From contig NZ_CP036289.1 in assembly GCF_007748115.1 (NCBI RefSeq), forward strand, positions 1,364,001 through 1,428,000: 64,000 nt of DNA, read 5' to 3'. Of the stretch, positions 1-64,000 are shown piece after piece. Under the pieces are notes generated by a model. The model saw only the letters and a list, made by a program, of their open reading frames with translations. It searched no databases and had not been told where the DNA came from. Numbering within the stretch: the stretch's first letter is position 1; each line of letters starts with the position of its first letter. Source of the stretch: Bremerella volcania. Lineage in GTDB: Bacteria; Planctomycetota; Planctomycetia; Pirellulales; Pirellulaceae. Made by a program: the position numbers and the translations under genes.

Positions 1-290
1 CTGCCGCTCAAGTAAAGACAATACGCGATCACCCAAAACGTGACCATGATCGCGCTGCCGATCGCCATGAACAGGAAACCCATCAGCACACCCAACCCGC
101 GAGCCTCGGGCTCGACCGCCTCACCGACGAGACTGGCCACGATCGCGATGAAGCCAAACAACACATGAAAGATGGGAAAGAGCCCTGCCACGGCGACAAG
201 GCCCGCGAGGATCCAATGAAACGTGCCCAGCAGATCCAAGTGATATTCGTCTTCACTGCCAGGCGTGGTGGCTTCAACCTCGGTGGACAT
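1..290 (-). CDS. Membrane protein of unknown function, 3' part outside the window
   Basis: Reading starts at an ATG at 290-288, directly after the TAG stop of the upstream gene (293-291), and stays open to the window edge, giving about 96 residues. The first 20 residues are acidic and soluble (MSTEVEATTPGSEDEYH). They are followed by two strongly hydrophobic stretches at about residues 28-52 and 68-94, separated by a short charged loop (EAVEPEARG), so this is an inner membrane protein with at least two helices. Stop and start codons abut, so it is probably translationally coupled to the NagB-like gene. No family is recognised and the end of the protein is not visible. Confidence 0.7.
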   Translation of the reverse strand, partial: MSTEVEATTPGSEDEYHLDLLGTFHWILAGLVAVAGLFPIFHVLFGFIAIVASLVGEAVEPEARGLGVLMGFLFMAIGSAIMVTFWVIAYCLYLSG

Positions 291-1229
291 CTAATGCATT
301 TCCGTTTCCACGGTCCCAATACCGCCGCGATAATAACTGAAGGTCACGCTCGGATGATCGGCCAAAAGCGACATCGGAACGCTCGTGTCGGCAATCCCTT
401 TGCTGATCATCAGGGCGGAAAGTCGCATGCCGAAGGGGTTATCGTGATGGCCGGGGTGCCAGATCGACACGCGTTCGGCTTTCCAGGTCTCCTTCGGCCC
501 AACAGTGCATGCCCGGGTAGGAACCATCGGCACGTAACCACCGCCGCTGGTGCGTGCGTTTTGAATGACCGTCATGGGATGCAGATCGGTCACGCGGGTA
601 CCCAGTTCTCGATAAACTTCCGGAGGGGGCGGAGCGTCGACGTAATCTCCTTCGCGCTTGGGTGGATCGTTGAAGGCCCAGTGTTTGACTTCGCCTTGGC
701 CCCCTTGCATGACCAGGCAGCGGATCTCGTCGTACGACTTCGAGTATGCCTCCAGGTCGCCGGTGGGGAAGTGCAGATTGGCGGTCTGCATCGAGTACTT
801 CGGATCGATCCGATCGAAGCACAGGTCTTTGTCGGCCTTGGCGAAGGAAAGGGGAAACTCGACCGGCACCGGGTTGTCGTCCGCATCGACCCATTCGTCC
901 ATGCCCCAGAAATGCGCGTCCAGCTTCTTTAGGTCGATGCCCAGCGCGTTCACCATGCGGGCAACCAGAGGCAACTGCTCGGTCGGGCCGATGGGGCCGC
1001 AGATACCGCACGGATTGTCGGGCGTACTCTGCTGCCAGGCTTCGATGTATTCCAACGCTTCGGCGCAGTACAGCTCTTCCAACGTGTCGAAAATGCGTAC
1101 CTCGAAGCCAGGACGGGAAAGCTGAAGCAGATCGTCGGGCGTCAGCCTGGCGGCATCGGCCAACAGTTCTTCGTCCAGGGTTGTGTAGTCCCACCACTGC
1201 GGTGCCACTTTGCTAATCGGTCGGGCCAT
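291..1229 (-). CDS. NagB-fold glucosamine-6-phosphate deaminase-like protein
   Basis: 312 residues. The central part has the landmarks of the NagB/6-phosphogluconolactonase fold: a [13 protein letters not shown] loop where NagB binds phosphate, FWGMDEWV at about 107-114 in place of the catalytic FxLDEY strand, and [12 protein letters not shown] at about 178-190 in place of GHIAFNEP. The acidic Asp of the first motif and a His next to the AFND segment are kept, so an aldose-ketose isomerase/deaminase type reaction on an amino-sugar phosphate is plausible; the exact substrate cannot be read. It lies 69 bases downstream of a PIG-L deacetylase on the same strand, which fits consecutive deacetylation and deamination of an N-acetylated amino sugar. 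That pathway is an inference. Confidence 0.72.
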
Positions 1230-1259
1230 TCTGAGTTGTCCTTGCGTCTAGGAGGGAGG

Positions 1260-1301
1260 TTCGCACTGGGTACGCAATCATTCGCACTGGGTACGCAATC
1301 A
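1260..1301. repeat. Perfect 21-bp tandem duplication covering a stop codon
   Basis: Two identical 21-base units (each starting TTCGCACTGGGTACG on the plus strand) lie head to tail at 1260-1280 and 1281-1301. The second unit contains the TGA stop of the PIG-L gene (1301-1299), so the duplication copied the stop codon into the spacer before the NagB-like gene. The lack of any mismatch suggests a recent event. Confidence 0.9.
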
Positions 1302-2048
1302 GGGGAGCAGCTCGGCAAGTAAATCGTTCTGGGGAAACGCGTGACCCAAATGCTGGCGAAACGATTCGGCGTAGTCGGTTCCGATGAGCGTGCCACGCTG
1401 GGCACTGTGCCGCTTCATCGCTTCCAGGTATTCGTCCATGCCGTGATGAGCCTGGAGCCACTCGCGCTGCGAAGCATGGCAGGCCAGCATCTGGGCCTTC
1501 TTCTCGATTTCACGACTGACGTCAATGGTAATCGTTGGCGTGACCGGCTCGCCAGTATACGGGTTGATGCCTTCGATCGGATCGGCGTAATACAGATGCG
1601 GAATATGCGTACCGGGTGCCAGCGGTAGGCTGGAAGCGTTGGGGATCGGGAAGCTGAACGCCGCACTACGAGCCAGCAGATGCGTTTGCTCGTGATCGAG
1701 CATGTAATCCTCGCGCGGGTGCGTGATGACCAGCGTCGGACAAATCTGCCGAAACAGATCGATCGCCTTGCGGTTGGTCGACTTGTCGAACACGACGTTC
1801 ACGTCGGGCTCGGCCAGCGTGTGATACGTGCCGCCAATCAACTGGGCCGCGGCGATCCCTTCATTCTTGCGAATCGCGGCGATTTCTGTGCGAGGCAGTT
1901 TTTCGGAACCGCAGTCGCCGGCGGCCGTCGTGGCGATATGCACGTCCCAGCCCAACTCCGCGAGGCGAATGAGGACGCCTCCACACAGAATCTCCGCGTC
2001 GTCCGGATGGGCCATGAAACACAGAACAACGTTCGCCTGATCGCTCAA
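1299..2048 (-). CDS. PIG-L (LmbE-type) zinc-dependent N-deacetylase
   Basis: 249 residues. The family zinc motif AHPDD is at residues 13-17 and the later histidine cluster HPREDYMLDHEQTH at about 110-123; together these give the His, Asp and His ligands and the catalytic Asp of GlcNAc-type deacetylases such as PIG-L, MshB and BshB. No signal peptide is present, so it acts in the cytoplasm. The start is a TTG (2048-2046) with GGAG seven bases upstream. It is followed by the NagB-like gene and so is probably the first gene of a two- or three-gene unit. The substrate is unknown: an N-acetylated amino sugar or sugar conjugate is expected from the family. Confidence 0.88.
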   Translation of the reverse strand: MSDQANVVLCFMAHPDDAEILCGGVLIRLAELGWDVHIATTAAGDCGSEKLPRTEIAAIRKNEGIAAAQLIGGTYHTLAEPDVNVVFDKSTNRKAIDLFRQICPTLVITHPREDYMLDHEQTHLLARSAAFSFPIPNASSLPLAPGTHIPHLYYADPIEGINPYTGEPVTPTITIDVSREIEKKAQMLACHASQREWLQAHHGMDEYLEAMKRHSAQRGTLIGTDYAESFRQHLGHAFPQNDLLAELLP

Positions 2049-2185
2049 GGATCGCTCCCGATGGAAGAGGGCAAGTGGTGGTCAGGTAGGTGGGGCAGGG
2101 GAGGGTGCGTGCAAAGTTTACCAGATGAGTGGACGTTTGACGAAGAAAAAATGGCAACGCCAATAGCTTTTCATCTGACCACAAA

Positions 2186-2213
2186 AAAAGGGCCTGCCGA
2201 AGCAGACCCTTTT
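2186..2213 (-). terminator. Rho-independent terminator after prc
   Basis: Read on the minus strand, a 12-base stem (GAAAAGGGTCTGC side, one mismatch) closes on a TTCG-type tetraloop and is followed by a run of seven T. It lies 32 bases past the Prc stop codon and separates that gene from the PIG-L unit. Confidence 0.85.
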
Positions 2214-2244
2214 CATTGGTTATCGTTTCCATCGCCAAGCGAAC

Positions 2245-4374
2245 TTAGTTGTTCGAGGCGACCTTTTGTTGTTCCAGCAGGCGAACGTAGTCCTTGGTGA
2301 TGTTGATCACTTCGTCGAAGTAGTAATCGCGTTCGACGACTTCGTTCGGGTCGTCATCCGTTTCGCCAACCAGGCTTTCGATTTCCTTTTCGCGTTCGCT
2401 CAGGGCTTCGTACTCGGCCATGAACTTCTGCTTGTTGAGATCGACCTGCTTCTTGTCCTTCTGTTCGAGGTAGGTTTCGATCATCTTGTTCAGCTTCGTG
2501 AAGCCTTCGGACGATTGAACTCGCTGCCCCGACAGACGATTCAGTTCCGCCACCAGGGGTGCCGCATTGGCGTTGCTCACCGGGTAACGGGTCGTCTGAA
2601 CGGTGTCGAACGGAACCGGGTAGTCGAGGTCCCCTTCGGCGATGTCCATGTTGGCGGTCAGAGCCGGCAAGGCGACGTCGGCTTCAACCCCCTTGAGCTG
2701 CGTGCTCTTGCCGCTGGGGCGATAGAACTTTTGCAGCGTGATCTTTAAGGCACCCAGCGACGGAGGATTGACGGGGTTGGCACCCATCAACTCTTCGCGG
2801 CCCAGGTCCAGCAGCGTCTGAACGGTACCTTTGCCGTGGGTCTGCTCGTCGCCGACGACGATCCCGCGGCCGTAGTCCTGGATGGCACCGGCCAGAATCT
2901 CGCTGGCACTCGCACTCATCTTGCTGGTGAGCACGACCAGGGGGCCTTCCCACAGCATGCCGCGGTTCATGTCCTCGTAAGGATGGACGTTGTTGTCGGC
3001 GTCCTTCACCTGAACGACGGGACCTTGATCGATGAACAAACCGGTCAGGTCGATCGCTTCGGTCAAGCTACCACCGCCGTTACGACGCAGGTCGAGCACC
3101 ACGGCTTCGACCCCCTTCTGGCGGAAGTCCGCTAAAAGGCGAGCCACGTCGATCGTGCTGCGCTTGACATTTGGGTTGCCTGAGCGAGCGGCTTCCATGT
3201 CCAGGTAGAACGACGGCAGGTCGATCCAGCCGATCTTCATCTTGCGTCCGTCCGCGGTCGTTTGCTCGACGACTTCGCCGCGGGCTTCGCTGTCTTTCAG
3301 TTCGACCTTGGCACGGGTAACGTCGAAGATCTTGGTTTCGCCTTTACCCTTCTTCTTGACGCCCAGGCGAACGACCGTGTTGGCCTTGCCGCGGATCATG
3401 TCGACGACGTCGTTCAGCTTCATGTCGACCACGTCGACCATTTCGCCATCGGTGCCTTGGCCGACACTGACGATGAAGTCGCCGGCTTCCAGTTTCTCTT
3501 CAGGGTTCTTTTTACCGTGCTTATCGGCGGCACCGCCTGGAATCACTTTGGAAACCTTGCAGTATCCATCTTCCGACATCAGGGCAGCACCAATGCCTTC
3601 CAGGTTCAGACGCATTTGAATATTGAAATTCTCAAGCGTGCCTGGCGACATGTAGGTGGTGTGTGGATCGTAGGCGGAGGTCACCGACGTCAGGAAGACT
3701 TCCAGCAGTTCGTCTTCGCTGGTTTGGCCGATGCGGCGTGCATAGCTGTGGTAGCGTTTACCGATCCGCTCTTTGGCTTCTTCCAGGGTCTTACCGTCGG
3801 CCAGCTGAGTGAGCAGGTCGTACTTCAGACGCTTACGCCAACGATCGGTCGCTTCCGCCGCATTGGCTGGGTAATTGACCTTATCGCCATCGGTGACGAA
3901 GACTTCGTCTTCTTCGAAGTTAAATTCGTGGTTGGCCAAAAGGTCGTCCACCGTCTGCACGCGTTCCAGCGTTCGCTGAATGAAACGCTCGAAGACCTTG
4001 TGAGCGAACTCGGTGTTGCCGCTACGGACCTGGTCGTCCAGCAGGTTGCGATTAGCCGCAAATTCGGCGACGTCGGCTTCTGTGAAGTACAGTTTGAGTG
4101 GGTCCCAGAATTTCAGGAACTTGTCGAACGCCCGTTGCGAGATCGTATCGTCCAGCGGAGCGGTCGAAAGGTGATCGCGAAGCAACAGCCGAGAGACCAT
4201 TCGCGAGATGTGTCGCTCAGGAAGATGTCGGTCTTGGCCGGCAAGGGGGCCCTGAGCAGGGGCATTCTTGGGAAGCAACGACGCGACGACGAGTGTCGCG
4301 AACGTAGCGACGACCGTAAATAGAAAGAAAATGGGATGGCGCAAGTTAGTCCAATTCCCTCGAACGTTTGCCAT
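2245..4374 (-). CDS. prc: Carboxy-terminal processing protease Prc/Tsp (peptidase S41A)
   Basis: 709 residues, close to the length of E. coli Prc. Order: N-terminal membrane segment or signal (about 13-34), helical N-terminal domain to about 230, PDZ domain (about 250-345, with GIGAAL and the VIPGGAAD loop), then the S41 catalytic domain. SKMSASASEIL with Ser489, and GDEQTHGKGTVQ with Lys515, match the Ser-Lys dyad of Tsp. A charged helical C-terminal region follows, as in the Prc subgroup. It is exported and degrades or trims proteins from their C-termini in the periplasm. AAGGA lies upstream of the ATG and a terminator follows the gene. Confidence 0.93.
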   Translation of the reverse strand: MANVRGNWTNLRHPIFFLFTVVATFATLVVASLLPKNAPAQGPLAGQDRHLPERHISRMVSRLLLRDHLSTAPLDDTISQRAFDKFLKFWDPLKLYFTEADVAEFAANRNLLDDQVRSGNTEFAHKVFERFIQRTLERVQTVDDLLANHEFNFEEDEVFVTDGDKVNYPANAAEATDRWRKRLKYDLLTQLADGKTLEEAKERIGKRYHSYARRIGQTSEDELLEVFLTSVTSAYDPHTTYMSPGTLENFNIQMRLNLEGIGAALMSEDGYCKVSKVIPGGAADKHGKKNPEEKLEAGDFIVSVGQGTDGEMVDVVDMKLNDVVDMIRGKANTVVRLGVKKKGKGETKIFDVTRAKVELKDSEARGEVVEQTTADGRKMKIGWIDLPSFYLDMEAARSGNPNVKRSTIDVARLLADFRQKGVEAVVLDLRRNGGGSLTEAIDLTGLFIDQGPVVQVKDADNNVHPYEDMNRGMLWEGPLVVLTSKMSASASEILAGAIQDYGRGIVVGDEQTHGKGTVQTLLDLGREELMGANPVNPPSLGALKITLQKFYRPSGKSTQLKGVEADVALPALTANMDIAEGDLDYPVPFDTVQTTRYPVSNANAAPLVAELNRLSGQRVQSSEGFTKLNKMIETYLEQKDKKQVDLNKQKFMAEYEALSEREKEIESLVGETDDDPNEVVERDYYFDEVINITKDYVRLLEQQKVASNN

Positions 4375-4714
4375 GATGAATCCTTATCGCAAGATGTGTG
4401 CGTGAATATGTAGCGAATAGCAGATTTGGGGGTATGCAGGAAGGGCACGTGTAATCCTATCTAGGTCGGCAACTCGACTCAAGGCGAATGCTTGCAACCT
4501 GGTCGGATCAGCGAGCCTCTATCGATACGTAGGGGAACTCACGAAAGTTGGTTCGCGTGCAAAGCAATTCCATCTTTTCCTGGACGATTTTCATGACCCG
4601 ACTGGCAGGTCGAAGCGTAAATTCCGTAAGATAAGACAAGTGCTGACTTTAACGCGGACCACCCAAGATGCTTGCCAATATTGAGGGAACCCAGGGGGAA
4701 TTTCGGCCGAACTA
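4375..4714. other. Divergent intergenic region between prc and the sigma-54 activator
   Basis: 340 bases carrying the upstream regions of two divergent genes. It is more AT-rich next to prc. No RNA gene, repeat or clear -24/-12 site was recognised, and the short reading frame on the minus strand at 4539-4721 has no ribosome binding site or protein-like composition. Confidence 0.5.
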
Positions 4715-6553
4715 ATGGCAATTTATAGCTACCTTAAGACGATATCCGGCAACGGTCCGGGGAAGAATTTTCCCTTAGACGACTCGCGAGACAACCTCAT
4801 CGGGCGAGGTCTGGAATGCGATGTAACCCTGACCGACCCCCTCTGTTCGCGGGTGCATGCGGCCATATTTCTGCGAAACGGCAAGTGGTTCGTGAAAGAT
4901 CGCGAGAGCCGTAATGGTAGTTTTCTCGACGATCAGCCGATCGACGAAGCAGAACTGAAAGATGGGTGCCGCCTGAAAATTGGCGATACGGAATTCAGCT
5001 TTAATCACAGCGCCCAGCCCCCCACTTCGCACGACGAGCTTCCACCGAGCATCACGCAGACGATCGTCCGCAATATGCCGGTCAATCCGCAAGACACGAA
5101 CCTGATAGCACTTAAGGAACTTAAGGACTACCAGCAAGCCCAGCGGCTGCTCCTGCTGCACCAGTTCGCGATTCGGCTCCTCGGCGAGGAAGACCCCAAC
5201 ACCATCATTCAAGTCACGTTGGAGATGGTAAAAGAGCAAACCAAAGCGGTCGTGGTTGGTTTTTTGTGGCTCAGCGACGATGGACAGTTACGGGCCAAAC
5301 GCGTTTTTCCGGAAGACACCGAAGGCCCAGCTCCTTTGAGCGAGGCCCTGACCGAGATCGTCACCCAGAAAGGGAACGCCGTCTGGATCGCCAACGAGGC
5401 CCAAGGAGATACCAGCAAAAAGCTGACCCACTTCGCCGACGCGATCTGCGTACCGCTGATTCATAAGAAGAAGGCCTTCGGAGCCCTGCATCTGTACCGC
5501 AAGCAGGAACGTTTCTGGCATAACGAACTCGATTTTGCAATTTCGGTCGGAAATATCCTGACTATCGCCCTGCTGCGGGCCTGGAAAGTGACGCAGCTTC
5601 AGGCAAGCTACCAGCAATTAGTCGACAAATCGGCGGCGTTCGACGAACTGATCGGCGAAAGCCCCGCGATGGGCGAACTGAAGCAGAAGATCGCACGCAT
5701 CTCGAAAGCAGGCGGCTGCGTGCTGGTCCGGGGTGAAAGTGGCAGCGGTAAAGAACTGGTTGCCAGGGCCCTGCACAAGGCGTCCAACCGAGCCGATCGA
5801 CCGATGCTCAGCGTCAACTGCGCGGCACTGCCTGAGAACCTGATCGAGAGCCAATTGTTCGGTCACAAGAAGGGTGCGTTCACCGGGGCCGACTCCGACC
5901 ATATTGGTTTTTTTCAGCAAGCCGACACGGGGACTTTGTTTTTAGACGAAGTCGGGGAACTGACGCTCGATGGCCAGGCCAAGCTGCTGAGAATCTTAGA
6001 AGGGCACCCATTCCTTCCCTTAGGGGCCACTAAGGAAGTGAGTGTCGATGTTCGCGTGATCGCGGCGACCAACCGAGATTTGGCGGAATTCGTTCGTGAG
6101 AAACGATTTCGGGAAGATCTCTATTACCGCCTGAGTGTATTTGAGTTATACATACCTCCGCTTCGAGATCGCGGGAAGGACATAATTCTTCTGGCCGAGC
6201 ATTTTTTGGAGCACTTCCGCAAGACGCATGGGCGACCACTGCTTACCCTTTCGGACAGTGCCCAACAGAAACTGGCCGACTATAACTGGCCGGGTAATGT
6301 CAGGCAGCTTCGAAACGTGATCGATAGCAGCGTCGTTTTGGCGGATGGCGAGTCGATACAACCCCATGATTTAGGCTTACGAGACGCTGGTCTGAACGAG
6401 CCAGAGTCGTTAAGGTTTGACTTCTGGGAAAAGAAATTGATTGAAGAAGCCCTCTCAAGAACTGGAGGGAGCATCCCAGAAGCCGTAAAATTACTCGGTA
6501 CGAGCCGTGCGACCCTGTATCGCAAGATCGAAGAATACCAAATTCAGCGCTAG
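4715..6553 (+). CDS. Sigma-54 activator with FHA and GAF sensor domains
   Basis: 612 residues. An FHA domain comes first (about 5-97), with IGRG, CSRVHA and SRNGSFLD, the residues that bind phosphothreonine. A GAF domain follows (about 140-295), then an AAA+ sigma-54 interaction domain (about 310-540) with Walker A GESGSGKE (340-347), an intact GAFTGA loop (387-392) and Walker B TLFLDEVGEL (407-416), and a Fis-type helix-turn-helix at the end (570-612). It should remodel RNA polymerase-RpoN promoters when a Ser/Thr kinase-phosphorylated partner, or a GAF ligand, is sensed. There is no receiver domain. No kinase gene lies nearby, so the partner and targets are unknown. Confidence 0.93.
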   Translation: MAIYSYLKTISGNGPGKNFPLDDSRDNLIGRGLECDVTLTDPLCSRVHAAIFLRNGKWFVKDRESRNGSFLDDQPIDEAELKDGCRLKIGDTEFSFNHSAQPPTSHDELPPSITQTIVRNMPVNPQDTNLIALKELKDYQQAQRLLLLHQFAIRLLGEEDPNTIIQVTLEMVKEQTKAVVVGFLWLSDDGQLRAKRVFPEDTEGPAPLSEALTEIVTQKGNAVWIANEAQGDTSKKLTHFADAICVPLIHKKKAFGALHLYRKQERFWHNELDFAISVGNILTIALLRAWKVTQLQASYQQLVDKSAAFDELIGESPAMGELKQKIARISKAGGCVLVRGESGSGKELVARALHKASNRADRPMLSVNCAALPENLIESQLFGHKKGAFTGADSDHIGFFQQADTGTLFLDEVGELTLDGQAKLLRILEGHPFLPLGATKEVSVDVRVIAATNRDLAEFVREKRFREDLYYRLSVFELYIPPLRDRGKDIILLAEHFLEHFRKTHGRPLLTLSDSAQQKLADYNWPGNVRQLRNVIDSSVVLADGESIQPHDLGLRDAGLNEPESLRFDFWEKKLIEEALSRTGGSIPEAVKLLGTSRATLYRKIEEYQIQR

Positions 6554-6673
6554 AGCCGGTTTCAAAACCGTTTTCGAGTGCGAGATCACAATCGCAGCCG
6601 AAATAAGGTGTTGAAACAGGCTCCAATCAAGACGAAATGCATGGATGACAGGGTAATCCCCTGTAGCTGAACG

Positions 6674-7723
6674 ATGTTGGCCCGATCTCCTTACGTTCTG
6701 ACCTCGGTGAGGCCTTTTAAGCCTCATCCACTACTGCGGAATTCCCATGCGCAGACCATACTGGGTGCCTACTGGTATGGGCACAACATTCCATACAACG
6801 CGCGGCAGCATCTGGTGCTTTTTGAAGACGGCGACCAAGTTGTCCTGCACGATGATTGCCCGAAACAGTGGAAACCAGGGGATCGTACCGTCCTGATGAT
6901 TCACGGACTTGGTGGTTGCCATAGCAGCGGTTACCTTGTCCGTATCGCCCACAAGTTGAATTCGCTGGGCATCCGCACCTTCCGGGTCGACCTGCGAGGA
7001 TGCGGAGCAGGGCATCACCTCGCCAAGCGTCCATTCCACGCCGGCTGCAGCGACGACATCGCCCACTGCGTCGAAACGATCAGCGCCCTATGCCTTGGTT
7101 CGCCACTCACACTGTGCGGCTTCAGCATGGGAGCCAACATCGTTTTAAAGCTGGCCGGCGAGATGGGTAGCGGACGCATCGGTGGGACCGACAGTGTGAT
7201 GGCCGTCGCGCCGCCGATCGACCTGGCTTATTGCTGCCGGAACATGAATCGCGGCTTCAATCGCGTCTACGACTGGGACTTCTCGCGGCGGCTGGTGAAC
7301 CTGGTGGAAGGTCGTCTGGCCAAGGACGAGAACTTCTACGACGGTTTCCGCTTCACCGAGAAGCCCGGCCGCATCATCGAGTTCGACTCGATCTTCACCG
7401 CGCCGCAGTGCGGCTTCGAATCGGCGGAAGATTACTACGCTAAGGCCAGCGCGGCCCCGGTACTGCCCAACATCCACATCCCGGGGCTCATTCTGACGGC
7501 CGATGACGATAGCGTCATCCCGGTTGAGATCTTCGAGAAGCACCCGCGCAGCGGCAGTGTCGAACTGGAAGTCACCCGTGGCGGCGGTCACTTAGGTTTC
7601 ATCACCTCCAAGAGCATCGTACCCGATCGCCGCTGGATGGATCACCGCGTCGTGCAGTGGATCGCCAGCTTGGACGACTGCAAGACGTCGTCTCAGGAAG
7701 AACTCTCTTCCGATGCCGGCTGA
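6674..7723 (+). CDS. Alpha/beta hydrolase of the YheT family
   Basis: 349 residues, family-typical length. The N-terminal signature FKPHPLLRNSHAQTILG is the hallmark of YheT/ABHD1-3 hydrolases. HGLGG gives the oxyanion region and GFSMGAN the nucleophile elbow with its Ser; an Asp in LTADDDSVIP and a His in GGGHLGF complete the triad. No signal peptide is present. The family acts on carboxyl esters, probably lipid or short acyl esters, but the physiological substrate is unknown. It stands alone between the sigma-54 activator and the PQQ propeller gene. Confidence 0.87.
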   Translation: MLARSPYVLTSVRPFKPHPLLRNSHAQTILGAYWYGHNIPYNARQHLVLFEDGDQVVLHDDCPKQWKPGDRTVLMIHGLGGCHSSGYLVRIAHKLNSLGIRTFRVDLRGCGAGHHLAKRPFHAGCSDDIAHCVETISALCLGSPLTLCGFSMGANIVLKLAGEMGSGRIGGTDSVMAVAPPIDLAYCCRNMNRGFNRVYDWDFSRRLVNLVEGRLAKDENFYDGFRFTEKPGRIIEFDSIFTAPQCGFESAEDYYAKASAAPVLPNIHIPGLILTADDDSVIPVEIFEKHPRSGSVELEVTRGGGHLGFITSKSIVPDRRWMDHRVVQWIASLDDCKTSSQEELSSDAG

Positions 7724-7964
7724 TATCCTTCCATGCAGAAGGATTCGACGATCGACCTGAATACTGCCAGATCATCGTTTTAAGCGGCCGTAATCGTCTC
7801 AGCGATCCCGTCTTGTCGGCCAAATCAATCTCTCGGACGTGGCTTTCCGGCGATTTACCTGGCAAACCGTCCCTTCCTCCGTGGAAACTGCCCGAAAAAC
7901 CGATTACCATCGAAGACGATTGCTCCTTCCTGCAAGCCTGCCTTTTTCTATTCGGTAGATCACC

Positions 7965-9218
7965 ATGTCGACATATCGCTTCCTGCTCACCGTCGTTTTG
8001 ACAAGCGTCATTGCTTCTTCCGCACATGCGCAAGAGTGGACCCGTTTTCGCGGACCCAATGGCAGTGGCATTGCCGCGGACGCGAATATCCCTTCCGCTC
8101 CGACCCCGCAAGATTTCAACTGGAAGGTCCAACTGCCAGGCATCGGGCACTCGTCACCGACGATTTGGGGTAACCGTATCTTTCTGATGAGCGCCGACCC
8201 TGATACCGGTTTGCGGTATGTGCTGTGTCTCGATACGCAGTCAGGCAAAACTATCTGGCAAAAAGAATTCGCCGCCGGGGCCAGTCATCTGCATACCAAG
8301 AGCAGCTACGCTTCGTGCAGCCCTGCCGTGGACGAAGTTCATGTCTACGTCGCGTGGGCCGATGACGATCACACGCAACTGGTGGCTCTGAATCACGACG
8401 GCGAACCTTCGTGGCGCGTCGACCTGGGGCCTTGGGTCAGCCAGCACGGCTTTGGAACGTCGCCGATGATCTTCGAAGACAAGGTGATCATTTCCCTGAT
8501 GCAGTTAGGAGACGAACGCAAGCTTAAAGATCGGCCGATCGGCAACAGCCGCCTGATCGCGTTCGATCGGAAGACGGGCGAGAAACTGTGGGAAACCACG
8601 CGTGATAGCGACGTCGCGGCCTACTCGGTTCCCTGTGTTTATGAAATGAAAGACGGCAGGAAGGTACTGATCGCCAACAGCAGCGCCCATGGCATCGCCG
8701 CGCACGATCCGGAAACGGGCGAGCAGCTATGGGCCGAACAGGTCTTCAACATGCGAAGCGTTTCGTCCCCCGTCATCGCAGGCGACTTGATTCTCGGGTC
8801 CAGCGGCTCAGGGGGTGGTGGCAACACCGTGAGTGCGGTTGACCCCAATGGTGGTCAGCCGAAACTGGCGTGGCGTCTCTCTCGCCAGGCCAGTTATGTG
8901 CCAACGCCGGTCACCTTCGACGACAAAGTCTTCGTCTGGTACGACAAGGGCATCGTCAGCTGCCTGGATGCGAAGACCGGAAAGGTACTCGGCCAGAAAC
9001 GCATCGGCGGCAATTACTACGGCTCGCCCATTCGCGTTGGCAACCGCTTGTTCTGTATCTCGGAAGAAGGGAACCTGATGGTGGTCTCTGCCGATACCAA
9101 CCTGGAAGTTCTCGGCGAAACCAACCTCGGCGAAGGAAGCGAATCGACGCCTTCGATATCCGACGGCGTGATGTACCTGCGTACGTATTCGCACTTGACG
9201 TCGTTGGGCGGGAAGTAG
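7965..9218 (+). CDS. Exported PQQ-type beta-propeller protein
   Basis: 417 residues. A signal peptide (LLTVVLTSVIASSAHAQ) is followed by WTRFRGPNGSG, the usual opening of planctomycete PQQ-like propeller proteins. Repeated blades carry the pattern LxALDxxTGxxLW, for example CLDTQSGKTIWQKEF, AFDRKTGEKLWETT and HDPETGEQLWAEQ. These domains are often scaffolds rather than true PQQ enzymes, and no dehydrogenase residues are evident, so a binding role in the periplasm is the safer reading. The gene ends before a strong terminator. Confidence 0.85.
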   Translation: MSTYRFLLTVVLTSVIASSAHAQEWTRFRGPNGSGIAADANIPSAPTPQDFNWKVQLPGIGHSSPTIWGNRIFLMSADPDTGLRYVLCLDTQSGKTIWQKEFAAGASHLHTKSSYASCSPAVDEVHVYVAWADDDHTQLVALNHDGEPSWRVDLGPWVSQHGFGTSPMIFEDKVIISLMQLGDERKLKDRPIGNSRLIAFDRKTGEKLWETTRDSDVAAYSVPCVYEMKDGRKVLIANSSAHGIAAHDPETGEQLWAEQVFNMRSVSSPVIAGDLILGSSGSGGGGNTVSAVDPNGGQPKLAWRLSRQASYVPTPVTFDDKVFVWYDKGIVSCLDAKTGKVLGQKRIGGNYYGSPIRVGNRLFCISEEGNLMVVSADTNLEVLGETNLGEGSESTPSISDGVMYLRTYSHLTSLGGK

Positions 9219-9281
9219 TCGCTGGTTCACGATTAGCCGGTGAGAGGCGGTTGATCTCGGCACGAAACTGATAATTTGATG

Positions 9282-9326
9282 AATACGCATGGCAACAAAG
9301 TGCTGGTTGCCATGCGTATTTTTTAT
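9282..9326 (+). terminator. Rho-independent terminator
   Basis: A perfect 15-base inverted repeat (AATACGCATGGCAAC and its complement, 9282-9296 and 9306-9320) with a nine-base loop is followed by TTTTATT. It lies 63 bases after the PQQ propeller gene. Confidence 0.9.
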
Positions 9327-9419
9327 TGAAGGCGAGGTATTAGGCTGATATAACGTCGACTACCTCAATCGCTCAAGATGTGCGGTGGCAACGACAACTC
9401 TCGATCGATCGTGGCAGAT

Positions 9420-10112
9420 ATGACTGGATGCATTGCGAAATTACTCCTCGTTTTGGCTTTCGTTCTGGGCTCTTTTTTTCAAGCTTCGGAAGTCCTCGCT
9501 CAAGCAGCTGCCGAGCTTACGATCGCAAAGTCTCCTGCTACAAACAGCCACGTCGCGCTTCAGCCACGCACGGATCATCACAGGATTCACTTTCTCGCAC
9601 GGGCCAAAAATCTGAAGGATACGCCTTGTGAAGCCGTTGTGATTTGCACCAAATCAGGGATTGGTCCCGGTTTAGAGATTCAGCGGACCAACGTCTTTTT
9701 CACTCCGACGAAGAACGACCAAACGTTCGCGATCTATATCCGAACACCAAAGATTCAGGATTCTTCGGTTAAATATTTCTTAAATGTAAAGCTCCTGAAT
9801 CCGTGGGATATGGCATATCGGTATAACGAGAACCGCGATGTAAGAGCGGCCTACCGCTGGGAAGTCGTACGAGACAATCAAGGCAAAGCCGATGTACAAG
9901 GGCAGCAGCCAGGCACGACGGAAGAAGTCGAAGAGACCGTGGCCAAGGCAGTTGCGGAAGAGCATGAGGGGCCTAATGGCGTGACGATCACCAAGATGGT
10001 GTTGGTTTACGAAACAAGGTTATTCACATTGTCCGTTCCTGACGACTTCAAGTTTTCGATCGATACGACCAATGCAGGTGAGGTGTATAACGTTGCCCGA
10101 CCCCTCAACTGA
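9420..10112 (+). CDS. Exported protein of unknown function
   Basis: 230 residues from the ATG at 9420, chosen because it begins directly with a signal peptide (MTGCIAKLLLVLAFVLG, cleavage near VLAQ). An in-frame ATG at 9378 would add 14 residues. The mature part is beta-rich, with segments such as HRIHFLARAKNL and VVICTKSGIGPGLEI, which suggest an immunoglobulin-like or Ig-like-fold extracytoplasmic protein. A charged acidic linker (TTEEVEETVAKAVAEEHEG) precedes the last strands. The 3' end overlaps the next gene, so the two are probably co-expressed. No family is recognised. Confidence 0.65.
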   Translation: MTGCIAKLLLVLAFVLGSFFQASEVLAQAAAELTIAKSPATNSHVALQPRTDHHRIHFLARAKNLKDTPCEAVVICTKSGIGPGLEIQRTNVFFTPTKNDQTFAIYIRTPKIQDSSVKYFLNVKLLNPWDMAYRYNENRDVRAAYRWEVVRDNQGKADVQGQQPGTTEEVEETVAKAVAEEHEGPNGVTITKMVLVYETRLFTLSVPDDFKFSIDTTNAGEVYNVARPLN

Positions 10113-10785
10113 TCTGGCCGATCCAGCACCAGAACGACCTGCGGAAGAGCTTCTGTCAAAGAGGGTCGTCGGTTATGCATTCTTAGGTTGCGTAGGCCTG
10201 TTGGTTCTCGTGCTTCTGTATATGATCGTCGGCATTATCGGTCCTTTGACGCGTACCCCCGTGTTTACCGAAAAGCTGATTGACAGCGTGATTGAAGATA
10301 TCGATAGCGCGGATCCCCAGCGGCAAAGGTTTTCGTTGGAGTTCGTTACCGGCCTGGAATACGGCGCCGCACAGATCCGCACGATCAACGTTCAAATTGC
10401 GATAGCCTCGATCGGTGGATTCTTCTTGATCGTGATCGGCGTCATCCTATTCGCGATTGGGTTCGTTACGCCATTTGGATTTCAGGGAACGGTTGGAAAG
10501 TTGTCCCTCAACTGGGTCAACGGTGCTCCGGGCATCTTCTGCGCACTCCTCGGGGCAATCTTGATGATCGTCGGCGTGACTCGTCCTACGCTCAGTCTTA
10601 AACAGGTCGAGTTCTCGCAAGAAACTCGCCCCGGTGCCGATCCGAATTCGGACGCCCCGTCTGGGCAGAATACCAGTTTTTCGAGCGGTTTCTCTGGTGT
10701 TCCCGAGGGCATTGATGCAGACTATGCCAAGCCGAAGCCCACCGAAAATGACGGCGAATCGAAGCCGAGTGTCCCTGAAGTTTAG
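10093..10785 (+). CDS. Membrane protein of unknown function
   Basis: 230 residues if translation starts at the TTG at 10093, which is preceded by GAGGTG at a seven-base spacing; an in-frame ATG at 10072 lacks such a site. Either start overlaps the preceding gene. One hydrophobic helix follows the N-terminal acidic segment (YAFLGCVGLLVLVLLYMIVG), two more lie at about residues 105-160 (IASIGGFFLIVIGVILFAIG and the ILMIVGV region), and the C-terminus is a polar tail rich in Ser, Pro and Asp. Coupling with the exported protein upstream and the membrane protein downstream suggests a three-gene unit; the role is unknown. Confidence 0.62.
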   Translation: MPDPSTDLADPAPERPAEELLSKRVVGYAFLGCVGLLVLVLLYMIVGIIGPLTRTPVFTEKLIDSVIEDIDSADPQRQRFSLEFVTGLEYGAAQIRTINVQIAIASIGGFFLIVIGVILFAIGFVTPFGFQGTVGKLSLNWVNGAPGIFCALLGAILMIVGVTRPTLSLKQVEFSQETRPGADPNSDAPSGQNTSFSSGFSGVPEGIDADYAKPKPTENDGESKPSVPEV

Positions 10786-10811
10786 CACCATTGTTTTGAA
10801 AGCTCAGTCGA

Positions 10812-11597
10812 TTGACAAACGATTTCTCTAGCGATCCCCAGTCCAACAATCCGTTCGCGTCCCCGCAATCGGAGGTTGCCAGAACGCCAACCACGCTAAG
10901 TAGCAGCACCGGGATGGTGTGCGATGGCACTTGCATGGACGCGCTCAAAGTAGGGTGGGATTTGATGGCCCGCTGGTTTTGGCCGTTTTTGGGATTCTCG
11001 CTGGTTTGTATGTTCATCCGCATTCCGGCCGATCATTTGGAAAACATCGCTTCGTCAGCGGGAGACGACGTTCCGGCAGGTCTGTGGATGATCTCGCAGG
11101 GATACGAAATCTTCGTCGCGACTCCCATTTCGATGGGGCTGACGTGGGTCTTTTTGAAAGCGGCTCGCAGTGAGCACTTCGAGTTGAGCGATATCTTTGG
11201 CGCTTTCTCGCGAAACTATCTGCACGCGGTCGGAGCAGGCGTCGTGCAGACGATTCTCGTCGGGCTGGGACTGCTATTGTTGATTGTGCCGGGACTTTAC
11301 TTGATCGTAAAGTTTTCGTTCGTCGAGTATTTGATCGTCGATCGCAAGATGGGAATGATCGAAGCGATGAAGGAGAGCTGGCACATGACCGACGGCCGCG
11401 AAGGGACCTTATTCGCGTTGATGGCGATGTCGGTCCTGATTGGTCTGGGTGGGCTGCTGCTCTGTGGCGTAGGCATCATCCCCGCGCTCATCTGGCTCAG
11501 TGCCACGTACGCGGTGCTGTACCATACGTACTTTCTGGTCGACCATCCGGAAATGCCCGAGTCGACCTCCGACTCAGGCAATCCATTTGGCATGTAA
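10812..11597 (+). CDS. Polytopic membrane protein, YciC/DUF975-like
   Basis: 261 residues from a TTG start. The soluble N-terminus contains NNPFASP, a motif shared with three other membrane proteins in this window. About five hydrophobic segments follow. The segment IVPGLYLIVKFSFVEYLIVD followed by EAMKESWHMTDG resembles the IVPGI-Y...A...SW-LTRG pattern of bacterial YciC/DUF975-type integral membrane proteins, whose function is not established. The initiation site is not secure because the upstream ribosome binding site is weak, but the conserved motif favours including this N-terminus. Confidence 0.68.
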   Translation: MTNDFSSDPQSNNPFASPQSEVARTPTTLSSSTGMVCDGTCMDALKVGWDLMARWFWPFLGFSLVCMFIRIPADHLENIASSAGDDVPAGLWMISQGYEIFVATPISMGLTWVFLKAARSEHFELSDIFGAFSRNYLHAVGAGVVQTILVGLGLLLLIVPGLYLIVKFSFVEYLIVDRKMGMIEAMKESWHMTDGREGTLFALMAMSVLIGLGGLLLCGVGIIPALIWLSATYAVLYHTYFLVDHPEMPESTSDSGNPFGM

Positions 11598-11652
11598 AGA
11601 ACGTCTGAAACAAAACGGGCTGCTGCTTAACTGCTCGGGGCGACCCGTGAGC

Positions 11653-11931
11653 TTACAGCCCGCTGTTGCCCAGGATATCGGCCAGATTGTTCAGAATGCG
11701 CGTAAGAGACGGATAGGTGTTGTCTTCCAACTGCTCATTCCGCTCGTTGATCGTTTCTCGCAACGAAGGGTGCGACAGGGCTTCGGTGTCCTCGCGATGC
11801 AGGGCGTCGTTAATCGATTCCATGACCCCTTCCAGACGCGACTTGGTATCGGCATCCAGTTGGTCCACTTCGCGTAGTTCGCGCTGCAGTTCGACAAGCG
11901 TTTCGCGTAGCTCGGCTAGTTTGTCTTGCAT
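11653..11931 (-). CDS. DUF4404 family small helical protein
   Basis: 92 residues from the ATG at 11931; an upstream in-frame ATG at 11964 is possible and the reading frame is open further to 12021. The sequence is almost wholly charged heptad-like helix (KLAELRETLVELQRELREV, then DADTKSRLEGVMESINDAL) with a second helical half after SHPSLRETI. This matches DUF4404, small cytoplasmic proteins of unknown function. It is convergent with the YciC-like gene and lies downstream of the protease pair on the same strand, 141 bases after the nearer one. Confidence 0.72.
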   Translation of the reverse strand: MQDKLAELRETLVELQRELREVDQLDADTKSRLEGVMESINDALHREDTEALSHPSLRETINERNEQLEDNTYPSLTRILNNLADILGNSGL

Positions 11932-12072
11932 GATAGCCTGGTTCTTCGTTACACCGTTTTCCATGTTCGGCCAGGGGCAGTGCAGGGATGACTGCCCCCG
12001 CTGAAGAATGAACACTTCCAACGGAAAACTTCGATAGTAGTCAGAGTTGATCGTCTTTCGACGAACCTTATT

Positions 12073-13251
12073 CTACTTCGAAGTCTCGCGAGGAATCCAG
12101 CGGGTCTCGCCAGGAGCCAGGGCAGAATCGCTATTTTCAGAGATCACCGGCTTGGCGCTCAGACGCGACTGTACAATGTTCTGATTTTTCGTCGCGCCGG
12201 CTGCCGAAAGCATCTTCGAGATCGACTGCGAGAGCACCGACCCGGGGATGGCATAGGTCGCCACGCGGCCTGCTCGAGCGATGTTCAGGCCCACGACCTG
12301 ACCGTCCAGGTTCACGACCGGTCCGCCGCACTGCTCTGGCTGCAAATAGCTATCGTGCTGAAAGACCGAAGGAAAGCCGCTACGACGCGTGCTCAACTCG
12401 CCGCCGAGGTGATTCTGGAACTCGTGCCGAGCCTGGTTCGGACCGGCAACCCATTCCCCGAGCACGACGCTCAGCAGAACTTCCTGGTCCGCTCGCATGA
12501 GCTTCACGCGAAGCGAATCGCCTGGCTCGAACGTGCGGACCGTTTCGATCAAATGGTTGCCTGAATCGATGACCATGTCATTCAGCGAGACGATGACGTC
12601 TTGGGCCAAGATGCCTGCATTGGCCGCGGCACTCTTTTCGACCACCATGTCAACCGTCGCTGGGCCTGGTTCACGTGAGAGCATCACGCCGAGCATGGCG
12701 TTCTTCATGTCGACCTTGTGCGGATCGAGACCATACACGCCGATCGCGACCGGTTCCTCATCCAGTCCTGCGGTCGCCAGCAAACTGCCCAGCGACAACT
12801 TGCTGGTCGTCGCGATTTCCATCACCGGCAGGTTCTTGCCGTCGATACGAACCAGGGCCAGGTCGTTCTCCTTGTCGATCGCGGCGACTTCGCTGGTCAG
12901 GTACTGATCGCCGTTGGCCAGTTCCGCAACCAGAGGAGCGTCATTGTCATAAGTGTTCACCAGGCTGGCCTTGGTGACGATCAAGCCGTTGGGATCGACA
13001 ATGCCCCCCATGGCGATGCGTTCGCCGCCACGCTTGAATTCGACCGTCGCGCGACGCGTATTGCGCACGACCGAGTCGAACGCGCCCAGCACTTCGCTGC
13101 TGCTTCGCTGGTGGACGCGTTTCATGAAACGCATCGCGATGCCGTCGCTTTCAAAGACCTGACCGATGACCGGCGTCGGGGCGAACATCGCCATCGACAA
13201 AGGGGCTACGATCAATAGGAACAGCAATGAATTCAAACGAAACCGGGGCAT
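12073..13251 (-). CDS. Exported trypsin-fold pseudoprotease with a PDZ domain nested in it
   Basis: 392 residues with a signal peptide (LLFLLIVAPLSMAMFA). The first half of an S1C (DegP/HtrA) fold covers about 55-165: GLIVTKASLV stands where active enzymes have GLILTAGHV, so the His position is Ser96, while Asp130 in KENDLALV is kept. A PDZ-like domain follows at about 180-270. Only then comes FQHDSYLQPEQCGGPV, aligned with FIQTDAAINPGNSGGP, so the catalytic Ser is Cys308 (codon 12330-12328). The PDZ therefore sits between the two halves of the protease fold instead of after it. Likely a non-catalytic binding partner of the active protease encoded 123 bases upstream. GGAG precedes the start. 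Confidence 0.85.
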   Translation of the reverse strand: MPRFRLNSLLFLLIVAPLSMAMFAPTPVIGQVFESDGIAMRFMKRVHQRSSSEVLGAFDSVVRNTRRATVEFKRGGERIAMGGIVDPNGLIVTKASLVNTYDNDAPLVAELANGDQYLTSEVAAIDKENDLALVRIDGKNLPVMEIATTSKLSLGSLLATAGLDEEPVAIGVYGLDPHKVDMKNAMLGVMLSREPGPATVDMVVEKSAAANAGILAQDVIVSLNDMVIDSGNHLIETVRTFEPGDSLRVKLMRADQEVLLSVVLGEWVAGPNQARHEFQNHLGGELSTRRSGFPSVFQHDSYLQPEQCGGPVVNLDGQVVGLNIARAGRVATYAIPGSVLSQSISKMLSAAGATKNQNIVQSRLSAKPVISENSDSALAPGETRWIPRETSK

Positions 13252-13374
13252 GTGGTCACTCCGTTGTTTCGTCGAAAGATGGTACGGCTTGCAAGCCAGC
13301 GTAAACGCCGTGCTCGCGCTAGGGATACTCTAGGCAAATAGGTGGCTGTAGGCCGGTCTCTTCCCAGGGTTACT

Positions 13375-14442
13375 CTAGTTCCGGTCCAACTCGCGACGAT
13401 CTGCAAGTTCAACTTCAAGAGTAATTACGCTGCCCGAGCTGCGCCGTATCCGTACCTTAATGCGATCGCCCGGAGAATACTGATTCACCATCAGCTTCAA
13501 GTCATCGAAGGTTCCGATCGTGCGATCGTTCAGTCGCAAGATTTCGTCCCCTTCCTGGATTCCCGCTTGTGCTGCCGGGGAACCCGGGGTGACGCGTGTG
13601 ACAACGACTTCCTGTCGGTCAGATTCACAACGTACACCCAAATAAGGTTGCGTTCCCCCCACGCGCCCCCAGACTTCCGACTTCTTCAAGCGGTCGACGT
13701 CCTCGAGGTAGCGGGTAGAAGGAACATGTAAGTTGGCCGTGATGCGGTTGCCGATGCGGCTATTAATACCGATCACGTTGCCTTGAATGTCCAGTAGCGG
13801 ACCACCACTGTCGCCCCCCACCAGGGTCGCGTCGGTGGCGATCACGTCGCGGCTGGAAGCCAATACGCGGCCCAGTCGCAAAGCCGGCAGACGATCCTTG
13901 ACGATCCCGCCAGCATGACCCATCACCAAAACCCATTCTCCTTCGTGCAGTCCGCTCGACTTACGAATGGGCAGATAGTCGTATTTGCCCGGCGTGGTGA
14001 TCTGGATCGCGCCCGAGTCAATGCTGCGGTCCATGCCCAGCGTCACCCCCTTCACGCGCTCGCCGTTGTTCAAAACGATGGTCACATCGCGGTTGGGGGC
14101 ACCAATCACGTGGCCTGCCGTGAGGATGAGTCCGTCTTCGCTGACAATCACGCCCGAGCCTTGAGCCGGACCGACGATTACGCCCACGGTCGCGGCGAGT
14201 GCTTTCTTGCTGACTTGTTGAATCTGCTGTTCCATCGACCGCAGATCAGCCACGTCATCCGGAGCGTCTCCGGTAAGGATCTCGGCGAAGTGCGCCGTGC
14301 GCTGAATCTGGGGATTGGCCTTATCTTGTGCATTGGCCAGAAGCGGCAAACACAAGATCAAACCACAAACGATCAGAAATTTTCGGAAGGATGCTGCCAC
14401 GCTACCGGAAAGATAAGAGGAGGGGAGGATCCGTTGTTTCAT
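13375..14442 (-). CDS. Exported S1C serine protease with C-terminal PDZ (DegP/HtrA-like)
   Basis: 355 residues. A signal peptide ends near LLANAQ. A helical linker follows, then a trypsin-like domain with the complete triad: His111 (GLILTAGHVIG), Asp142 (DRSIDSGAIQI) and Ser212 (GGDSGGPLL). One PDZ domain (about 262-345; TPGSPAAQAGIQEGDEIL) completes the usual DegS/HtrA order. It should work in the periplasm in protein quality control or regulated cleavage. AAAGGG precedes the ATG. The next gene downstream encodes a related protein without a usable triad, suggesting an enzyme/pseudoenzyme pair. Confidence 0.92.
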   Translation of the reverse strand: MKQRILPSSYLSGSVAASFRKFLIVCGLILCLPLLANAQDKANPQIQRTAHFAEILTGDAPDDVADLRSMEQQIQQVSKKALAATVGVIVGPAQGSGVIVSEDGLILTAGHVIGAPNRDVTIVLNNGERVKGVTLGMDRSIDSGAIQITTPGKYDYLPIRKSSGLHEGEWVLVMGHAGGIVKDRLPALRLGRVLASSRDVIATDATLVGGDSGGPLLDIQGNVIGINSRIGNRITANLHVPSTRYLEDVDRLKKSEVWGRVGGTQPYLGVRCESDRQEVVVTRVTPGSPAAQAGIQEGDEILRLNDRTIGTFDDLKLMVNQYSPGDRIKVRIRRSSGSVITLEVELADRRELDRN

Positions 14443-14729
14443 GATGTGCCCTTTAGAATTTCAACTGACAACCTCAAATACGTAGGGGTCGTATCGAGGT
14501 TCGGTTTTATTCTAGGAATACGATCAAGAGTTTGTCACGTTCTTGGTCACTAGCACCGCAGGCGGGGCCAACCTGGGTAGGCGTTGCTGTCACCGCATTC
14601 CTCCTACCATGTTAGTCAACCCCGGAGCACTTTGGTAGTCTCGCTTTAGAATTGTTAGAATTGTCAGAAACGCCAAGCTCGTCAGAGTTTAGCGTTTGTT
14701 TCGTCTGCCCAGTTTAGGAAGGAAAACCT

Positions 14730-15599
14730 TTGGAATCACGCTCGCGAATGATCATCGGATGTGGTTATGTTGGAATGCCGTTGGCCGCAGCTTTTCATGC
14801 CGCAGGCGATGTGGTTTTCCCTACGACACGCTCCCCGGATCGAGCCCGACAGTTTGAACAGCAAGGCTACCACGCAAAAATCGCCGACGTCACCAAGCCG
14901 GATACTTTGCGCAAGCTACCAGAATCGGACACGGTCGTTTTCGCCGTTGGCTATGACACCGGCAGCGGTGCGTCGCGGGAAGAAGTCTACGCCGAAGGCC
15001 TGAAAAACGTCCTCGATCACCTGCCTGAGTCGACTCGGCGGCTGATCTTCGTCAGCACGACCGGCGTCTACGGAGACGCTGGCGGGCAGACGGTCGATGA
15101 AGAAACCCCCTGCGACCCGGCTCGCCCCGGCGGCAAAGCGTTTCTGAAAGCCGAACAATATCTGCGCGATCATCCGGTCTGGTCCCAGCGAAGTGTCACC
15201 CTGCGGATGGCCGGCATCTACGGTCCGGGGCGCATCCCACGCTCAGCCGATATCCTGGCCGGCAAACCGATTCCCGCCCCCGGGGGCGGCGCGTTGAACT
15301 TGATCCACGTCGACGACGCCGTCCAGGCCATCCGCCTGGCTGCCGACGCCGAGACGTTTTCTCCCCTATATATCGTCAGCGACGGCAGCCCCGTCGACCG
15401 CCGTGACTACTACCGAGAAGTAGCCCGGCTATTGGGTGCCCCGGACCCAACCTTCGAAGCGCCAGACCCCAATTCGCCAGCAGCCCAGCGGGCTGGCTCC
15501 GATCGTAAGATGAGCAATCGCCGATTGGTTGCAGAACTCGATTTCCAGCCGAAATATGCTAGTTGCCGCGAAGGATTAGCCGCTATTCTAGGCCCGTGA
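14730..15599 (+). CDS. NAD(P)-binding SDR/epimerase family protein (YeeZ-like)
   Basis: 289 residues. The N-terminal nucleotide-binding loop is GCGYVGMPLA (about residues 9-18), of the GxGxxG type, and FVSTTGVYGD with GPGRIP are typical of extended SDR proteins related to nucleoside-sugar epimerases and YeeZ. The catalytic YxxxK is not clear (GKAFLKAEQYL stands in that region), so the reaction is uncertain. The start is a TTG with GGAAGG seven bases upstream; the next ATG (14748) would be too far from it. Divergent from the S1C protease. Confidence 0.82.
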   Translation: MESRSRMIIGCGYVGMPLAAAFHAAGDVVFPTTRSPDRARQFEQQGYHAKIADVTKPDTLRKLPESDTVVFAVGYDTGSGASREEVYAEGLKNVLDHLPESTRRLIFVSTTGVYGDAGGQTVDEETPCDPARPGGKAFLKAEQYLRDHPVWSQRSVTLRMAGIYGPGRIPRSADILAGKPIPAPGGGALNLIHVDDAVQAIRLAADAETFSPLYIVSDGSPVDRRDYYREVARLLGAPDPTFEAPDPNSPAAQRAGSDRKMSNRRLVAELDFQPKYASCREGLAAILGP

Positions 15600-15845
15600 A
15601 TCAGGGCAAGAGTTCCCGTTGGTTTACATCGAGTCATCGAAATCACACCATTTGGTAAAGGGAGGTTCTGGATCTCCACGCCTAGAAGTGACGGCTGTAT
15701 CCGTAAAACATGCCCGAATTAGGAATTTTTTTGGAGATCTTTCTTGTAGGCACTCCCACCATTGGCATAAGATCCGAGAGCTTTGGTTTTTGTACTAACT
15801 TTTCGCGCGGCCATTGACTCTCATCTTTCCATAAGGAACGGTCTT

Positions 15846-16823
15846 ATGCGCACCAACGCCAGATCGAGTGGCTTCACACTCGTCGAACTTCTTGTGGTCA
15901 TTGCAATCATCGGCGTCTTGATCGCGCTTCTTTTGCCTGCGGTTCAACAGGCACGCGAGGCGGCCCGTTGAATTAGTTGCAGCAATAACCTAAAGCAACT
16001 TGGGTTGGCTCTGCACAATTATCACGACACACACTTGCGATTTCCCCATAACGAACGAGAAAACACCAACAGTAGCGCTCTGGTCAAACTGCTTCCGTTC
16101 TTCGAGCAGTTGGCCATCTATAATGCAATCGACCTGGCAGCTGGCAACGTGGCTAACCAGACCATTGATGGTACCGTATTGGATAATCGCGTCATTGACA
16201 ACCTTCAATGCCCCAGCGAATCGAAAGGTCCGCTGATGCCTAACGGCAAAGCACAATCGAGTTATGCAACCAGCATGGGCGCGCAAGATATGGACGGCTG
16301 CGACGTCACCACCGTCGTGACATATCCCGATCCCTACGACTCGAACGACGACGGTGAAGATCCCTTCAATCGTGGCAATATTCGCGCTGACTACGGTCGT
16401 TCCGGCGAGATTTCCGGAGTCTTCGGACGCGGCTATTTCACACCACCATGGGCCGCCAGGTTTAGCGATGTTCAGGACGGAACCTCCAATACCATTGCGA
16501 TGGGTGAAGTCCGCATGGTTTGCTCTTCCGGCAACATGGAACACGGCGGTGGCGCCGGCTGGGCTGAGGGGGACGGAATGTGGTTCGCGACCACCATGCC
16601 CATCAATTTCCCCACCTGTGAAGGCGAGAATGGTTATACGGGTTCCGGATGTGCCAATCGTCCCAATAACTGGACTTCCATGGGATTCAAATCCCTTCAT
16701 CCCGGCGGTGCTCAATTTGTCTTTGTCGATGGCTCCGTGAATTTCCTGCCTGAGACCATCGAACATATCACCTACCAGCGTCTGGGTGATCGCCACGATG
16801 GCGAAGTGATTGGCGAGTATTAA
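15846..16823 (+). pseudogene. DUF1559 prepilin-like protein gene interrupted by one in-frame TGA
   Basis: The frame encodes a DUF1559 protein of 325 codons. The type IV prepilin-like N-terminus has the cleavage site G|FTLVELL and the segment ending [10 protein letters not shown], but codon 42 is TGA (15969-15971). The same frame continues with ISCSNNLKQLGLALHNYHDTH, the usual next motif, and runs without another stop through the DGTSNT and HPGG motifs to 16823. Homologues have Arg here, so a single CGA to TGA change explains the break. AAGGA precedes the ATG. Possible readings are a very recent null mutation, a sequencing error, or readthrough. Its companion lipoprotein gene follows. Confidence 0.88.
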
Positions 16824-16834
16824 TTCTCTTTCGC

Positions 16835-16880
16835 GCTGGATGATCTGCCGCTTGTTCACGCGATCGGCAGATCATCCAGC
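16835..16880 (+). terminator. Strong hairpin after the DUF1559 gene
   Basis: A perfect 16-base inverted repeat (GCTGGATGATCTGCCG at 16835-16850, complement at 16865-16880) with a 14-base loop lies 11 bases after the stop. The following tract is only T-rich (TTGCTTCTCTT), so it may be a leaky terminator or RNA-stabilising structure that sets the ratio between the prepilin-like protein and the lipoprotein. Confidence 0.6.
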
Positions 16881-16931
16881 TTGCTTCTCTTCAAGCACGT
16901 GGGACGACTGCCCCTTTAGGATTGCTTAAAA

Positions 16932-17402
16932 ATGGATCAACAAAGCAGGTTTTTTCTTCTCTGGTTGTCTATCGTCGCGGTTCTCCCTTTCACCGTCGGA
17001 TGCTTTGGCAGTTCCAGCAATCCCGATATCGTGGAGGTTACCGGGCTCGTTCAATACAAAGGTAGCGGCGTGGAAGGAGCCCAGGTCGTTTTTGTTCCCT
17101 TGGCAGCCAACGCCAGTCCCGCGTCGGCGACCACCGACTCGCAAGGAAACTTCACGCTTACAACCTATTGGAATGCCACGAAGAGCCAGGTCGATGGCGC
17201 CATGCCAGGCCAGTATCAGGTAACGGTCAAGAAAACACGCGAGCCTACTCAGGAAGAAATTGACGCCGCGATGGCAAGCGGGAAAAGCCTGCAGACAGAC
17301 AATCAACTCCCGGCCAAATTCGCCACTGCGTCCAAGACTCCCCTGAAGGCGGAAGTCAAAGACAAGGGAGAAAATCACTTCGAGCTCGTGCTGGAAGATT
17401 AG
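16932..17402 (+). CDS. Lipoprotein with carboxypeptidase-regulatory-like domain
   Basis: 156 residues. The signal peptide ends in a lipobox (FTVGC, Cys at about 24). The mature part VTGLVQYKGSGVEGAQVVFVP...TDSQGNFTLTT...PGQYQVTVKK has the transthyretin-like beta-sandwich pattern of carboxypeptidase-regulatory-like domains. Small lipoproteins of this type are regularly found next to DUF1559 genes in planctomycetes, and the same pairing occurs at 51.1-52.5 kb in this window. A surface or periplasmic structural role is likely; no enzyme motif is present. Confidence 0.82.
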   Translation: MDQQSRFFLLWLSIVAVLPFTVGCFGSSSNPDIVEVTGLVQYKGSGVEGAQVVFVPLAANASPASATTDSQGNFTLTTYWNATKSQVDGAMPGQYQVTVKKTREPTQEEIDAAMASGKSLQTDNQLPAKFATASKTPLKAEVKDKGENHFELVLED

Positions 17403-17414
17403 CCGGAAGCCATT

Positions 17415-18293
17415 CTAATTGAGAGGTCCGAAGCGAATGTGATACGCCAGGTAGTCCATCCACCATTGGACGCCGGGCTGGATCGCGACGAGAACGATAC
17501 CAAGATAGTGATAGAAGTCCCGTTCCACGTTCTTCGCGTAATCGTAAATTACCCCCAGCACCATCAAAAGTCCGATGGCATATGGGCCGTAGGTAATTAC
17601 GATACCTGGGATCAGAAAGACAGAACTATCGATTGAAAGTACGGTCCCATTCGAGTCGTAACTGTCGAGAAACGGTGTCGCCAAAAGGCCTCTGATCGTA
17701 CCAGTAACGAAAAACACGAACGCCGAGATACCGGCATACCACTTCCAGATGCTCGTTTCGCTGGTCGTTCGAAGAACCAAAACGTAGAGCGAGGTCGCCA
17801 AGAGAAGGTAAATCGCATCGGGCGTATACATCAGGTGCTCGATCTTGTGGTACTCCGTATCAGAAATAGGCTGACCATCGTAGGGCGATATGTCGAACAC
17901 AAACACTTGTAGCAGGAAGCGAACGCTCGTCAGCATAATCACGATCAATCGCCAGTGCCCAGGCTGCAGTTGAGAGAACTTCTCTCGGCTGGCACAGTTA
18001 ACCAGCAGGGCCAGCCCCAGGCCTGTCATCACGCCAAAAAGAGTCACCGGGACGATCGTCGTCAGAGCAATCAACGAACCGCGGAAGAGCGCGAGTACCT
18101 CTTCATACTGAGGACCCACGCTGATCAAAACGCCCAACGCCAGGCATTCCCAGAACCACTTCAGGGGCAACGGCTTTGCCAGCCACTCTACCTTGGCGGT
18201 ACTCGGCTGCTTCGATTCTTCACTTGCGTCAGCGTCGTTATGGGGAGACTGATAGGGGTTGCCTGCTTCCAGGCTGCTTGGATCTTCCGACAC
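17415..18293 (-). CDS. Membrane protein of unknown function, paralogue of the one at 22.7-23.6 kb
   Basis: 292 residues from a GTG at 18293 with AGGAAAG upstream. The open frame extends to 18422, but that longer start would leave only three bases to the neighbouring divergent frame. The N-terminus has GNPYQSPHNDADASEES, a soluble acidic region with the NPYxSP motif, followed by about seven hydrophobic segments. The segments LQPGHWRLI and RDFYHYLGIVLVAIQPG recur as LMPGHWLFI and RDMYHYLGLAQVL in the paralogue. No known family was recognised. Convergent with the lipoprotein gene and divergent from the sulfatase. Confidence 0.72.
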   Translation of the reverse strand: MSEDPSSLEAGNPYQSPHNDADASEESKQPSTAKVEWLAKPLPLKWFWECLALGVLISVGPQYEEVLALFRGSLIALTTIVPVTLFGVMTGLGLALLVNCASREKFSQLQPGHWRLIVIMLTSVRFLLQVFVFDISPYDGQPISDTEYHKIEHLMYTPDAIYLLLATSLYVLVLRTTSETSIWKWYAGISAFVFFVTGTIRGLLATPFLDSYDSNGTVLSIDSSVFLIPGIVITYGPYAIGLLMVLGVIYDYAKNVERDFYHYLGIVLVAIQPGVQWWMDYLAYHIRFGPLN

Positions 18294-18455
18294 AGGCGTC
18301 TTCTTTCCTAAAGGATTCGTGAGTGCGGGAATATAACAGGAAAGAACCGCCGAGTGAATCAACGTAGCGAAAGGTCGTGCAATTTCGCGCACACTGTTTA
18401 AAATGAGTATCGCCTGCCCCAAACGTTGATCCTCCCTGCCAAGGAACGCCTGCCG

Positions 18456-19889
18456 ATGACTCGCCTGACCGGATTGTTGTTTGTTCTCTTCCTGTCATCC
18501 CTATGCCAGGCCGCCGACAAGCCGCTGAACGTGTTGTTCATCATTTCAGACGACCTCACGCCGACGGCTCTTTCGTGCTACGGGAATGACGTCAGCAAAA
18601 CGCCCCACATCGATCGGCTGGCGGCCCAGGGAACGCGGTTCACGCATGCCTACTGCAATGCCACCTACTGCGGTCCGAGCCGTGCGTCGTTTCTTTCGGG
18701 CTATTATCCGCATGCGACCGGCGTGTTTGGTTACGTGAGTCCTCGTCCGCAGATCGGCGATCGGGCCATGTGGCCGCAGCACTTTAAGAACAACGGATAC
18801 TATACGGCTCGCGTGAGCAAGATCTTTCACATGGGGGTCCCAGGCGGGATCGAAAGCGGCGGAGACGGTGCCGACGATCCCATCTGCTGGGTCGAGCGCT
18901 TCAACAGCCCCGGCCCCGAATGGAAAGCCCCCGGCGACGGCGAAACACTGGAAGGCAACCCCGATGGCAAGAAGCCCGTGGTCGGCGGCAACACGTTTGT
19001 CGTCGTCGAAGCGGACGGGGACGACCAGGTCCATAGCGATGGCAAAACAGCCGCGAAAGCCGTGGAGCTAATCGAACAGCACGCCAAAGCCGACAAGCCG
19101 TTCTTCCTGGCCGTGGGTTTCGTTCGCCCGCACGTTCCGTTTGTCGCTCCGCGCAAGTACGTCGAACCTTACAAGCCGTACGCCGACCGCCAGCTTCCAG
19201 AAAAGGTCCCGGGCGACTGGGACGACATTCCTAAGATGGGCATCAACTACAAGACCAGTAAGAATATGAAGATGGACGTCCGCCGCCAGAAGAAAGCGGT
19301 CGGCGGGTACTACGGCGCGGTCGCGTTTCTCGACGCCCAGGTAGGCAAGGTGCTCGATGCCCTCGAAGCGAGCGACCAGGCCGACAACACGATCGTCATC
19401 TTCACCAGCGACCATGGCTTTCACCTGGGCCAGCATGACTTCTGGGCGAAGGTAAGCCTGCACGAAGAGTCTGCCAGCGTTCCGCTGATCATCAAAGTGC
19501 CAGGCCAGAAGCCCGCCGTGTGCGACTCGCTCACGCAGCTATTGGACCTCTACCCGACGACGGCGGCACTATGCGGCCTGGAGGTCCCCGCGCGGCTGCA
19601 AGGCAAGGACATCACCCCGCTGCTGAAAGACCCCAAGGCCAGCGTACACGAAGAGATCCTGAACGTCTCGCCCATGCAAAAGGGCTTCCTCCTACGAACC
19701 GATCGCTGGGCGTTCATCCAATACAAGGAAGACGGCACCGGCGGCGTCGAGCTATTCGATATGGAGAACGACCCGCAGCAGTACACCAACCTGGCCAGCG
19801 ATCCGAAGTACGAGGACGTGGTGAAAGAGTTTCAGCAAAAGCTGGCCGCGAAGCTGGCGGAATTGCGGGCGAATGATCTGTCGCAGTGA
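18456..19889 (+). CDS. Exported sulfatase (iduronate-2-sulfatase-like)
   Basis: 477 residues from the ATG at 18456, which begins the signal peptide (LTGLLFVLFLSSLCQAA) and has AAGGAACG upstream; an in-frame ATG at 18426 is less likely. The formylglycine motif CGPSR with Cys72 is intact (C-x-P-x-R), and LFIISDDL supplies the Asp metal ligands near the N-terminus; FTSDHGFHLGQHDFW carries the second metal site. The overall pattern, including VGFVRPHVPFVAP, resembles iduronate-2-sulfatases. It should remove sulfate from a sulfated glycan after maturation by a formylglycine-generating enzyme that is not in this window. Confidence 0.9.
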   Translation: MTRLTGLLFVLFLSSLCQAADKPLNVLFIISDDLTPTALSCYGNDVSKTPHIDRLAAQGTRFTHAYCNATYCGPSRASFLSGYYPHATGVFGYVSPRPQIGDRAMWPQHFKNNGYYTARVSKIFHMGVPGGIESGGDGADDPICWVERFNSPGPEWKAPGDGETLEGNPDGKKPVVGGNTFVVVEADGDDQVHSDGKTAAKAVELIEQHAKADKPFFLAVGFVRPHVPFVAPRKYVEPYKPYADRQLPEKVPGDWDDIPKMGINYKTSKNMKMDVRRQKKAVGGYYGAVAFLDAQVGKVLDALEASDQADNTIVIFTSDHGFHLGQHDFWAKVSLHEESASVPLIIKVPGQKPAVCDSLTQLLDLYPTTAALCGLEVPARLQGKDITPLLKDPKASVHEEILNVSPMQKGFLLRTDRWAFIQYKEDGTGGVELFDMENDPQQYTNLASDPKYEDVVKEFQQKLAAKLAELRANDLSQ

Positions 19890-20010
19890 GTTCACCTTGC
19901 CTCGCCCGCTTGAGCAACCGATCCGCGTTTTGTCTCACTTTTTCTTCGACCGCACCGGTACTCTCTGGTAGGTTGAAGGAATCTAATCTCTTCAAAACAG
20001 GAGGTGCGCG

Positions 20011-21264
20011 ATGCGTTCTCGTTGGACTTGGTTCGTTCTCTTGGCGTTGGCCTTTCCGTGTGCCGCTTACGCTTGCCTGTGGGATGAAGACACGCTCGAG
20101 ATGGAGCGGCAGCAGTATCCGGAAGTGCACGAACTGATCGCCGGGCACTTCGTCCGCCATAGCGATGCCTATTACCAGTGGCGGATCGGCGATCGCACTA
20201 CCAAGTCAGTCGATCAGCGGACGCCGGAAGACTACAACGATATCGCCGTTGCCTACGATAAACTCGGCGAGCACGACAAAGCGATCGAAACAATTCGTGA
20301 AAAGATGCAGCGCTGGCCGGACGAAAACCTCTACGAGTCGCAGGCCAATCTCGGCACGTTCCTCATCCACTCCGGCAAGTTCGAGGATGGCCTTGTCCAT
20401 ATCCAGAAGGCGATCGAAATCAATCCGGATGCCCATTTCGGCCGCGAGATCTACCAGCAGTTGTTGGTTCAGTACGTCATCGAGCGACGTGCCGCCGGAG
20501 CCAAGCTTCCCCTGAACCCAGATAAAGGGGAAGCCGATTGGGACGAACATAAGCCGCGTGTGGGCGGCTTTGCCGCCTATGTCAAGAAGCATCGGGGCGA
20601 CGACGCGAAAGACGGCGTCGACGCCGAGTACGCCAGGGCCCTTAAAGGGGTACTGGGCATGGTGCGCTTCGGCCATCACGATTCGCCCATCCTGATGGAA
20701 GCGGTCGGCGACCTACTCTCGGCGACCGAGCCCGCCAACCAACTGGCGGCCCGGGCCTATCTCCGCGCTTCGTACGAAGCAGACAGCGACGTTGCCCGTG
20801 CCGACTATCGCCTAAAGGCCAAGAATGCCGTGGCCAGCCAGGAGCTACCGATCCGCGGTGAGAAAATCGAGATCGTCGAAGCGGCCCTCAAGGACGAACT
20901 GGCTCAAGCCAACGCCTTCGCCGCGCAGATCGCTGCCGATGAAGCCTCTTGGATTGCCCGCGGAGACCGCGTCGACGAGAAGTTCAACGAGAAGTATTAT
21001 GACAGCCCGAAGCTGAATGTCGCCCATGCCCAGGACGAAGCCAGCTTGGCCATGGCCGAGTTCAACCCAACCGGCCCGATCATCCTACCCTCAGGCAGCC
21101 AACAGCAGACGAACACCTATCGCTCCTCTTCGTCGCGAAGTCCCCAAGGATTTTCGCCGCAAAAAGTGGCGACGCTCATCTTCTTCGGCGTGATGGTGCT
21201 GGCCGGCGCCGTGGTCTATGCGACCATGATGCTGCGTCTGCCGCAAGATCCTTCCAAGAAGTGA
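20011..21264 (+). CDS. Exported TPR protein with C-terminal membrane anchor (copy 1)
   Basis: 417 residues, preceded by a near-perfect ribosome binding site (AGGAGGTG). A signal peptide ends at AAYA, and the mature protein begins CLWDEDTLEMER. TPR-like helices follow (IAVAYDKLGEHDKAIETI, NLGTFLIHSGKFEDGLVHIQKAIEINPDA). A Ser/Gln-rich linker leads to a C-terminal hydrophobic helix (about 388-408) and a short basic end (RLPQDPSKK), so the TPR part faces the periplasm. It is clearly paralogous to the gene at 21.6-22.7 kb. No known family beyond TPR is recognised; a scaffold role is inferred. Confidence 0.83.
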   Translation: MRSRWTWFVLLALAFPCAAYACLWDEDTLEMERQQYPEVHELIAGHFVRHSDAYYQWRIGDRTTKSVDQRTPEDYNDIAVAYDKLGEHDKAIETIREKMQRWPDENLYESQANLGTFLIHSGKFEDGLVHIQKAIEINPDAHFGREIYQQLLVQYVIERRAAGAKLPLNPDKGEADWDEHKPRVGGFAAYVKKHRGDDAKDGVDAEYARALKGVLGMVRFGHHDSPILMEAVGDLLSATEPANQLAARAYLRASYEADSDVARADYRLKAKNAVASQELPIRGEKIEIVEAALKDELAQANAFAAQIAADEASWIARGDRVDEKFNEKYYDSPKLNVAHAQDEASLAMAEFNPTGPIILPSGSQQQTNTYRSSSSRSPQGFSPQKVATLIFFGVMVLAGAVVYATMMLRLPQDPSKK

Positions 21265-21291
21265 TCGGCCACGGCGATCCACTTCGCCAGG

Positions 21292-21417
21292 CTAGAGGGA
21301 TTTCATGGTCTCGGCCATGGCAATCATGATCATCGCGAGAACCAGTGGGCCGAAAATGTCCAGCCAGTGGCACCGGTCACGGGTATCCATGCCTGGCCGA
21401 TCGCCAAAGTATTCCAT
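21292..21417 (-). CDS. Possible small membrane protein (41 residues)
   Basis: A short frame between the two TPR genes reads MEYFGDRPGMDTRDRCHW and then a hydrophobic stretch (LDIFGPLVLAMIMIAMAE). It has soluble-then-helix character, but no ribosome binding site is seen before the ATG and the frame is open a little further upstream without a better start. It could be a small membrane protein, a relic of a longer gene, or chance. The rest of the 306-base gap holds the upstream region of the second TPR gene. Confidence 0.28.
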   Translation of the reverse strand: MEYFGDRPGMDTRDRCHWLDIFGPLVLAMIMIAMAETMKSL

Positions 21418-21570
21418 GATGACGAACACGACATCAAAACGAATAGCCCAGGCAAGCTAATTGAGCGAGACATGCTGCAGAGTCCTATCAATCGAAAATC
21501 TTTTGTCGTGTAAATCTCGTCGCTTTGATAGGCTGAAACTGTTCTCTTCTGTTCACTACTGAGGTGACTT

Positions 21571-22692
21571 ATGCGACGCGCTGCGTGTTTGTTTGTCGTA
21601 CTTACCCTTCTTTTTCCTGCTTGCTGTTCGGCATGCTTATGGGATAGCGACACCCTAGAGCAGGAACGATACCGCTTTCCTGAAGCCCACCAGTTGATCG
21701 TCGGCGATTTCGTCCGGCATAGCGAGGCCTACTACCGCTGGCGCATTGAAGACCGCCTGGCCAAGCCCATCGATGCACGAATGCCGATGGATTACGACGA
21801 TGTCGCGGTCGCCTACGACAAACTCGGCCAGCAGGACAAAGCGATCGAGACGATCCACGAAAAGATCCGCCGCTTCTCCAGCCAGTCGGTCTACGAGTCG
21901 GAAGCGAACCTGGGGACCTTCCTGATTCATGCCGGCCGCCTGGAAGAAGGCCTGGTGCATATCGACAAGGCGATCGAGATCAACCCCGACGCCCACTTCG
22001 GCCGCGAGATCTATCAGAAGCTGCTGGTCGAGTACGTCCTGCTGCGGCGAGCCGATGGCGACGAAGGCCTCCCCCTGGCCACGAGCGACGGTGAAAACTT
22101 CGTGACGTTTCTCCGCGATCGTCTCGCATGGAAACCTGAGAGTGAAATGGCCGAAAAGAAGAAAGCACTCACCGGCGTCCTGGGCATGATGCGCTTCGGC
22201 CACTACGACTCGCCGATCTTGCTCGAAGCCCTCGGCGACCTCTTGATGTCTCAAGGACGCGACGCCAACCAACTCGCCGCCCAGGCCTATCTGCGGGCTT
22301 CGGCCATGGCCGACGATCGAGACGCCGCGGCCGCCTACTTCAGCAAAGCGGGCCAGGCCCTCGAATCGCAGCGCAACATGAAATTGAAAACGCTGCAAAA
22401 GGAGCTAACCGAATCGGTCCATAAGGCCAACGAGAAGTTCGCCCAGATCCAATCCGACGAACAGGCCTGGGCCGCCGCCGGCGAAGACCTCGATCAAAAG
22501 TTCGCCAGCAAGTACTACGAGCAGCCCCTGCTCAGATCGGCATCGCTGGGCGTGGTCAGCCTGGGCCAGTGGCTGGGGCAATATGCCTGGGCGGCGGTCT
22601 TCGTTTTGGTGGTTACCGCCGCCATCTGGGGCATGATCCGCTGGCTGAAGGCCGATCTGTCTGCGGCGCAAGGCAATTCGTCGAATTCCTAG
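21571..22692 (+). CDS. Exported TPR protein with C-terminal membrane anchor (copy 2)
   Basis: 373 residues; GAGGTG precedes the ATG. The layout matches copy 1: signal peptide, mature start CLWDSDTLEQER, then FVRHSEAYYRWRIEDR, VAYDKLGQQDKAIETI and NPDAHFGREIYQKLL, nearly identical blocks in both. The copies diverge in the middle and in the linker before the C-terminal helix (YAWAAVFVLVVTAAIWGMI) and basic tail. Tandem orientation and this degree of similarity show a local duplication. The periplasmic TPR region probably binds another envelope protein. Confidence 0.83.
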   Translation: MRRAACLFVVLTLLFPACCSACLWDSDTLEQERYRFPEAHQLIVGDFVRHSEAYYRWRIEDRLAKPIDARMPMDYDDVAVAYDKLGQQDKAIETIHEKIRRFSSQSVYESEANLGTFLIHAGRLEEGLVHIDKAIEINPDAHFGREIYQKLLVEYVLLRRADGDEGLPLATSDGENFVTFLRDRLAWKPESEMAEKKKALTGVLGMMRFGHYDSPILLEALGDLLMSQGRDANQLAAQAYLRASAMADDRDAAAAYFSKAGQALESQRNMKLKTLQKELTESVHKANEKFAQIQSDEQAWAAAGEDLDQKFASKYYEQPLLRSASLGVVSLGQWLGQYAWAAVFVLVVTAAIWGMIRWLKADLSAAQGNSSNS

Positions 22693-22717
22693 ACGGCATT
22701 CTACGGACCATTGGTCT

Positions 22718-23551
22718 TTAAAAGCGTGAAGGAAGAAAACGGAACGAATGAGCAATCAATGGAACGGCGAGAACCTGGGCTAACCCCAGGTAGTGATACA
22801 TGTCGCGTCGACGCCTGCGAAACAGGTCGACTACAATTGCGGTGATCCCTGCAAGCGTAAGGGTCATCTTACTTACCAGGATCAGCGTTTGCGTTACCTC
22901 GTTGAAGACATCAAAAAAGTCTTCGTGACGTTGTTTAACAAAGACTGCGCCAAGCAATTGAATCACAATAAAGATCTGCAAAAAGAGACAAGCCCAAATA
23001 AAGAATTTCCAAGGCCGCGATTCGCGCGAAAAGACAAGGATCGCGGTGAAAAGCGTGATTAGAACGAAGTTCGAAGCGAGCATCGCCCAGAAACTCCCCT
23101 GTAAGAGAGTGTTCGCGCCCGGTCCCCCGTAACGGCTTGAGACGAAGTAGGCGAGCAAGGCGTAGATCGTTACCACGGTATCTCTTGAAAAGTCAGTCGC
23201 ACGCCAAATGAATAACCAGTGACCTGGCATCAGCGCGAAGAACTTTCGGTGCCAGAGAGCATGGGCAAGTAACGTGATTCCCAGCCCGGAGACAATAGCA
23301 AACAAGATTTTCGACGCACCCCACGGGATCGGTCTTAAGAGCCGATTCTGGCCGAAGAAAACTTGATGAGATGCAATTGAGAGCTGAAGAAGAAATCCGA
23401 TAGCCATGCCAAATGCAAACATCTTGGCCGATGGCCAGATCTTCTCCGATTCTTGAGATGTCGGCGTATCTTCTGAATCGAAAGTGGGCGATTCGTAGGG
23501 CTTCACGGCAGACGCGTCTGCCGACATTCCCTCTTCGTGCGTTTCATTCAT
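22718..23551 (-). CDS. Membrane protein of unknown function, paralogue of the one at 17.4-18.3 kb
   Basis: 277 residues. A soluble acidic N-terminus with VKPYESPTFDSEDTP (NPYxSP-like, first residue changed) is followed by about seven hydrophobic segments. LMPGHWLFIWRATD and RRRDMYHYLGLAQVLAVPL align with the other paralogue. It converges with the second TPR gene, with a 25-base gap. The two copies on the same strand, one on each side of the sulfatase and TPR pair, suggest duplication of a larger unit or repeated recruitment of this family. Function unknown. Confidence 0.7.
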   Translation of the reverse strand: MNETHEEGMSADASAVKPYESPTFDSEDTPTSQESEKIWPSAKMFAFGMAIGFLLQLSIASHQVFFGQNRLLRPIPWGASKILFAIVSGLGITLLAHALWHRKFFALMPGHWLFIWRATDFSRDTVVTIYALLAYFVSSRYGGPGANTLLQGSFWAMLASNFVLITLFTAILVFSRESRPWKFFIWACLFLQIFIVIQLLGAVFVKQRHEDFFDVFNEVTQTLILVSKMTLTLAGITAIVVDLFRRRRRDMYHYLGLAQVLAVPLIAHSFRFLPSRF

Positions 23552-23718
23552 CTTACAGGCGGCCTAAGGGGTGGTTGATTACCAAGTTGCGATAAGGCTA
23601 TTGCCCCGCGGATCCGATGTCAAACAGCCCCTTGCCACCGCGGACCCCCTAGTCGAGAATGAACCTCTTGTTCCGGGGCTTTCTCTACGAAGGTAGGGCA
23701 GCACGTGTCCTTGGTTCG

Positions 23719-23757
23719 CCCCCTCATCCTAGCCCTCTCCCCGTCAGGGGCGAGGGG
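23719..23757. repeat. Intergenic imperfect palindrome, C/G-rich REP-like element
   Basis: CCCCCTC, then AGCCCTCTCCCCGTCAGGGG and CGAGGGG, form an imperfect hairpin between the divergent membrane-protein gene and argG. Similar CCCTCTCCC/GGGAGAGGG elements occur at 32.99, 45.59 and 58.75 kb. Confidence 0.6.
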
Positions 23758-23818
23758 ACCAGATCTGAGGTGCGGCTGTTTTCCGTTTCATTGTCCATTC
23801 GCTTGCGAGCATCAAAAA

Positions 23819-25033
23819 ATGCCTAGCTGTGTTCTTGCTTATTCTGGGGGTCTCGATACGTCGGTCATTTTGGGATGGCTGCAAGACGAAGGTTACGATG
23901 TGCACGCCGTGTACGTCGATTTGGGGCAGCCCTGCGAGGACCGCCAGGCCATTCTGCAGAAGGCTAAGGATTGCGGCGCCGTAAGTGCCCGGATCGTGGA
24001 CGGCCGGGAAGAGATGTGCCGCGACTTCGCGTTCCCCGTGCTGCAGTGGCAAGCCAAGTACGAATCGATCTACCTGCTGGGGACCTCGATCGCTCGCCCG
24101 CTGATCTCGAAGCTCTGTCTGCAAGTCGCCAAGGAAGTCGGCGCCGATGCCTACGCGCACGGAGCAACCGGTAAGGGGAACGATCAGTGCCGCTTCCAAC
24201 TGGCCGCCGAGGCGCTTGACCCAACCGTCAAGGTGATCGCCCCGTGGCGGATTGAAAAGTTCCGCAAGGCATTCCCAGGCCGAACCGAGCTGATCGCCTA
24301 CTGCAACGAAAAGAACATCCCGGTCAAAGCGTCGACCGCCAAGCCGTACAGCAGCGACGAGAACTGCCTGCACATCAGCTACGAAGCAGGCGAGCTGGAA
24401 GACCTGACCGTCAACGGCGTCGAACTGGTCGACTTCGGCATGACCGTCAGCCCGCAGCAGGCTCCCGACAAGCCAGAGACCGTCACCATCAAGGTCGAGA
24501 AAGGCGTGCCCACCCACGTCAACGGCGAGAAGTGCACCGCGCTGGAAGTGGTCACCAAGCTGAACGAAATCGGCGGCCGTAACGGCGTCGGCCGCATCGA
24601 CATGGTCGAGAACCGCTTCGTCGGCATGAAGAGCCGCGGCGTGTACGAAGCCCCCGGCATGACCATCCTGTACGATGCCCTGCTGAACGTCGAACAGCTG
24701 ACCCTGGACCGAGACCTGATCCACCTGCGTGACCAGCTGAAGCCGATCGTGGCCGAAGACGTTTACAATGGCTTCTGGTACAACGCCAAGATGGACGCCC
24801 TGCTGGCCTTCATCGCCAACGCCATGCAGAAGTGCACCGGCGAAGTGACGCTGCAGCTCTACAAAGGCAACATCATCGTCGCCAGCCGCTCCAGCGAGTT
24901 CAGCCTGTACGACGAAGGTATCGCCACCATGGAAGGGGGCGGCAGCTACAACCAGGACGACGCCGAAGGTTTCCTGCGCATCCAAGGTCTGCCCAGCCGA
25001 GTCCAGGGCCGGGTCACGCCGCGAGCTTACTAA
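23819..25033 (+). CDS. argG: Argininosuccinate synthase
   Basis: 404 residues from the ATG at 23819. The open frame begins earlier, but the upstream part crosses a palindromic repeat and is not conserved-looking. AYSGGLDTSV at residues 7-16 is the PP-loop ATP pyrophosphatase motif; GATGKGNDQCRF and STAKPYSSDENCLHISYEAGELE are further family motifs. It joins citrulline and aspartate using ATP, the seventh step of arginine synthesis, in the cytoplasm. No other arg gene is adjacent. A degraded second copy of the 3' end plus terminator lies 1.2 kb downstream. Confidence 0.95.
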   Translation: MPSCVLAYSGGLDTSVILGWLQDEGYDVHAVYVDLGQPCEDRQAILQKAKDCGAVSARIVDGREEMCRDFAFPVLQWQAKYESIYLLGTSIARPLISKLCLQVAKEVGADAYAHGATGKGNDQCRFQLAAEALDPTVKVIAPWRIEKFRKAFPGRTELIAYCNEKNIPVKASTAKPYSSDENCLHISYEAGELEDLTVNGVELVDFGMTVSPQQAPDKPETVTIKVEKGVPTHVNGEKCTALEVVTKLNEIGGRNGVGRIDMVENRFVGMKSRGVYEAPGMTILYDALLNVEQLTLDRDLIHLRDQLKPIVAEDVYNGFWYNAKMDALLAFIANAMQKCTGEVTLQLYKGNIIVASRSSEFSLYDEGIATMEGGGSYNQDDAEGFLRIQGLPSRVQGRVTPRAY

Positions 25034-25067
25034 ACGCCGAGCGATTTACCCTTGAGTACATTACAAA

Positions 25068-25103
25068 GGGCTACCGAGCCAATGCTCGGTGGCCCTTTTT
25101 TTT
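25068..25103 (+). terminator. argG rho-independent terminator
   Basis: GGGCTACCGAGC pairs with GCTCGGTGGCCC around a CAAT loop and is followed by eight T. It begins about 35 bases after the argG stop, the same spacing as in the relic copy at 26.3 kb. Confidence 0.92.
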
Positions 25104-25273
25104 GCCGCTCGAAATCATCGTTCCGCAGGAACTGGGCATGAATTCCATTGCCTGCCGGATCTTGGGCCGGGTATGATTTAGCGTTGGTTTGGGGGGGTGA
25201 GTCGAGTACTTCTTGTCGTCCCATCGCCCTAGGCGCACGCTTTCTGTCGTATCTCTCTGCTAAAGGGCTGGCT

Positions 25274-26095
25274 ATGCATGGCGAAAGACAACGGGGGCCG
25301 AACAATACTCAGCGACAAGCTCCTGGATCGAAAATCGATCAGGGAACGATGTGTCTCCAGCCTTGCCCGAATCGGGCCGCAAAGACGGAAAATCCAGAGC
25401 GGAAAAGACGGAAAACCTGGACCGATCGAAACATCAAAGCGTATCGCAGTTGGGTTCAAAAAAATGGCCCCGGTTACGTAGGCAAACTTACCATCGATTG
25501 CGCGGACTTCGCCCTGTTCCTTCTGCTGACCTTTGCGAAGGAAAATGATTTGAATATCGCGCTGACGGCAGGATTCAGTTACCGCGATCCTTTCGCCGAC
25601 CGAGACATGAGAAACCCCGAACTGAGCAAAGCCAAGTCTCGCGTCGGAGCGAAAGATTTGTTCAACGTCAAGCAGCGCAACACGGTTCGTATTCCCTTCG
25701 ATGAATTGCTGCCAGGGGATCTTCTGGTAAGCGAACGGCATGTGCAAGTCGTTTTGAATCCCAGGAACACGGTCAGCGTCTCGATGCGGGTAAACGACTT
25801 TCAGAAAGGGGAAACGTTTCTCAAACGCGAGCGAGCCCCTGTTTTGGAGATCCTGCAAGGGAATTTGCGTTCGGATGGACCCACGAAAGTACAGCGCAGA
25901 GCGTACGACCTAAGAGTGAGCACCAGCGGCGAAAGAAACAATCGCTATTACGAGTACAACGACGCCGACGATACCTACACTCGACAAAGCAGCGGGGACG
26001 GTCAGGGCTGGTCCGCCTACGATGAACAAGTCGACTTCCAACCACGTCGCTGGAGTTTCGGAAGATTCAACTTAGAGTCGTTGGTTGAGAGGTAA
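25274..26095 (+). CDS. Putative cysteine hydrolase (Cys-His-Gln), paralogue of the protein at 39.6-40.3 kb
   Basis: About 273 residues from the ATG at 25274; the frame is open back to a TTG at 25148 and the true start is uncertain. From TWTDRNIKAYRSWVQKNG on, it matches the 39.6-kb protein: Cys76 in TIDCADFA (other copy TCED), PGDL, His156 in RHVQVV (other copy GHVQVV) and Gln195-Gly-Asn197 in EILQGN (other copy NIVQGN). The order Cys, PGDL, HVxVV recalls NlpC/P60 and CHAP-type amidases, but no known family was identified. No signal peptide is seen. The C-terminal 80 residues are polar, rich in Tyr, Asp and Arg. It lies between argG and the argG relic, so it may be acquired. Confidence 0.6.
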   Translation: MHGERQRGPNNTQRQAPGSKIDQGTMCLQPCPNRAAKTENPERKRRKTWTDRNIKAYRSWVQKNGPGYVGKLTIDCADFALFLLLTFAKENDLNIALTAGFSYRDPFADRDMRNPELSKAKSRVGAKDLFNVKQRNTVRIPFDELLPGDLLVSERHVQVVLNPRNTVSVSMRVNDFQKGETFLKRERAPVLEILQGNLRSDGPTKVQRRAYDLRVSTSGERNNRYYEYNDADDTYTRQSSGDGQGWSAYDEQVDFQPRRWSFGRFNLESLVER

Positions 26096-26166
26096 TCGGA
26101 GAGCTGTCGCCGGCAGAGACAACGTTTGCCATGGCTCGCTGAAGTGTGGTCGTGTTCCACGCTAAC

Positions 26167-26269
26167 GCGGGGAGTTAAGCTACAATCAAGACGCCACCGA
26201 AGGTTTTCAGTGAGAATTCAGGGAATGCTCAGCCGAGTCGAGGGACGGGTTACGACTAGGGCTTGTTAG
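26167..26269 (+). pseudogene. Relic of a second argG 3' end
   Basis: Codons from 26178 read SYNQDATEGF, against SYNQDDAEGF at the end of intact ArgG. After a two-base shift the next frame reads RIQGMLSRVEGRVTTRAC and stops at 26269, against RIQGLPSRVQGRVTPRAY-stop. The similarity continues past the stop into a related terminator at the same spacing. Only about the last 30 codons remain. It cannot encode a working enzyme. It could be the displaced end of argG after integration of foreign DNA, or the scar of a tandem duplication that was later deleted. Confidence 0.85.
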
Positions 26270-26302
26270 TCGCCTGGCGATTGATCATTGAAAACAATTT
26301 AG

Positions 26303-26340
26303 AATGGCTACCGGCTTTAGAGTTGGCAGCCATTTTTTTA
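26303..26340 (+). terminator. Terminator of the argG relic
   Basis: AATGGCTACC pairs with GGCAGCCATT (one mismatch) and is followed by a run of T. The stem shares GGCTACCG with the intact argG terminator and lies 34 bases after the relic stop codon. Confidence 0.8.
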
Positions 26341-26431
26341 TGCTGTTGATATCCCGTAGCTGCCATATGTGAGAGCAAGCGACCACACTATTCTACTTAG
26401 TTACTCAAGAGTTGAGTATTAACTTTGAGAC

Positions 26432-27961
26432 TTAAGACTCCTCAGCAGCAGGAGGTGCCGGGGGAGCTTCGTCGGAAGGCATTGCCTCCGTTGGTGTTGG
26501 GGCAAAGGGAAACTGGCCAGGTGCGGATTGTGGTCTTTGGTTGGAAAGGTCAGGTGCAATTGGTGTAAGGTAGGGTGTTGGTGGTTCTGAATCATTTGGC
26601 TCTAAAATAGAGAATCCACCAACGTCCGTAGTGCCGTCTAGCTCATAAGCAGGCCCGCCCAAAAGTAGATCAATCGGGGTCATTGAGGTGTAGAATCGAG
26701 CATCATCTAACATGCACCTTGGCCTTTTCAGCCAATCGAGTCTTACCGGAATTCCAACTTGTATTTGGGTATTGTCAGATCCGTAAAGGCTGTCGAGAAG
26801 TTCCCTTGGAACATTGCGAGTAACGCGAACAACGAGTCTCGTATTTGGAGATGCTTCGACAAGACCACTGTCGTAAAATTCCTGGAGAGATAGTTCTGAA
26901 CTGGGATCACCTTCAAGATAAACAAGGCAATCGCTTGGGCTCGCTTCAATTTCCGTTACACCATTCGGCCAAACGATTCTAATCGTAGGGTAAGTAATGT
27001 CCAATAAACTCAGCACCTCTTTTGAAGTTGCTCTGACGGTTACTGTTGCTTGTAATAAATCATGTCCATTGGTGTGAATGTTACCAACAGAGCATTTCTC
27101 GATGATGATCGAATTTGCGCGAATAGACTCGACATGCATGATTTGAATTGCCGTCGCTGCAAACAATAAGACACACGTGAGAATTGCTGCTTTAGTCGTA
27201 CTGCCCAGCCAATTTGAATCAATCGGGTCATGCGAGATCGTCGATGTGCATTTAGCCACTATGGCGACTGGAACGGCGAAAGACAGGATTGCGAGAGAAT
27301 AAACAAACCATCCAACAATGACATCAATTGGCACGAAGATGTACTTTAGTGACCATCTCGTGAATTCGTCGTTTTCGGTCATGTGTGCCGGTGATGATAG
27401 TCGTGAAATGCTGTTCTCGAAATCAAGATTTCGAGCAAGCATGATGTGGTATTCACTGAAAAAGTAAATTGCCCAGTCTGTTGCAAAACGTAGAAAGAAA
27501 AAGACTGCTGCGGATGCGAGGAAAAGAACGAAAATTCGTCGCCGTTCCTTACGAGCGTCGTGTTCGCTCAGGGAGTTGGGGATACATATAAAGGATGTGA
27601 TCGTCCCGAGGATGAATAAGAGACCGATGACAAAGAGTGGTACAAAGGAAAAAAGCGTTTCCCAAAAAGCAACAGTATGTACGGCAGTATGAAGTCGCCA
27701 AAGTGGGTCTACATCCGAAAGAGTGCAAAAACATCGTGTTGTGGTGGCGAGAAGAAACACTCCAACGATCGCGAGACTGATGATCTCCCTGTGTTTCTTG
27801 TCAAGGAAATCTCTTGCTTTCTGAGCATCTTGAGTAGGCAGGAATATTGCAATATGAGCAAGAGTAGATATCCCACTTATGATGAAGTTAATAAAAACGA
27901 TTGCACCATCGATTAAGCTAGAGATCGCGTCGCTTGATGGTTTGCTTGAACTATCTGTCAT
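26432..27961 (-). CDS. Large membrane protein of unknown function, AT-rich gene
   Basis: 509 residues. Six or so hydrophobic segments in the first 290 residues (for example AIVFINFIISGISTLAHIAIFL, FVPLFVIGLLFILG, AAILTCVLLFAATAIQI) are followed by an extracytoplasmic beta-rich region (about 295-440) and a Pro-rich C-terminus (PYLTPIAPDL, APTPTEAMPSDEAPPAPPA). The coding sequence is visibly more AT-rich than its neighbours and uses more A/T-ending codons, which suggests transfer. No family or catalytic motif was recognised. It is the only gene on this strand in the accessory-looking stretch after argG. Confidence 0.7.
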   Translation of the reverse strand: MTDSSSKPSSDAISSLIDGAIVFINFIISGISTLAHIAIFLPTQDAQKARDFLDKKHREIISLAIVGVFLLATTTRCFCTLSDVDPLWRLHTAVHTVAFWETLFSFVPLFVIGLLFILGTITSFICIPNSLSEHDARKERRRIFVLFLASAAVFFFLRFATDWAIYFFSEYHIMLARNLDFENSISRLSSPAHMTENDEFTRWSLKYIFVPIDVIVGWFVYSLAILSFAVPVAIVAKCTSTISHDPIDSNWLGSTTKAAILTCVLLFAATAIQIMHVESIRANSIIIEKCSVGNIHTNGHDLLQATVTVRATSKEVLSLLDITYPTIRIVWPNGVTEIEASPSDCLVYLEGDPSSELSLQEFYDSGLVEASPNTRLVVRVTRNVPRELLDSLYGSDNTQIQVGIPVRLDWLKRPRCMLDDARFYTSMTPIDLLLGGPAYELDGTTDVGGFSILEPNDSEPPTPYLTPIAPDLSNQRPQSAPGQFPFAPTPTEAMPSDEAPPAPPAAEES

Positions 27962-28325
27962 TTCGCATTCACACTATCCAACTCGTTTTTCGACAATTTT
28001 GACCAGAGCGATTATTCAAAATACCAATCTCAAGGGATAACTAGCAATAAGGTGTTTTCTGCAAATGATTCCGTCATCGGCTCGAAGTCTTGCTACCCGA
28101 TCGAGCAAGCCTTTCTGGAAGAGATGCACCGAGCGTGGTTCTAGACCGTCGCAGCGAGTCCTCTATTTCTCTCACGTTTTAAAAAACTGGCGCGCGCACT
28201 ATCTTCAGGCACCCACACGCTGGTATACCTAAGACATGCCTGGAGACGTTCCCCGCAAACCTATCTTTTTCATCCGCGTGTCACAAGCCAGAGACCACGA
28301 CCACCAGACCGTATCGAGTATCGCC
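27962..28325. other. Intergenic region, nothing recognised
   Basis: 364 bases between the divergent AT-rich membrane protein gene and the CxxC protein gene. The first 200 bases keep the AT-rich composition of the former. No RNA gene, repeat or terminator is evident. The frame of the downstream gene is open from 28236, but the composition upstream of 28326 does not look coding. Confidence 0.45.
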
Positions 28326-29027
28326 ATGTCATCGCCAAACCCACAACCTGAACGTAGCGGCAAGCTCTCGTCAGAGAGTAAGCCTCAGGTCGTCGTGCGC
28401 GCAGGCAAGGTCTACGTTTGCTCGTCGTGCGGGACGCTGGTGGAAATACCGGCCGATGTGGTCGGGCAACTGGTGATTATGGTCGATCCGGCATCGCAGG
28501 CCGAAGATTCGCCCGACGTGCAGAGCCCGACGTCACAACCCGCCGCGAGCATTTCTACCCAACATGCTGGCGGTAAGGCCGGTACGGCTTCGGTTACCAC
28601 GCAGACTGGCGCTACCTTGGTCGGAGATCGTCCGCGCGCTTGCCGCCGCAAACAAAATCGGCCCCCGCGTCCCAGACGCCCTCACGTGCCCGAGCCGAAC
28701 CGCTTCCACGGCATCACCATCGACGGACTCACCGTTCCACCCGCTGCCCGACTCGATCGCGCCTTGGCGTGGGTCACGTTTCACCTCAAGGTGCTCGACC
28801 GGCAAGAGAGCGAAGTGGACTGGCTGCAGAGGCTGCTGAAGGAACAACGTCGCACATCCGTCGCCAGCGACTATCGCCAACACGCTTCAGGATGTGCTAA
28901 GGAATCGCCTAAACGTAGGCGGGCTCCGCGCCTCAGTCGCAAGCAGCGAAGCGATGCCCACGCCGACGTGGGCATGGCACCCAGGCCGCGCCATTCAAAA
29001 CGCACCAGCAAGCGCGGCCCTCCGTGA
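28326..29027 (+). CDS. CxxC-containing protein of unknown function
   Basis: 233 residues from the ATG at 28326. After a polar start, residues about 27-46 read VRAGKVYVCSSCGTLVEIP, a single CxxC knuckle suggesting a metal site completed by another chain or residue. A low-complexity Ser/Thr/Gln region follows, then a helical block (LDRALAWVTFHLKVLDRQES) and a very basic tail. The last 20-25 codons run through a palindromic repeat (28954-29019), so the C-terminus may have been added or altered by repeat insertion. No signal peptide; family not recognised. The start and the reality of the full length are uncertain. Confidence 0.5.
   Translation: MSSPNPQPERSGKLSSESKPQVVVRAGKVYVCSSCGTLVEIPADVVGQLVIMVDPASQAEDSPDVQSPTSQPAASISTQHAGGKAGTASVTTQTGATLVGDRPRACRRKQNRPPRPRRPHVPEPNRFHGITIDGLTVPPAARLDRALAWVTFHLKVLDRQESEVDWLQRLLKEQRRTSVASDYRQHASGCAKESPKRRRAPRLSRKQRSDAHADVGMAPRPRHSKRTSKRGPP
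28954..29019. repeat. Double-hairpin repeat element overlapping a gene 3' end
   Basis: ATGCCCACG and CGTGGGCAT form a perfect 9-base stem with a four-base loop (28954-28975), followed by a second perfect 8-base inverted repeat (GGCCGCGC at 28984-28991 and GCGCGGCC at 29012-29019). The structure is unusual for coding DNA and looks like an inserted palindromic element. I recall similar hairpins in other planctomycete genomes, but could not check this. Confidence 0.65.
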
Positions 29028-29135
29028 CGATGCGGCCGACAACCGGAACTTCGTGCCGACGGCTTGGAAAAGTCTTCGTGGCCGGTTGCTTGTATGCGCA
29101 TGCGGGGGCAGTCGTCTCGATTGACCCAGAGGTTG

Positions 29136-31424
29136 TTAGTTGTTCCCACTTGCTGGTGGAAAGATGCGATAGCCTTCCCTGGCCAGTTGAATGCGAAATA
29201 GCCCGAAGCTGGTTTTGCCTTGCTTGTCGGGCTCGGTTTGAGCAGTGACGTACAAAACGCTCGGCTCGCTCGGGCCGCCGAAAATGCAATTGGTCGGCAG
29301 ATCGGGCACGGCAATCTTGGCCAACTGCTCGCCAGTCGGGCTGAAGACGTAGACGCCAGCATCGATCCCGCTGCCGGCGGTGGCGTAGACGTTGCCGTGC
29401 AGGTCCATCGCCATGCCGTCGATGCCGCGACGCCCCATGCCGAAGTCGAACAGCTTGGTGGACTCGCCGAACGTACCGTCTTCGTTTATGGCAATCTTCA
29501 GCAGCGAGCGGGCCCCGCCGTATCGGTTGTTGTTGTCGGCCACGTAGGCGGTGGTGCCATCTTGCGAAATCAAGATTCCGTTGGGACGCTCGATCTTGTC
29601 GGTGGCCAGCATCGCTTGTCCGTCGCGAATGAAGTATACCCCCTCGAAGTCGATTTCCTTCGGGGCGTTGCCGCCGTAGCGAGGATCGGTGAAGTAAACG
29701 GTGCCGTTGGGAGCGATGGCCACGTCGTTGGGGCTGTGGAAGTGCTTGCCTTGCCAGTTGTCGACGACCGTGGTGACCTCGCCGTCGAGCGAGCGAATGG
29801 AAACGCGGCGATCCCCTCCACCAGCTCCCTCGCACGAAAGGAGGCGTCCCTGGGCGTCGTGCATCATGCCGTTGGTGTGATTCGAGTCCGCCCGAAAGAT
29901 GGTCGTCTGGCCGGTCTGCGGATCGTATCGCAGCGTTTTGCTTTCGCGCACGTCGCTAAAGAGAATCGCCCCGTCGGCAGCCACGGTTGGACCCTCGGTG
30001 AAGGTACCGCCGCTGTAAACGAGTTCGAGCTTACTGGTCGGCGGCACGAACTGGTCCTGCTGCGTTGGCTGGAAGTGCAAGGGGTCGCGCGGAGCTGGTT
30101 CCGGGTTGGGCATCTGGGTCAGAACCGCTGCCAGTACATTGCGAGCGGCGGTCGCGGCGGCAGGTTCCGAAGTCGGATCGAGCGGACTTTGCTCCAGCGG
30201 ATCGGCCGATACGTCGAACAGCTTGCCGTCGTCGTACAGCTTGAACTGCTGATCGCGGGCAAAGCGAATGTGCGAGAACTGATCCTTGTCCCAGCCGGGA
30301 CGCGGGTCGTAGTGACAGAATACCCAGGGCCGAACGTTCGCCTTCTTGCCCAGCAGTTGCGGGTAGAAGCTCATGCCGTCGATGTCGGCCGGCGTCAGCT
30401 GTTTCCGCTGGGCGGCTTCCAACAAGGTGGGCAGAAAATCGGTCGAGTCGACCAGGTTCGCGTTCTTGCCTGGGGTGATATAACCTGGCCATCGGGCAAT
30501 CAAGGGAACGTGCGTGCCAGCGTCGGTCGTTAGACCCTTGCCGCCAACGACGGGTCCCTCCTTGGTTTGCGAGGTGATTTTGACGTTCGTGCCGTTATCG
30601 CTGTAGAAGAGGATCAGCGTCTTCTCCTTCAAGCCGAGGGCATCGACGTTGGCCACAATCCTGCCGACGCACTTGTCGGTATAGGCCACCATGTCGGCAA
30701 AGTAGCGGGTATCCTCTTCCAGGCGGCGGTTGGGATCGGACCACTCTTTGCTATCCGGCGTGGGCACCATCGGCCAGTGGGGCAAGGCCATCGGATAGTA
30801 AACGAAGAAGGGCTGATCCTTCTGGCTGGCCTTACGGACGTAGTCGTTGATGAAATCGACCCACAGATCGGGGCCGTACTTGCCGTCGATGTTTTGGTGC
30901 AGTGTGCCGTTGATGTTGAGCGTGGGGTTGGCGTACCGAGAACCCTTCAGCTCGGTGTGGCCGCTGTGGTACATGTTGTAGGCGTCGAACCCGGCGTCTG
31001 CGACCTTCATGCCGGTATCGCGGCGCATCTCGGCACCGGGGTAATCAGGCGGGTCGTAGCTTTGCAGCTGCCACTTGCCGGCCATGCACGTTTGATAGCC
31101 GGCCTGTTGCATGAAGTGGCCGATCGTTTTTTCGCTGGGATCGAGAATGCCGAAGTATTTCCAGTTGCGATTGTTGTACTTGCCGGTCATCAGCTGGACG
31201 CGGGTATTGGTACACAGCGGCTGGGCATAGGCGTGCATAAACTGCTGCCCCTGGCCAGCCAACCGATCGAGATGAGGGGTGGCATAGCTGGTGCCGCCGT
31301 AACAGCCGAGCCCTTCCACACCGAGATCATCGGCCATGATCAAGATGATGTTGGGACGCTCGTCGGCCAGAAGCGTGGCAGCGGCAAGCAGAACAATGCC
31401 AAAGACAAGTCGCGAGAAATGCAT
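29136..31424 (-). CDS. Exported sulfatase fused to an SMP-30/gluconolactonase propeller
   Basis: 762 residues with a signal peptide. Residues about 22-450 form a sulfatase (IILIMADDLG metal motif, YSDNGTN second metal motif). The formylglycine site is CTNTR (71-75): Cys is present but the Pro of C-x-P-x-R is Asn. From about 475 an SMP-30/gluconolactonase beta-propeller follows (FTEGPTVAADGAILFSDV, HSPNDVAIAPNGTVYFTDP, RPNGILISQDG), with the acidic and Asn residues expected for a divalent-metal lactonase. No stop or frameshift separates the parts. It may desulfate a sugar and open its lactone. Divergent from the YkvA gene. Confidence 0.88.
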   Translation of the reverse strand: MHFSRLVFGIVLLAAATLLADERPNIILIMADDLGVEGLGCYGGTSYATPHLDRLAGQGQQFMHAYAQPLCTNTRVQLMTGKYNNRNWKYFGILDPSEKTIGHFMQQAGYQTCMAGKWQLQSYDPPDYPGAEMRRDTGMKVADAGFDAYNMYHSGHTELKGSRYANPTLNINGTLHQNIDGKYGPDLWVDFINDYVRKASQKDQPFFVYYPMALPHWPMVPTPDSKEWSDPNRRLEEDTRYFADMVAYTDKCVGRIVANVDALGLKEKTLILFYSDNGTNVKITSQTKEGPVVGGKGLTTDAGTHVPLIARWPGYITPGKNANLVDSTDFLPTLLEAAQRKQLTPADIDGMSFYPQLLGKKANVRPWVFCHYDPRPGWDKDQFSHIRFARDQQFKLYDDGKLFDVSADPLEQSPLDPTSEPAAATAARNVLAAVLTQMPNPEPAPRDPLHFQPTQQDQFVPPTSKLELVYSGGTFTEGPTVAADGAILFSDVRESKTLRYDPQTGQTTIFRADSNHTNGMMHDAQGRLLSCEGAGGGDRRVSIRSLDGEVTTVVDNWQGKHFHSPNDVAIAPNGTVYFTDPRYGGNAPKEIDFEGVYFIRDGQAMLATDKIERPNGILISQDGTTAYVADNNNRYGGARSLLKIAINEDGTFGESTKLFDFGMGRRGIDGMAMDLHGNVYATAGSGIDAGVYVFSPTGEQLAKIAVPDLPTNCIFGGPSEPSVLYVTAQTEPDKQGKTSFGLFRIQLAREGYRIFPPASGNN

Positions 31425-31683
31425 GAAGCGTGCCTGGTACAGGGAAGCGAACGGGGCAGGGGAGTCGAGTGCACGTATGATAATGGACGCTTTCCGCTCG
31501 ATCTACGGTGGCCTGGGAAGCGTCTGGCAAGCGATCGAAATTCCGTCAAATTCCGTCCAAGAATCGTTTGCCAGCGGCGAATTACCTACTTGGGAAGCGT
31601 ATGCGCAAGGCTTTTCTCTTGGGAAGTCCCTGGACATTTGGCTCGCCACCAGTACGATTCCCATGAAAGTGGAGGAACCCCCT

Positions 31684-32073
31684 ATGAGTAAAACGGAAGC
31701 CTACCAGAGGCTGCATGAATATGCCGAAAAGGCGTCGCCGGAAGACGTCCAGAAGATTCGCGAGAAGCTCACCGGCATGAACCGCGGTCCCATCAAAAAG
31801 ATCTGGAGCGACGTGCTTTCCCTCTGGAAGATGATCACCGATCCCAAAGCCAGCTGGACCTCGAAAGCGATCGCGATCGGGGCGGTGCTCTATTTGATTT
31901 CGCCGTTGGACGGCGTGCCGGACCTGCTTCCGCTGGTGGGTCTGACCGACGATGCCGCCGTGATCCTGGCAGCCGTCGCCACGCTGGCATTCGAGTTGAA
32001 GAAGTATCGCGACGCGAAACTGTCGAAGACGGTCGAGGGCAAAAAGAGCCACGCGTCCGCGGCTGCGTCGTAA
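31684..32073 (+). CDS. YkvA family (DUF1232) small membrane protein
   Basis: 129 residues from the ATG at 31684, with GGAGGA upstream; the open frame to 31336 is the shadow of the sulfatase promoter region. The DUF1232 core is SKAIAIGAVLYLISPLDGVPDLLPLVGLTDDAAVI (about 59-95, given here as one conserved segment in pieces: YLISPLD, VPDLLP, LTDDAAVI), with the conserved ISPxDxxPD motif. A charged helical N-terminus and a basic Ala-rich C-terminus flank it. The family has no firm function. Confidence 0.85.
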   Translation: MSKTEAYQRLHEYAEKASPEDVQKIREKLTGMNRGPIKKIWSDVLSLWKMITDPKASWTSKAIAIGAVLYLISPLDGVPDLLPLVGLTDDAAVILAAVATLAFELKKYRDAKLSKTVEGKKSHASAAAS

Positions 32074-32158
32074 TGTTCTGCTAGGCAGGCGGAACAAAAT
32101 TTGCTCTCCTGTGCGGTAAGCTCTACGCTACAAGAACCACCGCGAAGGAGAGAAGCCG

Positions 32159-32980
32159 ATGATCATCGATTGCCATACGCATCTGAATAATTATCACGAA
32201 GAACGCGTTCGCTCGATCACCGATTGCCTGGACAACCTGCAGGAAGAGATGTCGGCCAATCGCGTCGACTACGCATTGGTGCTCAGTTCGTACAAGATCA
32301 CGCCCCATCGGCCTGCCACGCGGGACGTAGTCGAGGCCACGCGCGACTTGGACAACATCGCCGTCGTCGCCGGCATCAGTTATCTGCATTACAAGGAACG
32401 CGATCTCCGCGAGTTGGCCGACTTTCTCCGCGATGGCCTGGTCAAAGGGTTGAAGCTCTACCCCGGCTACGAACCTTTTTACCCGCACGATAAACGCCTG
32501 CAGGTGATCTACGAGCTGGCGATCGAATTCGACGTGCCGGTGATGATCCACAGCGGCGACACGTACAGCCCGACCGGCAAAGTGCGGTATTCGCATCCGC
32601 TGCATATCGACGACGTCGCGGTCGACTTTCCCGACTTGAAGCTGGTCATCTGCCACGTCGGCAATCCGTGGATTCGCGACTGCATGGAGGTCGTCTACAA
32701 GAACGAAAACGCGCACGCCGACATCAGCGGGCTCGTGCTGGGTGAATTCGAAGACCGCTTCGAGCAGTTCATGCTGCAAGAGATTCGAGAGATGATCCTC
32801 TACGCCGGCGAACCGAAATACCTGCTGTACGGCACCGACTGGCCTATCTGCGGCATGAAGAGCTACCTGAAATTCATCCGTGGCCTGGGACTGCCCGAGA
32901 AGAGTTTAGAGCTGATCCTATGGCAGAACGCGGCCCGGCTGTTCAAGCTCGAGGTGAAGGATGGTAAGGTCGTGAACTAG
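32159..32980 (+). CDS. Metal-dependent amidohydrolase (amidohydrolase 2 family)
   Basis: 273 residues with AAGGAGAG before the ATG. The TIM-barrel metal ligands are visible: HxH as His6 and His8 (DCHTHLN), MIHSGD, ICHVGNPW and the late YGTDWP Asp. This is the pattern of ACMSD/2-pyrone-dicarboxylate lactonase-type amidohydrolases, which act on carboxylated ring or lactone substrates or decarboxylate them. The substrate cannot be read from sequence. Cytoplasmic: no signal peptide. It follows the YkvA gene after 85 bases. Confidence 0.86.
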   Translation: MIIDCHTHLNNYHEERVRSITDCLDNLQEEMSANRVDYALVLSSYKITPHRPATRDVVEATRDLDNIAVVAGISYLHYKERDLRELADFLRDGLVKGLKLYPGYEPFYPHDKRLQVIYELAIEFDVPVMIHSGDTYSPTGKVRYSHPLHIDDVAVDFPDLKLVICHVGNPWIRDCMEVVYKNENAHADISGLVLGEFEDRFEQFMLQEIREMILYAGEPKYLLYGTDWPICGMKSYLKFIRGLGLPEKSLELILWQNAARLFKLEVKDGKVVN

Positions 32981-32991
32981 ACCAACAATCT

Positions 32992-33027
32992 TGTCCCCTC
33001 ACCCCCGAGGACGGTGGAGAGGGGACA
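32992..33027. repeat. Convergent intergenic hairpin, terminator- or REP-like
   Basis: TGTCCCCTC (32992-33000) pairs with GAGGGGACA (33019-33027) around an 18-base loop, in the gap between two convergent genes. It belongs to the CCCCTC/GAGGGG palindrome group seen elsewhere in the window and may also end transcription in both directions. Confidence 0.6.
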
Positions 33028-33032
33028 GGATT

Positions 33033-33743
33033 TTAAAGCTTCACGTAATCGTGCCACCGCACCCCATCCGGCAATGCCGGTGACGCGGCGAACTCTAAAT
33101 GCACGATCCGGCGATGTGCGGTCGTGCCTTCTTTCGACATGCTGCTGGCATGGGAAAGCAGGGGCCGCATGGCCAGTACGTCGCCTGCTTGAGCGCTTAA
33201 GACGACCGGCGGCCGTTCTTGCGCGGCGTCCAAAAGGTGCGAGCCTGGGATGACCGACAAGGGGCCGTTTTCCTCGGTCATGGCATCGAGATGAATGCGA
33301 AGCGTAAGCATGCTCGCCAGTAGCGTGTCGCTTGCTTCCAGGTGCGTGATGCCCGCTTTCTGCGTTGGGTTGTGAAAGTGCTTGCTGGCCAGCGTATTGT
33401 CCTTTACCGCGATCGTTCGGTCGCGATGCCACGGCAGCGACCAGCTACGCTCTGGCGGCTTGTCGAAGAACAATCCCCGCACCAGGCCGACTTCCGGGCC
33501 CAGCGTCTGGCGAAGCACGCCGGCCAGCTGCGACGCGTGAGGCAAATCGATCAGCCAGCTCGCGGCCGCCAGCAAATTGCGCGAACCGTAGATGCGTCCG
33601 CGGCTCTCAAGCACCGCCGGGCCTGGGTGGGCCTCGAGTGCCGCGATCAGCCGCGTGCCGAGCTGTTGCATCTGGCTGGCCGAGAAGACGCCCGGCAGCA
33701 TCGCGTAGCCATCTTTTTCGAGCGATTGATGAAAGTTCGACAT
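33033..33743 (-). CDS. Phytanoyl-CoA dioxygenase (PhyH) family protein
   Basis: 236 residues from the ATG at 33743; the longer frame overlaps the divergent RDD gene and is not needed. PhyH features are FHQSLEKDGYAMLPGVFS at the start, the iron ligands His106 and Asp108 (LPWHRDRTIAV), SVIPGSHL, and the distal LLSHASS with Arg residues after it for 2-oxoglutarate binding. It is expected to be a non-haem Fe(II)/2-oxoglutarate oxygenase acting on a small molecule. The distal His-x10-Arg spacing fits the family, but the substrate is unknown. Confidence 0.85.
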   Translation of the reverse strand: MSNFHQSLEKDGYAMLPGVFSASQMQQLGTRLIAALEAHPGPAVLESRGRIYGSRNLLAAASWLIDLPHASQLAGVLRQTLGPEVGLVRGLFFDKPPERSWSLPWHRDRTIAVKDNTLASKHFHNPTQKAGITHLEASDTLLASMLTLRIHLDAMTEENGPLSVIPGSHLLDAAQERPPVVLSAQAGDVLAMRPLLSHASSMSKEGTTAHRRIVHLEFAASPALPDGVRWHDYVKL

Positions 33744-33877
33744 AGTGCCTGGTGAAGTTTGAGAATCATTCAAGAGATCGAGTGTAAATAATTGACACCC
33801 GGGAATCGATCCGATATTTTCGATGCACTTACCCCTTAAGAGAGCCCCCTGTCCTAAACCTTTCGAAGGTCGTTGAA

Positions 33878-34378
33878 ATGAGTCAACTCCACGAGAATCC
33901 ATTTTCGTCCCCGATGACAGAAGAGCCGATGCTGCCCAAGATGAGTCAGGGGACGCCAGTTCCGGCGGGCAAGGGACTTCGGTTCGCCAATTTCTTCATC
34001 GACAACATCGTTCTTAATATCGTCACCTTCGGGATTGGGATGGTGATGGGGGTGATGCTGATCTCGTCCGGCTATGAAGTCGACTCGCAAGGCAATTTCG
34101 TCGGCGTGCCGTTGTGGGTGAATATCGTGATCAACTTCGTGCACATTCCGATCACGCTCGCCTACTACGTCATTCTGGAAGCTGCGCTGGGCCGTACGCT
34201 CGGCAAGCTGGTCACCGGCACGCGCGTGGTCAACGCCGAAGGGAATGACGCGAGCTTTGGCCAGGTCGTGGGCCGCTCGTTTGCCCGCTACATCCCCTTC
34301 GAGGTCTTCTCGTTCCTCGGTCAGACAGGCCGCGGCTGGCACGACTCGCTCAGCAAGACCTACGTGGTGAAGATCTAG
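33878..34378 (+). CDS. RDD family membrane protein
   Basis: 166 residues. The N-terminus contains ENPFSSPMTEEP (NPFxSP motif), then the RDD core: RFANFFIDNIVLN, a first membrane helix (ITFGIGMVMGVMLI region), a loop, a second helix (VNIVINFVHIPITLAYYVIL), GRTLGKLVTGTRVVNAEG and RYIPFEVFS. The family includes transport-associated and sensory proteins, most of unknown role. AAGG precedes the ATG and a strong terminator follows, so this is a single-gene unit. Confidence 0.88.
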   Translation: MSQLHENPFSSPMTEEPMLPKMSQGTPVPAGKGLRFANFFIDNIVLNIVTFGIGMVMGVMLISSGYEVDSQGNFVGVPLWVNIVINFVHIPITLAYYVILEAALGRTLGKLVTGTRVVNAEGNDASFGQVVGRSFARYIPFEVFSFLGQTGRGWHDSLSKTYVVKI

Positions 34379-34415
34379 TTCGATCTCTTAAGCGTTCGAT
34401 CGAACTCGTGAAATC

Positions 34416-34463
34416 AAACAAGGGTGATTCAGAAGCGAACTTCTGAATCACCCTTTGTTTTTT
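34416..34463 (+). terminator. Rho-independent terminator after the RDD gene
   Basis: AAGGGTGATTCAGAA (34420-34434) and its exact complement (34441-34455) close on a six-base loop (GCGAAC) and are followed by TGTTTTTT. The upstream CAAA lengthens the stem. Confidence 0.93.
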
Positions 34464-34547
34464 CCCGTCAGACAAGAGAACGCTTGCCCGATAGAATCGA
34501 ATCCACTGAAACCTGCTTCAAGGATTGCTTGTGAGGGAACAGAGCAC

Positions 34548-35153
34548 ATGGGAATGCACATTGGCTTGATCGTGGCAGAGACTTCGGTCGAAGCGTTGAA
34601 GGACGCGTTTCTCGCGCAATGTCCTCATCTCGAAGTGGTCGCTACCAAGGATGACTTTGGCAGTATTGATGACGTGTGGGCTTGGCGCGAAGCCAACTCG
34701 CAGTTCGTTTCCGCCGCGGATTGGAGTAAAGACAACCCAGGCAAAACGGTCTACTTGTTCTGGCAAGACTTAACCTGGGCGATGCTGCTCGATTCGGAAT
34801 ACGTCTATGCTTCCGATGGCGACTTGCTTGCTCGTTTGAGTCAGCAGTTCAATCGAACTCTTTCATTCGTTGTGGAATCGGCGGGAGGCTGCGCTTCGTT
34901 CTGGTGCTACGATAACGGCACCCAGCTTCGGCAAATCAATTACTTCGATGGCGAGGTAGAACTGGCTGGCCAGCCGCTGGCCGAAGAAGAAGGCATCGAC
35001 GTCAACAACTACTACATGGACGAGACCGAGGCCCTTTGGCGAGCGTTTGGGATTGATCCCGTAAAGTGTTTGCAGTCCTCGAAAGAGTGCCTGGCGATCA
35101 GCGTCATCGACCGGACGGATTACAGCCGGGACGACGATGACCTTGAGTCATGA
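34548..35153 (+). CDS. Protein of unknown function (201 residues)
   Basis: The ATG at 34548 has GAGGGA upstream at a rather long spacing; an ATG at 34554 is also possible. The protein is acidic and soluble, without a signal peptide: MHIGLIVAETSVEALKDAF, a central FWQDLTWAMLLDSEYVYASD, and SFVVESAGGCASFWCYDNGT. It may be one of the small immunity- or SMI1-like cytoplasmic proteins by its acidic, Trp-rich character, but no motif supports this and I do not assign it. Its 3' end overlaps the convergent phosphatase-like gene by six bases. Confidence 0.68.
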   Translation: MGMHIGLIVAETSVEALKDAFLAQCPHLEVVATKDDFGSIDDVWAWREANSQFVSAADWSKDNPGKTVYLFWQDLTWAMLLDSEYVYASDGDLLARLSQQFNRTLSFVVESAGGCASFWCYDNGTQLRQINYFDGEVELAGQPLAEEEGIDVNNYYMDETEALWRAFGIDPVKCLQSSKECLAISVIDRTDYSRDDDDLES

Positions 35154-35507
35154 TTCCGCTGGATACTCCACCGAGCATTCCATCAAGAAGGACTCGACGC
35201 GTTCCTGGATCAGTTTGACCAGTTTGGGGTCCATGAACTGATAGTCGTCTGGAATTTCCAAGACATGCACCGGCCGCTTGCCCAGGGCATTGCGGTACAG
35301 GGAACGGAGCTTGGCCAGGTGCTCGTATTCCATCACGAAGACCACGTCGGCCCAGTGCAGGTCCTCTGGCGAGATCCGCCGCGCGGCCTTGGGGCTAAGG
35401 CCGCGCGAGCGAACCGCGAGTCGCGGGTCGTTGCAATAGACCCGCTCTGCCGTTGGACTTCGCCAAAGGTTCTTCGAACACACAAACAAGACGTTGGTGG
35501 GGGGCAT
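35148..35507 (-). CDS. Low-molecular-weight protein tyrosine phosphatase-like protein
   Basis: 119 residues, shorter than classic LMW-PTPs (about 150). The P-loop VCSKNLWRSPTAE keeps the C-x5-R-S pattern (Cys10, Arg16, Ser17), and the late IPDDYQFMDP supplies the general-acid Asp. The middle has RGLSPKAARRISPEDLHWADVVFVM, typical of the family. It should remove phosphate from Tyr or arginine residues, or act on a small substrate; the CSKN loop differs from the usual CxGNxC. Convergent overlap of six bases with the gene to the left. Confidence 0.82.
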   Translation of the reverse strand: MPPTNVLFVCSKNLWRSPTAERVYCNDPRLAVRSRGLSPKAARRISPEDLHWADVVFVMEYEHLAKLRSLYRNALGKRPVHVLEIPDDYQFMDPKLVKLIQERVESFLMECSVEYPAES

Positions 35508-35533
35508 CGCGCTCGGTTCCTTTTGCTGCTTGC

Positions 35534-36526
35534 CTATCGCCGCGGTGGAGGACCGAAGCCCGGTCGACCACCCGGACCACCTCCTCCTGGAGGCCCAAAA
35601 CCGGGAGGACCTCCTCCGGGGCCGCGGCGAAAGTCATCCGACGGGGTGCCGCGATAGTTACGGGGGATCACCGGCCAATGGTGGGTCAGGTAATACGCGT
35701 ACGTCCCTTGCGGATACTCCGGCGTCACGGCGTAACGGCCGTTGCACTCGTCCAAATCGCCATGCCCAGCGACGTACTGGTAGTCTTGAATAAAGGTTCC
35801 GTCGTAACGTCCGCCAGGCTGGTTGTTGGTGCTGGGACGACGTCCTGGCTTCAAGCGGTACGATGGTTTCAGTTCGACAATATCACTTTCCGGATTGTTC
35901 GGATCCTGAAAGCCATAAAGGGCATAAATCGGAAAACCATCGGCCGCCCAGCCGACGATTGGCGAATGCTTCCCCTTCTGCACGTTCAGGCTTTTCAGCA
36001 AATCGCTCGGCAGGCCGTGGTAATGATACGCGCCGGTGGGCTGCACGTGGGCATGGTTGGTATCGATCCCCAATTGCACGGCTCCTGACAGGGCCTCATA
36101 CTGCCAGCCGCCGCGCGGGTCGCCGTTGTACCATTCGGCGGCACCGGGATCGAAAGGTACCCCGTTGACGCCGATGCCGAAGTTCTGCATCCGCAACGGG
36201 GTAATGCGACTGGCTTGCTTCGGTTCCGCTGGCAGGCGAAAAACGTACTGCTGCTGTGTGATGCCGTTCGGGTTGCCATGGTTGGGGAACGCACCGGTGC
36301 GATGATCAGGTATGCCATTGGCACGAATGATTCGCTCGTTGCCGACCACTTCGATCGAAACCTGGTTCTTGCCTGGGGGCGGGCTGTCGGCCGGAATCAG
36401 CCGCAGTGCTTGGGCTTGCGTCACCAGGTGCCGCCGCATCCGAGGTGCCAGTTGCGCGAGCATCGGCCCGGCCCCCAGCACGGTTGCGAGGAACATGATG
36501 ATTGCAAGATGGTATTTGCGCGTCAT
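35534..36526 (-). CDS. Exported YHYH-domain protein
   Basis: 330 residues with a signal peptide (IIMFLATVLGAGPMLAQ). The YHYH domain is clear: TNHAHVQPTGAYHYHGLP at about 163-180, GWAADGFPIYALYG, DECNGRYAVTPEYPQGTYAYYLT. The C-terminal 40 residues are Gly/Pro/Arg-rich (PGGGPPGFGPPGGG), a flexible tail. YHYH proteins are secreted and of unknown function. It lies 26 bases after the LMW-phosphatase start, on the same strand and upstream of it. Confidence 0.88.
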   Translation of the reverse strand: MTRKYHLAIIMFLATVLGAGPMLAQLAPRMRRHLVTQAQALRLIPADSPPPGKNQVSIEVVGNERIIRANGIPDHRTGAFPNHGNPNGITQQQYVFRLPAEPKQASRITPLRMQNFGIGVNGVPFDPGAAEWYNGDPRGGWQYEALSGAVQLGIDTNHAHVQPTGAYHYHGLPSDLLKSLNVQKGKHSPIVGWAADGFPIYALYGFQDPNNPESDIVELKPSYRLKPGRRPSTNNQPGGRYDGTFIQDYQYVAGHGDLDECNGRYAVTPEYPQGTYAYYLTHHWPVIPRNYRGTPSDDFRRGPGGGPPGFGPPGGGGPGGRPGFGPPPRR

Positions 36527-36681
36527 GGGTAAATCTCCCGTAGAATGGTTTCTACTGGTTTAGCAGTATATCGGTTATGAAACCGACATGCGAGAGAATT
36601 GTTCCGCCAGAATGGGTGGAAATTCTGAGAAAGTCCTTTTAAGATCAGCGTAAGTCCTTACCCATTTCTCACCTTACGCAT

Positions 36682-37596
36682 ATGCGTCTGATGTCACAGA
36701 AACCTGCCATGAATTGTGCCCGCCCCGTGTTCGCGACTTGGACCACCGCCTTTGTGCTGCTAACGACTCTCTCTCTGCACGCCGCGGAAGACAAGAAGGT
36801 CGTCAAGGATCTCGAGTTCGCCAACGTCGATGGGCACAGCTTGAAGTTGGACCTCTATTTGCCGAAAGCGAAAGAGGGTCCGCTGGTCGTGTGGATCCAT
36901 GGGGGTGGCTGGCATGCTGGCAGTAAGGATGGTTGCCCAGTCACTTGGCTGACCGATCATGACATCGCCGTGGCGAGCATCTCGTATCGCTTAACCGACA
37001 AGGCCACGTTTCCCGCGCAGATCCACGACTGCAAAGGGGCCGTCCGCTGGCTGCGAGCCAACGCCGATAAGTACGGTTACTCGATCGAAAAGGTCGGCGT
37101 CGCCGGTTCGAGTGCCGGTGGTCACCTCGCCGCACTGATGGGAACCTCCGGAGAGGTGAAGGAACTGGAGGGGGAAGTCGGCGGCAATCTCGACTATTCG
37201 TCACGCGTGGCCGCCGTGGTCGACTACTACGGAGCGACCGACTTCGTCCTCCGCTCGAAGACCCAGCCGCACCGCGCCAACCAGAAGGGTTCGGTCGTGT
37301 ACAAACTGCTCGGCGGTGGAGCGGACGAAAAAGTCGACCTGGCCAAGCAGGCCTCGGCCGCGTTTCACGTCACCGAGGATGACCCGCCGTTTTTGGTCAT
37401 CCACGGCGATAAAGACACTACGGTACTGCTCGACCAGTCCAAGCGGATTCAAGAGGTGTACCAGCAAGCCGGACTGCCGCTGGAGTTAATCGTCATCGAA
37501 GGGGGCAAGCATGGCGGCTCCGAGTTTTACAACGGGGATCGCCGTGAGCAGGTGATTGCGTTCTTTAAAAAGCATCTGCAAGACGCAGAAGACTAG
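36682..37596 (+). CDS. Exported alpha/beta hydrolase (BD-FAE/esterase-like)
   Basis: 304 residues; ATGs at 36682, 36691 and 36709 are all in frame before the signal peptide (WTTAFVLLTTLSLHAAE). WIHGGGWHAGS forms the oxyanion HGGGW motif, GVAGSSAGGHLAALMG the nucleophile elbow, IHGDKDTTV the Asp and GGKHGG the His. Typical of carboxylesterases and acetyl- or feruloyl-esterase-like proteins that remove acyl groups from polysaccharides. Its 3' end overlaps the convergent next hydrolase by four bases. Confidence 0.88.
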   Translation: MRLMSQKPAMNCARPVFATWTTAFVLLTTLSLHAAEDKKVVKDLEFANVDGHSLKLDLYLPKAKEGPLVVWIHGGGWHAGSKDGCPVTWLTDHDIAVASISYRLTDKATFPAQIHDCKGAVRWLRANADKYGYSIEKVGVAGSSAGGHLAALMGTSGEVKELEGEVGGNLDYSSRVAAVVDYYGATDFVLRSKTQPHRANQKGSVVYKLLGGGADEKVDLAKQASAAFHVTEDDPPFLVIHGDKDTTVLLDQSKRIQEVYQQAGLPLELIVIEGGKHGGSEFYNGDRREQVIAFFKKHLQDAED

Positions 37597-38414
37597 TCGT
37601 CCTTCGAGTGCTTCTCGATGAACCTGGTCATCAGCAGCACGCCAGGCTCGACCATGTTGCCGTGGGTGAAGCCTTGCAGTTCGTACAACTGGACGTCGGG
37701 ATGCTTGACCGACTCCAGCATTTTGAAGAGCAGGGCGTTTTCTTCGTAGCGGAAGGGGAACTCCAGGTTGCGATCGCCGGTGGTCAATAGCAGCGGCGGG
37801 GTATCCTTGCGGACATGATAGAGCGGCGCCAGGTCGTCGGCGACGCCGGTCTCGCGCCCCAGGCCTCGTTCCTTGCGGATCGTGAAGTGCGTAAACGTTT
37901 GACCGCTGTGCGGGATGGCACCGGCCAGGTCGTTGGGGTCGATGCCGTGCGGCTCGAGCCAGCGCTTGTCGAGCACCAGCATGCTGGTCAGGTAGCCGCC
38001 GGCCGAGTGACCGCTGATGAAGATCTTGGTGGGGTCGCCGCCATACTTCTCGATGTTGGCGAAGGTCCAGGCAACCGCCGCGGCGGCGTCTTCCAGGTAG
38101 ACCGGTGCTTTCACTTGGGGGCTATGACGATAGTTGGCCGAGACGACGGCGTAGCCGTTATCCATCAGGTACTTGGGGATCTTCTTGTCGCCTGCTTCGA
38201 GCCCACCGCCATGAAACCAAACCACCGTGGCAAACCCTTTATCGGGCGGCGTGTGCACGTCGAGGCGGCATTGCTGTTTCGCGTAGTCATCGAGCCCTTC
38301 TTCGCTGCGGTAGGGTATGTCCGTTTCCAGCTTGGACGTGGCATACTCGGCATGCAGCAGCGAAGGAATGGCAAGTAAGAGCAGCGTGAGAATGAACGTC
38401 TGGCGAGTCATCAT
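37593..38414 (-). CDS. Exported alpha/beta hydrolase (esterase-like)
   Basis: 273 residues with a signal peptide (FILTLLLLAIPSLLHAE). WFHGGGLEAG is the oxyanion motif, ISGHSAGGYLTSM the nucleophile elbow with Ser, and TTGDRNLEFP followed by FTHGNM supply Asp and His. It is distantly related to the convergent hydrolase on its left. Both are probably periplasmic or secreted carbohydrate or small-molecule esterases. Confidence 0.87.
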   Translation of the reverse strand: MMTRQTFILTLLLLAIPSLLHAEYATSKLETDIPYRSEEGLDDYAKQQCRLDVHTPPDKGFATVVWFHGGGLEAGDKKIPKYLMDNGYAVVSANYRHSPQVKAPVYLEDAAAAVAWTFANIEKYGGDPTKIFISGHSAGGYLTSMLVLDKRWLEPHGIDPNDLAGAIPHSGQTFTHFTIRKERGLGRETGVADDLAPLYHVRKDTPPLLLTTGDRNLEFPFRYEENALLFKMLESVKHPDVQLYELQGFTHGNMVEPGVLLMTRFIEKHSKDD

Positions 38415-38483
38415 GATGTTGATCTAGGGTAGGGCAATGAAGGGAGCGAGAATAACTATCGTAACACAAGCACGCCTGCGGTG

Positions 38484-39344
38484 CTAAAGCTGGCTATAGG
38501 GAATGCTGAACGTGTCTCCCTGGTCCATGTCGCCTGTTTTCAGCCCTTTGTAGAACCACCGGGCACGCTGTTTGGAACTGCCATGGGTGAAGGACTCGGG
38601 CACCACGAACCCGCGTGATTCCATTTGCAATTGGTCGTCCCCGATGGCGGTCGCCGCGTTCAAGGCTTCTTCGATGTCCCCTTCTTCGAGGATGTTCCAG
38701 TTTTGTTGGGCATGGTGAGCCCAGACGCCCGCCAGGAAGTCGGCTTGAAGTTCCTGGCGGACCGATAGCTCGTTGGCTTCCTCTTTACCGGCCCGGGTGC
38801 GTGCGCGATGGACTTCCTCGCTGATGCCCAATAGGTTTTGCACATGGTGCCCGACCTCGTGTGCGATCACGTAGGCCTGGGCGAAGTCGCCTCCTGCGCC
38901 CAGGTTGTCGTTCATCTCGTCGAAGAAGCTGAGGTCGATGTATACCTTTTGATCTAACGGGCAGTAGAACGGGCCGGTCGCCGCCTGCTGAAAGCCACAC
39001 GCCGATTGAACGGTACCGCGGAACATGACCAGCGTCGGGTCTTCGTACCGCTTGCCCATCTGCTGAAACTGCTGCCCCCAAACGTCTTCGGTGTCGGCCA
39101 GCACCACGGAAACAAACTGGGCTCGCTCGTCATCGGCCGGGTTGACCGCTACGGGACCACCACCGCCGCCGCCTGGTTGTTGCGGAAGCCCACGCAAAAT
39201 GGCCAAGGGATCACCACCCAATAGCCACACCAGCAGCATGATGATCAAGATGCCCAAAATGCTTCCACCCCCGGCCATCGCCGGGCCTCGGGAAGACCGC
39301 CGATCCTCCACATTCTCGCTGCCGCGCCGTCCTCGCCATCGCAT
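38484..39344 (-). CDS. Neutral zinc metallopeptidase, YpfJ family
   Basis: 286 residues. A charged N-terminus (MRWRGRRGSENVEDRR), one membrane helix (about 28-44) and a Gly-rich linker lead to the YpfJ domain. HEVGHHVQNLLG at 162-173 gives the zinc HExxH site and the Glu, and RQELQADFLAGVW holds the third ligand. PFYCPLDQKVYIDLSFF is another family hallmark. Membrane-anchored with the peptidase outside the cytoplasm; substrates are unknown. Confidence 0.92.
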   Translation of the reverse strand: MRWRGRRGSENVEDRRSSRGPAMAGGGSILGILIIMLLVWLLGGDPLAILRGLPQQPGGGGGGPVAVNPADDERAQFVSVVLADTEDVWGQQFQQMGKRYEDPTLVMFRGTVQSACGFQQAATGPFYCPLDQKVYIDLSFFDEMNDNLGAGGDFAQAYVIAHEVGHHVQNLLGISEEVHRARTRAGKEEANELSVRQELQADFLAGVWAHHAQQNWNILEEGDIEEALNAATAIGDDQLQMESRGFVVPESFTHGSSKQRARWFYKGLKTGDMDQGDTFSIPYSQL

Positions 39345-39613
39345 GCCTGGGGCTCCTCAGCATTTCCACTTCAATAGCTACTCAGCTGGCACATCTTGGT
39401 ACTCAACTGATTGTCCCTTAGCCGCAGTGCAAATGGGACACCAAAATGAAGAATTTCATCAAAGGTTGGGCAAAACGAAAACGTGTTCGTCTCTATTTCG
39501 TCGCGCTCAATGGTGGTGACGCATTTTCCTAATGATTGCTTCTAAAATAGGGAAAACAGGCCGGGGTTGGCTTGGCGCTCTGAGCTTTGGTTTGGCATCG
39601 TGCTGCGTTTCTT

Positions 39614-40312
39614 CTAGGGAGCGGTGGCCTTGGCGGGGTTGAAGTTGGGCACGAAGTTGTTCCAGTTGTTGAAATCCCACAGGCAAAGCCGCCCCTCTTT
39701 GGCGAACTCCTCACTGCGTCCGTCGAAGATCCATTTCGGAGGGGTGCCTGATCGGACGTATGACTTTTGCGCGACCATCGCCCCGATGTAACAGCTGGCC
39801 GAAGGATCGTTCTGATTCTCGCCCCGCCAGATGCGTGTCAAGCGTCCGCATCGCTCGGACGATGGGCGAAAGTTTCCCTGGACGATGTTCACGCTGCCAG
39901 GACTGACCGAGGTCACCACTTGGACGTGCCCGCCGCCTGCGTACAGGATGATCAGATCCCCAGGCTTGGCCAGCGGCAAGCTGACGTTGGAGTTTCCCTT
40001 CTGGGCCCCTTTCACCATCACGACGGTGTTATAGGTCAGAAGGTCGCTGGCCCCGGTCGAGGGAAGCACCGCTGACAGGTAAGCCGACTTCGAGTTGAAC
40101 TTCGCCGGATCGAGCCCCTGTGGGTTGGCATTATTGCTGAAGAATACCGGCAGCCCGTTTTGCTCGGCGAAGTCGACCACCATGCGGATCGAAAGGTCCT
40201 CGCAGGTCGAGCGCAAGTTGCCTGCCCGGCGTGGGCCATTGGTTTTCGCGTAGTTTCTGTAGGACTGAATCGTGGACGACGTCCACGCATTCTTCACGGT
40301 CCAAGCCGGCAT
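39614..40312 (-). CDS. Putative cysteine hydrolase (Cys-His-Gln), paralogue of the protein at 25.3-26.1 kb
   Basis: 232 residues, GGAGGG seven bases before the ATG, no signal peptide. AWTSSTIQSYRNYAKTNGP at the start matches the other copy. Cys37 (STCED), PGDL at 117-120, His129 (GHVQVV) and Gln145-Gly-Asn147 (NIVQGNF) are the shared polar residues; a Cys-His-Gln/Asn hydrolase of NlpC/P60 or CHAP-like fold is the best guess. The C-terminal 80 residues (WRGENQNDPSASCYIGAMV onward) differ from the other copy. No neighbour suggests a role. It stands alone between the YpfJ gene and the XylR-type regulator. Confidence 0.68.
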   Translation of the reverse strand: MPAWTVKNAWTSSTIQSYRNYAKTNGPRRAGNLRSTCEDLSIRMVVDFAEQNGLPVFFSNNANPQGLDPAKFNSKSAYLSAVLPSTGASDLLTYNTVVMVKGAQKGNSNVSLPLAKPGDLIILYAGGGHVQVVTSVSPGSVNIVQGNFRPSSERCGRLTRIWRGENQNDPSASCYIGAMVAQKSYVRSGTPPKWIFDGRSEEFAKEGRLCLWDFNNWNNFVPNFNPAKATAP

Positions 40313-40470
40313 CGTTGTTCCCTCCCCGATAAGATGCGTACGTTAGAAAAGCAACAGACGCCGCGCACAGCAGGGCGTCTTCCCGGTTAACGACGCATCA
40401 CGGAGATGGTTGCGACGAATTTTAGAATTTGCCGATTTAACGCATCCATCCATGGCAGTGCATGAATCGG

Positions 40471-41667
40471 TTACTCGGAATCCGACTTCGCTTTGCGCTG
40501 CTGTTTGCGATATTGGCTGGGGGTCACGTTCAGTTCGTCACGCAGCAGCTTGTTCAAGTACGAATAGTGGCTGTAGCCGACCATCGCCGCGATCCGCTGC
40601 GTCGAGAGGTTGGTCGACTCGAGCAAGTGCTTCACGCGTTCCAGGCGGACTTCGCGAATCACTTCTCCCATCGAGCGACCGATCTGTTTCTTGAATTCGA
40701 TTTCGAGCGTGCGGATCGGAATCCGTACGGCGCTCGAAACGTCCTTCAGGCGAATGCCATCGCAGGCATGTTCGCGAATGTAATTCAGAGCCCGGTCGAT
40801 ATCGGTCACCGCGGCACGCTTCCAACCGGTGGTCGACCGCCTGGCCGAGACCTGCTGGGCGGGTATCTCGAAGACCGTTTCCTTGGGCGCGTTCCCTAAA
40901 ATCATTGAGTGCAGCAGCGACGCACAGCGGTAGCCGATTTCCACGCCTGGGGTATGCACGCTGGAAAGAGGCGGATCGGACATGCGAGCACGTTCCGAGT
41001 CTCCCACGCCCAGCACGCCGACTTCATCGGGAATCGAGAATCCCATCTCAAGAGCGATCTTGGCGACGAACTCTGCCACCACGTCATTGAGCGCTACCAC
41101 GGCCAGCGGCTTGGGGGACTTTTCCAACAGCTGCTGAATCTTTTCGACCGTCGACTCGGAGACCTCGCGGTCTTCTTCGACCGTGTCGACCGGGATCTCC
41201 TTGAGGGCGACGGCTTTTAATTTGATGCCGCGCTTGGTGAGTTCGTCCGACAGCCCATCGCGACGGCGCTTCGAGCCGTCCGACTTCTGGTATCCGACGA
41301 AAGCGATGTGTTCGAAGCCCGCTTCGGTCAGATGGGTCGCGGCCAGGCGACCCACCGAATGGACGTCGGTGTAGACCGAGACGAATCCGGAATCAATCAA
41401 GTCGCCGCTGGCCAGAACAACCGGGACTTTGCCCCGCTTGAGCCAGTTGGTGATGCCGGCATTGCGACCGGCCGAAACGATCGCACCGTCCACTTTGCCC
41501 GTCCACGGAGGATTGCCGACCAGGTTGGGATCGTTGCTCGAAAAGCGGAAGTCACGAACCTGAATGTTGGGATACTCTTCGACGTAATTCAGCAGTCCTT
41601 GCAGCACGCGTCGGGAATGTTCGGTCCAAGAAGCGGAATGGATCCCGATCGTTATTTTTTCACTCAT
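40471..41667 (-). CDS. XylR-type regulator (sugar-binding domain plus AraC HTH)
   Basis: 398 residues. A LacI-like periplasmic-binding-protein domain (about 1-270; DGAIVSAG, SVYTDVHSVGRLAATHL, GVLGVGDSERA) is followed by a C-terminal AraC DNA-binding domain (about 285-385; ALNYIREHACDGIRLKDVSS, then RIAAMVGYSHYSYLNKLLRD). This is the domain order of E. coli XylR and planctomycete relatives that control carbohydrate genes. It lies next to the sulfatase locus, which it probably controls; divergent orientation places its binding sites in the 41.7-41.95 kb gap. Confidence 0.92.
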   Translation of the reverse strand: MSEKITIGIHSASWTEHSRRVLQGLLNYVEEYPNIQVRDFRFSSNDPNLVGNPPWTGKVDGAIVSAGRNAGITNWLKRGKVPVVLASGDLIDSGFVSVYTDVHSVGRLAATHLTEAGFEHIAFVGYQKSDGSKRRRDGLSDELTKRGIKLKAVALKEIPVDTVEEDREVSESTVEKIQQLLEKSPKPLAVVALNDVVAEFVAKIALEMGFSIPDEVGVLGVGDSERARMSDPPLSSVHTPGVEIGYRCASLLHSMILGNAPKETVFEIPAQQVSARRSTTGWKRAAVTDIDRALNYIREHACDGIRLKDVSSAVRIPIRTLEIEFKKQIGRSMGEVIREVRLERVKHLLESTNLSTQRIAAMVGYSHYSYLNKLLRDELNVTPSQYRKQQRKAKSDSE

Positions 41668-41956
41668 ATGCGTCCAGAATGTCAGGTTGGGCCGTCAAAG
41701 GGGGAGAGGACGTCGGCGCGCGTGCGCGATCTTGTATGGTGTATTGCGCAAAGTTTTACGTGCAATTTCGAGTTTTTGCAATAGACTAGGTCGGTAATTA
41801 CCAACAAGAAGTGGGGCCTGTATCCCAAAGAAAGCGGCAGATATGAGTCACTTTCTCAGGTGTGATAGAAGCCGTATCTGTTTCTCCTTTTGGCAGTTAC
41901 GATCACTCCTGGCCTAACTCCGCCATGCATCCTGTCTGCAACGAAAGAAATCTCTC
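41668..41956. promoter_or_regulatory. Gap between the XylR-type regulator and the esterase relic, with possible operators
   Basis: AT-richer stretch holding direct repeats of a TTTT-TGCAA type: TTGCGCAAAG (41743-41752), AGTTTTACGTGCAATTT and AGTTTTTGCAATAG at about 16-17 base spacing. AraC-type proteins bind direct repeats at similar distance, so this could be the regulator's operator. No promoter boxes were identified with confidence. Confidence 0.35.
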
Positions 41957-42405
41957 ATGTTCCGAAAGTTTTTGTTTCGGTTCGCCTTGGTGCCGTGTGT
42001 TTTTGCGCAGGGAACGGCCGTTGCCAAAGAATTTCAGTGAGCGTCCCCTTTTGGTGATCACATGATTTTGCATCGCGGCATGCCGCTGAGGGTACGGGGC
42101 TAGGGACAGACAGGCGAGTCGTTCACCGTGAAGATCGGCGATCAAGAGGCCACCATCAAGGTTGCCCCCGAAGGGAGTTGGAAGCTTACGCTCGAGCCGA
42201 TGAAAGCCGGCGGTCCGTTCCAGTTGACGGCGGAAAGTGGCCAGCCCAGGCCAAGATCGACGGGAACAATATTCGATGGAGTAGCCCCGACGTGCCCAGT
42301 CCGGTCGTGGTTCGGTTTGCGTTCGTCTCCTTTCCGCAGGTGAACCTGGTCAACGAGCAAGAGTTGCCAGCGGTGCCGTTCCGGACCGATAATGACTCGC
42401 CGTAG
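41957..42405 (+). pseudogene. Relic of a sialate O-acetylesterase gene
   Basis: A signal-peptide start (MFRKFLFRFALVPCVFAQG) runs into a stop after KEFQ; the same frame then reads SPFGDHMILHRGMPLRVRG, the N-terminal motif of 9-O-acetylsialate esterases. A frameshift leads to VKIGDQEATIKV and WKLTLEPMKAGGPFQLT, then a jump deletes the catalytic middle, and another frame gives AKIDGNNIRWSSPDV and [13 protein letters not shown], the C-terminal part, before TAG. About 150 codons remain of a family of 450-650. It preserves evidence that the locus once encoded an acetylesterase. Confidence 0.88.
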
Positions 42406-42559
42406 ATGGATTTCGGGAAACTTCGCAAAACATCCAACTTCGCGCGACAGGATGTGCCTTGCGCGGCTGTTAATAAGGGAGCAGGGATCCATATGCCCCC
42501 TCTTCGCCGCGCTTCAGACCCTTCGCCCCGCCCCTCAACTGCTTATCGAGCCTGAACTT

Positions 42560-44065
42560 ATGATGCGACGACTCTTGTTTGCTGCGCTCCTGCTGACTTT
42601 CGTTAGTACCACGGCCACGAATCTGCATGCCGCCGAAACGAATCAGCCCAATATTCTGATTCTGTATGCCGACGACCTCGGGTTCGGCGATCTCTCGTGC
42701 TACAACGCCAAGGGGAAGATCCCGACGCCTAACCTCGATAAGCTGGCTGCCTCAGGCACGCGATTTACTGATGGGCATTCCTCGTCCGGTATCTGCACGC
42801 CGAGCCGTTACGCGCTGCTGACTGGTCGGCATCACTGGCGCGACTTTCACGGCATTGTGAACGCGTTTGGCGGCTCGGTCTTCAAGCCAGAGCGTTTGAC
42901 GATGCCGGAGATGCTTAAGCAGCAAGGGTACGCCACCGCGTGCATCGGCAAGTGGCACTTGGGCTGGGACTGGGACGCGATTCGCAACAACAAGGGGATT
43001 CAGCCGGATAGCTTCGACTGGACGAAGTCGATCCCCGATGGTCCGCTCGCCCACGGTTTCGATCACTACTTCGGCGACACGGTCATCAACTTCCCGCCGT
43101 ATGCCTGGATCGAAGATGACAAGATGGCCCAGATCCCCGACACGATGAAAGATGAGTCGAAGTGGAAGAAGATCAAGGAAGGGAACTGGGAATGCCGTCC
43201 CGGACCGATGGTCACCGGTTGGGATCCATACGCCGTGCTGCCGACCCTGACCGATAAAGGGGTTGCCTATCTCGAATCTCGTAAGGACGCGAAGGAACCG
43301 TTCTTCCTGTACTTCGCGTTCCCTTGCCCGCATGCTCCGATCATTCCCAACGATGCCTACGACGGCAAGAGTGGTGCCGGGCCGTTTGGTGACTTCGTGG
43401 TCGAAACCGACGCCATGGTGGGCCGCTTGCTCGCCGCGCTCGAGGCCTCGGGCCAGGCCGACAACACGATCGTCGTCTTCACCGCCGACAACGGGCCAGA
43501 ACACTACGCGTATGCTCGCGATGCGAAGTATGGTCACTGGTCGCCAGAGCCCTTCCGCGGTTTGAAGCGAGACATCTACGAAGGGGGCCATCACGTGCCG
43601 TTTATCATCCGCTGGCCCGGCGTGACGAAGCCTGGCAGCGTGAGCGACGCGTTGGTTTCGCAGATCGACCTGATGGGAACGTTTGCCTCGGCACTCGGAG
43701 CTAAGCTGCCCCAGGACGCCGCCGAAGACTCGCACGATATGCTGCCGTACCTGAAGGGGGAAGCGGAGAGCGTGCGCAGCTCGCACGTGCACAATACGTT
43801 CGCCGGCCAGTACGCGATTCGTGACGGCGACTGGTTGCTCATTGATGCCAAGACCGGCTACCGATCGAAAGGTTGGCAGGCCTGGGAACCGAGGCACGAC
43901 TACCCCGGCGACGATGACCAACCGGTTGAGCTGTACAATCTGAAAGAGGATATCGGTCAGCGACACAACCTGGCCGCCAATCACCCCGAGAAGGTCCAGC
44001 AGATGCAGAAGCTGTTGACCAAGATTCAGAAGCAAGGTCACTCGGCACCCCGTTTGGCGAAGTAG
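42560..44065 (+). CDS. Exported sulfatase (arylsulfatase type)
   Basis: 501 residues from the ATG at 42560 (the frame is open to 42392 through the relic, without function). Signal peptide [32 protein letters not shown] holds the first metal ligands and CTPSR with Cys79 is the intact formylglycine site; [24 protein letters not shown] and FTADNGPE complete the family set. It forms a unit with the following sulfatase (17-base gap). Likely removes sulfate from a polysaccharide in the periplasm or outside. Confidence 0.93.
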
Positions 44066-44082
44066 AGCGAAGGAGCACGAAC

Positions 44083-45546
44083 ATGACTTCTCGAGTGACC
44101 TGGTTCTGTCTGACGCTGGCGCTACTGGTGCCGCAGGCTGTGCTTGCCGCGGAAAAGCCGAATATCGTTTTCATCATGTGCGACGATCTCGGCTACGGCG
44201 ACGTGCACTGCTTGAATCCCGAGCACGGCAAGATCGCCACGCCGGGTGCCGATCAACTGGCGAAAGAAGGGATGACCTTCACCGATGCTCACTCCGGCTC
44301 GTCGGTTTGTACGCCGACGCGTTACGGACTGATGACAGGGCGTTATAGTTGGCGAACCAAACTGCAAAGTGGCGTCGTGACCGGCTTCGCCCCATGCTTG
44401 ATCGACGCAGACCGCCCGACGGTGGCCAGCTTTTTGAAAGAGCACGGCTACCAGACGGCAATCATCGGCAAGTGGCACTTGAACTTTCAGTACTGCGATG
44501 CCCAGACGGGCAAGCCTTACTCGGCGAAGGACTTCAAATCGCCGCCGGTGGGAACCAAGATTCCCGACGGACCGCTGGCACGCGGGTTCGACACCTACCA
44601 CGGCTTTCATCATGCTCGCGACATGCAGACGGTGATCGAGAACGACACGGTCATCGCCCACGATCCTCCGATCAACATGCTGCCGCGACTGACGCGCAAA
44701 AGCGTCGAGTACATCGACCAGCATGCCAATGACGACAAGCCGTTCTTTTTGTACATCCCTCTTGGCTCGCCCCATACGCCGATCCTGCCGACCAAAGCCT
44801 GGCAAGGCAAGAGCGGCCTGGGGGACTATGGCGACTTCGTGATGGAGACCGACAACGTCGTCGTCGAAGTCACCAAGGCGCTTCAGCGCCATGGCCTGGC
44901 CGACAAGACGCTGGTCATCTTCACCAGCGACAACGGGTGCAGCAAAGCGGCCGGTATCCCACAGCTGGCCGACAAGGGGCATATCGTCAGCGCGCATCTG
45001 CGTGGCTCGAAGGCCGATATCTGGGACGGCGGGCATCGCGTGCCATTTCTGGTGCGTTGGCCCGGCAAGGTGAAAGCCGGCTCGAAGAGCGACCAGTTGA
45101 TCTGTTTGACCGATTGGTTCGCCACCGCGGCCGACGTCATCGGCGAAGACGTTCCCGCTGGCTCATGCGAAGACAGCGTCAGCTTTCTGCCGGCACTTGC
45201 TGGAGAAGCCATCGCTTCGACCAGGGCCGGCGTCGTGCATCATTCGATCAGCGGGCACTTCGCCTATCGGCAAGGTCCGTGGAAGCTGGCCCTGGCCCGC
45301 GGTTCTGGCGGGTGGAGTTCCCCCAACGAGAAACAGGCCGCGAAAACGGATGCACCCAAGGCGCAGCTGTACCATATGATGGATGACGTCGGCGAAAAGG
45401 ATAATCGTTACCTGACCGAGACGTCGATCGCCGAGCGACTTTTGAAGCAGCTGCAAGCCGACGTCGAGCGGGGCCGCAGCACCGACGGACCGAAGTCAAA
45501 GAACGACACCAAGAAGATCGACCTTTGGAAGAGCGAAAAGAACTAA
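44083..45546 (+). CDS. Exported sulfatase
   Basis: 487 residues; AAGGAGC before the ATG. Signal peptide LALLVPQAVLAAE. IVFIMCDDLGYGD supplies metal ligands, CTPTR with Cys76 is the formylglycine motif, and IIGKWHLN, FFLYIPLGSPHTPILP and FTSDNGC are present. It is closely related in layout to the sulfatase before it and probably co-transcribed with it. Substrate unknown; different sulfatases in one locus usually attack different sulfate positions of one polymer. Confidence 0.93.
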   Translation: MTSRVTWFCLTLALLVPQAVLAAEKPNIVFIMCDDLGYGDVHCLNPEHGKIATPGADQLAKEGMTFTDAHSGSSVCTPTRYGLMTGRYSWRTKLQSGVVTGFAPCLIDADRPTVASFLKEHGYQTAIIGKWHLNFQYCDAQTGKPYSAKDFKSPPVGTKIPDGPLARGFDTYHGFHHARDMQTVIENDTVIAHDPPINMLPRLTRKSVEYIDQHANDDKPFFLYIPLGSPHTPILPTKAWQGKSGLGDYGDFVMETDNVVVEVTKALQRHGLADKTLVIFTSDNGCSKAAGIPQLADKGHIVSAHLRGSKADIWDGGHRVPFLVRWPGKVKAGSKSDQLICLTDWFATAADVIGEDVPAGSCEDSVSFLPALAGEAIASTRAGVVHHSISGHFAYRQGPWKLALARGSGGWSSPNEKQAAKTDAPKAQLYHMMDDVGEKDNRYLTETSIAERLLKQLQADVERGRSTDGPKSKNDTKKIDLWKSEKN

Positions 45547-45573
45547 CGCGGAAGAGTGAAAAGAACTAAGAGA
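45528..45573. repeat. Near-perfect 23-bp tandem duplication covering a stop codon
   Basis: GAAGAGCGAAAAGAACTAA, at the end of the sulfatase gene, is repeated 23 bases on as GAAGAGTGAAAAGAACTAA, with one mismatch in the 19 shared bases. As at 1260-1301, the copied unit contains the stop codon. Confidence 0.8.
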
Positions 45574-45587
45574 AATCCCTTCTTGTC

Positions 45588-45610
45588 CCCTCTCCCTCGC
45601 AGGGAGAGGG
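45588..45610. repeat. Perfect palindrome of the CCCTCTCCC group
   Basis: CCCTCTCCCT, a CGC loop and AGGGAGAGGG make a perfect 10-base stem, followed by CTAGGGTGAGGG. It lies in the gap between two sulfatase genes and resembles the elements at 23.72, 32.99 and 58.75 kb. It might also end transcription, though no T-run follows. Confidence 0.75.
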
Positions 45611-45725
45611 CTAGGGTGAGGGTTTCAAGAGCTAGGCTTGCTTCCTAACGCCCGCCAAAGTACGCAGCGGTCGCGTCCACAACACGAACATCCCCAATAA
45701 ATGCTCCCCCAAACGAGGACTAACC

Positions 45726-47231
45726 ATGATCATCGCTACTCGAATGACCCTCGCGTGCCTGCTTCTGACGGTGGGCCTGGCTGCCACGGCTTCGGCAGCC
45801 GAACGGCCGAATATTTTGTTCATCATCGCGGACGATCAGTCTCCGTTTGACCTCAAGTTCTACAACCAGGAGTCGAAGCTCGACACGCCGGTGCTCGACC
45901 AGTTGGCGGCCGACGGCATGGTCTTCGATGGAGCGTACCAGATGGGTTCGTGGTCGGGGGCGGTCTGCACGCCGTCACGGCACATGGTGATGAGCGGCCG
46001 CACCGTGTGGCACATTCCCAGCCGGCTCAATCGCAAGCGAAATCCGAACGAAGGGGATAACCAACTGGTTCCCGACAACCTGCCGGAATACACGATGGCC
46101 GCCGTGTTCAATCGTGCCGGGTACGATACGATGCGAACCTGCAAGAAAGGGAACAGCTACGACGCCGCCAACAAGCAGTTTACCGTGGTCAAGGATGCCA
46201 CCAAGCGGGGCGGGACTGAAGAGTCAGGCAGTGCCTGGCACGGGAAGCAGGTGCTCGACTACTTGAACGAGCGCGAGAAGACCAAGGACAAGGATCCGTT
46301 TCTGATCTACTTCGGCTTCTCGCACCCGCACGATACCCGCGACGGCACGCCGGAGCTGTTGGAGAAATACGGCTCGATCAACCATACCAAGAGCACGACG
46401 CTGCCTGAGCCAAACGACAAGCAGCCGCAGATGCCGCCCAACTGGCTGCCCAAGCATCCTTTCGAGAACAGCCATCTGAACGTGCGCGATGAAGTGGCCG
46501 TGAGCGGCGTCTGGAAGAACCGCGACGAAGCGACCATTCGCAACGAACTGGGACGCGAGTTCGCGTGCAGCGAGAACATCGACATCCAGATCGGCAAGGT
46601 GCTCAACAAGCTGGAAGCGATGGGCGAGTTGGACAACACCTACATCTTCTATACCGCCGACCACGGCATGGCGATCGGTCGCCATGGTTTGCAGGGGAAG
46701 CAAAACCTGTACCAGCACACCTGGCGCGTTCCGTTTGTCGTCAAGGGCCCCGGCATCAAGCCCGGCACGCGCGCCGAGGGGAACATTTACCTGTTGGACG
46801 TGCTGGCGACGATCTGCGATCTGACCGGCGTTGACCCGCCGGAGACCAACGAAGGTACCAGCTTCAAGCCAGTGCTGACGGGTGAGCAAGATACGATTCG
46901 CGACGTACTGTATGGTGTCTATTGCGGGGGGGAGAAGCCTGGGATGCGCTGCGTGAAGAAGGGGGACTGGAAGCTGCTGAAGTACGACGTCCCCAGCGCC
47001 GGCGTGCACCAGACGCAGCTGTTCAACCTGGCCGAGAACCCCCACGAGTTCCTGCCGCAGCATCACAGTAAGGAAGTGATCGCCATGACCGGCATCACTC
47101 CGGAAAAGCATCAAACGAACCTGGCCGACGATCCGAAGTACGCTGCCCAGCGAAAGGAATTGGAAGCCTTGCTACAGGCCGAAATGAAACGCCTGGACGA
47201 TCCATTCGTGCTGTGGGACCAGAAGAATTAG
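45726..47231 (+). CDS. Exported sulfatase (choline-sulfatase/heparan-sulfatase-like branch)
   Basis: 501 residues with GAGGA before the ATG and a signal peptide (CLLLTVGLAATASAAE). LFIIADDQSPFDLKFY, CTPSR with Cys81, GFSHPHDTRDG and YTADHGMAIGRHGLQGKQN are the metal and active-site motifs. The ADDQ start and AIGRHGLxGKQNLYQH pattern set it apart from the two preceding sulfatases. It lies 180 bases after them, past a palindromic repeat, and its 3' end overlaps a small convergent gene by four bases. Confidence 0.93.
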   Translation: MIIATRMTLACLLLTVGLAATASAAERPNILFIIADDQSPFDLKFYNQESKLDTPVLDQLAADGMVFDGAYQMGSWSGAVCTPSRHMVMSGRTVWHIPSRLNRKRNPNEGDNQLVPDNLPEYTMAAVFNRAGYDTMRTCKKGNSYDAANKQFTVVKDATKRGGTEESGSAWHGKQVLDYLNEREKTKDKDPFLIYFGFSHPHDTRDGTPELLEKYGSINHTKSTTLPEPNDKQPQMPPNWLPKHPFENSHLNVRDEVAVSGVWKNRDEATIRNELGREFACSENIDIQIGKVLNKLEAMGELDNTYIFYTADHGMAIGRHGLQGKQNLYQHTWRVPFVVKGPGIKPGTRAEGNIYLLDVLATICDLTGVDPPETNEGTSFKPVLTGEQDTIRDVLYGVYCGGEKPGMRCVKKGDWKLLKYDVPSAGVHQTQLFNLAENPHEFLPQHHSKEVIAMTGITPEKHQTNLADDPKYAAQRKELEALLQAEMKRLDDPFVLWDQKN

Positions 47232-47443
47232 TCCGGGTATTCGACGTTAATATGGCAATTGGGAACCGCCATCTTCAACTGTTGAAGATGGGCGAATTCT
47301 TGAAGCGGGTCAGGTGCTTCAGGTCTTCGTCCGTCGCGCGTCGTGATTTCCTGCGCGATGCCCAGCTTCGCCCCGCCCATCATCATTTCGGCGACAGCAG
47401 CCACGGTCCAGCATGCCAACCACGAAATGCGCGTCATAAGCAA
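47228..47443 (-). CDS. Small exported protein of unknown function (71 residues)
   Basis: Starts at a TTG (47443) with GGAGGG six bases upstream; an ATG two codons later is possible. A hydrophobic signal-like stretch (ISWLACWTVAAVAEMMMGGA, cleavage near GIAQ) is followed by a polar mature part of about 40 residues (RPEAPDPLQEFAHLQQLKM). The strong initiation site and the signal support a real gene, but nothing like it is recognised. It converges with the sulfatase. Confidence 0.5.
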   Translation of the reverse strand: MLMTRISWLACWTVAAVAEMMMGGAKLGIAQEITTRDGRRPEAPDPLQEFAHLQQLKMAVPNCHINVEYPD

Positions 47444-47572
47444 TCGATCCCTCCCGAGACCTTACTAGGTACAGGCCCCATTCTAGGCGTGTCCCCCAAT
47501 CGCGACCACATTTGGTCCACGCTGCGCGGGTTTTCGCGCGAAATAGGGCTTGGGATACTATTGAACGATTGG

Positions 47573-48754
47573 CTATAGCTTCGCCAGGGGGTTCTCTCGC
47601 TCTTGGAGTGGGAACTCGACGATTTGCCCGTTCTGGCGATGCGACTCGAAGACGCCGCAGATCATTTCCACGGTCCAGGCAGCCTGGTGGATATCGCACT
47701 TCGGAGCACTGTTGCCAGACACCGACCAAAGCAAGTCGATTCCCGCCGCGACGTGGTTATGGACTTTTTCGATTTCCCGGGGATCGGTTTCCTCTTTGCC
47801 GACTCCCTGCGAGGTGATCGGAATCCACTTGCGAGGCGAGTTGGCTGGGTCGTACGGGTTGCCGGGCGTGAAGTGGGCGACCGGGTCCCGGTCGATGTGC
47901 CAGGTGACGGTCCCCTTGCTGCCGATGATTTGAAAGCAATAGCCGTTGGGGCTGGTGCCGTCGTTGGCGATCGACTGGTAGTAGGCGACCAGCCCATTGT
48001 CCATCAAGTAGCGGGCATGGACTTCGTTACCGGCCAACTGACCCAGTCCTTCGTTGCCGCGTTTTACATCCTTGGGCGTGACGAGTTGACCATCTTGCAG
48101 CAAGATACCAGAGACGCTTTTCGGCTTGCCGCCGCCGAAGTAGCAGAACAAGTTGACGATGTGAGAACCCAACACCCACAGGTCTTCGCCGCCGCCGCGA
48201 TGGTCTCCTTTTCCTTTGCCTCGCAGTTCGAGGATTTTACCCAACTCGCCTGAATCGATGAGTGCGTCGATATGTTCCAGGGCTGGGTGATACCGATTGC
48301 GGTGCGCGACGGCGACCTTCGTACCCCGTTTTTCCGCCGCGGCGATCAGGGCATCGGCTTCGGCCGGATTGCGGACGAAGGGCTTCTCGCAGTAGATCCC
48401 CTTCGCCCCAGCCTCGATCGCGGCCAATACCATGTCGAAGTGCTGATCGGGATGGCGCGGGCAAACGGAAACGTACTCCGGCTTCATCGTCTGGAGCATG
48501 ACCTGGTAGTCGGCAAACCCTTGTGCCCCTTCTAGCCGCTTGGTGGCCAGCGACAAGCCACGCGGGTCGGCGTCGGCCACGGCGACTACTTGCGTCTCGC
48601 TTATCTTGAGCCACATCGTATCGAGCCCATGCCCATAGTTACCGCGGCCGGTGTGCCCGATGACGGCCGTGGGACTAGGTGGAATAATCGCGTGAGCCAC
48701 CGCCGGCGTCAGCAGGGCAGCAGACGATGCAGCGAGGAAAGTTCGGCGTTTCAT
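47573..48754 (-). CDS. Gfo/Idh/MocA family oxidoreductase with an export signal
   Basis: 393 residues. The N-terminus MKRRTFLAASSAALLTPAVA is Tat-like (RRTFL). IGHTGRGNYGH is a modified nucleotide-binding loop; GIYCEKPFVRNPAEAD carries the conserved EKP, and HRNRYHPAL follows. The family oxidises or epimerises sugars using bound NAD(P); exported planctomycete members often sit in glycan-degrading loci, as here between sulfatases and a pectate-lyase-like gene. Same strand as the lyase gene, 41 bases downstream of it, so probably co-transcribed. Confidence 0.9.
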   Translation of the reverse strand: MKRRTFLAASSAALLTPAVAHAIIPPSPTAVIGHTGRGNYGHGLDTMWLKISETQVVAVADADPRGLSLATKRLEGAQGFADYQVMLQTMKPEYVSVCPRHPDQHFDMVLAAIEAGAKGIYCEKPFVRNPAEADALIAAAEKRGTKVAVAHRNRYHPALEHIDALIDSGELGKILELRGKGKGDHRGGGEDLWVLGSHIVNLFCYFGGGKPKSVSGILLQDGQLVTPKDVKRGNEGLGQLAGNEVHARYLMDNGLVAYYQSIANDGTSPNGYCFQIIGSKGTVTWHIDRDPVAHFTPGNPYDPANSPRKWIPITSQGVGKEETDPREIEKVHNHVAAGIDLLWSVSGNSAPKCDIHQAAWTVEMICGVFESHRQNGQIVEFPLQERENPLAKL

Positions 48755-48795
48755 GGGGAAAGGTCTTTGAGAAGAGAGAGGGATGGGGGAAGGGT

Positions 48796-50124
48796 TTATT
48801 GGGGAACTTCAAACGCTCCGATGTCGGGGGCTTTCCCCGAATAAGGCAAACCAACGTCAACACCGGCGTCGATAAGCTTGCTTTGCGGCGATGGCTTCAG
48901 CAGCGTCATCTCCGGCAGGCTGCCATCGGGCTGACGAGCCCCGGTCAACTGCTGGTTGTCTTGCAGTTCGACGAAATCTTCGTTGGTGACTTCGATTTCG
49001 TTGTCGAAGGTGTTCGCTTCGAGCGTGCACTCGGACAGGTTGACGTTCACGATCGCACGTCGGCCGCCGTAGGCCAGGTTGTTCTTCAGGACGTGACCGA
49101 AGCCGGGGACGTCCCTCTGGAAGTCGGTCGATCGGTTCAGCATGTTGAAGTTGGCACCGTTGCGATAGGCCGTGTTATTCAGCCAATCGCAGCCGCCAGG
49201 GTGATGGTTGGCGTAGAAGCCGCTGTTCTTGTTGCCGACTGCCACGCAGTTTTGAATCACGTGGCGTGGAATTTCGGGGGGTGCTTTCGGGTTGGGCGAG
49301 ATGCCATAGCCACCGGCCTTGAAGCCGTTACCATCAGCACGGGCTTCAAATTCAGGTGAGTACCCATTCCAGAAGGCCCAGCAGTTCTCGAAGCGGACGG
49401 CCTCGCTCGCGCTGATGCAATCGAAACCATCGTCGGAGTTGAACCAGGCTCGGCAGCCGCGAAAGACATTGTTTTTTGCCCCGCGCTCGGGATGGCAGCC
49501 GAAGCCATCGACGTTGCCGCCGCGACCATCCTGCGAGACGGGATCGTGATTGTTGTAGGCGTCGCAGTTGAGATACAAGCAGTCGCTGCCGCGAACCGCA
49601 TAGATGCCGATCGCGTGCCCGTCGTGCATGCTGAGCTGCTCGAAGACGTTGTGCTTCCCTTCACTGGCGAAGCAGATCGATTGGGTGTGTCCGCTTAGGG
49701 TGACCTGGACGCCGACGACTTCAATCCCCCGCAAATGCAGCCACGATCCTTCGACCTGAAACGCATGCACGCGGTGCCCTTCCGGCTTCACGTCGGAGAA
49801 GTCGAATACCGGTCGTTCGTTCTCGTAAGCGAAATAACGAATCGGCTGGCCTTCCTGGCCGCTCTTGCGCAGGTGAATCACGTAGGCCCAGATCCGCCAC
49901 TTGCGGGCGATGTCCGCTTCCTGCATGCGATAAGTGCCGCCGCGCAGGTAAACCGTGTCGCCAGGTTCGGCGATGGTTTCCGCATGTTGGATTGAAGCGA
50001 ACGGGGCTTCTTTCGTACCGGGACTGCTGTCGAGACCATCGGGAGCGACAAAATACTCGGCAGCCGATGACCAGGAGGACACCGACAGTAGTATTGTGAG
50101 CGATAGCCAACGGGCAGTGGTCAT
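48796..50124 (-). CDS. Exported right-handed beta-helix protein, pectate lyase PL9-like
   Basis: 442 residues from the ATG at 50124 (a GTG lies two codons upstream). Signal peptide LSLTILLSVSSWSSAAE. YFVAPDGLDSSPGTKEAPFASIQHA and GDTVYLRGGTYR open the beta-helix. CRAWFNSDDGFDC supplies the calcium-binding aspartates and ADGNGFKAGG the catalytic-lysine segment known from PL9 pectate lyases; DGFGCH provides another Asp. It likely cuts an acidic polysaccharide by beta-elimination, which fits the sulfatases nearby. Its leader shares an 11-mer with two other genes. Confidence 0.85.
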   Translation of the reverse strand: MTTARWLSLTILLSVSSWSSAAEYFVAPDGLDSSPGTKEAPFASIQHAETIAEPGDTVYLRGGTYRMQEADIARKWRIWAYVIHLRKSGQEGQPIRYFAYENERPVFDFSDVKPEGHRVHAFQVEGSWLHLRGIEVVGVQVTLSGHTQSICFASEGKHNVFEQLSMHDGHAIGIYAVRGSDCLYLNCDAYNNHDPVSQDGRGGNVDGFGCHPERGAKNNVFRGCRAWFNSDDGFDCISASEAVRFENCWAFWNGYSPEFEARADGNGFKAGGYGISPNPKAPPEIPRHVIQNCVAVGNKNSGFYANHHPGGCDWLNNTAYRNGANFNMLNRSTDFQRDVPGFGHVLKNNLAYGGRRAIVNVNLSECTLEANTFDNEIEVTNEDFVELQDNQQLTGARQPDGSLPEMTLLKPSPQSKLIDAGVDVGLPYSGKAPDIGAFEVPQ

Positions 50125-50237
50125 GAACACTCAGGGCAGGGGAGGGAGGCGAAGCAAGCGGCGCGCGACCGCTTGGGGGGAGGTGCGATGCAGCCCTTAA
50201 GTCTAGCATGCCATCCCCTCTTTAGCCACGAAGCGGA

Positions 50238-50660
50238 CTATCGGTCCATCTCGTCCAGTTCCGCCAACCGCTTGCGCAGTCGGGCCTTTTCCTGTTCGAC
50301 CGATTCCTGCTTTTCCGGCCGGTCGAGATGTTTCGGCCGGCCAGGTGCGGCTTTCGGCTCGGGGCGACTAACGATCGTGTCGTTGGTCAGATAGACGCCG
50401 CTCATCATCGAAGTCTTCACATGGGCACTATGAATGCACCCTTCGCGGTCGCGATAACGGACGCTATAGATACGGTCGTTCTTTTCGCCAAACCATCCAG
50501 GTCCGAACGGATCCCAGTGCGATTCGAGAAGTTCACCACCGATGCTGGTGATGTATTGGCGAACCCGATCCTTGTCCATCGACCCAGCCAACAGTCGGAA
50601 CATCACGCTCGCTGCAATGGCAAAACCGATCAGGATAAAGACGCCTTCGCCGCCGTTCAT
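50238..50660 (-). CDS. Single-pass membrane protein of unknown function
   Basis: 140 residues. An N-terminal hydrophobic segment (GVFILIGFAIAASVMFRLLA) is followed by RQYITSIGGELLESHWDPFGPGWFGE and YSVRYRDREGC, and ends in a charged helix (ESVEQEKARLRKRLAELDE). AAAGG precedes the ATG. It forms a minus-strand run with the next small protein. No family is recognised. Confidence 0.7.
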   Translation of the reverse strand: MNGGEGVFILIGFAIAASVMFRLLAGSMDKDRVRQYITSIGGELLESHWDPFGPGWFGEKNDRIYSVRYRDREGCIHSAHVKTSMMSGVYLTNDTIVSRPEPKAAPGRPKHLDRPEKQESVEQEKARLRKRLAELDEMDR

Positions 50661-50755
50661 CGCTTGGACTTACCTTTCTGAGAAACAAGATGAAACCACG
50701 TTCGTCTCGTTATTCGTAGTCAGAAATCCATTATTGGCACAAATTTAGGGAGGGG

Positions 50756-50947
50756 CTACATCAAGTCCCCTTTGTTACGTCCCTGGTCGTCGTAGCGCAT
50801 GTAGCTGAAGTAGACGAAGACGACGGCGAAGATTGGGATCAGGATCACAAAGAAGGGAGTGACGGCGTACGATACGGCCAAGACCAGTACCGCGAAGACG
50901 CACCAGAGCCACCACGTATCTCGCCATAGACCTTGGAGGGGGCCCAT
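50756..50947 (-). CDS. Small two-helix membrane protein of unknown function
   Basis: 63 residues from the ATG at 50947, with GGAGAG upstream. Two hydrophobic helices (WLWCVFAVLVLAVSYAV and FFVILIPIFAVVFVYFSYM) follow an aromatic start (GLWRDTWW); the tail is charged (RYDDQGRNKGDLM). Between two other minus-strand genes. Confidence 0.68.
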   Translation of the reverse strand: MGPLQGLWRDTWWLWCVFAVLVLAVSYAVTPFFVILIPIFAVVFVYFSYMRYDDQGRNKGDLM

Positions 50948-51074
50948 TGAATTCTCTCCAGCCACTGCATGATTGTTGGGGGTCGACAGAAAGATTCTAC
51001 GCCAGACGCCCTGGCAACGCACGATGAAAACGTCGCACCAGTGTGAGGGGGAAGGAGGCGAACCGGCTTCGGCG

Positions 51075-51524
51075 TTACGGACTCAGATTGAATTGAAACG
51101 CGTTGGTGCCTCCTTCGGCGACCACGGCTTTCAAGTCGGAAGACTTGAAGTCGGAGTATTGCGGCGGCAGTAGCTGCGAGGTTTTCGACTTCGGGGGAAT
51201 GGCGGGGTGATCGCTCGGCTGGATGATGGTTTGCTCGACCTTCTTGACCGAAACCTGGTAGTGCCCGGCTGGGGCACCGTCGCCGGGTTCGTAGGTCGTC
51301 AGCTGATATTGGCCGGTCGCGTCGGTCTTGCCGTACGAGGTGATCTTCAACTTCTCGCAAAAGAACATCACGGTTGCGCCCTCGATCGGTGCTCCCTCCA
51401 GGGTGATCTTTCCTTGGACGGGGATCGTCGGGCTGCGTCCCGGGATCAAGTTCGGCTTACCGGAACCGCATCCGAGTGTCGCCGCGGTCAGGATCAAGAG
51501 CAGGGCGGATTGAATGCGGAACAT
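51075..51524 (-). CDS. Lipoprotein with carboxypeptidase-regulatory-like domain
   Basis: 149 residues from the ATG at 51524. Lipobox TLGC (Cys about 19) after a signal peptide. VQGKITLEGAPIEGATVMFF, TDATGQYQLTTYEPGDGAPAG and YQVSVKK show the transthyretin-like sandwich. It starts two bases after the stop of the DUF1559 gene and is co-transcribed with it, mirroring the pair at 15.8-17.4 kb. Confidence 0.85.
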   Translation of the reverse strand: MFRIQSALLLILTAATLGCGSGKPNLIPGRSPTIPVQGKITLEGAPIEGATVMFFCEKLKITSYGKTDATGQYQLTTYEPGDGAPAGHYQVSVKKVEQTIIQPSDHPAIPPKSKTSQLLPPQYSDFKSSDLKAVVAEGGTNAFQFNLSP

Positions 51525-51526
51525 GG

Positions 51527-52531
51527 CTACTCGCTGCCTGGGGTGTATTCCCCGCCACTTTTGCTTCCCATCGCTCCCCACACCCCATAAGGACTCGGAC
51601 CACTGTCGACCGAGGTCGCTCCCTGGTTACCGGCGTCGATCGTTTCGGTGACGAATCGAACCGAGCCATCGGCGAACGTGGCCATCACGCCGCCGGGGTG
51701 ATAACTGGATGCGGTGTAGAATCCATCCTGGGCGTCGTGATTCGAGTAAGCACACTGCGGGCTGTTCGGGGGCAGGCAGGTATTCATTGCCGAGAAGGCC
51801 GAACCCCCGTCGGTCCAGCGGCTGCCGGGGGCACTGATCGGGTTGCTGTAACCGCTGATCGAATCGAAGGTCAACGCACACTCCGCCGGAGTCGCAGGGT
51901 CGCTGCCATAATTGACGTTGAACCGATCCCGAGGGCTGGTTGGGAAACCGTGCTCGGAAAGCGCGAGCGTGTTGCTCGTTCCGTCGGTGATGTCGGCCAT
52001 GGCCGTATGCTTCACCAAACCGAAGATGCCGCGCGGCTCGAGCGTTTCGGTATCGAACGAGTCACCGGCACAGAAGGTGTAGTTGGCGTCGGCGATCACG
52101 TCGTTGGAGAAGTGCTGCGGACTGGAGGGGCACAGCAGCGAGCTGAACGAGACCGTCCAAGGATGGAAGTCATCCCAGGGGGTCTTGCTGCTGCCGTGCA
52201 TGCGGACTTCGTTCGCGGCGGCTGACTGTTCGATGTAGGGAAGCAGTCCGACAAATCCGCTCTGCCGTTGATACGGAGCAAGCGTTCCCCCGTTGAACTG
52301 ATGCTGACCGCTCCCCCCTTCGCGATAGGGAAAGACGTTGAACGTATCGTGATAGACGTGTAGGGCGAGACTCAGCTGTTTCATGTTGTTCGTGCAGGCC
52401 ATGCGGCGTGAGGTCTCGCGGGCCTGTTGGACTGCCGGCAAGAGTAAGGCCGCCAGGACGCCAATCACGGCCAGGACGACCAGCAATTCGACCAGGGAGA
52501 ATCCACCTCGTGTGGAATATTTCGTGGTCAC
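51527..52531 (-). CDS. DUF1559 prepilin-like protein
   Basis: 334 residues from a GTG at 52531 with GGAG nine bases upstream; a TTG three codons earlier has no spacing to that site. The prepilin-type N-terminus is G|FSLVELLVVLAVIGVLAAL, then AVQQARETSRRMACTNNMKQLSLALHVYHD (the motif cut by a stop in the other copy), DGTSNTLALSE, and HPGGVMATFADGSVRFV. Proteins of this planctomycete family are thought to form pilus-like or surface structures; function is not proved. Forms an operon with the lipoprotein. Confidence 0.9.
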   Translation of the reverse strand: MTTKYSTRGGFSLVELLVVLAVIGVLAALLLPAVQQARETSRRMACTNNMKQLSLALHVYHDTFNVFPYREGGSGQHQFNGGTLAPYQRQSGFVGLLPYIEQSAAANEVRMHGSSKTPWDDFHPWTVSFSSLLCPSSPQHFSNDVIADANYTFCAGDSFDTETLEPRGIFGLVKHTAMADITDGTSNTLALSEHGFPTSPRDRFNVNYGSDPATPAECALTFDSISGYSNPISAPGSRWTDGGSAFSAMNTCLPPNSPQCAYSNHDAQDGFYTASSYHPGGVMATFADGSVRFVTETIDAGNQGATSVDSGPSPYGVWGAMGSKSGGEYTPGSE

Positions 52532-53149
52532 TTGATACAACTCCAGAAGGGTCTGTCAGGCAGGAAAAAAACTCAAACAAATTCCTGGAGGTACAGGTAA
52601 TCAAACGGCGTTCCAAACGCTGTTCAATCTCTGACCACACCCCCGACGGTTAGCCGAAACGTCTTGCGCTTAATAGCACAAATGAAGTTTGTGTCCCTTA
52701 AAGATCCCTACAAGGTCATATCCTCTACCGAAAGGCAATCGCCGTTTCCTTGGATATAAAGCGTTATCTTTCTGCCAATTTCGTAGTTACCTCCCCGGGC
52801 TAAGGGGATATGCTGTCTCCTTAAGCGGATTTGGCCCGATTTGCTCAGTGTGTGGGCGAAGCGAATGAGAGCATGGTGAAAACGCATCCTCTTTCCAGAT
52901 AATTTCATGAATGAGAGTGCAAAAAATCTTACAATGTAGGGCGGCTTGATCATGCATGACGACCGCCCCGAGAGATTCGGCGGCCGGCGCTGATTGCGAA
53001 AGATGTGTGAGATGATTTCGGCTGCGGGCCGTCAGGCCGGAGGAATCTTGTCCCAAGGGTAGCTTTGGCTGGAAGCGGACGTTTAGAATAGGCAAGCCTC
53101 GTCCCGTGGCGAGACGCTCATCGCCTTGCCTGGTAAGGATTTGCCACGA
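52532..53149. other. Long intergenic region between divergent genes
   Basis: 618 bases between the DUF1559 and ABC permease genes. It holds their upstream regions and a short perfect hairpin (CACAAA and TTTGTG, 52677-52693). It is AT-richer than the genes in parts. Reading frames here (for example 52787-53095 on the minus strand) lack a credible start site and protein-like composition. Nothing else was recognised. Confidence 0.45.
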
Positions 53150-54841
53150 ATGTATCTGCTTGAGAATCCCGTTTTACAGCGCGAACTACTGGTCAACTTG
53201 CGGACCGCGAGGGCCTTTTTGCTGCTGTTGGCTTACCAGATGCTTCTGGCGGCGATCGTTTATTTCGCGTGGCCCCAGGTCGAACGCTTGGATCTTTCGG
53301 CCGATCAGGAAGCGGCTCGGCGATTGTTCGACTTGTTCTTTCTAGGTCAATTCGTGCTCGCTTCGTTGATGGCTCCTAGCTTTGCTTCGGGGACGTTGAC
53401 CGGCGAGAAAGAACGCAAGACCTACGAGATGCTGTTGGCCAGCCCGCTTAAGCCTGGGGCGATCGTGCTGGGCAAGCTGTTGGCTTCGCTGGCTCACTTG
53501 GCCCTGTTGATCTTCACGTCGCTGCCGATCGTGATGCTGTGTTTGCCGCTGGGGGGCGTTTCGCTTTATGAACTTCTCGCGGCGTACGCGATTTTGATGG
53601 TCGCGGTGGCGACGTTCGGGATGATCAGCGTGGCGTGCAGCAGCTTCTTCGCGCGGACCGCATCGTCGCTGGTCGTTTCTTACTTGCTGATTCTGCCGAT
53701 CGCGCTGGCCGGAGCGTTCGTCTGGCAGATGCTGGGGCAGAATGGTGGCCTGCGTCTGATCGTGTTGTTGATGACCGTACCGGCCGCGGCGGCGGCAACG
53801 ATTCTTTTGCTTTCGCTGTATACGGCTCGCACGCTGTTGTATCCGCACGACGTCGGTAGCGAGGGGAAGGATGTGGTTGACCTCGAGAAAGAGGCCCGCG
53901 AGGCGGTCGGCCTGGTGATTCAGCGCGATCAATTCCCTGATCGCTTGTTTGCGCCCCCCAAACGAACGCAGCTTCTGGACGACCATAAAAACCCGGTCTA
54001 CGACAAAGAGATCCATAGCGAAATATTCGCCCAGGGAACCTTGATGCTGCGTCTGGTGATTCAGATCAGCATGTTCCTGGCGATCCCGCTGATGGCGGTC
54101 TGCTTGTACTTCAAGCCGCAGTACGCCCCGCTTTATATGGCGTATGTGATTCTGTTCAACATCCTGGTGGGGCCGGTATTTTCGGCCGGAAGCATCACGT
54201 CGGAGCGCGAACGCGAAACGCTTGATCTGCTGCTGACCACCGAGATTTCTCCCTGGATGATCCTGTCCGGCAAGTTGATCGCTGGCTTCCGCGTGTCGAG
54301 CGTGCTGACAGGCTTCTTGCTCTGGCCGCTGCTTTTGGCGTGCGTGATGGTGCCGTATTACTGGACCAATTGGACGTCGGTGCTGGCGTACTTATCGGTG
54401 ATTTTGATTACGTGCATCACGACCTCGATGCTGGCCTTGTTCTGCTCGGTGCTGTTTCGCAAGACCTCGCACAGCTTGATGTGTACGTACCTGGTGATCA
54501 TCGCCCTGTTTTGCGGGACGCTCGCGTTCGATTACTTCGCGCAGCTCGCATTCACTCCGGCGGTCGAGACGGCGGTGGTCGATTACACGTCCGCTTCCAA
54601 TACCGAGCCAGAACCGCCGCCGATCACGATGGTGGCTGAAGTTTCGCGCCAGTTGACGCTCATCAGTCCTTTCTCGGCACTGTGGGACGTTCCGCTGAAG
54701 GTCGATCTGGACGGAGCGACCGACAACCCCGGCGACTGGTACCGCTTCTCGATTTTCATGGGGCTGACGATCGGCATGAACGCGGTGATGTTCGGCGTGA
54801 TGGTTTGGCTCTTCCGCACACGCTGGCGGGTCTCTTACTAA
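53150..54841 (+). CDS. ABC-2 type transporter permease with two repeated halves
   Basis: 563 residues from the ATG at 53150 with AAGGA upstream. About 12 hydrophobic segments are arranged as two similar halves. Each half has an amphipathic coupling segment: LTGEKERKTYEMLLASPLKP in the first and ITSERERETLDLLLTTEISP in the second, both followed by a helix starting with LGKLLAS or SGKLIAG. This is the pattern of ABC-2 permeases, with the dimer on one chain. The cognate ATPase is not in the window. A bidirectional terminator follows. Confidence 0.86.
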   Translation: MYLLENPVLQRELLVNLRTARAFLLLLAYQMLLAAIVYFAWPQVERLDLSADQEAARRLFDLFFLGQFVLASLMAPSFASGTLTGEKERKTYEMLLASPLKPGAIVLGKLLASLAHLALLIFTSLPIVMLCLPLGGVSLYELLAAYAILMVAVATFGMISVACSSFFARTASSLVVSYLLILPIALAGAFVWQMLGQNGGLRLIVLLMTVPAAAAATILLLSLYTARTLLYPHDVGSEGKDVVDLEKEAREAVGLVIQRDQFPDRLFAPPKRTQLLDDHKNPVYDKEIHSEIFAQGTLMLRLVIQISMFLAIPLMAVCLYFKPQYAPLYMAYVILFNILVGPVFSAGSITSERERETLDLLLTTEISPWMILSGKLIAGFRVSSVLTGFLLWPLLLACVMVPYYWTNWTSVLAYLSVILITCITTSMLALFCSVLFRKTSHSLMCTYLVIIALFCGTLAFDYFAQLAFTPAVETAVVDYTSASNTEPEPPPITMVAEVSRQLTLISPFSALWDVPLKVDLDGATDNPGDWYRFSIFMGLTIGMNAVMFGVMVWLFRTRWRVSY

Positions 54842-54849
54842 ACAAAAAA

Positions 54850-54874
54850 AGAGCGTGCCGGTGCGGCACGCTCT
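54850..54874. terminator. Bidirectional terminator between convergent genes
   Basis: AGAGCGTGCCG and CGGCACGCTCT make a perfect 11-base stem with a GTG loop. Seven A lie on its left side, giving a T-run for minus-strand transcripts; to the right the plus strand has TCCTATTTGTT. Confidence 0.85.
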
Positions 54875-54904
54875 TCCTATTTGTTCGTCGGTGATGACAG
54901 TCTC

Positions 54905-55399
54905 TTAGAATGGCGACTTGTCGATTGGCTCGCGGCCGGCGGCCATCCGCATGGGGCCGAGGATGGTGCCCAGCAGGTCGTCCATGGTGTCGGTCGGATC
55001 TTTGACGATCACGACGCGGTCGCCGGGACGCAGTTGATAGTCGTACTCAAACGGAATCTGTTCGTTGTGGTGGTCGTATTTCGAGATCAGCTTCTGCGGC
55101 GCGGCACCTGGGCGTTCTGGCAGTCGCGACACGGCGATGTGAAAGCGCTCGAACTTCTTGTTGGCTTTCGACTGCATGACCGCGGCCTGAAGCGTCGGGG
55201 CGGATGCGAGCGGAATCTTCTGGGTCTGCGTGCCGATTTCAGGCGACTGCATCTCGACCATGATCATGGGCTGATTCGGGGGAATCATGGCCTGGTCTTG
55301 CGTGCTCACGGCATCGGACTGGGGAACCGTACTGCAGCCGCTGCCCAAAAGGAGGATGGCCAGCACTGGAAGTGTGTAGAGAGGAAGTCGTTGGTTCAT
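54905..55399 (-). CDS. Lipoprotein of unknown function
   Basis: 164 residues from the ATG at 55399 with AAGGGA upstream (GTG two codons earlier is possible). The lipobox is LGSGC, Cys about 22. The mature protein begins with a flexible Gln/Pro-rich region and ends with LISKYDHHNEQIPFEYDY and QLRPGDRVVIVKDPTDTMDDLLG, reminiscent of the SLBB-type segment of polysaccharide export proteins. That similarity is short, so the role remains open. Confidence 0.72.
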   Translation of the reverse strand: MNQRLPLYTLPVLAILLLGSGCSTVPQSDAVSTQDQAMIPPNQPMIMVEMQSPEIGTQTQKIPLASAPTLQAAVMQSKANKKFERFHIAVSRLPERPGAAPQKLISKYDHHNEQIPFEYDYQLRPGDRVVIVKDPTDTMDDLLGTILGPMRMAAGREPIDKSPF

Positions 55400-55782
55400 C
55401 CTCACAATCCCTTGCGAAGTGAGTGGTCTGGGGGGAGCGGCCTGCGCGTATCCTTGCGCACAAACTCACTCTTGGACATCGGTCGCCCAGCGCATTCCGG
55501 TTGAATCGAATTCGCAAGAATTTCGGGTTAGTTAGTTTGCGTAAGATCATCGACCGCTAGCAAAGGATGCCGCTGGCATTTGCTGATCCGCCAAAAGAGG
55601 TGTAAGTGAGGGCAAATGTACCAAAGCGTGCTGTCATTACTATCGTCGAGATTAACGGTTGAGTGACCCGTACGACCGTCAAAGTTCCTGTGCAACCTGG
55701 CGCAATTATTCCACCGATAACGTTTCTGGCGGATATCTCCTTGGGAGATGGACTATCTCGAAACGAAAAGGTTAGCTTGCGA
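55400..55782. other. Intergenic region upstream of the TolC-type gene
   Basis: 383 bases between divergent genes. The frame of the downstream gene is open from 55663, but the encoded peptide there does not look like a signal sequence and the lipoprotein signal starts at 55783. No repeat or RNA gene was recognised. Confidence 0.45.
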
Positions 55783-57426
55783 ATGATTGTGCGAAAACCA
55801 AAATCGACGAGCAAAACGGCGGTGGTCATTGGCAAGCTCGTGATCAGCGCCGTGGCAACGGTGGCCATCGGGCTCAGTGGTTGCCTGGTCGGGCCCGACC
55901 ATATCGATCCTGGCGCGCCATTCCAATGCGAATGGATTCCACCCCTTCCGCCTGGGGTGAGTCAGTCGCCAAACGACTCGATTGCCTGGTGGACGAAATT
56001 TAACGATCCGGTGCTGACCAGCATGATCGTTCGGACGGCCCAGCAGAACCTTACCCTGGGGCAAGCCGCCGAACGAATTGCCGAAGCCCGGGCTTTGCGT
56101 GGGATCGCTCGCGGCGGGCTGTTCCCCGATATCGACGGCATCGCCAGCTACACGCGTCGTAAAACGTCCGGTAGCGGTAATAGCTTCGGTCTTGCCAACT
56201 TCAATCCGCCGCCGTTCAACTTCTGGTCGGCAGGTTTTGATGCGACTTGGGAAATCGACATTTTCGGCGGCGTTCGTCGTCGACTCCAAGCGGCCGACGC
56301 CGACGTTGACGTGGCGATCGAAGACCACAACGATTTGCTCGTCAGCTTACAAGGCGAAGTGGGTGCCAACTACATTCAGGTCCGCACGCTTCAGCGTCGG
56401 ATCGAATTCGTCGAACGCAATATCGAATTGCAGCGTCAGTCGCTGAAGATTACCGAAGATCGTTTTGCCGCCGGTACGGTGAGCCAACTCGACGTCGAAC
56501 AGGCCAAGTCCAACTTGTACAGCACTGAAGCGGGCCTTCCGCTGCTGCGTCAGGAAATGGAGTTGGCTTACCATCGACTGTCCGTGTTGATGGGGGAACC
56601 GCCATCGGACCTGTCGAAGCAGATCACGCCGCAGCAGCAATTCCCCATGTTGCCGCAAGACATTGCCGTGGGTCTGCCGATTGAGTTGATTCGTCAGCGT
56701 CCTGACATTCGCTCGGCCGAACGTCAATTGGCTGCTCAGGCCGCTCGTATTGGCGTGGCCGTCTCGGAATTGTATCCACGCTTCACGATCACCGGGACGT
56801 TCACCGTTGACTCGACCAAGTTCAATCGTTGGTTTACGACCGAAAGCATCGCCTATGCGTCGGGGCCGGCCATGCGATGGCGACTGTTGGACTTCGGCCG
56901 CGTGCGAAGCGATATCGAAGCGCAACGTGCTCGTTGGCGAGGTCTGGTCTACTACTACCAGAACGAAGTGATCACGGCCGCACAGGAAGTGGAAGATGCG
57001 TTGTCGCAGTATCGCTACAGCATCGAGCGGGCGAGAAGCCTCCGCGAAGCAGCGTTGGCGGCTCGTGCGGCAGCCGAGATCTCCGAAGAGCAGTACAAGG
57101 GGGGGATCATCCCGTTCCAGACGCTGTTGGACGCTCAGCGCTTCCAAGCCGAACTGGACGACCAGGCCGCCGCCGCGGAAGGGGATATCTACCTGGCCGT
57201 GGTTTCCTTGTATAAGGCCCTGGGGGGTGGTTGGATCGATCCGTTCGCGGTCGCTCCTGACCCGACCGCTGTGCCAGCCGGGGAAATCATCGAGCCGACT
57301 CCGGCCGATCCCAACGGCAACAATGACATCCCACTGGATGACAACCTGATTCCTAATATTCCCGTGCCCAAGGATGCTTTGCAGCCAGCCGACGCGTTGC
57401 CACCTCCGGCGGCTGGGGATAACTAA
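55783..57426 (+). CDS. TolC/NodT-type outer membrane efflux lipoprotein
   Basis: 547 residues from the ATG at 55783. A signal peptide ends in the lipobox GLSGC. Family signatures are WWTKFNDPVLTSMIVRTAQQNLTL, the repeated helical halves with TEDRFAAGTVSQLDVEQAKSNL and SEEQYKGGIIPFQTLLDAQR, and RQRPDIRSAERQLAAQAARIGVA. The C-terminus extends by about 60 Pro-rich residues beyond the usual end. It should form the outer membrane channel of a tripartite efflux system; the inner membrane pump and adaptor are not next to it. A strong terminator follows. Confidence 0.92.
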   Translation: MIVRKPKSTSKTAVVIGKLVISAVATVAIGLSGCLVGPDHIDPGAPFQCEWIPPLPPGVSQSPNDSIAWWTKFNDPVLTSMIVRTAQQNLTLGQAAERIAEARALRGIARGGLFPDIDGIASYTRRKTSGSGNSFGLANFNPPPFNFWSAGFDATWEIDIFGGVRRRLQAADADVDVAIEDHNDLLVSLQGEVGANYIQVRTLQRRIEFVERNIELQRQSLKITEDRFAAGTVSQLDVEQAKSNLYSTEAGLPLLRQEMELAYHRLSVLMGEPPSDLSKQITPQQQFPMLPQDIAVGLPIELIRQRPDIRSAERQLAAQAARIGVAVSELYPRFTITGTFTVDSTKFNRWFTTESIAYASGPAMRWRLLDFGRVRSDIEAQRARWRGLVYYYQNEVITAAQEVEDALSQYRYSIERARSLREAALAARAAAEISEEQYKGGIIPFQTLLDAQRFQAELDDQAAAAEGDIYLAVVSLYKALGGGWIDPFAVAPDPTAVPAGEIIEPTPADPNGNNDIPLDDNLIPNIPVPKDALQPADALPPPAAGDN

Positions 57427-57455
57427 GAACTGTCGGAGAACGATTTCCAGGGTGG

Positions 57456-57598
57456 CTCAGAGACTTACTCTCTGAGTGGCCAGAGGCCACAAGCGGCTCA
57501 TGAATGCGGCTATAATCGAGGTGGGACACTCCAATTTTGTGTAACGTCCATACATGAGCCGCCTGTCGGCGATGCCGCCCCAGAGCTGGCTCTCTGGG
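57456..57598. repeat. Cluster of inverted repeats, possible MITE-like element
   Basis: Four perfect palindromes lie in a row: CTCAGAGA/TCTCTGAG (57456-57476), TGGCC/GGCCA (57477-57489), GCGGCTCATG/CATGAGCCGC (57493-57502 with 57553-57562, enclosing 50 bases) and CCCAGAG/CTCTGGG (57579-57598). The third pair could be terminal repeats of a 70-base element, with flanking hairpins related to each other (CCAGAG/CTCTGG type). No coding sequence is present. Confidence 0.6.
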
Positions 57599-57628
57599 CT
57601 ACCCAACTAGGATCGGACGAGAAAACAA

Positions 57629-57667
57629 GGACGGCAGGCGTGATTTTCGCTCCTGCCGTCCTTTTTC
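57629..57667 (+). terminator. Rho-independent terminator upstream of pyrB
   Basis: GGACGGCAGG (57629-57638) pairs exactly with CCTGCCGTCC (57652-57661) around a 13-base loop, and is followed by TTTTT. It isolates pyrB from the efflux gene. Confidence 0.9.
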
Positions 57668-57756
57668 GCGCGCCCCAGGTTGTGAGCGGGGGTGGGAATC
57701 CGTAGAATTTGCCCCAACGCAAACCGGCCCATTTCGCTTACATATTCTGGGATTCC

Positions 57757-58716
57757 ATGGAGACGCCTGGTTTTCTCGAGCCCTTCGTGGGCCGCTGGAC
57801 AAAGCGGCATTTGCTCGATTTGGAAAGTTTAACGTCGGACGAAATCACGCTTCTTCTCGACGTTGCTCAAGCGTTCAAAGAATCCACCCAAGATTGCCGC
57901 CACAAGTTGCCGCTGCTAACGGGCCGCACGAGCGTCAATCTATTCTTTGAAGACTCGACGCGTACCCGCACCAGTTTCTCGCTCGCCGCGCGACGCTTGG
58001 GAGCCGACGTCATCGAGTTCTCGGCATCCAGCAGCAGTCTCTCGAAAGGGGAAACCCTGCTGGACACCGCCAAGACGATCCAATCGATGTGCATCGATAC
58101 GCTCGTCTGTCGACATAAGGCCCCTGGCACGCCTCAGATGCTGGCCGAGAACCTGGACGTTTCGGTGATTAACGCCGGCGATGGTCCTCATGAGCACCCC
58201 ACGCAAGGCTTGCTCGACATCCTGACCATTCGTCAGCATCGCGGTGACTTAAGCGGCAAGACGGTCGCGATGGTCGGTGACATCGCCCATAGCCGGACCG
58301 CTCGGTCGAACATCTGGGGACTGCAAAAGCTCGGGGCGCAGGTCATCGTGTGCGGTCCATCGACGCTCGTTTCGCGTCGCTGGGAAGAATACGGCGTCGA
58401 GGTCTCGCACGATCTCGATGCCATCCTGCCGCGCTGCGACGTGTTGAACCTGCTTCGCATTCAGTTCGAGCGGCAATACACCCGCCCCTTCCCGTCGGTT
58501 CGCGAATACGCGCTGCTGTATGCGATGGATCAAAAACGCATGCAGCGGGCCAAGCCTGATATCTTGATCATGGCCCCGGGGCCGATCAACCGCGGCGTCG
58601 AGATTACCCCGGAGGTAGCCGACGGCGAACATTCGGTGATTCTGCACCAGGTGAATAACGGTTTGGCGGTTCGCATGGCGGCCATGTGGCTGCTGAGTGC
58701 CGGCCGCGCCAGTTGA
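57757..58716 (+). CDS. pyrB: Aspartate carbamoyltransferase catalytic chain
   Basis: 319 residues from the ATG at 57757, the family length; the frame is open a little upstream. FFEDSTRTRTSF is the carbamoyl phosphate loop, HPTQGLLD and MVGDIAHSRTARSN are family motifs, and MAPGPINRGVEI carries aspartate-binding residues. It makes carbamoyl aspartate in pyrimidine synthesis. The next gene, 79 bases on, is a dihydroorotase homologue without metal ligands, the arrangement of class A type ATCase with a non-catalytic partner (as in Pseudomonas pyrB-pyrC'). Confidence 0.95.
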   Translation: METPGFLEPFVGRWTKRHLLDLESLTSDEITLLLDVAQAFKESTQDCRHKLPLLTGRTSVNLFFEDSTRTRTSFSLAARRLGADVIEFSASSSSLSKGETLLDTAKTIQSMCIDTLVCRHKAPGTPQMLAENLDVSVINAGDGPHEHPTQGLLDILTIRQHRGDLSGKTVAMVGDIAHSRTARSNIWGLQKLGAQVIVCGPSTLVSRRWEEYGVEVSHDLDAILPRCDVLNLLRIQFERQYTRPFPSVREYALLYAMDQKRMQRAKPDILIMAPGPINRGVEITPEVADGEHSVILHQVNNGLAVRMAAMWLLSAGRAS

Positions 58717-58750
58717 TTGGGCTTGAATCGAAGAGACAACCATAACCGCA

Positions 58751-58780
58751 CCCCATCCTTCGCCGGTGAAGGGGGAAGGG
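58751..58780. repeat. Short C/G-rich imperfect palindrome between pyrB and pyrC'
   Basis: CCCCATCCTTCGCCGGTGAA followed by GGGGGAAGGG forms an imperfect hairpin (CCTTC/GAAGG core). It resembles in sequence and intergenic position the elements at 23.72, 32.99 and 45.59 kb. Confidence 0.5.
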
Positions 58781-58795
58781 ACTGGACGTGAGACC

Positions 58796-60079
58796 ATGCT
58801 GAAAACGCTGATACAAAATGGGCGGGTCATCGACCCCAGCCAGAACATCGACCGCGTCACCAACCTGTTGATCAAAGAGGGACGCATCGCCGCGATCGAC
58901 GTCGAGCCCCAGGCCGATATGAAGGTGATCGACGCCACCGGCAAGCTGGTTGTCCCCGGGCTGATCGATCTGCACGTGCAGATTCGCGAGCCTGGTTTCG
59001 AGGAAGACGAAACGATCGAATCGGCTGCCTACGCGGCACTCGCAGGCGGGTTCACTTCCATCGCCGCGATCTCTGAAACCAATCCTCCGGTCGACAGCGC
59101 GGCCGCGGTGACTTACCTCGGTCGCCAGGCGTCCGAAGCCGATCATTGCAACGTGTTTCCCGTGGCCTGCGTCAGCAGCGGACGCCAAGGGGAAGAGATG
59201 GCCGAGATCGGCATTCTGCACAATGCCGGAGCGATCGCGTTTAGCGATGGTCAGCGGCCCGTTTCCAACCCGGAACTGCTTCGCCGGGCCCTGGAATACA
59301 CGCTCATGTTCGATCGTCCGGTGCTCAATCGGCCGGAGATGGTCGAACTTTCGCGCGACGGCGTGATGCACGACGGTTCGGTGAGCACCGTGCTGGGGCT
59401 CGCACCGATGCCGGCCGAGGCCGAAGACGTGATGGCGGCCCGCGACATTCGCATTTGTGAAGCCACTGGCGGTAAGCTGCATTTGCTGGCCATTTCGTGC
59501 AGCGGCACGGTCGATATCCTCCGCCGGGCCAAGGACCGCAACGTGAGCGTCACCGCGAGTATCTGTGCTTACCAGTTCGCATTGACCGACGCGGCCATGC
59601 GGGGCTTTCACACCAATTTGAAGCTCAATCCGCCCCTGCGTTCGCAGGAACATATCGACGCGTGCATTGCCGGGCTGAAAGACGGCACGATTGACGTCAT
59701 CGCCAGCGGGCACGCTCCGCGGTCTTCCGAGAAGAAGATGTGTGCGATCACCGAAGCACCGTTCGGCATGGTCGGATTGGAGACCGCATTAGGACTGGTC
59801 AGCACGCACCTGGTGCATGCCGGACACGTCGACTGGCCGACGGTCATTCGAGCCATGTCCACGAACGTGGCAAAGGTATTGGGGGTCGAGAAGGGAACGC
59901 TTCAGCCGGGCGCCGATGCCGATGTGACTTTGATCGATCCCGATGCGAAGTGGACCGTCGATACGTCGAACTTCCGCTCGAAGAGCTTCAACTCGCCGTT
60001 TGGTGGTGTCGAGTTGACCGGGCGTGCCGTGGAAACGATCGTAGGCGGCGTGACCAAGTTTCGCTACGATGGCACATAG
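58796..60079 (+). CDS. Dihydroorotase homologue lacking metal ligands (PyrC'-like)
   Basis: 427 residues from the ATG at 58796. The fold and order of type I dihydroorotase are clear (PGLIDLH, REPGFEEDETIESAAYAALAGGF, FSDGQRPVSNPELLRRALEYT). The metal site is not: HxH is HVQ (His60, Gln62); the later His of HAED is absent in VLNRPEMVEL; LHLLAISCSG has no His where active enzymes have HVS; IASGHAP has Gly for the catalytic Asp of IATDHAP. It is therefore most likely catalytically dead and acts as structural partner of PyrB. A true dihydroorotase should be encoded elsewhere. Confidence 0.87.
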   Translation: MLKTLIQNGRVIDPSQNIDRVTNLLIKEGRIAAIDVEPQADMKVIDATGKLVVPGLIDLHVQIREPGFEEDETIESAAYAALAGGFTSIAAISETNPPVDSAAAVTYLGRQASEADHCNVFPVACVSSGRQGEEMAEIGILHNAGAIAFSDGQRPVSNPELLRRALEYTLMFDRPVLNRPEMVELSRDGVMHDGSVSTVLGLAPMPAEAEDVMAARDIRICEATGGKLHLLAISCSGTVDILRRAKDRNVSVTASICAYQFALTDAAMRGFHTNLKLNPPLRSQEHIDACIAGLKDGTIDVIASGHAPRSSEKKMCAITEAPFGMVGLETALGLVSTHLVHAGHVDWPTVIRAMSTNVAKVLGVEKGTLQPGADADVTLIDPDAKWTVDTSNFRSKSFNSPFGGVELTGRAVETIVGGVTKFRYDGT

Positions 60080-60136
60080 AAGCCTGTTTCAGGCTTGCCC
60101 CTTCGTTCCTTTCGCAGCCGAGAAGATGGCGCTGCC

Positions 60137-60838
60137 ATGCCGCTGATCATTGATGGATACAACCTGCTTTATGCGGCTGGGCTGGTCGGTTCCGTCGATG
60201 GGGAAGGTTCCTTTGAAGGGGAACGCCGAGCACTGTTGGATGCCTTGCTGGCGGTGATCGATCCGAAGGAACTAACGCAGACGGTCGTCGTCTTCGACTC
60301 GGCCAAAGCTCCGCCTGGGTTGCCACGCGTCTACAACTATCAGCAGATCACCGTACGGTTTGCCTCCGGCTATGCCGACGCCGACGAGATGATCGAAGAG
60401 CTGATTCAAGAACATCACGCGCCAAAACGCCTGACGGTCGTCTCCAGCGATCACCGCGTGCAGCGTGCGGCCCGTCGCCGCAAGGCCAAGGCGATCGATA
60501 GCGATAGCTGGTACCGCTTGATGCGGCAAACGCGTGCTCGTCGCCGTGAAATCGAAGCCCAGCAGCCGCCCCTTCCCAAACGGCTAAGTGCGCCGGCCAT
60601 ACCCGAATCGGAGGTGAGCCAATGGGTCGAGTTCTTCGGCAAGATCGACGTCGACGCATTGGCGCCGCAGGAAGAGACTCCGCCGATTGCTCCAGCATCT
60701 GGCCCAACGCCTGAGCCAAAGACGCCGCAGGGAAAGCCAGGTCCGAAGAAAACGAAGCGATCGGACGAGCCAGCGCCCAACGTCTTTACGGACGACTATC
60801 TGAAGAAGATCGCCGAGGAGTTCTTCGGCGATGCTTAG
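60137..60838 (+). CDS. NYN/PIN-like domain protein (YacP-like)
   Basis: 233 residues from the ATG at 60137. LIIDGYNLLYA at the start supplies Asp6 and Asn9 of a NYN nuclease-like domain. VVVFDSAKAPPG, ADEMIEELIQ and TVVSSDHRVQRAARRRKAKAIDS contain further acidic residues. The C-terminal 90 residues are Pro/Lys-rich and end in a helix (YLKKIAEEFFGDA). YacP/Rae1-type proteins cleave RNA, often near ribosomes; activity here is inferred. Convergent with purD. Confidence 0.85.
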   Translation: MPLIIDGYNLLYAAGLVGSVDGEGSFEGERRALLDALLAVIDPKELTQTVVVFDSAKAPPGLPRVYNYQQITVRFASGYADADEMIEELIQEHHAPKRLTVVSSDHRVQRAARRRKAKAIDSDSWYRLMRQTRARRREIEAQQPPLPKRLSAPAIPESEVSQWVEFFGKIDVDALAPQEETPPIAPASGPTPEPKTPQGKPGPKKTKRSDEPAPNVFTDDYLKKIAEEFFGDA

Positions 60839-60864
60839 CACATCATGCAAGCGACACTCGTTGC

Positions 60865-62160
60865 TTACGAGTGACGCAGGGCCTTGTCGGAAATATCCTT
60901 GCGGCACCAGGCACCATCCCAGCGGATGCATTTCACCGCGGTGTACGCTTTCAGCTTGGCGGCTGAAATGGTGTCGCCGATCGCGGTGACGCCCAGGACG
61001 CGGCCGCCGTTGGTGACGACTTGATCGCCGCTGGTCGTGGTACCGGCATGAAAGACCTTTACGTCTTCCAGCTTGGTGGCTTCTTCCAGGCCGCGAATCG
61101 GTTTTCCCTTTTCGTAGCTGCCGGGATATCCTTCCGAAGCCATCACGACGCACACGGCAGGACGCGTGTCCCACTCGGGCGGATCGATCGATTCGAGATC
61201 TCCCACGGCACACGCTTCCAGAATGTCGACCAGGTCGGACTTCAGCCGCATCAGAATCGGCTGGCATTCGGGATCGCCGAAGCGGACGTTGTATTCCAGA
61301 ACCTTGGGGCCTTGGTTGGTCATCATCAGACCGGCGTACAGCACGCCTTGGAAAGGATTCCGGGCCCGCTTCATTCCGTGGACGGTCGGCACCAGAACCT
61401 TTTCCTCGACCATCTGCATCACCTGCGGCGTGACCAGCGGGGTAGGGGAGTAGGCACCCATGCCGCCGGTGTTGGGGCCTTGGTCGTCGTCGTAGGCCGG
61501 CTTGTGGTCTTGCGCCGGGGGCAAGGTGAGGATCGTCTTGCCGTCGGTGATCGCCAGGACGCTGGCTTCTTCGCCATCGAGACGCTCTTCGATGATGATC
61601 TGGGCACCGGCATCGCCAAACACGCGCTGGCGACCGATTTGATCGATTGCTTCGAGCGCTTCTTCGGCCGTATCGCAAACGGTGACCCCTTTGCCGGCGG
61701 CCAGGCCGTCCGCTTTGACTACCACGTTGACGTCTTCCCCTTCGTGCGGGAAGCGGTCTTTGATGTAGCGCGCGGCCGCGTCGGCTTCGCGAAAGACGCG
61801 GTAGTCCGCGGTTGGGACGTCGGCGCTGCGAAGCGTTTGCTTGCAGAAAGACTTGCTACCTTCGAGTTGGGCCGCGGCTTTGTTGGGGCCGAAGATCTTC
61901 AGGCCTTGATCGCGGAAGTAGTCGACCACGCCGGCAACCAAGGGCGCCTCGGGACCGACGATGGTCAGGCCCACCTCGTTGCGTTTGGCAAACGAAGCGA
62001 GTTCGGCGAAATCGGTTTCCGCGATGGGGACGTTCTCGGCATCGATCTGCGTGCCAGCGTTGCCAGGGGCAACAAACACGTTTCGCACGCGTGAGCTTTG
62101 TGACAACTTCCAGGCCAACGCGTGTTCGCGTCCGCCAGATCCGAGGACCAATACGTTCAT
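60865..62160 (-). CDS. purD: Phosphoribosylamine-glycine ligase
   Basis: 431 residues from the ATG at 62160 (the frame is open 11 codons further). MNVLVLGSGGREHALAWKL starts the N-domain; the ATP-grasp domain follows (FCKQTLRSADVPTADY, VVKADGLAAGKGVTV, DHKPAYDDDQGPNTGGMGAYSP) and the C-domain ends with GGRVLGVTAIGD. It joins glycine to phosphoribosylamine in purine synthesis. Standard length, no anomaly. Confidence 0.96.
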   Translation of the reverse strand: MNVLVLGSGGREHALAWKLSQSSRVRNVFVAPGNAGTQIDAENVPIAETDFAELASFAKRNEVGLTIVGPEAPLVAGVVDYFRDQGLKIFGPNKAAAQLEGSKSFCKQTLRSADVPTADYRVFREADAAARYIKDRFPHEGEDVNVVVKADGLAAGKGVTVCDTAEEALEAIDQIGRQRVFGDAGAQIIIEERLDGEEASVLAITDGKTILTLPPAQDHKPAYDDDQGPNTGGMGAYSPTPLVTPQVMQMVEEKVLVPTVHGMKRARNPFQGVLYAGLMMTNQGPKVLEYNVRFGDPECQPILMRLKSDLVDILEACAVGDLESIDPPEWDTRPAVCVVMASEGYPGSYEKGKPIRGLEEATKLEDVKVFHAGTTTSGDQVVTNGGRVLGVTAIGDTISAAKLKAYTAVKCIRWDGAWCRKDISDKALRHS

Positions 62161-62696
62161 AGCATCGTTGCCGCTGTGAAGGCGCTGAAACAACCGGGGT
62201 AAGGAATCTGGCAGTGTAGCAAATTTACGCCTTGTCGCTCACCACCTTGTTCAAATCGGTCATCTTGGTCGAAATCGGACGAGATTGTCAAAAATGGGGG
62301 CAGGTTTCGCTAAAAAGTGACGGTTAGTGTTAGATCGTCTTGCTTGTTTCCGGATGGATGTCTGGTAAAACAGGCAATATGCAAAAGCATCCTGCCTGAC
62401 CGCTTTTTTTCGAGACCTACCTCCTTCTGCTGTTAGCAGATCTCCCTGTTTTTGAGAACTTTTACAGCTTCCTGAAACCATCTCCAAGGGGGTGGAACAA
62501 AGGCTGTAAAGTCCGTAAAGTAAACGGAATGCGCTCCCCTCATCCGGGTGCGACAGAAAACTCCGGCACGAGAACTATGAATCCATATAATGTGAGATGG
62601 AACGAAATGTCCCCCCGGGCGTTGGGCTCGTCTCGCTTCTCGTGGCCACTAATTAAACCTCCCACCTCAGAGAAGAGTCCGACTAAGGAGTAACTT
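62161..62696. other. Long intergenic region before the cupredoxin-like genes
   Basis: 536 bases between divergent genes, AT-richer than the coding DNA. It carries the upstream region of purD and of the cupredoxin-like pair. A frame on the minus strand (62260-62487) has basic, unstructured composition and no start site and is not taken as a gene. No RNA or repeat was recognised. Confidence 0.45.
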
Positions 62697-63476
62697 ATGA
62701 AGAAGACACAACTTGGATTGATGCTGTTAGCAGTGATCGGCATTTGTGCCCAAAGTGCCGTCGCTCAGGAATGGGGTACCGTCAAAGGGCGTTTTGTGGT
62801 TGATGGCGACGTTGCCGCTCTGCCAGCGATGAACGTCACCAAAGATGCCGAATTCTGCGGTCCTAGTCTGCCGGATCCGTCGATCCTCGTCGGCGAAAAG
62901 AATGGCCTGCAGAACGTGGCGATCTGGCTGTATCTCGATCGTGGCGACAAGGCCCCAGCCGTTCACCCCGATTACGCTGCCGCCGCCAAGACGCCGGTCG
63001 TGGTCGACAACAAGGCCTGTCTGTATGCCCCGCACGTGGCGACGATCATGGTTGGCCAGCCAGTCGAATTCAAGAACTCGGACCCAATCCCGCATAACTT
63101 CAAGGTCGAAGGTTTCGCTAACGCCGGTATGAACAACCTGGTTCCCGTGGGTGGCGTTTACGAACACAAGTTCGACAGCGAAGAACGTTACCCCATGAAC
63201 GCCAGCTGCTCGATCCACCCTTGGATGTCGGCCAAGCTCGTCGTTCGTGAACTGCCTTACATGGCCGTCACCGGTGAAGATGGTTCGTTCGAGATCAAGA
63301 ACCTGCCTGTCGGCGAGCACAAGCTGCAAATCTGGCACGAAGTGCCTGGTACGATCAAGGAAATGACCGTGGGTGGTAAGAAGGTCAAAGATCGTAAAGG
63401 GCTGCTGGAGATCACCGTCAAACCAGGCGACAACGACCTGGGTGACATCGCCATCGATGCCGGCGACCTGAAGTAA
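62697..63476 (+). CDS. Exported cupredoxin-like protein (copy 1)
   Basis: 259 residues; AAGGAG precedes the ATG. A signal peptide (LMLLAVIGICAQSAVAQ) is followed by EWGTVKGRFVVDG. The middle has a plastocyanin-type copper site: His133 in DPIPHNFKVEGF and Cys171, His174, Met177 in CSIHPWM. The C-terminal 80 residues form a carboxypeptidase-regulatory-like sandwich (TGEDGSFEIKNLPVGEHKLQIW). An electron-transfer or copper-binding periplasmic role is likely. Copy 2 begins 25 bases after the stop. Confidence 0.86.
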   Translation: MKKTQLGLMLLAVIGICAQSAVAQEWGTVKGRFVVDGDVAALPAMNVTKDAEFCGPSLPDPSILVGEKNGLQNVAIWLYLDRGDKAPAVHPDYAAAAKTPVVVDNKACLYAPHVATIMVGQPVEFKNSDPIPHNFKVEGFANAGMNNLVPVGGVYEHKFDSEERYPMNASCSIHPWMSAKLVVRELPYMAVTGEDGSFEIKNLPVGEHKLQIWHEVPGTIKEMTVGGKKVKDRKGLLEITVKPGDNDLGDIAIDAGDLK

Positions 63477-63501
63477 CCTGGACCTTCTCGGAGCTGATCC
63501 G

Positions 63502-64000
63502 ATGAGACTGACGAATATCCTCATGTTGACGCTGATTGTCTTGGGCATCTTTGCCCAGGACTTGTTTGCGCAGCAGTGGGGAACGATCACTGGCCGTTTC
63601 GTGGTCAAAGGAGTTGCGGCTAAACCACCGGCGATGAACATGCCCGCCGCAGTGGCAGGCGTCTGTCCCGGCCCGCTGGCTAACCCGCAGCTTCGCGTCG
63701 GTCCGAAGAATGAATTGCAGGACGTCGCCGTGTGGTTGTACTTGGATCGTGGCGAGGATGCTCCCGAGCCACACCCAATGTACGCTCCCCTGAGAAACAT
63801 GCCGGTGCAGATATCGAACAAGGTATGTCTCTATGAACCTCATGTCGCCACGATCCAACCAGGACAAACGGTCCAGTTCGTGAATGCCGATCCCATTCCA
63901 CATAATTTCAAAGTGGAAGGATTCGCGAATGCGGGGATCAATTTCCTGGTTCCGGTAAACGGCATGCAGCCTCATATATTCCAAGCCGAAGAGCGCTATC
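63502..64000 (+). CDS. Exported cupredoxin-like protein (copy 2), cut by the window end
   Basis: 166 residues are visible. GGAG precedes the ATG. The signal peptide (LMLTLIVLGIFAQDLFAQ) and QWGTITGRFVVKG parallel copy 1, as do QDVAVWLYLDRGED, KVCLYEPHVATIQPGQ and DPIPHNFKVEGFANAG, including the first copper His. The Cys-His-Met part lies beyond the window. Tandem duplicate of copy 1 and almost certainly in one operon. Confidence 0.88.
   Translation, partial: MRLTNILMLTLIVLGIFAQDLFAQQWGTITGRFVVKGVAAKPPAMNMPAAVAGVCPGPLANPQLRVGPKNELQDVAVWLYLDRGEDAPEPHPMYAPLRNMPVQISNKVCLYEPHVATIQPGQTVQFVNADPIPHNFKVEGFANAGINFLVPVNGMQPHIFQAEERY

Follow-up and report, generated by a model that had tools for sequence, protein, structure and literature searches.

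The window analysed here is a 64,000-nucleotide stretch of the Bremerella volcania genome (contig NZ_CP036289.1, positions 1,364,001 to 1,428,000) in which two HtrA-like proteins are encoded by neighbouring genes on the same strand. One of them, P0002, has the residues of a serine protease. The other, P0001, has lost two of the three catalytic residues and carries a PDZ domain within its protease fold. The question raised by this locus is what such a protein does beside a protease that apparently works, and whether the two belong together. The features of the locus are collected in Table 1.

Table 1. The nested pseudoprotease, its partner and adjoining features (positions in the window)
Feature	Position	Strand	Remarks and basis
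Nested-PDZ pseudo-HtrA (P0001)	12073..13251	-	392 aa; N-terminus signal-peptide-like, judged by eye
Trypsin fold, first part: barrel 1 and initial strands of barrel 2	12712..13062	-	~residues 64-180; Pfam, AlphaFold2, profile alignment
Ser96 codon, catalytic His position, motif TKAS	12964..12966	-	alignment
Asp130 codon, catalytic Asp position	12862..12864	-	kept in 167/167 scorable rows; alignment
PDZ domain inserted at loop L3 position	12454..12702	-	~residues 184-266; Pfam, AlphaFold2, profile alignment
Barrel 2 remainder with QHD....P..CGGP and NIARAGR motifs	12196..12402	-	~residues 284-352; AlphaFold2, profile alignment
Cys308 codon, catalytic Ser position (CGGP)	12328..12330	-	alignment
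Partner HtrA (P0002)	13375..14442	-	355 aa; H111-D142-S212 protease, then C-terminal PDZ (PDZ_2 266-346); short loop L3
Gap between P0001 and P0002 genes	13252..13374	.	123 bp
DUF4404 gene	11653..12021	-	51 bp downstream of P0001; Pfam

A PDZ domain inside the protease fold

P0001 meets the criterion of a trypsin-like, HtrA-homologous protease domain. Pfam matches it to Trypsin_2 (53 bits) in two stretches, the best being residues 82-162, and to PDZ_2 at residues 186-262, and its best PDB matches, both by sequence and by Foldseek, are HtrA chains. Two other criteria of the HtrA/DegP (S1C) family are not met: i) the His-Asp-Ser triad reads S96, D130 and C308, exactly the three residues named by the original prediction, which had been made from the sequence alone; and ii) the PDZ domain does not follow a contiguous protease domain but lies between two protease blocks.

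The location of the PDZ was defined by aligning a profile of 55 relatives with a DegP-like PDB chain. Positions 37-139 of the profile align with 94-200 of the chain and positions 252-306 with 205-264, while the PDZ block, 140-247, aligns with 269-386. In the DegP-like chain the two protease blocks are nearly contiguous and the PDZ comes after them, whereas in the P0001 family the PDZ comes between those blocks; since just a few residues separate the blocks in the chain, the PDZ fills that point. The insertion falls after the strand GIVSA..R and before the QTD strand of the DegP-like chain, that is, in loop L3. In HTRA1 this loop is given as Ser298-Leu307, including Arg302 (PMC5666011), and it is by our reading of the alignment against the HTRA1 boundaries that the insertion point of P0001 is loop L3.

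An AlphaFold2 model of P0001 (mean pLDDT 83.1, pTM 0.76, with 260 of its 392 residues scoring at least 90) predicts the strands and helices of the PDZ between strands 169-180 and 293-299, with about 37 low-confidence residues after the last long helix. That the PDZ precedes the GGP motif, as had been predicted, agrees with the Pfam match, the order of the profile blocks and the model alike. A contiguous protease domain followed by a PDZ would have refuted the nested architecture, and no such arrangement was predicted for P0001 alone. The original prediction had placed the PDZ between the two halves of the protease fold; the nesting stands, but the site is inside the second barrel, with strands of it on either side, and not between the two barrels. 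Foldseek searches with the models of P0001 and of a fused relative, with 50 matches listed per model, returned HtrA chains at TM-scores of 0.22-0.30 by query length, low values as expected where the domain order differs.

Neither an HtrA family like that of P0001 nor a PDZ inside an HtrA protease domain was found described in searches of the open-access literature that covered titles, the beginnings of abstracts and selected papers. A survey of PDZ domains across 1,474 genomes reports many PDZ proteins in planctomycetes, and the portion of it available does not mention a nested architecture (PMC6411480). A PDZ in loop L3 of an HtrA is new as far as found; pairs of HtrA enzyme and pseudoenzyme, such as MamE/MamO and Deg7, are already known, and the accounts of them consulted report no nested PDZ in either (PMC4794232, PMC3473262).

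A family with a replacement pseudo-active site

Relatives were drawn from 60 related genomes, a phylum sample of 294 genomes, a scan of named genomes (74 loci) and further stretches of DNA; matches that were weak or incomplete, and part of those from one family in the phylum sample, were left out. After identical pieces were merged, 174 open reading frames (ORFs) were scored. Six of them were not nested proteins and were dropped to give 168 members: two were canonical partners, one was a different HtrA, and three were trypsin/PDZ proteins of another sort that align Arg with the catalytic His. L189, L190 and L191 are trypsin/PDZ proteins of this phylum, outside the family, in which Arg aligns with the catalytic His and GNSGG stands elsewhere in the ORF.

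The His position is occupied by Ser in 158 members, Thr in 6, Asp in 2 and Gly in 1, with one gap, and hence by His in none of the 167 scorable rows. The Asp position is Asp in 167 members and a gap in one. At the Ser position are Cys (147 members), Met (5), Gln (5), Val (3), Ile (2), Thr, Leu and Phe (1 each) and three gaps; no Ser occurs in 165 scorable rows. Homologues with an intact His or Ser, which would also have counted against the original prediction, were therefore not encountered in this set. The proposed check that all of them keep Cys308 was only partly satisfied, as the Cys is common but not strict, one or another of the seven other residues taking its place in 18 of the 165 rows. 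The named-genome scan demanded a Cys here, so that its own count (74/74) is so by construction; among the 104 members found without this requirement, Cys is present in 83 of 101 scorable rows, and again Ser in none.

What the family keeps is a replacement pseudo-active site made up of Lys94, Ser96, Asp130, the QHD motif, Cys308 and NIARAGR. Lys94 is invariant (167/167 scorable rows) and His299 of the QHD motif is found in 154 of 165. A decaying pseudogene is ruled out, since relatives of 94 down to 26% identity share the replacement residues and the differences lie mainly at codon position 3: against four same-genus copies, the differences at positions 1/2/3 are 22/6/117, 30/7/119, 27/14/131 and 48/24/173 (393 codons). 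Chance or an assembly artefact is likewise ruled out by the presence of the insert in many genomes and by the single clade that its carriers form in a 60-row tree.

That tree, a careful one of 60 cores with the active-site columns omitted, joins 27 of 27 nested proteins with support of 100/100. Insertion of the PDZ and loss of the triad thus most simply happened once, and on this alignment-based evidence the family probably has one origin. The tree carries a long-branch warning, so that deep placement is unsure, and two fused partners fall outside the main partner group. Origin by duplication of the neighbouring partner is unsupported, as the pseudoproteases group apart from the partners.

Among 165 scorable members the insert is 120-149 letters long in 154; in the other 11 its length is 217-254, and 10 of these show two PDZ matches within it. 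One family contributes the long ORFs (688-999 aa) at L178-L181 and L186-L188, whose dead protease holds two inserted PDZ domains and whose Ser position is Met or Gln.

An internal disulfide through Cys308 was considered as a general role and rejected: 97 of 165 relatives do have another Cys, at column 109, but the only Cys of P0001 is Cys308. The Cys residues that are common among relatives at P0001 column 109 and at P0002 residue 205 are absent from both window proteins. When Cys109 of the nested protein is tabulated against Cys205 of the partner in adjacent pairs, the counts are 64/5/26/10 (raw Fisher p 0.007, with kinship ignored and without confirmation on the tree).

The partner protease and its surroundings

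P0002 meets the S1C criterion, with a complete triad and a C-terminal PDZ_2, and is apparently a working protease, its proteolytic activity being inferred from motifs. The neighbour had been called a fully active S1C protease; it does adjoin P0001 and does have the triad and GDSGG, but "fully active" rests on motifs alone. Six further HtrA cores of the same genome were compared, of which five have GNSGG and one GDSGG. Another HtrA-like gene cluster lies at about 2630880-2634774 of this genome (L005, L196, L200, L203). In a 649-aa ORF of that cluster, Tyr aligns with the catalytic His and Asn with the catalytic Asp, and the ORF is perhaps part of another enzyme/pseudoenzyme set.

Scanned against consensus sequences, the 123 bp separating P0001 from P0002 showed neither a promoter-like nor a terminator-like site. 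The sole minus-strand promoter-like site is upstream of P0002, a weak indication, as the region has two sites against 1.2 expected by chance. A gene of the DUF4404 cluster is present in 20 loci, on the same strand in 19 of them, and may be a third gene of the operon.

Pairing of pseudoprotease and partner

A canonical HtrA gene immediately precedes 105 of the 168 members on their own strand; another 46 form the rear part of one ORF with such a protease, and the other 17 are neither adjacent nor fused. Counted over the 104 members whose discovery did not depend on the Cys requirement, the numbers are 63, 31 and 10, and each of the nine members that belong to the window's genus is adjacent to a partner. 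Adjacent genes are separated by a median of 51 bp, the gap being zero or less in 20 pairs. The triad is preserved in these 105 partners: His in 104 (one is truncated before it), Asp in 105 and Ser in 105, the Ser always following an Asp (GDSGG).

The fusions, for which GDSGG or GDTGG was used as the criterion, are ordered active protease, 0-2 PDZ, dead protease, and the His motif was recognised by pattern in 43 of the 46. In one of them (L062) the triad is lost in the first protease domain, yet a second GDSGG follows. An AlphaFold2 model of a 577-aa fused relative (pLDDT 89.4, pTM 0.67, no inter-domain error map) supports the folds of the parts and leaves their arrangement undecided. A single ancient fusion or fission event was considered for the two forms and set aside: a quick tree of 129 rows shows 14 changes of the label, but the starred branches force only 3 of them. 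A fused form also occurs on a contig labelled Candidatus Nealsonbacteria (L092), where a binning error seems likely.

The 17 members that are neither adjacent nor fused comprise four near contig ends, L067, L065 and eleven unlinked within the fetched DNA. L067 has GDSGG in its N-terminal half and so counts as a fusion. L065 (1522-3876) is a tandem ORF with the nested pseudoprotease last and upstream protease-like domains without GDSGG. The genomes of eight of the eleven unlinked members were searched, and in all eight a partner with GGDSGG was found elsewhere (328-416 bits). The next-best HtrA match in these genomes was at 202 bits, the protease half of the fused relative L060 in G031, and the others were at 176 or below. 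Not all cases are clean: in G047 the partner adjoins a nested-like ORF of its own (180 bits), and G031 and G146 each have a fused copy. For the remaining three members (L112, L119, L129) only the local DNA was searched. As far as sequence comparison can tell, then, the partner adjoins the pseudoprotease, is fused to it or is elsewhere in the genome in nearly all cases examined.

Presence and absence of the two proteins were compared in a panel of 27 genomes selected according to whether they have the nested protein, namely 21 of the 23 same-order genomes and six others; two positives, G047 and G058, were omitted. All eight genomes positive for the pseudoprotease (at least 370 bits) have the partner (at least 307 bits), and none of the 19 negative ones (83 bits or less) has a partner-class match above 178 bits. 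The co-occurrence check suggested with the original prediction is passed in this chosen panel, both proteins being present in 8/8 and both absent in 19/19. The chance of such a perfect split is 1 in 2,220,075 for independent genomes, a guide only, as the genomes are related and were chosen. Evolutionary distances within 88 adjacent pairs also correlate (r 0.775; none of 2000 permutations as high), which is expected from linked inheritance alone.

The pseudoprotease with a PDZ in L3 is kept together with its active-looking partner almost without exception in Pirellulaceae, and in other Planctomycetota and some Verrucomicrobiota; Blastopirellula marina is among the species with a homologue. In Pirellulaceae a match at 1e-30 or better is found in 196 of 199 genomes, and in 143 of 144 of the better ones (not inspected residue by residue); the three genomes without the family are also without the partner, although completeness is just 63% and 87% for two of them. 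In the phylum sample, which is patchy, our count gives about 50 of 294 genomes with a full or split-full match, a larger tally of 71 including PDZ-only matches. In Verrucomicrobiota 16 of 194 genomes match, and the 15 loci fetched consist of 13 with a same-strand neighbouring partner and two fused. Verrucomicrobiota genomes of 2.7-3.3 Mb (L214, L215, L217-L222) have two nested matches each, with Met at the Ser position in the one that was read; these may be genomes of gut bacteria.

Loop L3 and the possible role of the pseudoprotease

The fold, the PDZ in place of L3, the loss of the triad, the conserved pseudo-active site and a partner with triad motifs are established by sequence comparison together with one predicted structure. 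The best explanation of these features, and one that we regard as probable though well short of certain, is that P0001 is a dedicated non-catalytic partner, a subunit or regulator, of the neighbouring HtrA, with contact and activation both inferred. The proposal of an enzyme/pseudoenzyme pair has gained support from the adjacency, the fusions and the shared presence and absence; its further suggestion of binding or regulation is still inference. The mechanism may be pictured as follows. Both proteins would be exported, to judge by eye from their signal-peptide-like N-termini, and would form one complex that is the working protease, although no physical contact has been shown. The PDZ of the pseudo-subunit might then bind the C-termini of substrates or stress signals, and its L3-linked surface would switch or position the catalytic subunit, which itself is without most of loop L3.

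Allostery in HtrA proteases has been studied extensively, and loop L3 can serve in them as a signalling route from a C-terminal PDZ. When the adjacent partners are taken together with P0002 (106 rows), the conserved Gly that precedes L3 is at a spacing of 21 from the catalytic Ser in 90 rows and of 20-31 in the others, compared with 29 and 30, by hand count, in the DegP-like and DegQ chains; most partners are thus short of much of this loop. The root of L3 carries an arginine in most pseudoproteases (127 of 165), but few partners (16 of 105) have one at the corresponding spacing. In HTRA1 this L3 arginine is reported to be required for activity and to link L3 of a subunit with loop LD of its neighbour (PMC5666011). 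Taken together, these three points are the basis for inferring a split allosteric protease, in which the sensing and cutting functions of an HtrA are on two subunits and the PDZ spliced into L3 of the dead subunit would read a peptide and signal by way of L3 to the active site of the neighbouring catalytic subunit in a mixed oligomer. This specific version is no more than a tentative possibility, and we would sooner expect it to fail than to hold; the residue of P0001 at the L3-root arginine position is His178, which counts against its simplest form.

The same evidence can be read as that of an assembly scaffold, in which the dead domain mainly drives oligomerisation of the active protease and the PDZ merely recruits substrate, with no allosteric switch. 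The order of domains in the fusions fits a scaffold, and the inactive domain of AtDeg7 is reported to function in trimerisation (PMC3473262). By itself, however, scaffolding leaves the PDZ at the L3 position and the short L3 of most partners unexplained, and we consider it unlikely, though the most serious competitor. Less likely again is a substrate adaptor or chaperone, whose PDZ and former active-site cleft would bind unfolded exported proteins and hand them over without a stable complex. Unlinked copies do coexist with a partner, and the PDZ of P0001 keeps an LGV motif that we take to resemble a carboxylate-binding loop, but fusion to the partner in 46 of 168 members points to a stable arrangement.

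Two further alternatives would give the former active site a function of its own, and both appear very improbable. One is a cryptic cysteine hydrolase with Cys308 as nucleophile and a relocated base, for example His299 of QHD. The prevalence of these two residues speaks for it, that of the Cys being partly a product of the scan, but the Cys has been replaced, through 9 changes on the quick tree, in the 18 non-Cys rows while the rest of the site is unchanged, and Gly is present in 0 of 163 rows at what we take to be the position equivalent to the oxyanion-hole Gly. The other is an independent metal- or ligand-binding protein merely co-regulated with the protease. Such a role would suit the strongly kept Lys, Asp, His and Arg at or near the former active site and has a precedent in the metal function of MamO (PMC4794232). 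Fusion to the protease and absence together with it suggest more than co-regulation, and a dedicated non-catalytic partner of the HtrA remains the reading that we prefer. If it is true, a near-universal protease system of Pirellulaceae gains a function, and the pair separates sensing from cutting into two chains, with a route from PDZ to L3 that is directly testable.

Comparison with known systems

Canonical HtrA proteases such as DegP and DegS combine a trypsin-like domain with a PDZ, as does P0001, and P0002 is of the canonical kind; P0001 differs in its nested PDZ and lost triad. A PDZ embedded in the catalytic part as a gate or sensor is found in CtpB/Prc (S41) and RseP (M50), which are active enzymes with catalytic folds unrelated to HtrA. 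Yeast Nma111 is a tandem HtrA that is grouped with Deg7. The single-chain criterion of this type is not met in the window, where the genes are separate, but is met by the 46 fused relatives; the criterion of a PDZ after the inactive domain is not met, the PDZ being nested instead. Known HtrA proteins are described as having 0-3 PDZ domains after the protease domain (PMC3640471) and plant Deg7 as PD-PDZ-PDZ-PDia-PDZ-PDZ, its inactive protease domain being the one implicated in trimerisation (PMC3473262). Fused relatives share with Deg7 the order of an active and then an inactive protease domain. In Deg7 the PDZ domains follow each protease domain, whereas in the pseudoprotease family the second set is inside the dead domain.

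In magnetotactic bacteria, the degenerate HtrA-like MamO is needed for proteolysis by a live HtrA, MamE; it is reported to promote proteolysis through its C-terminal transporter domain and to bind metal (PMC4794232). P0001 has no Pfam match to such a transporter domain and has a PDZ inside its protease fold, and against the NCBIfam MamO model it scores 39.8 bits, short of the cut-off of 800. What P0001 and P0002 share with that system is the co-occurrence of a dead HtrA-like protein with an active-looking HtrA.
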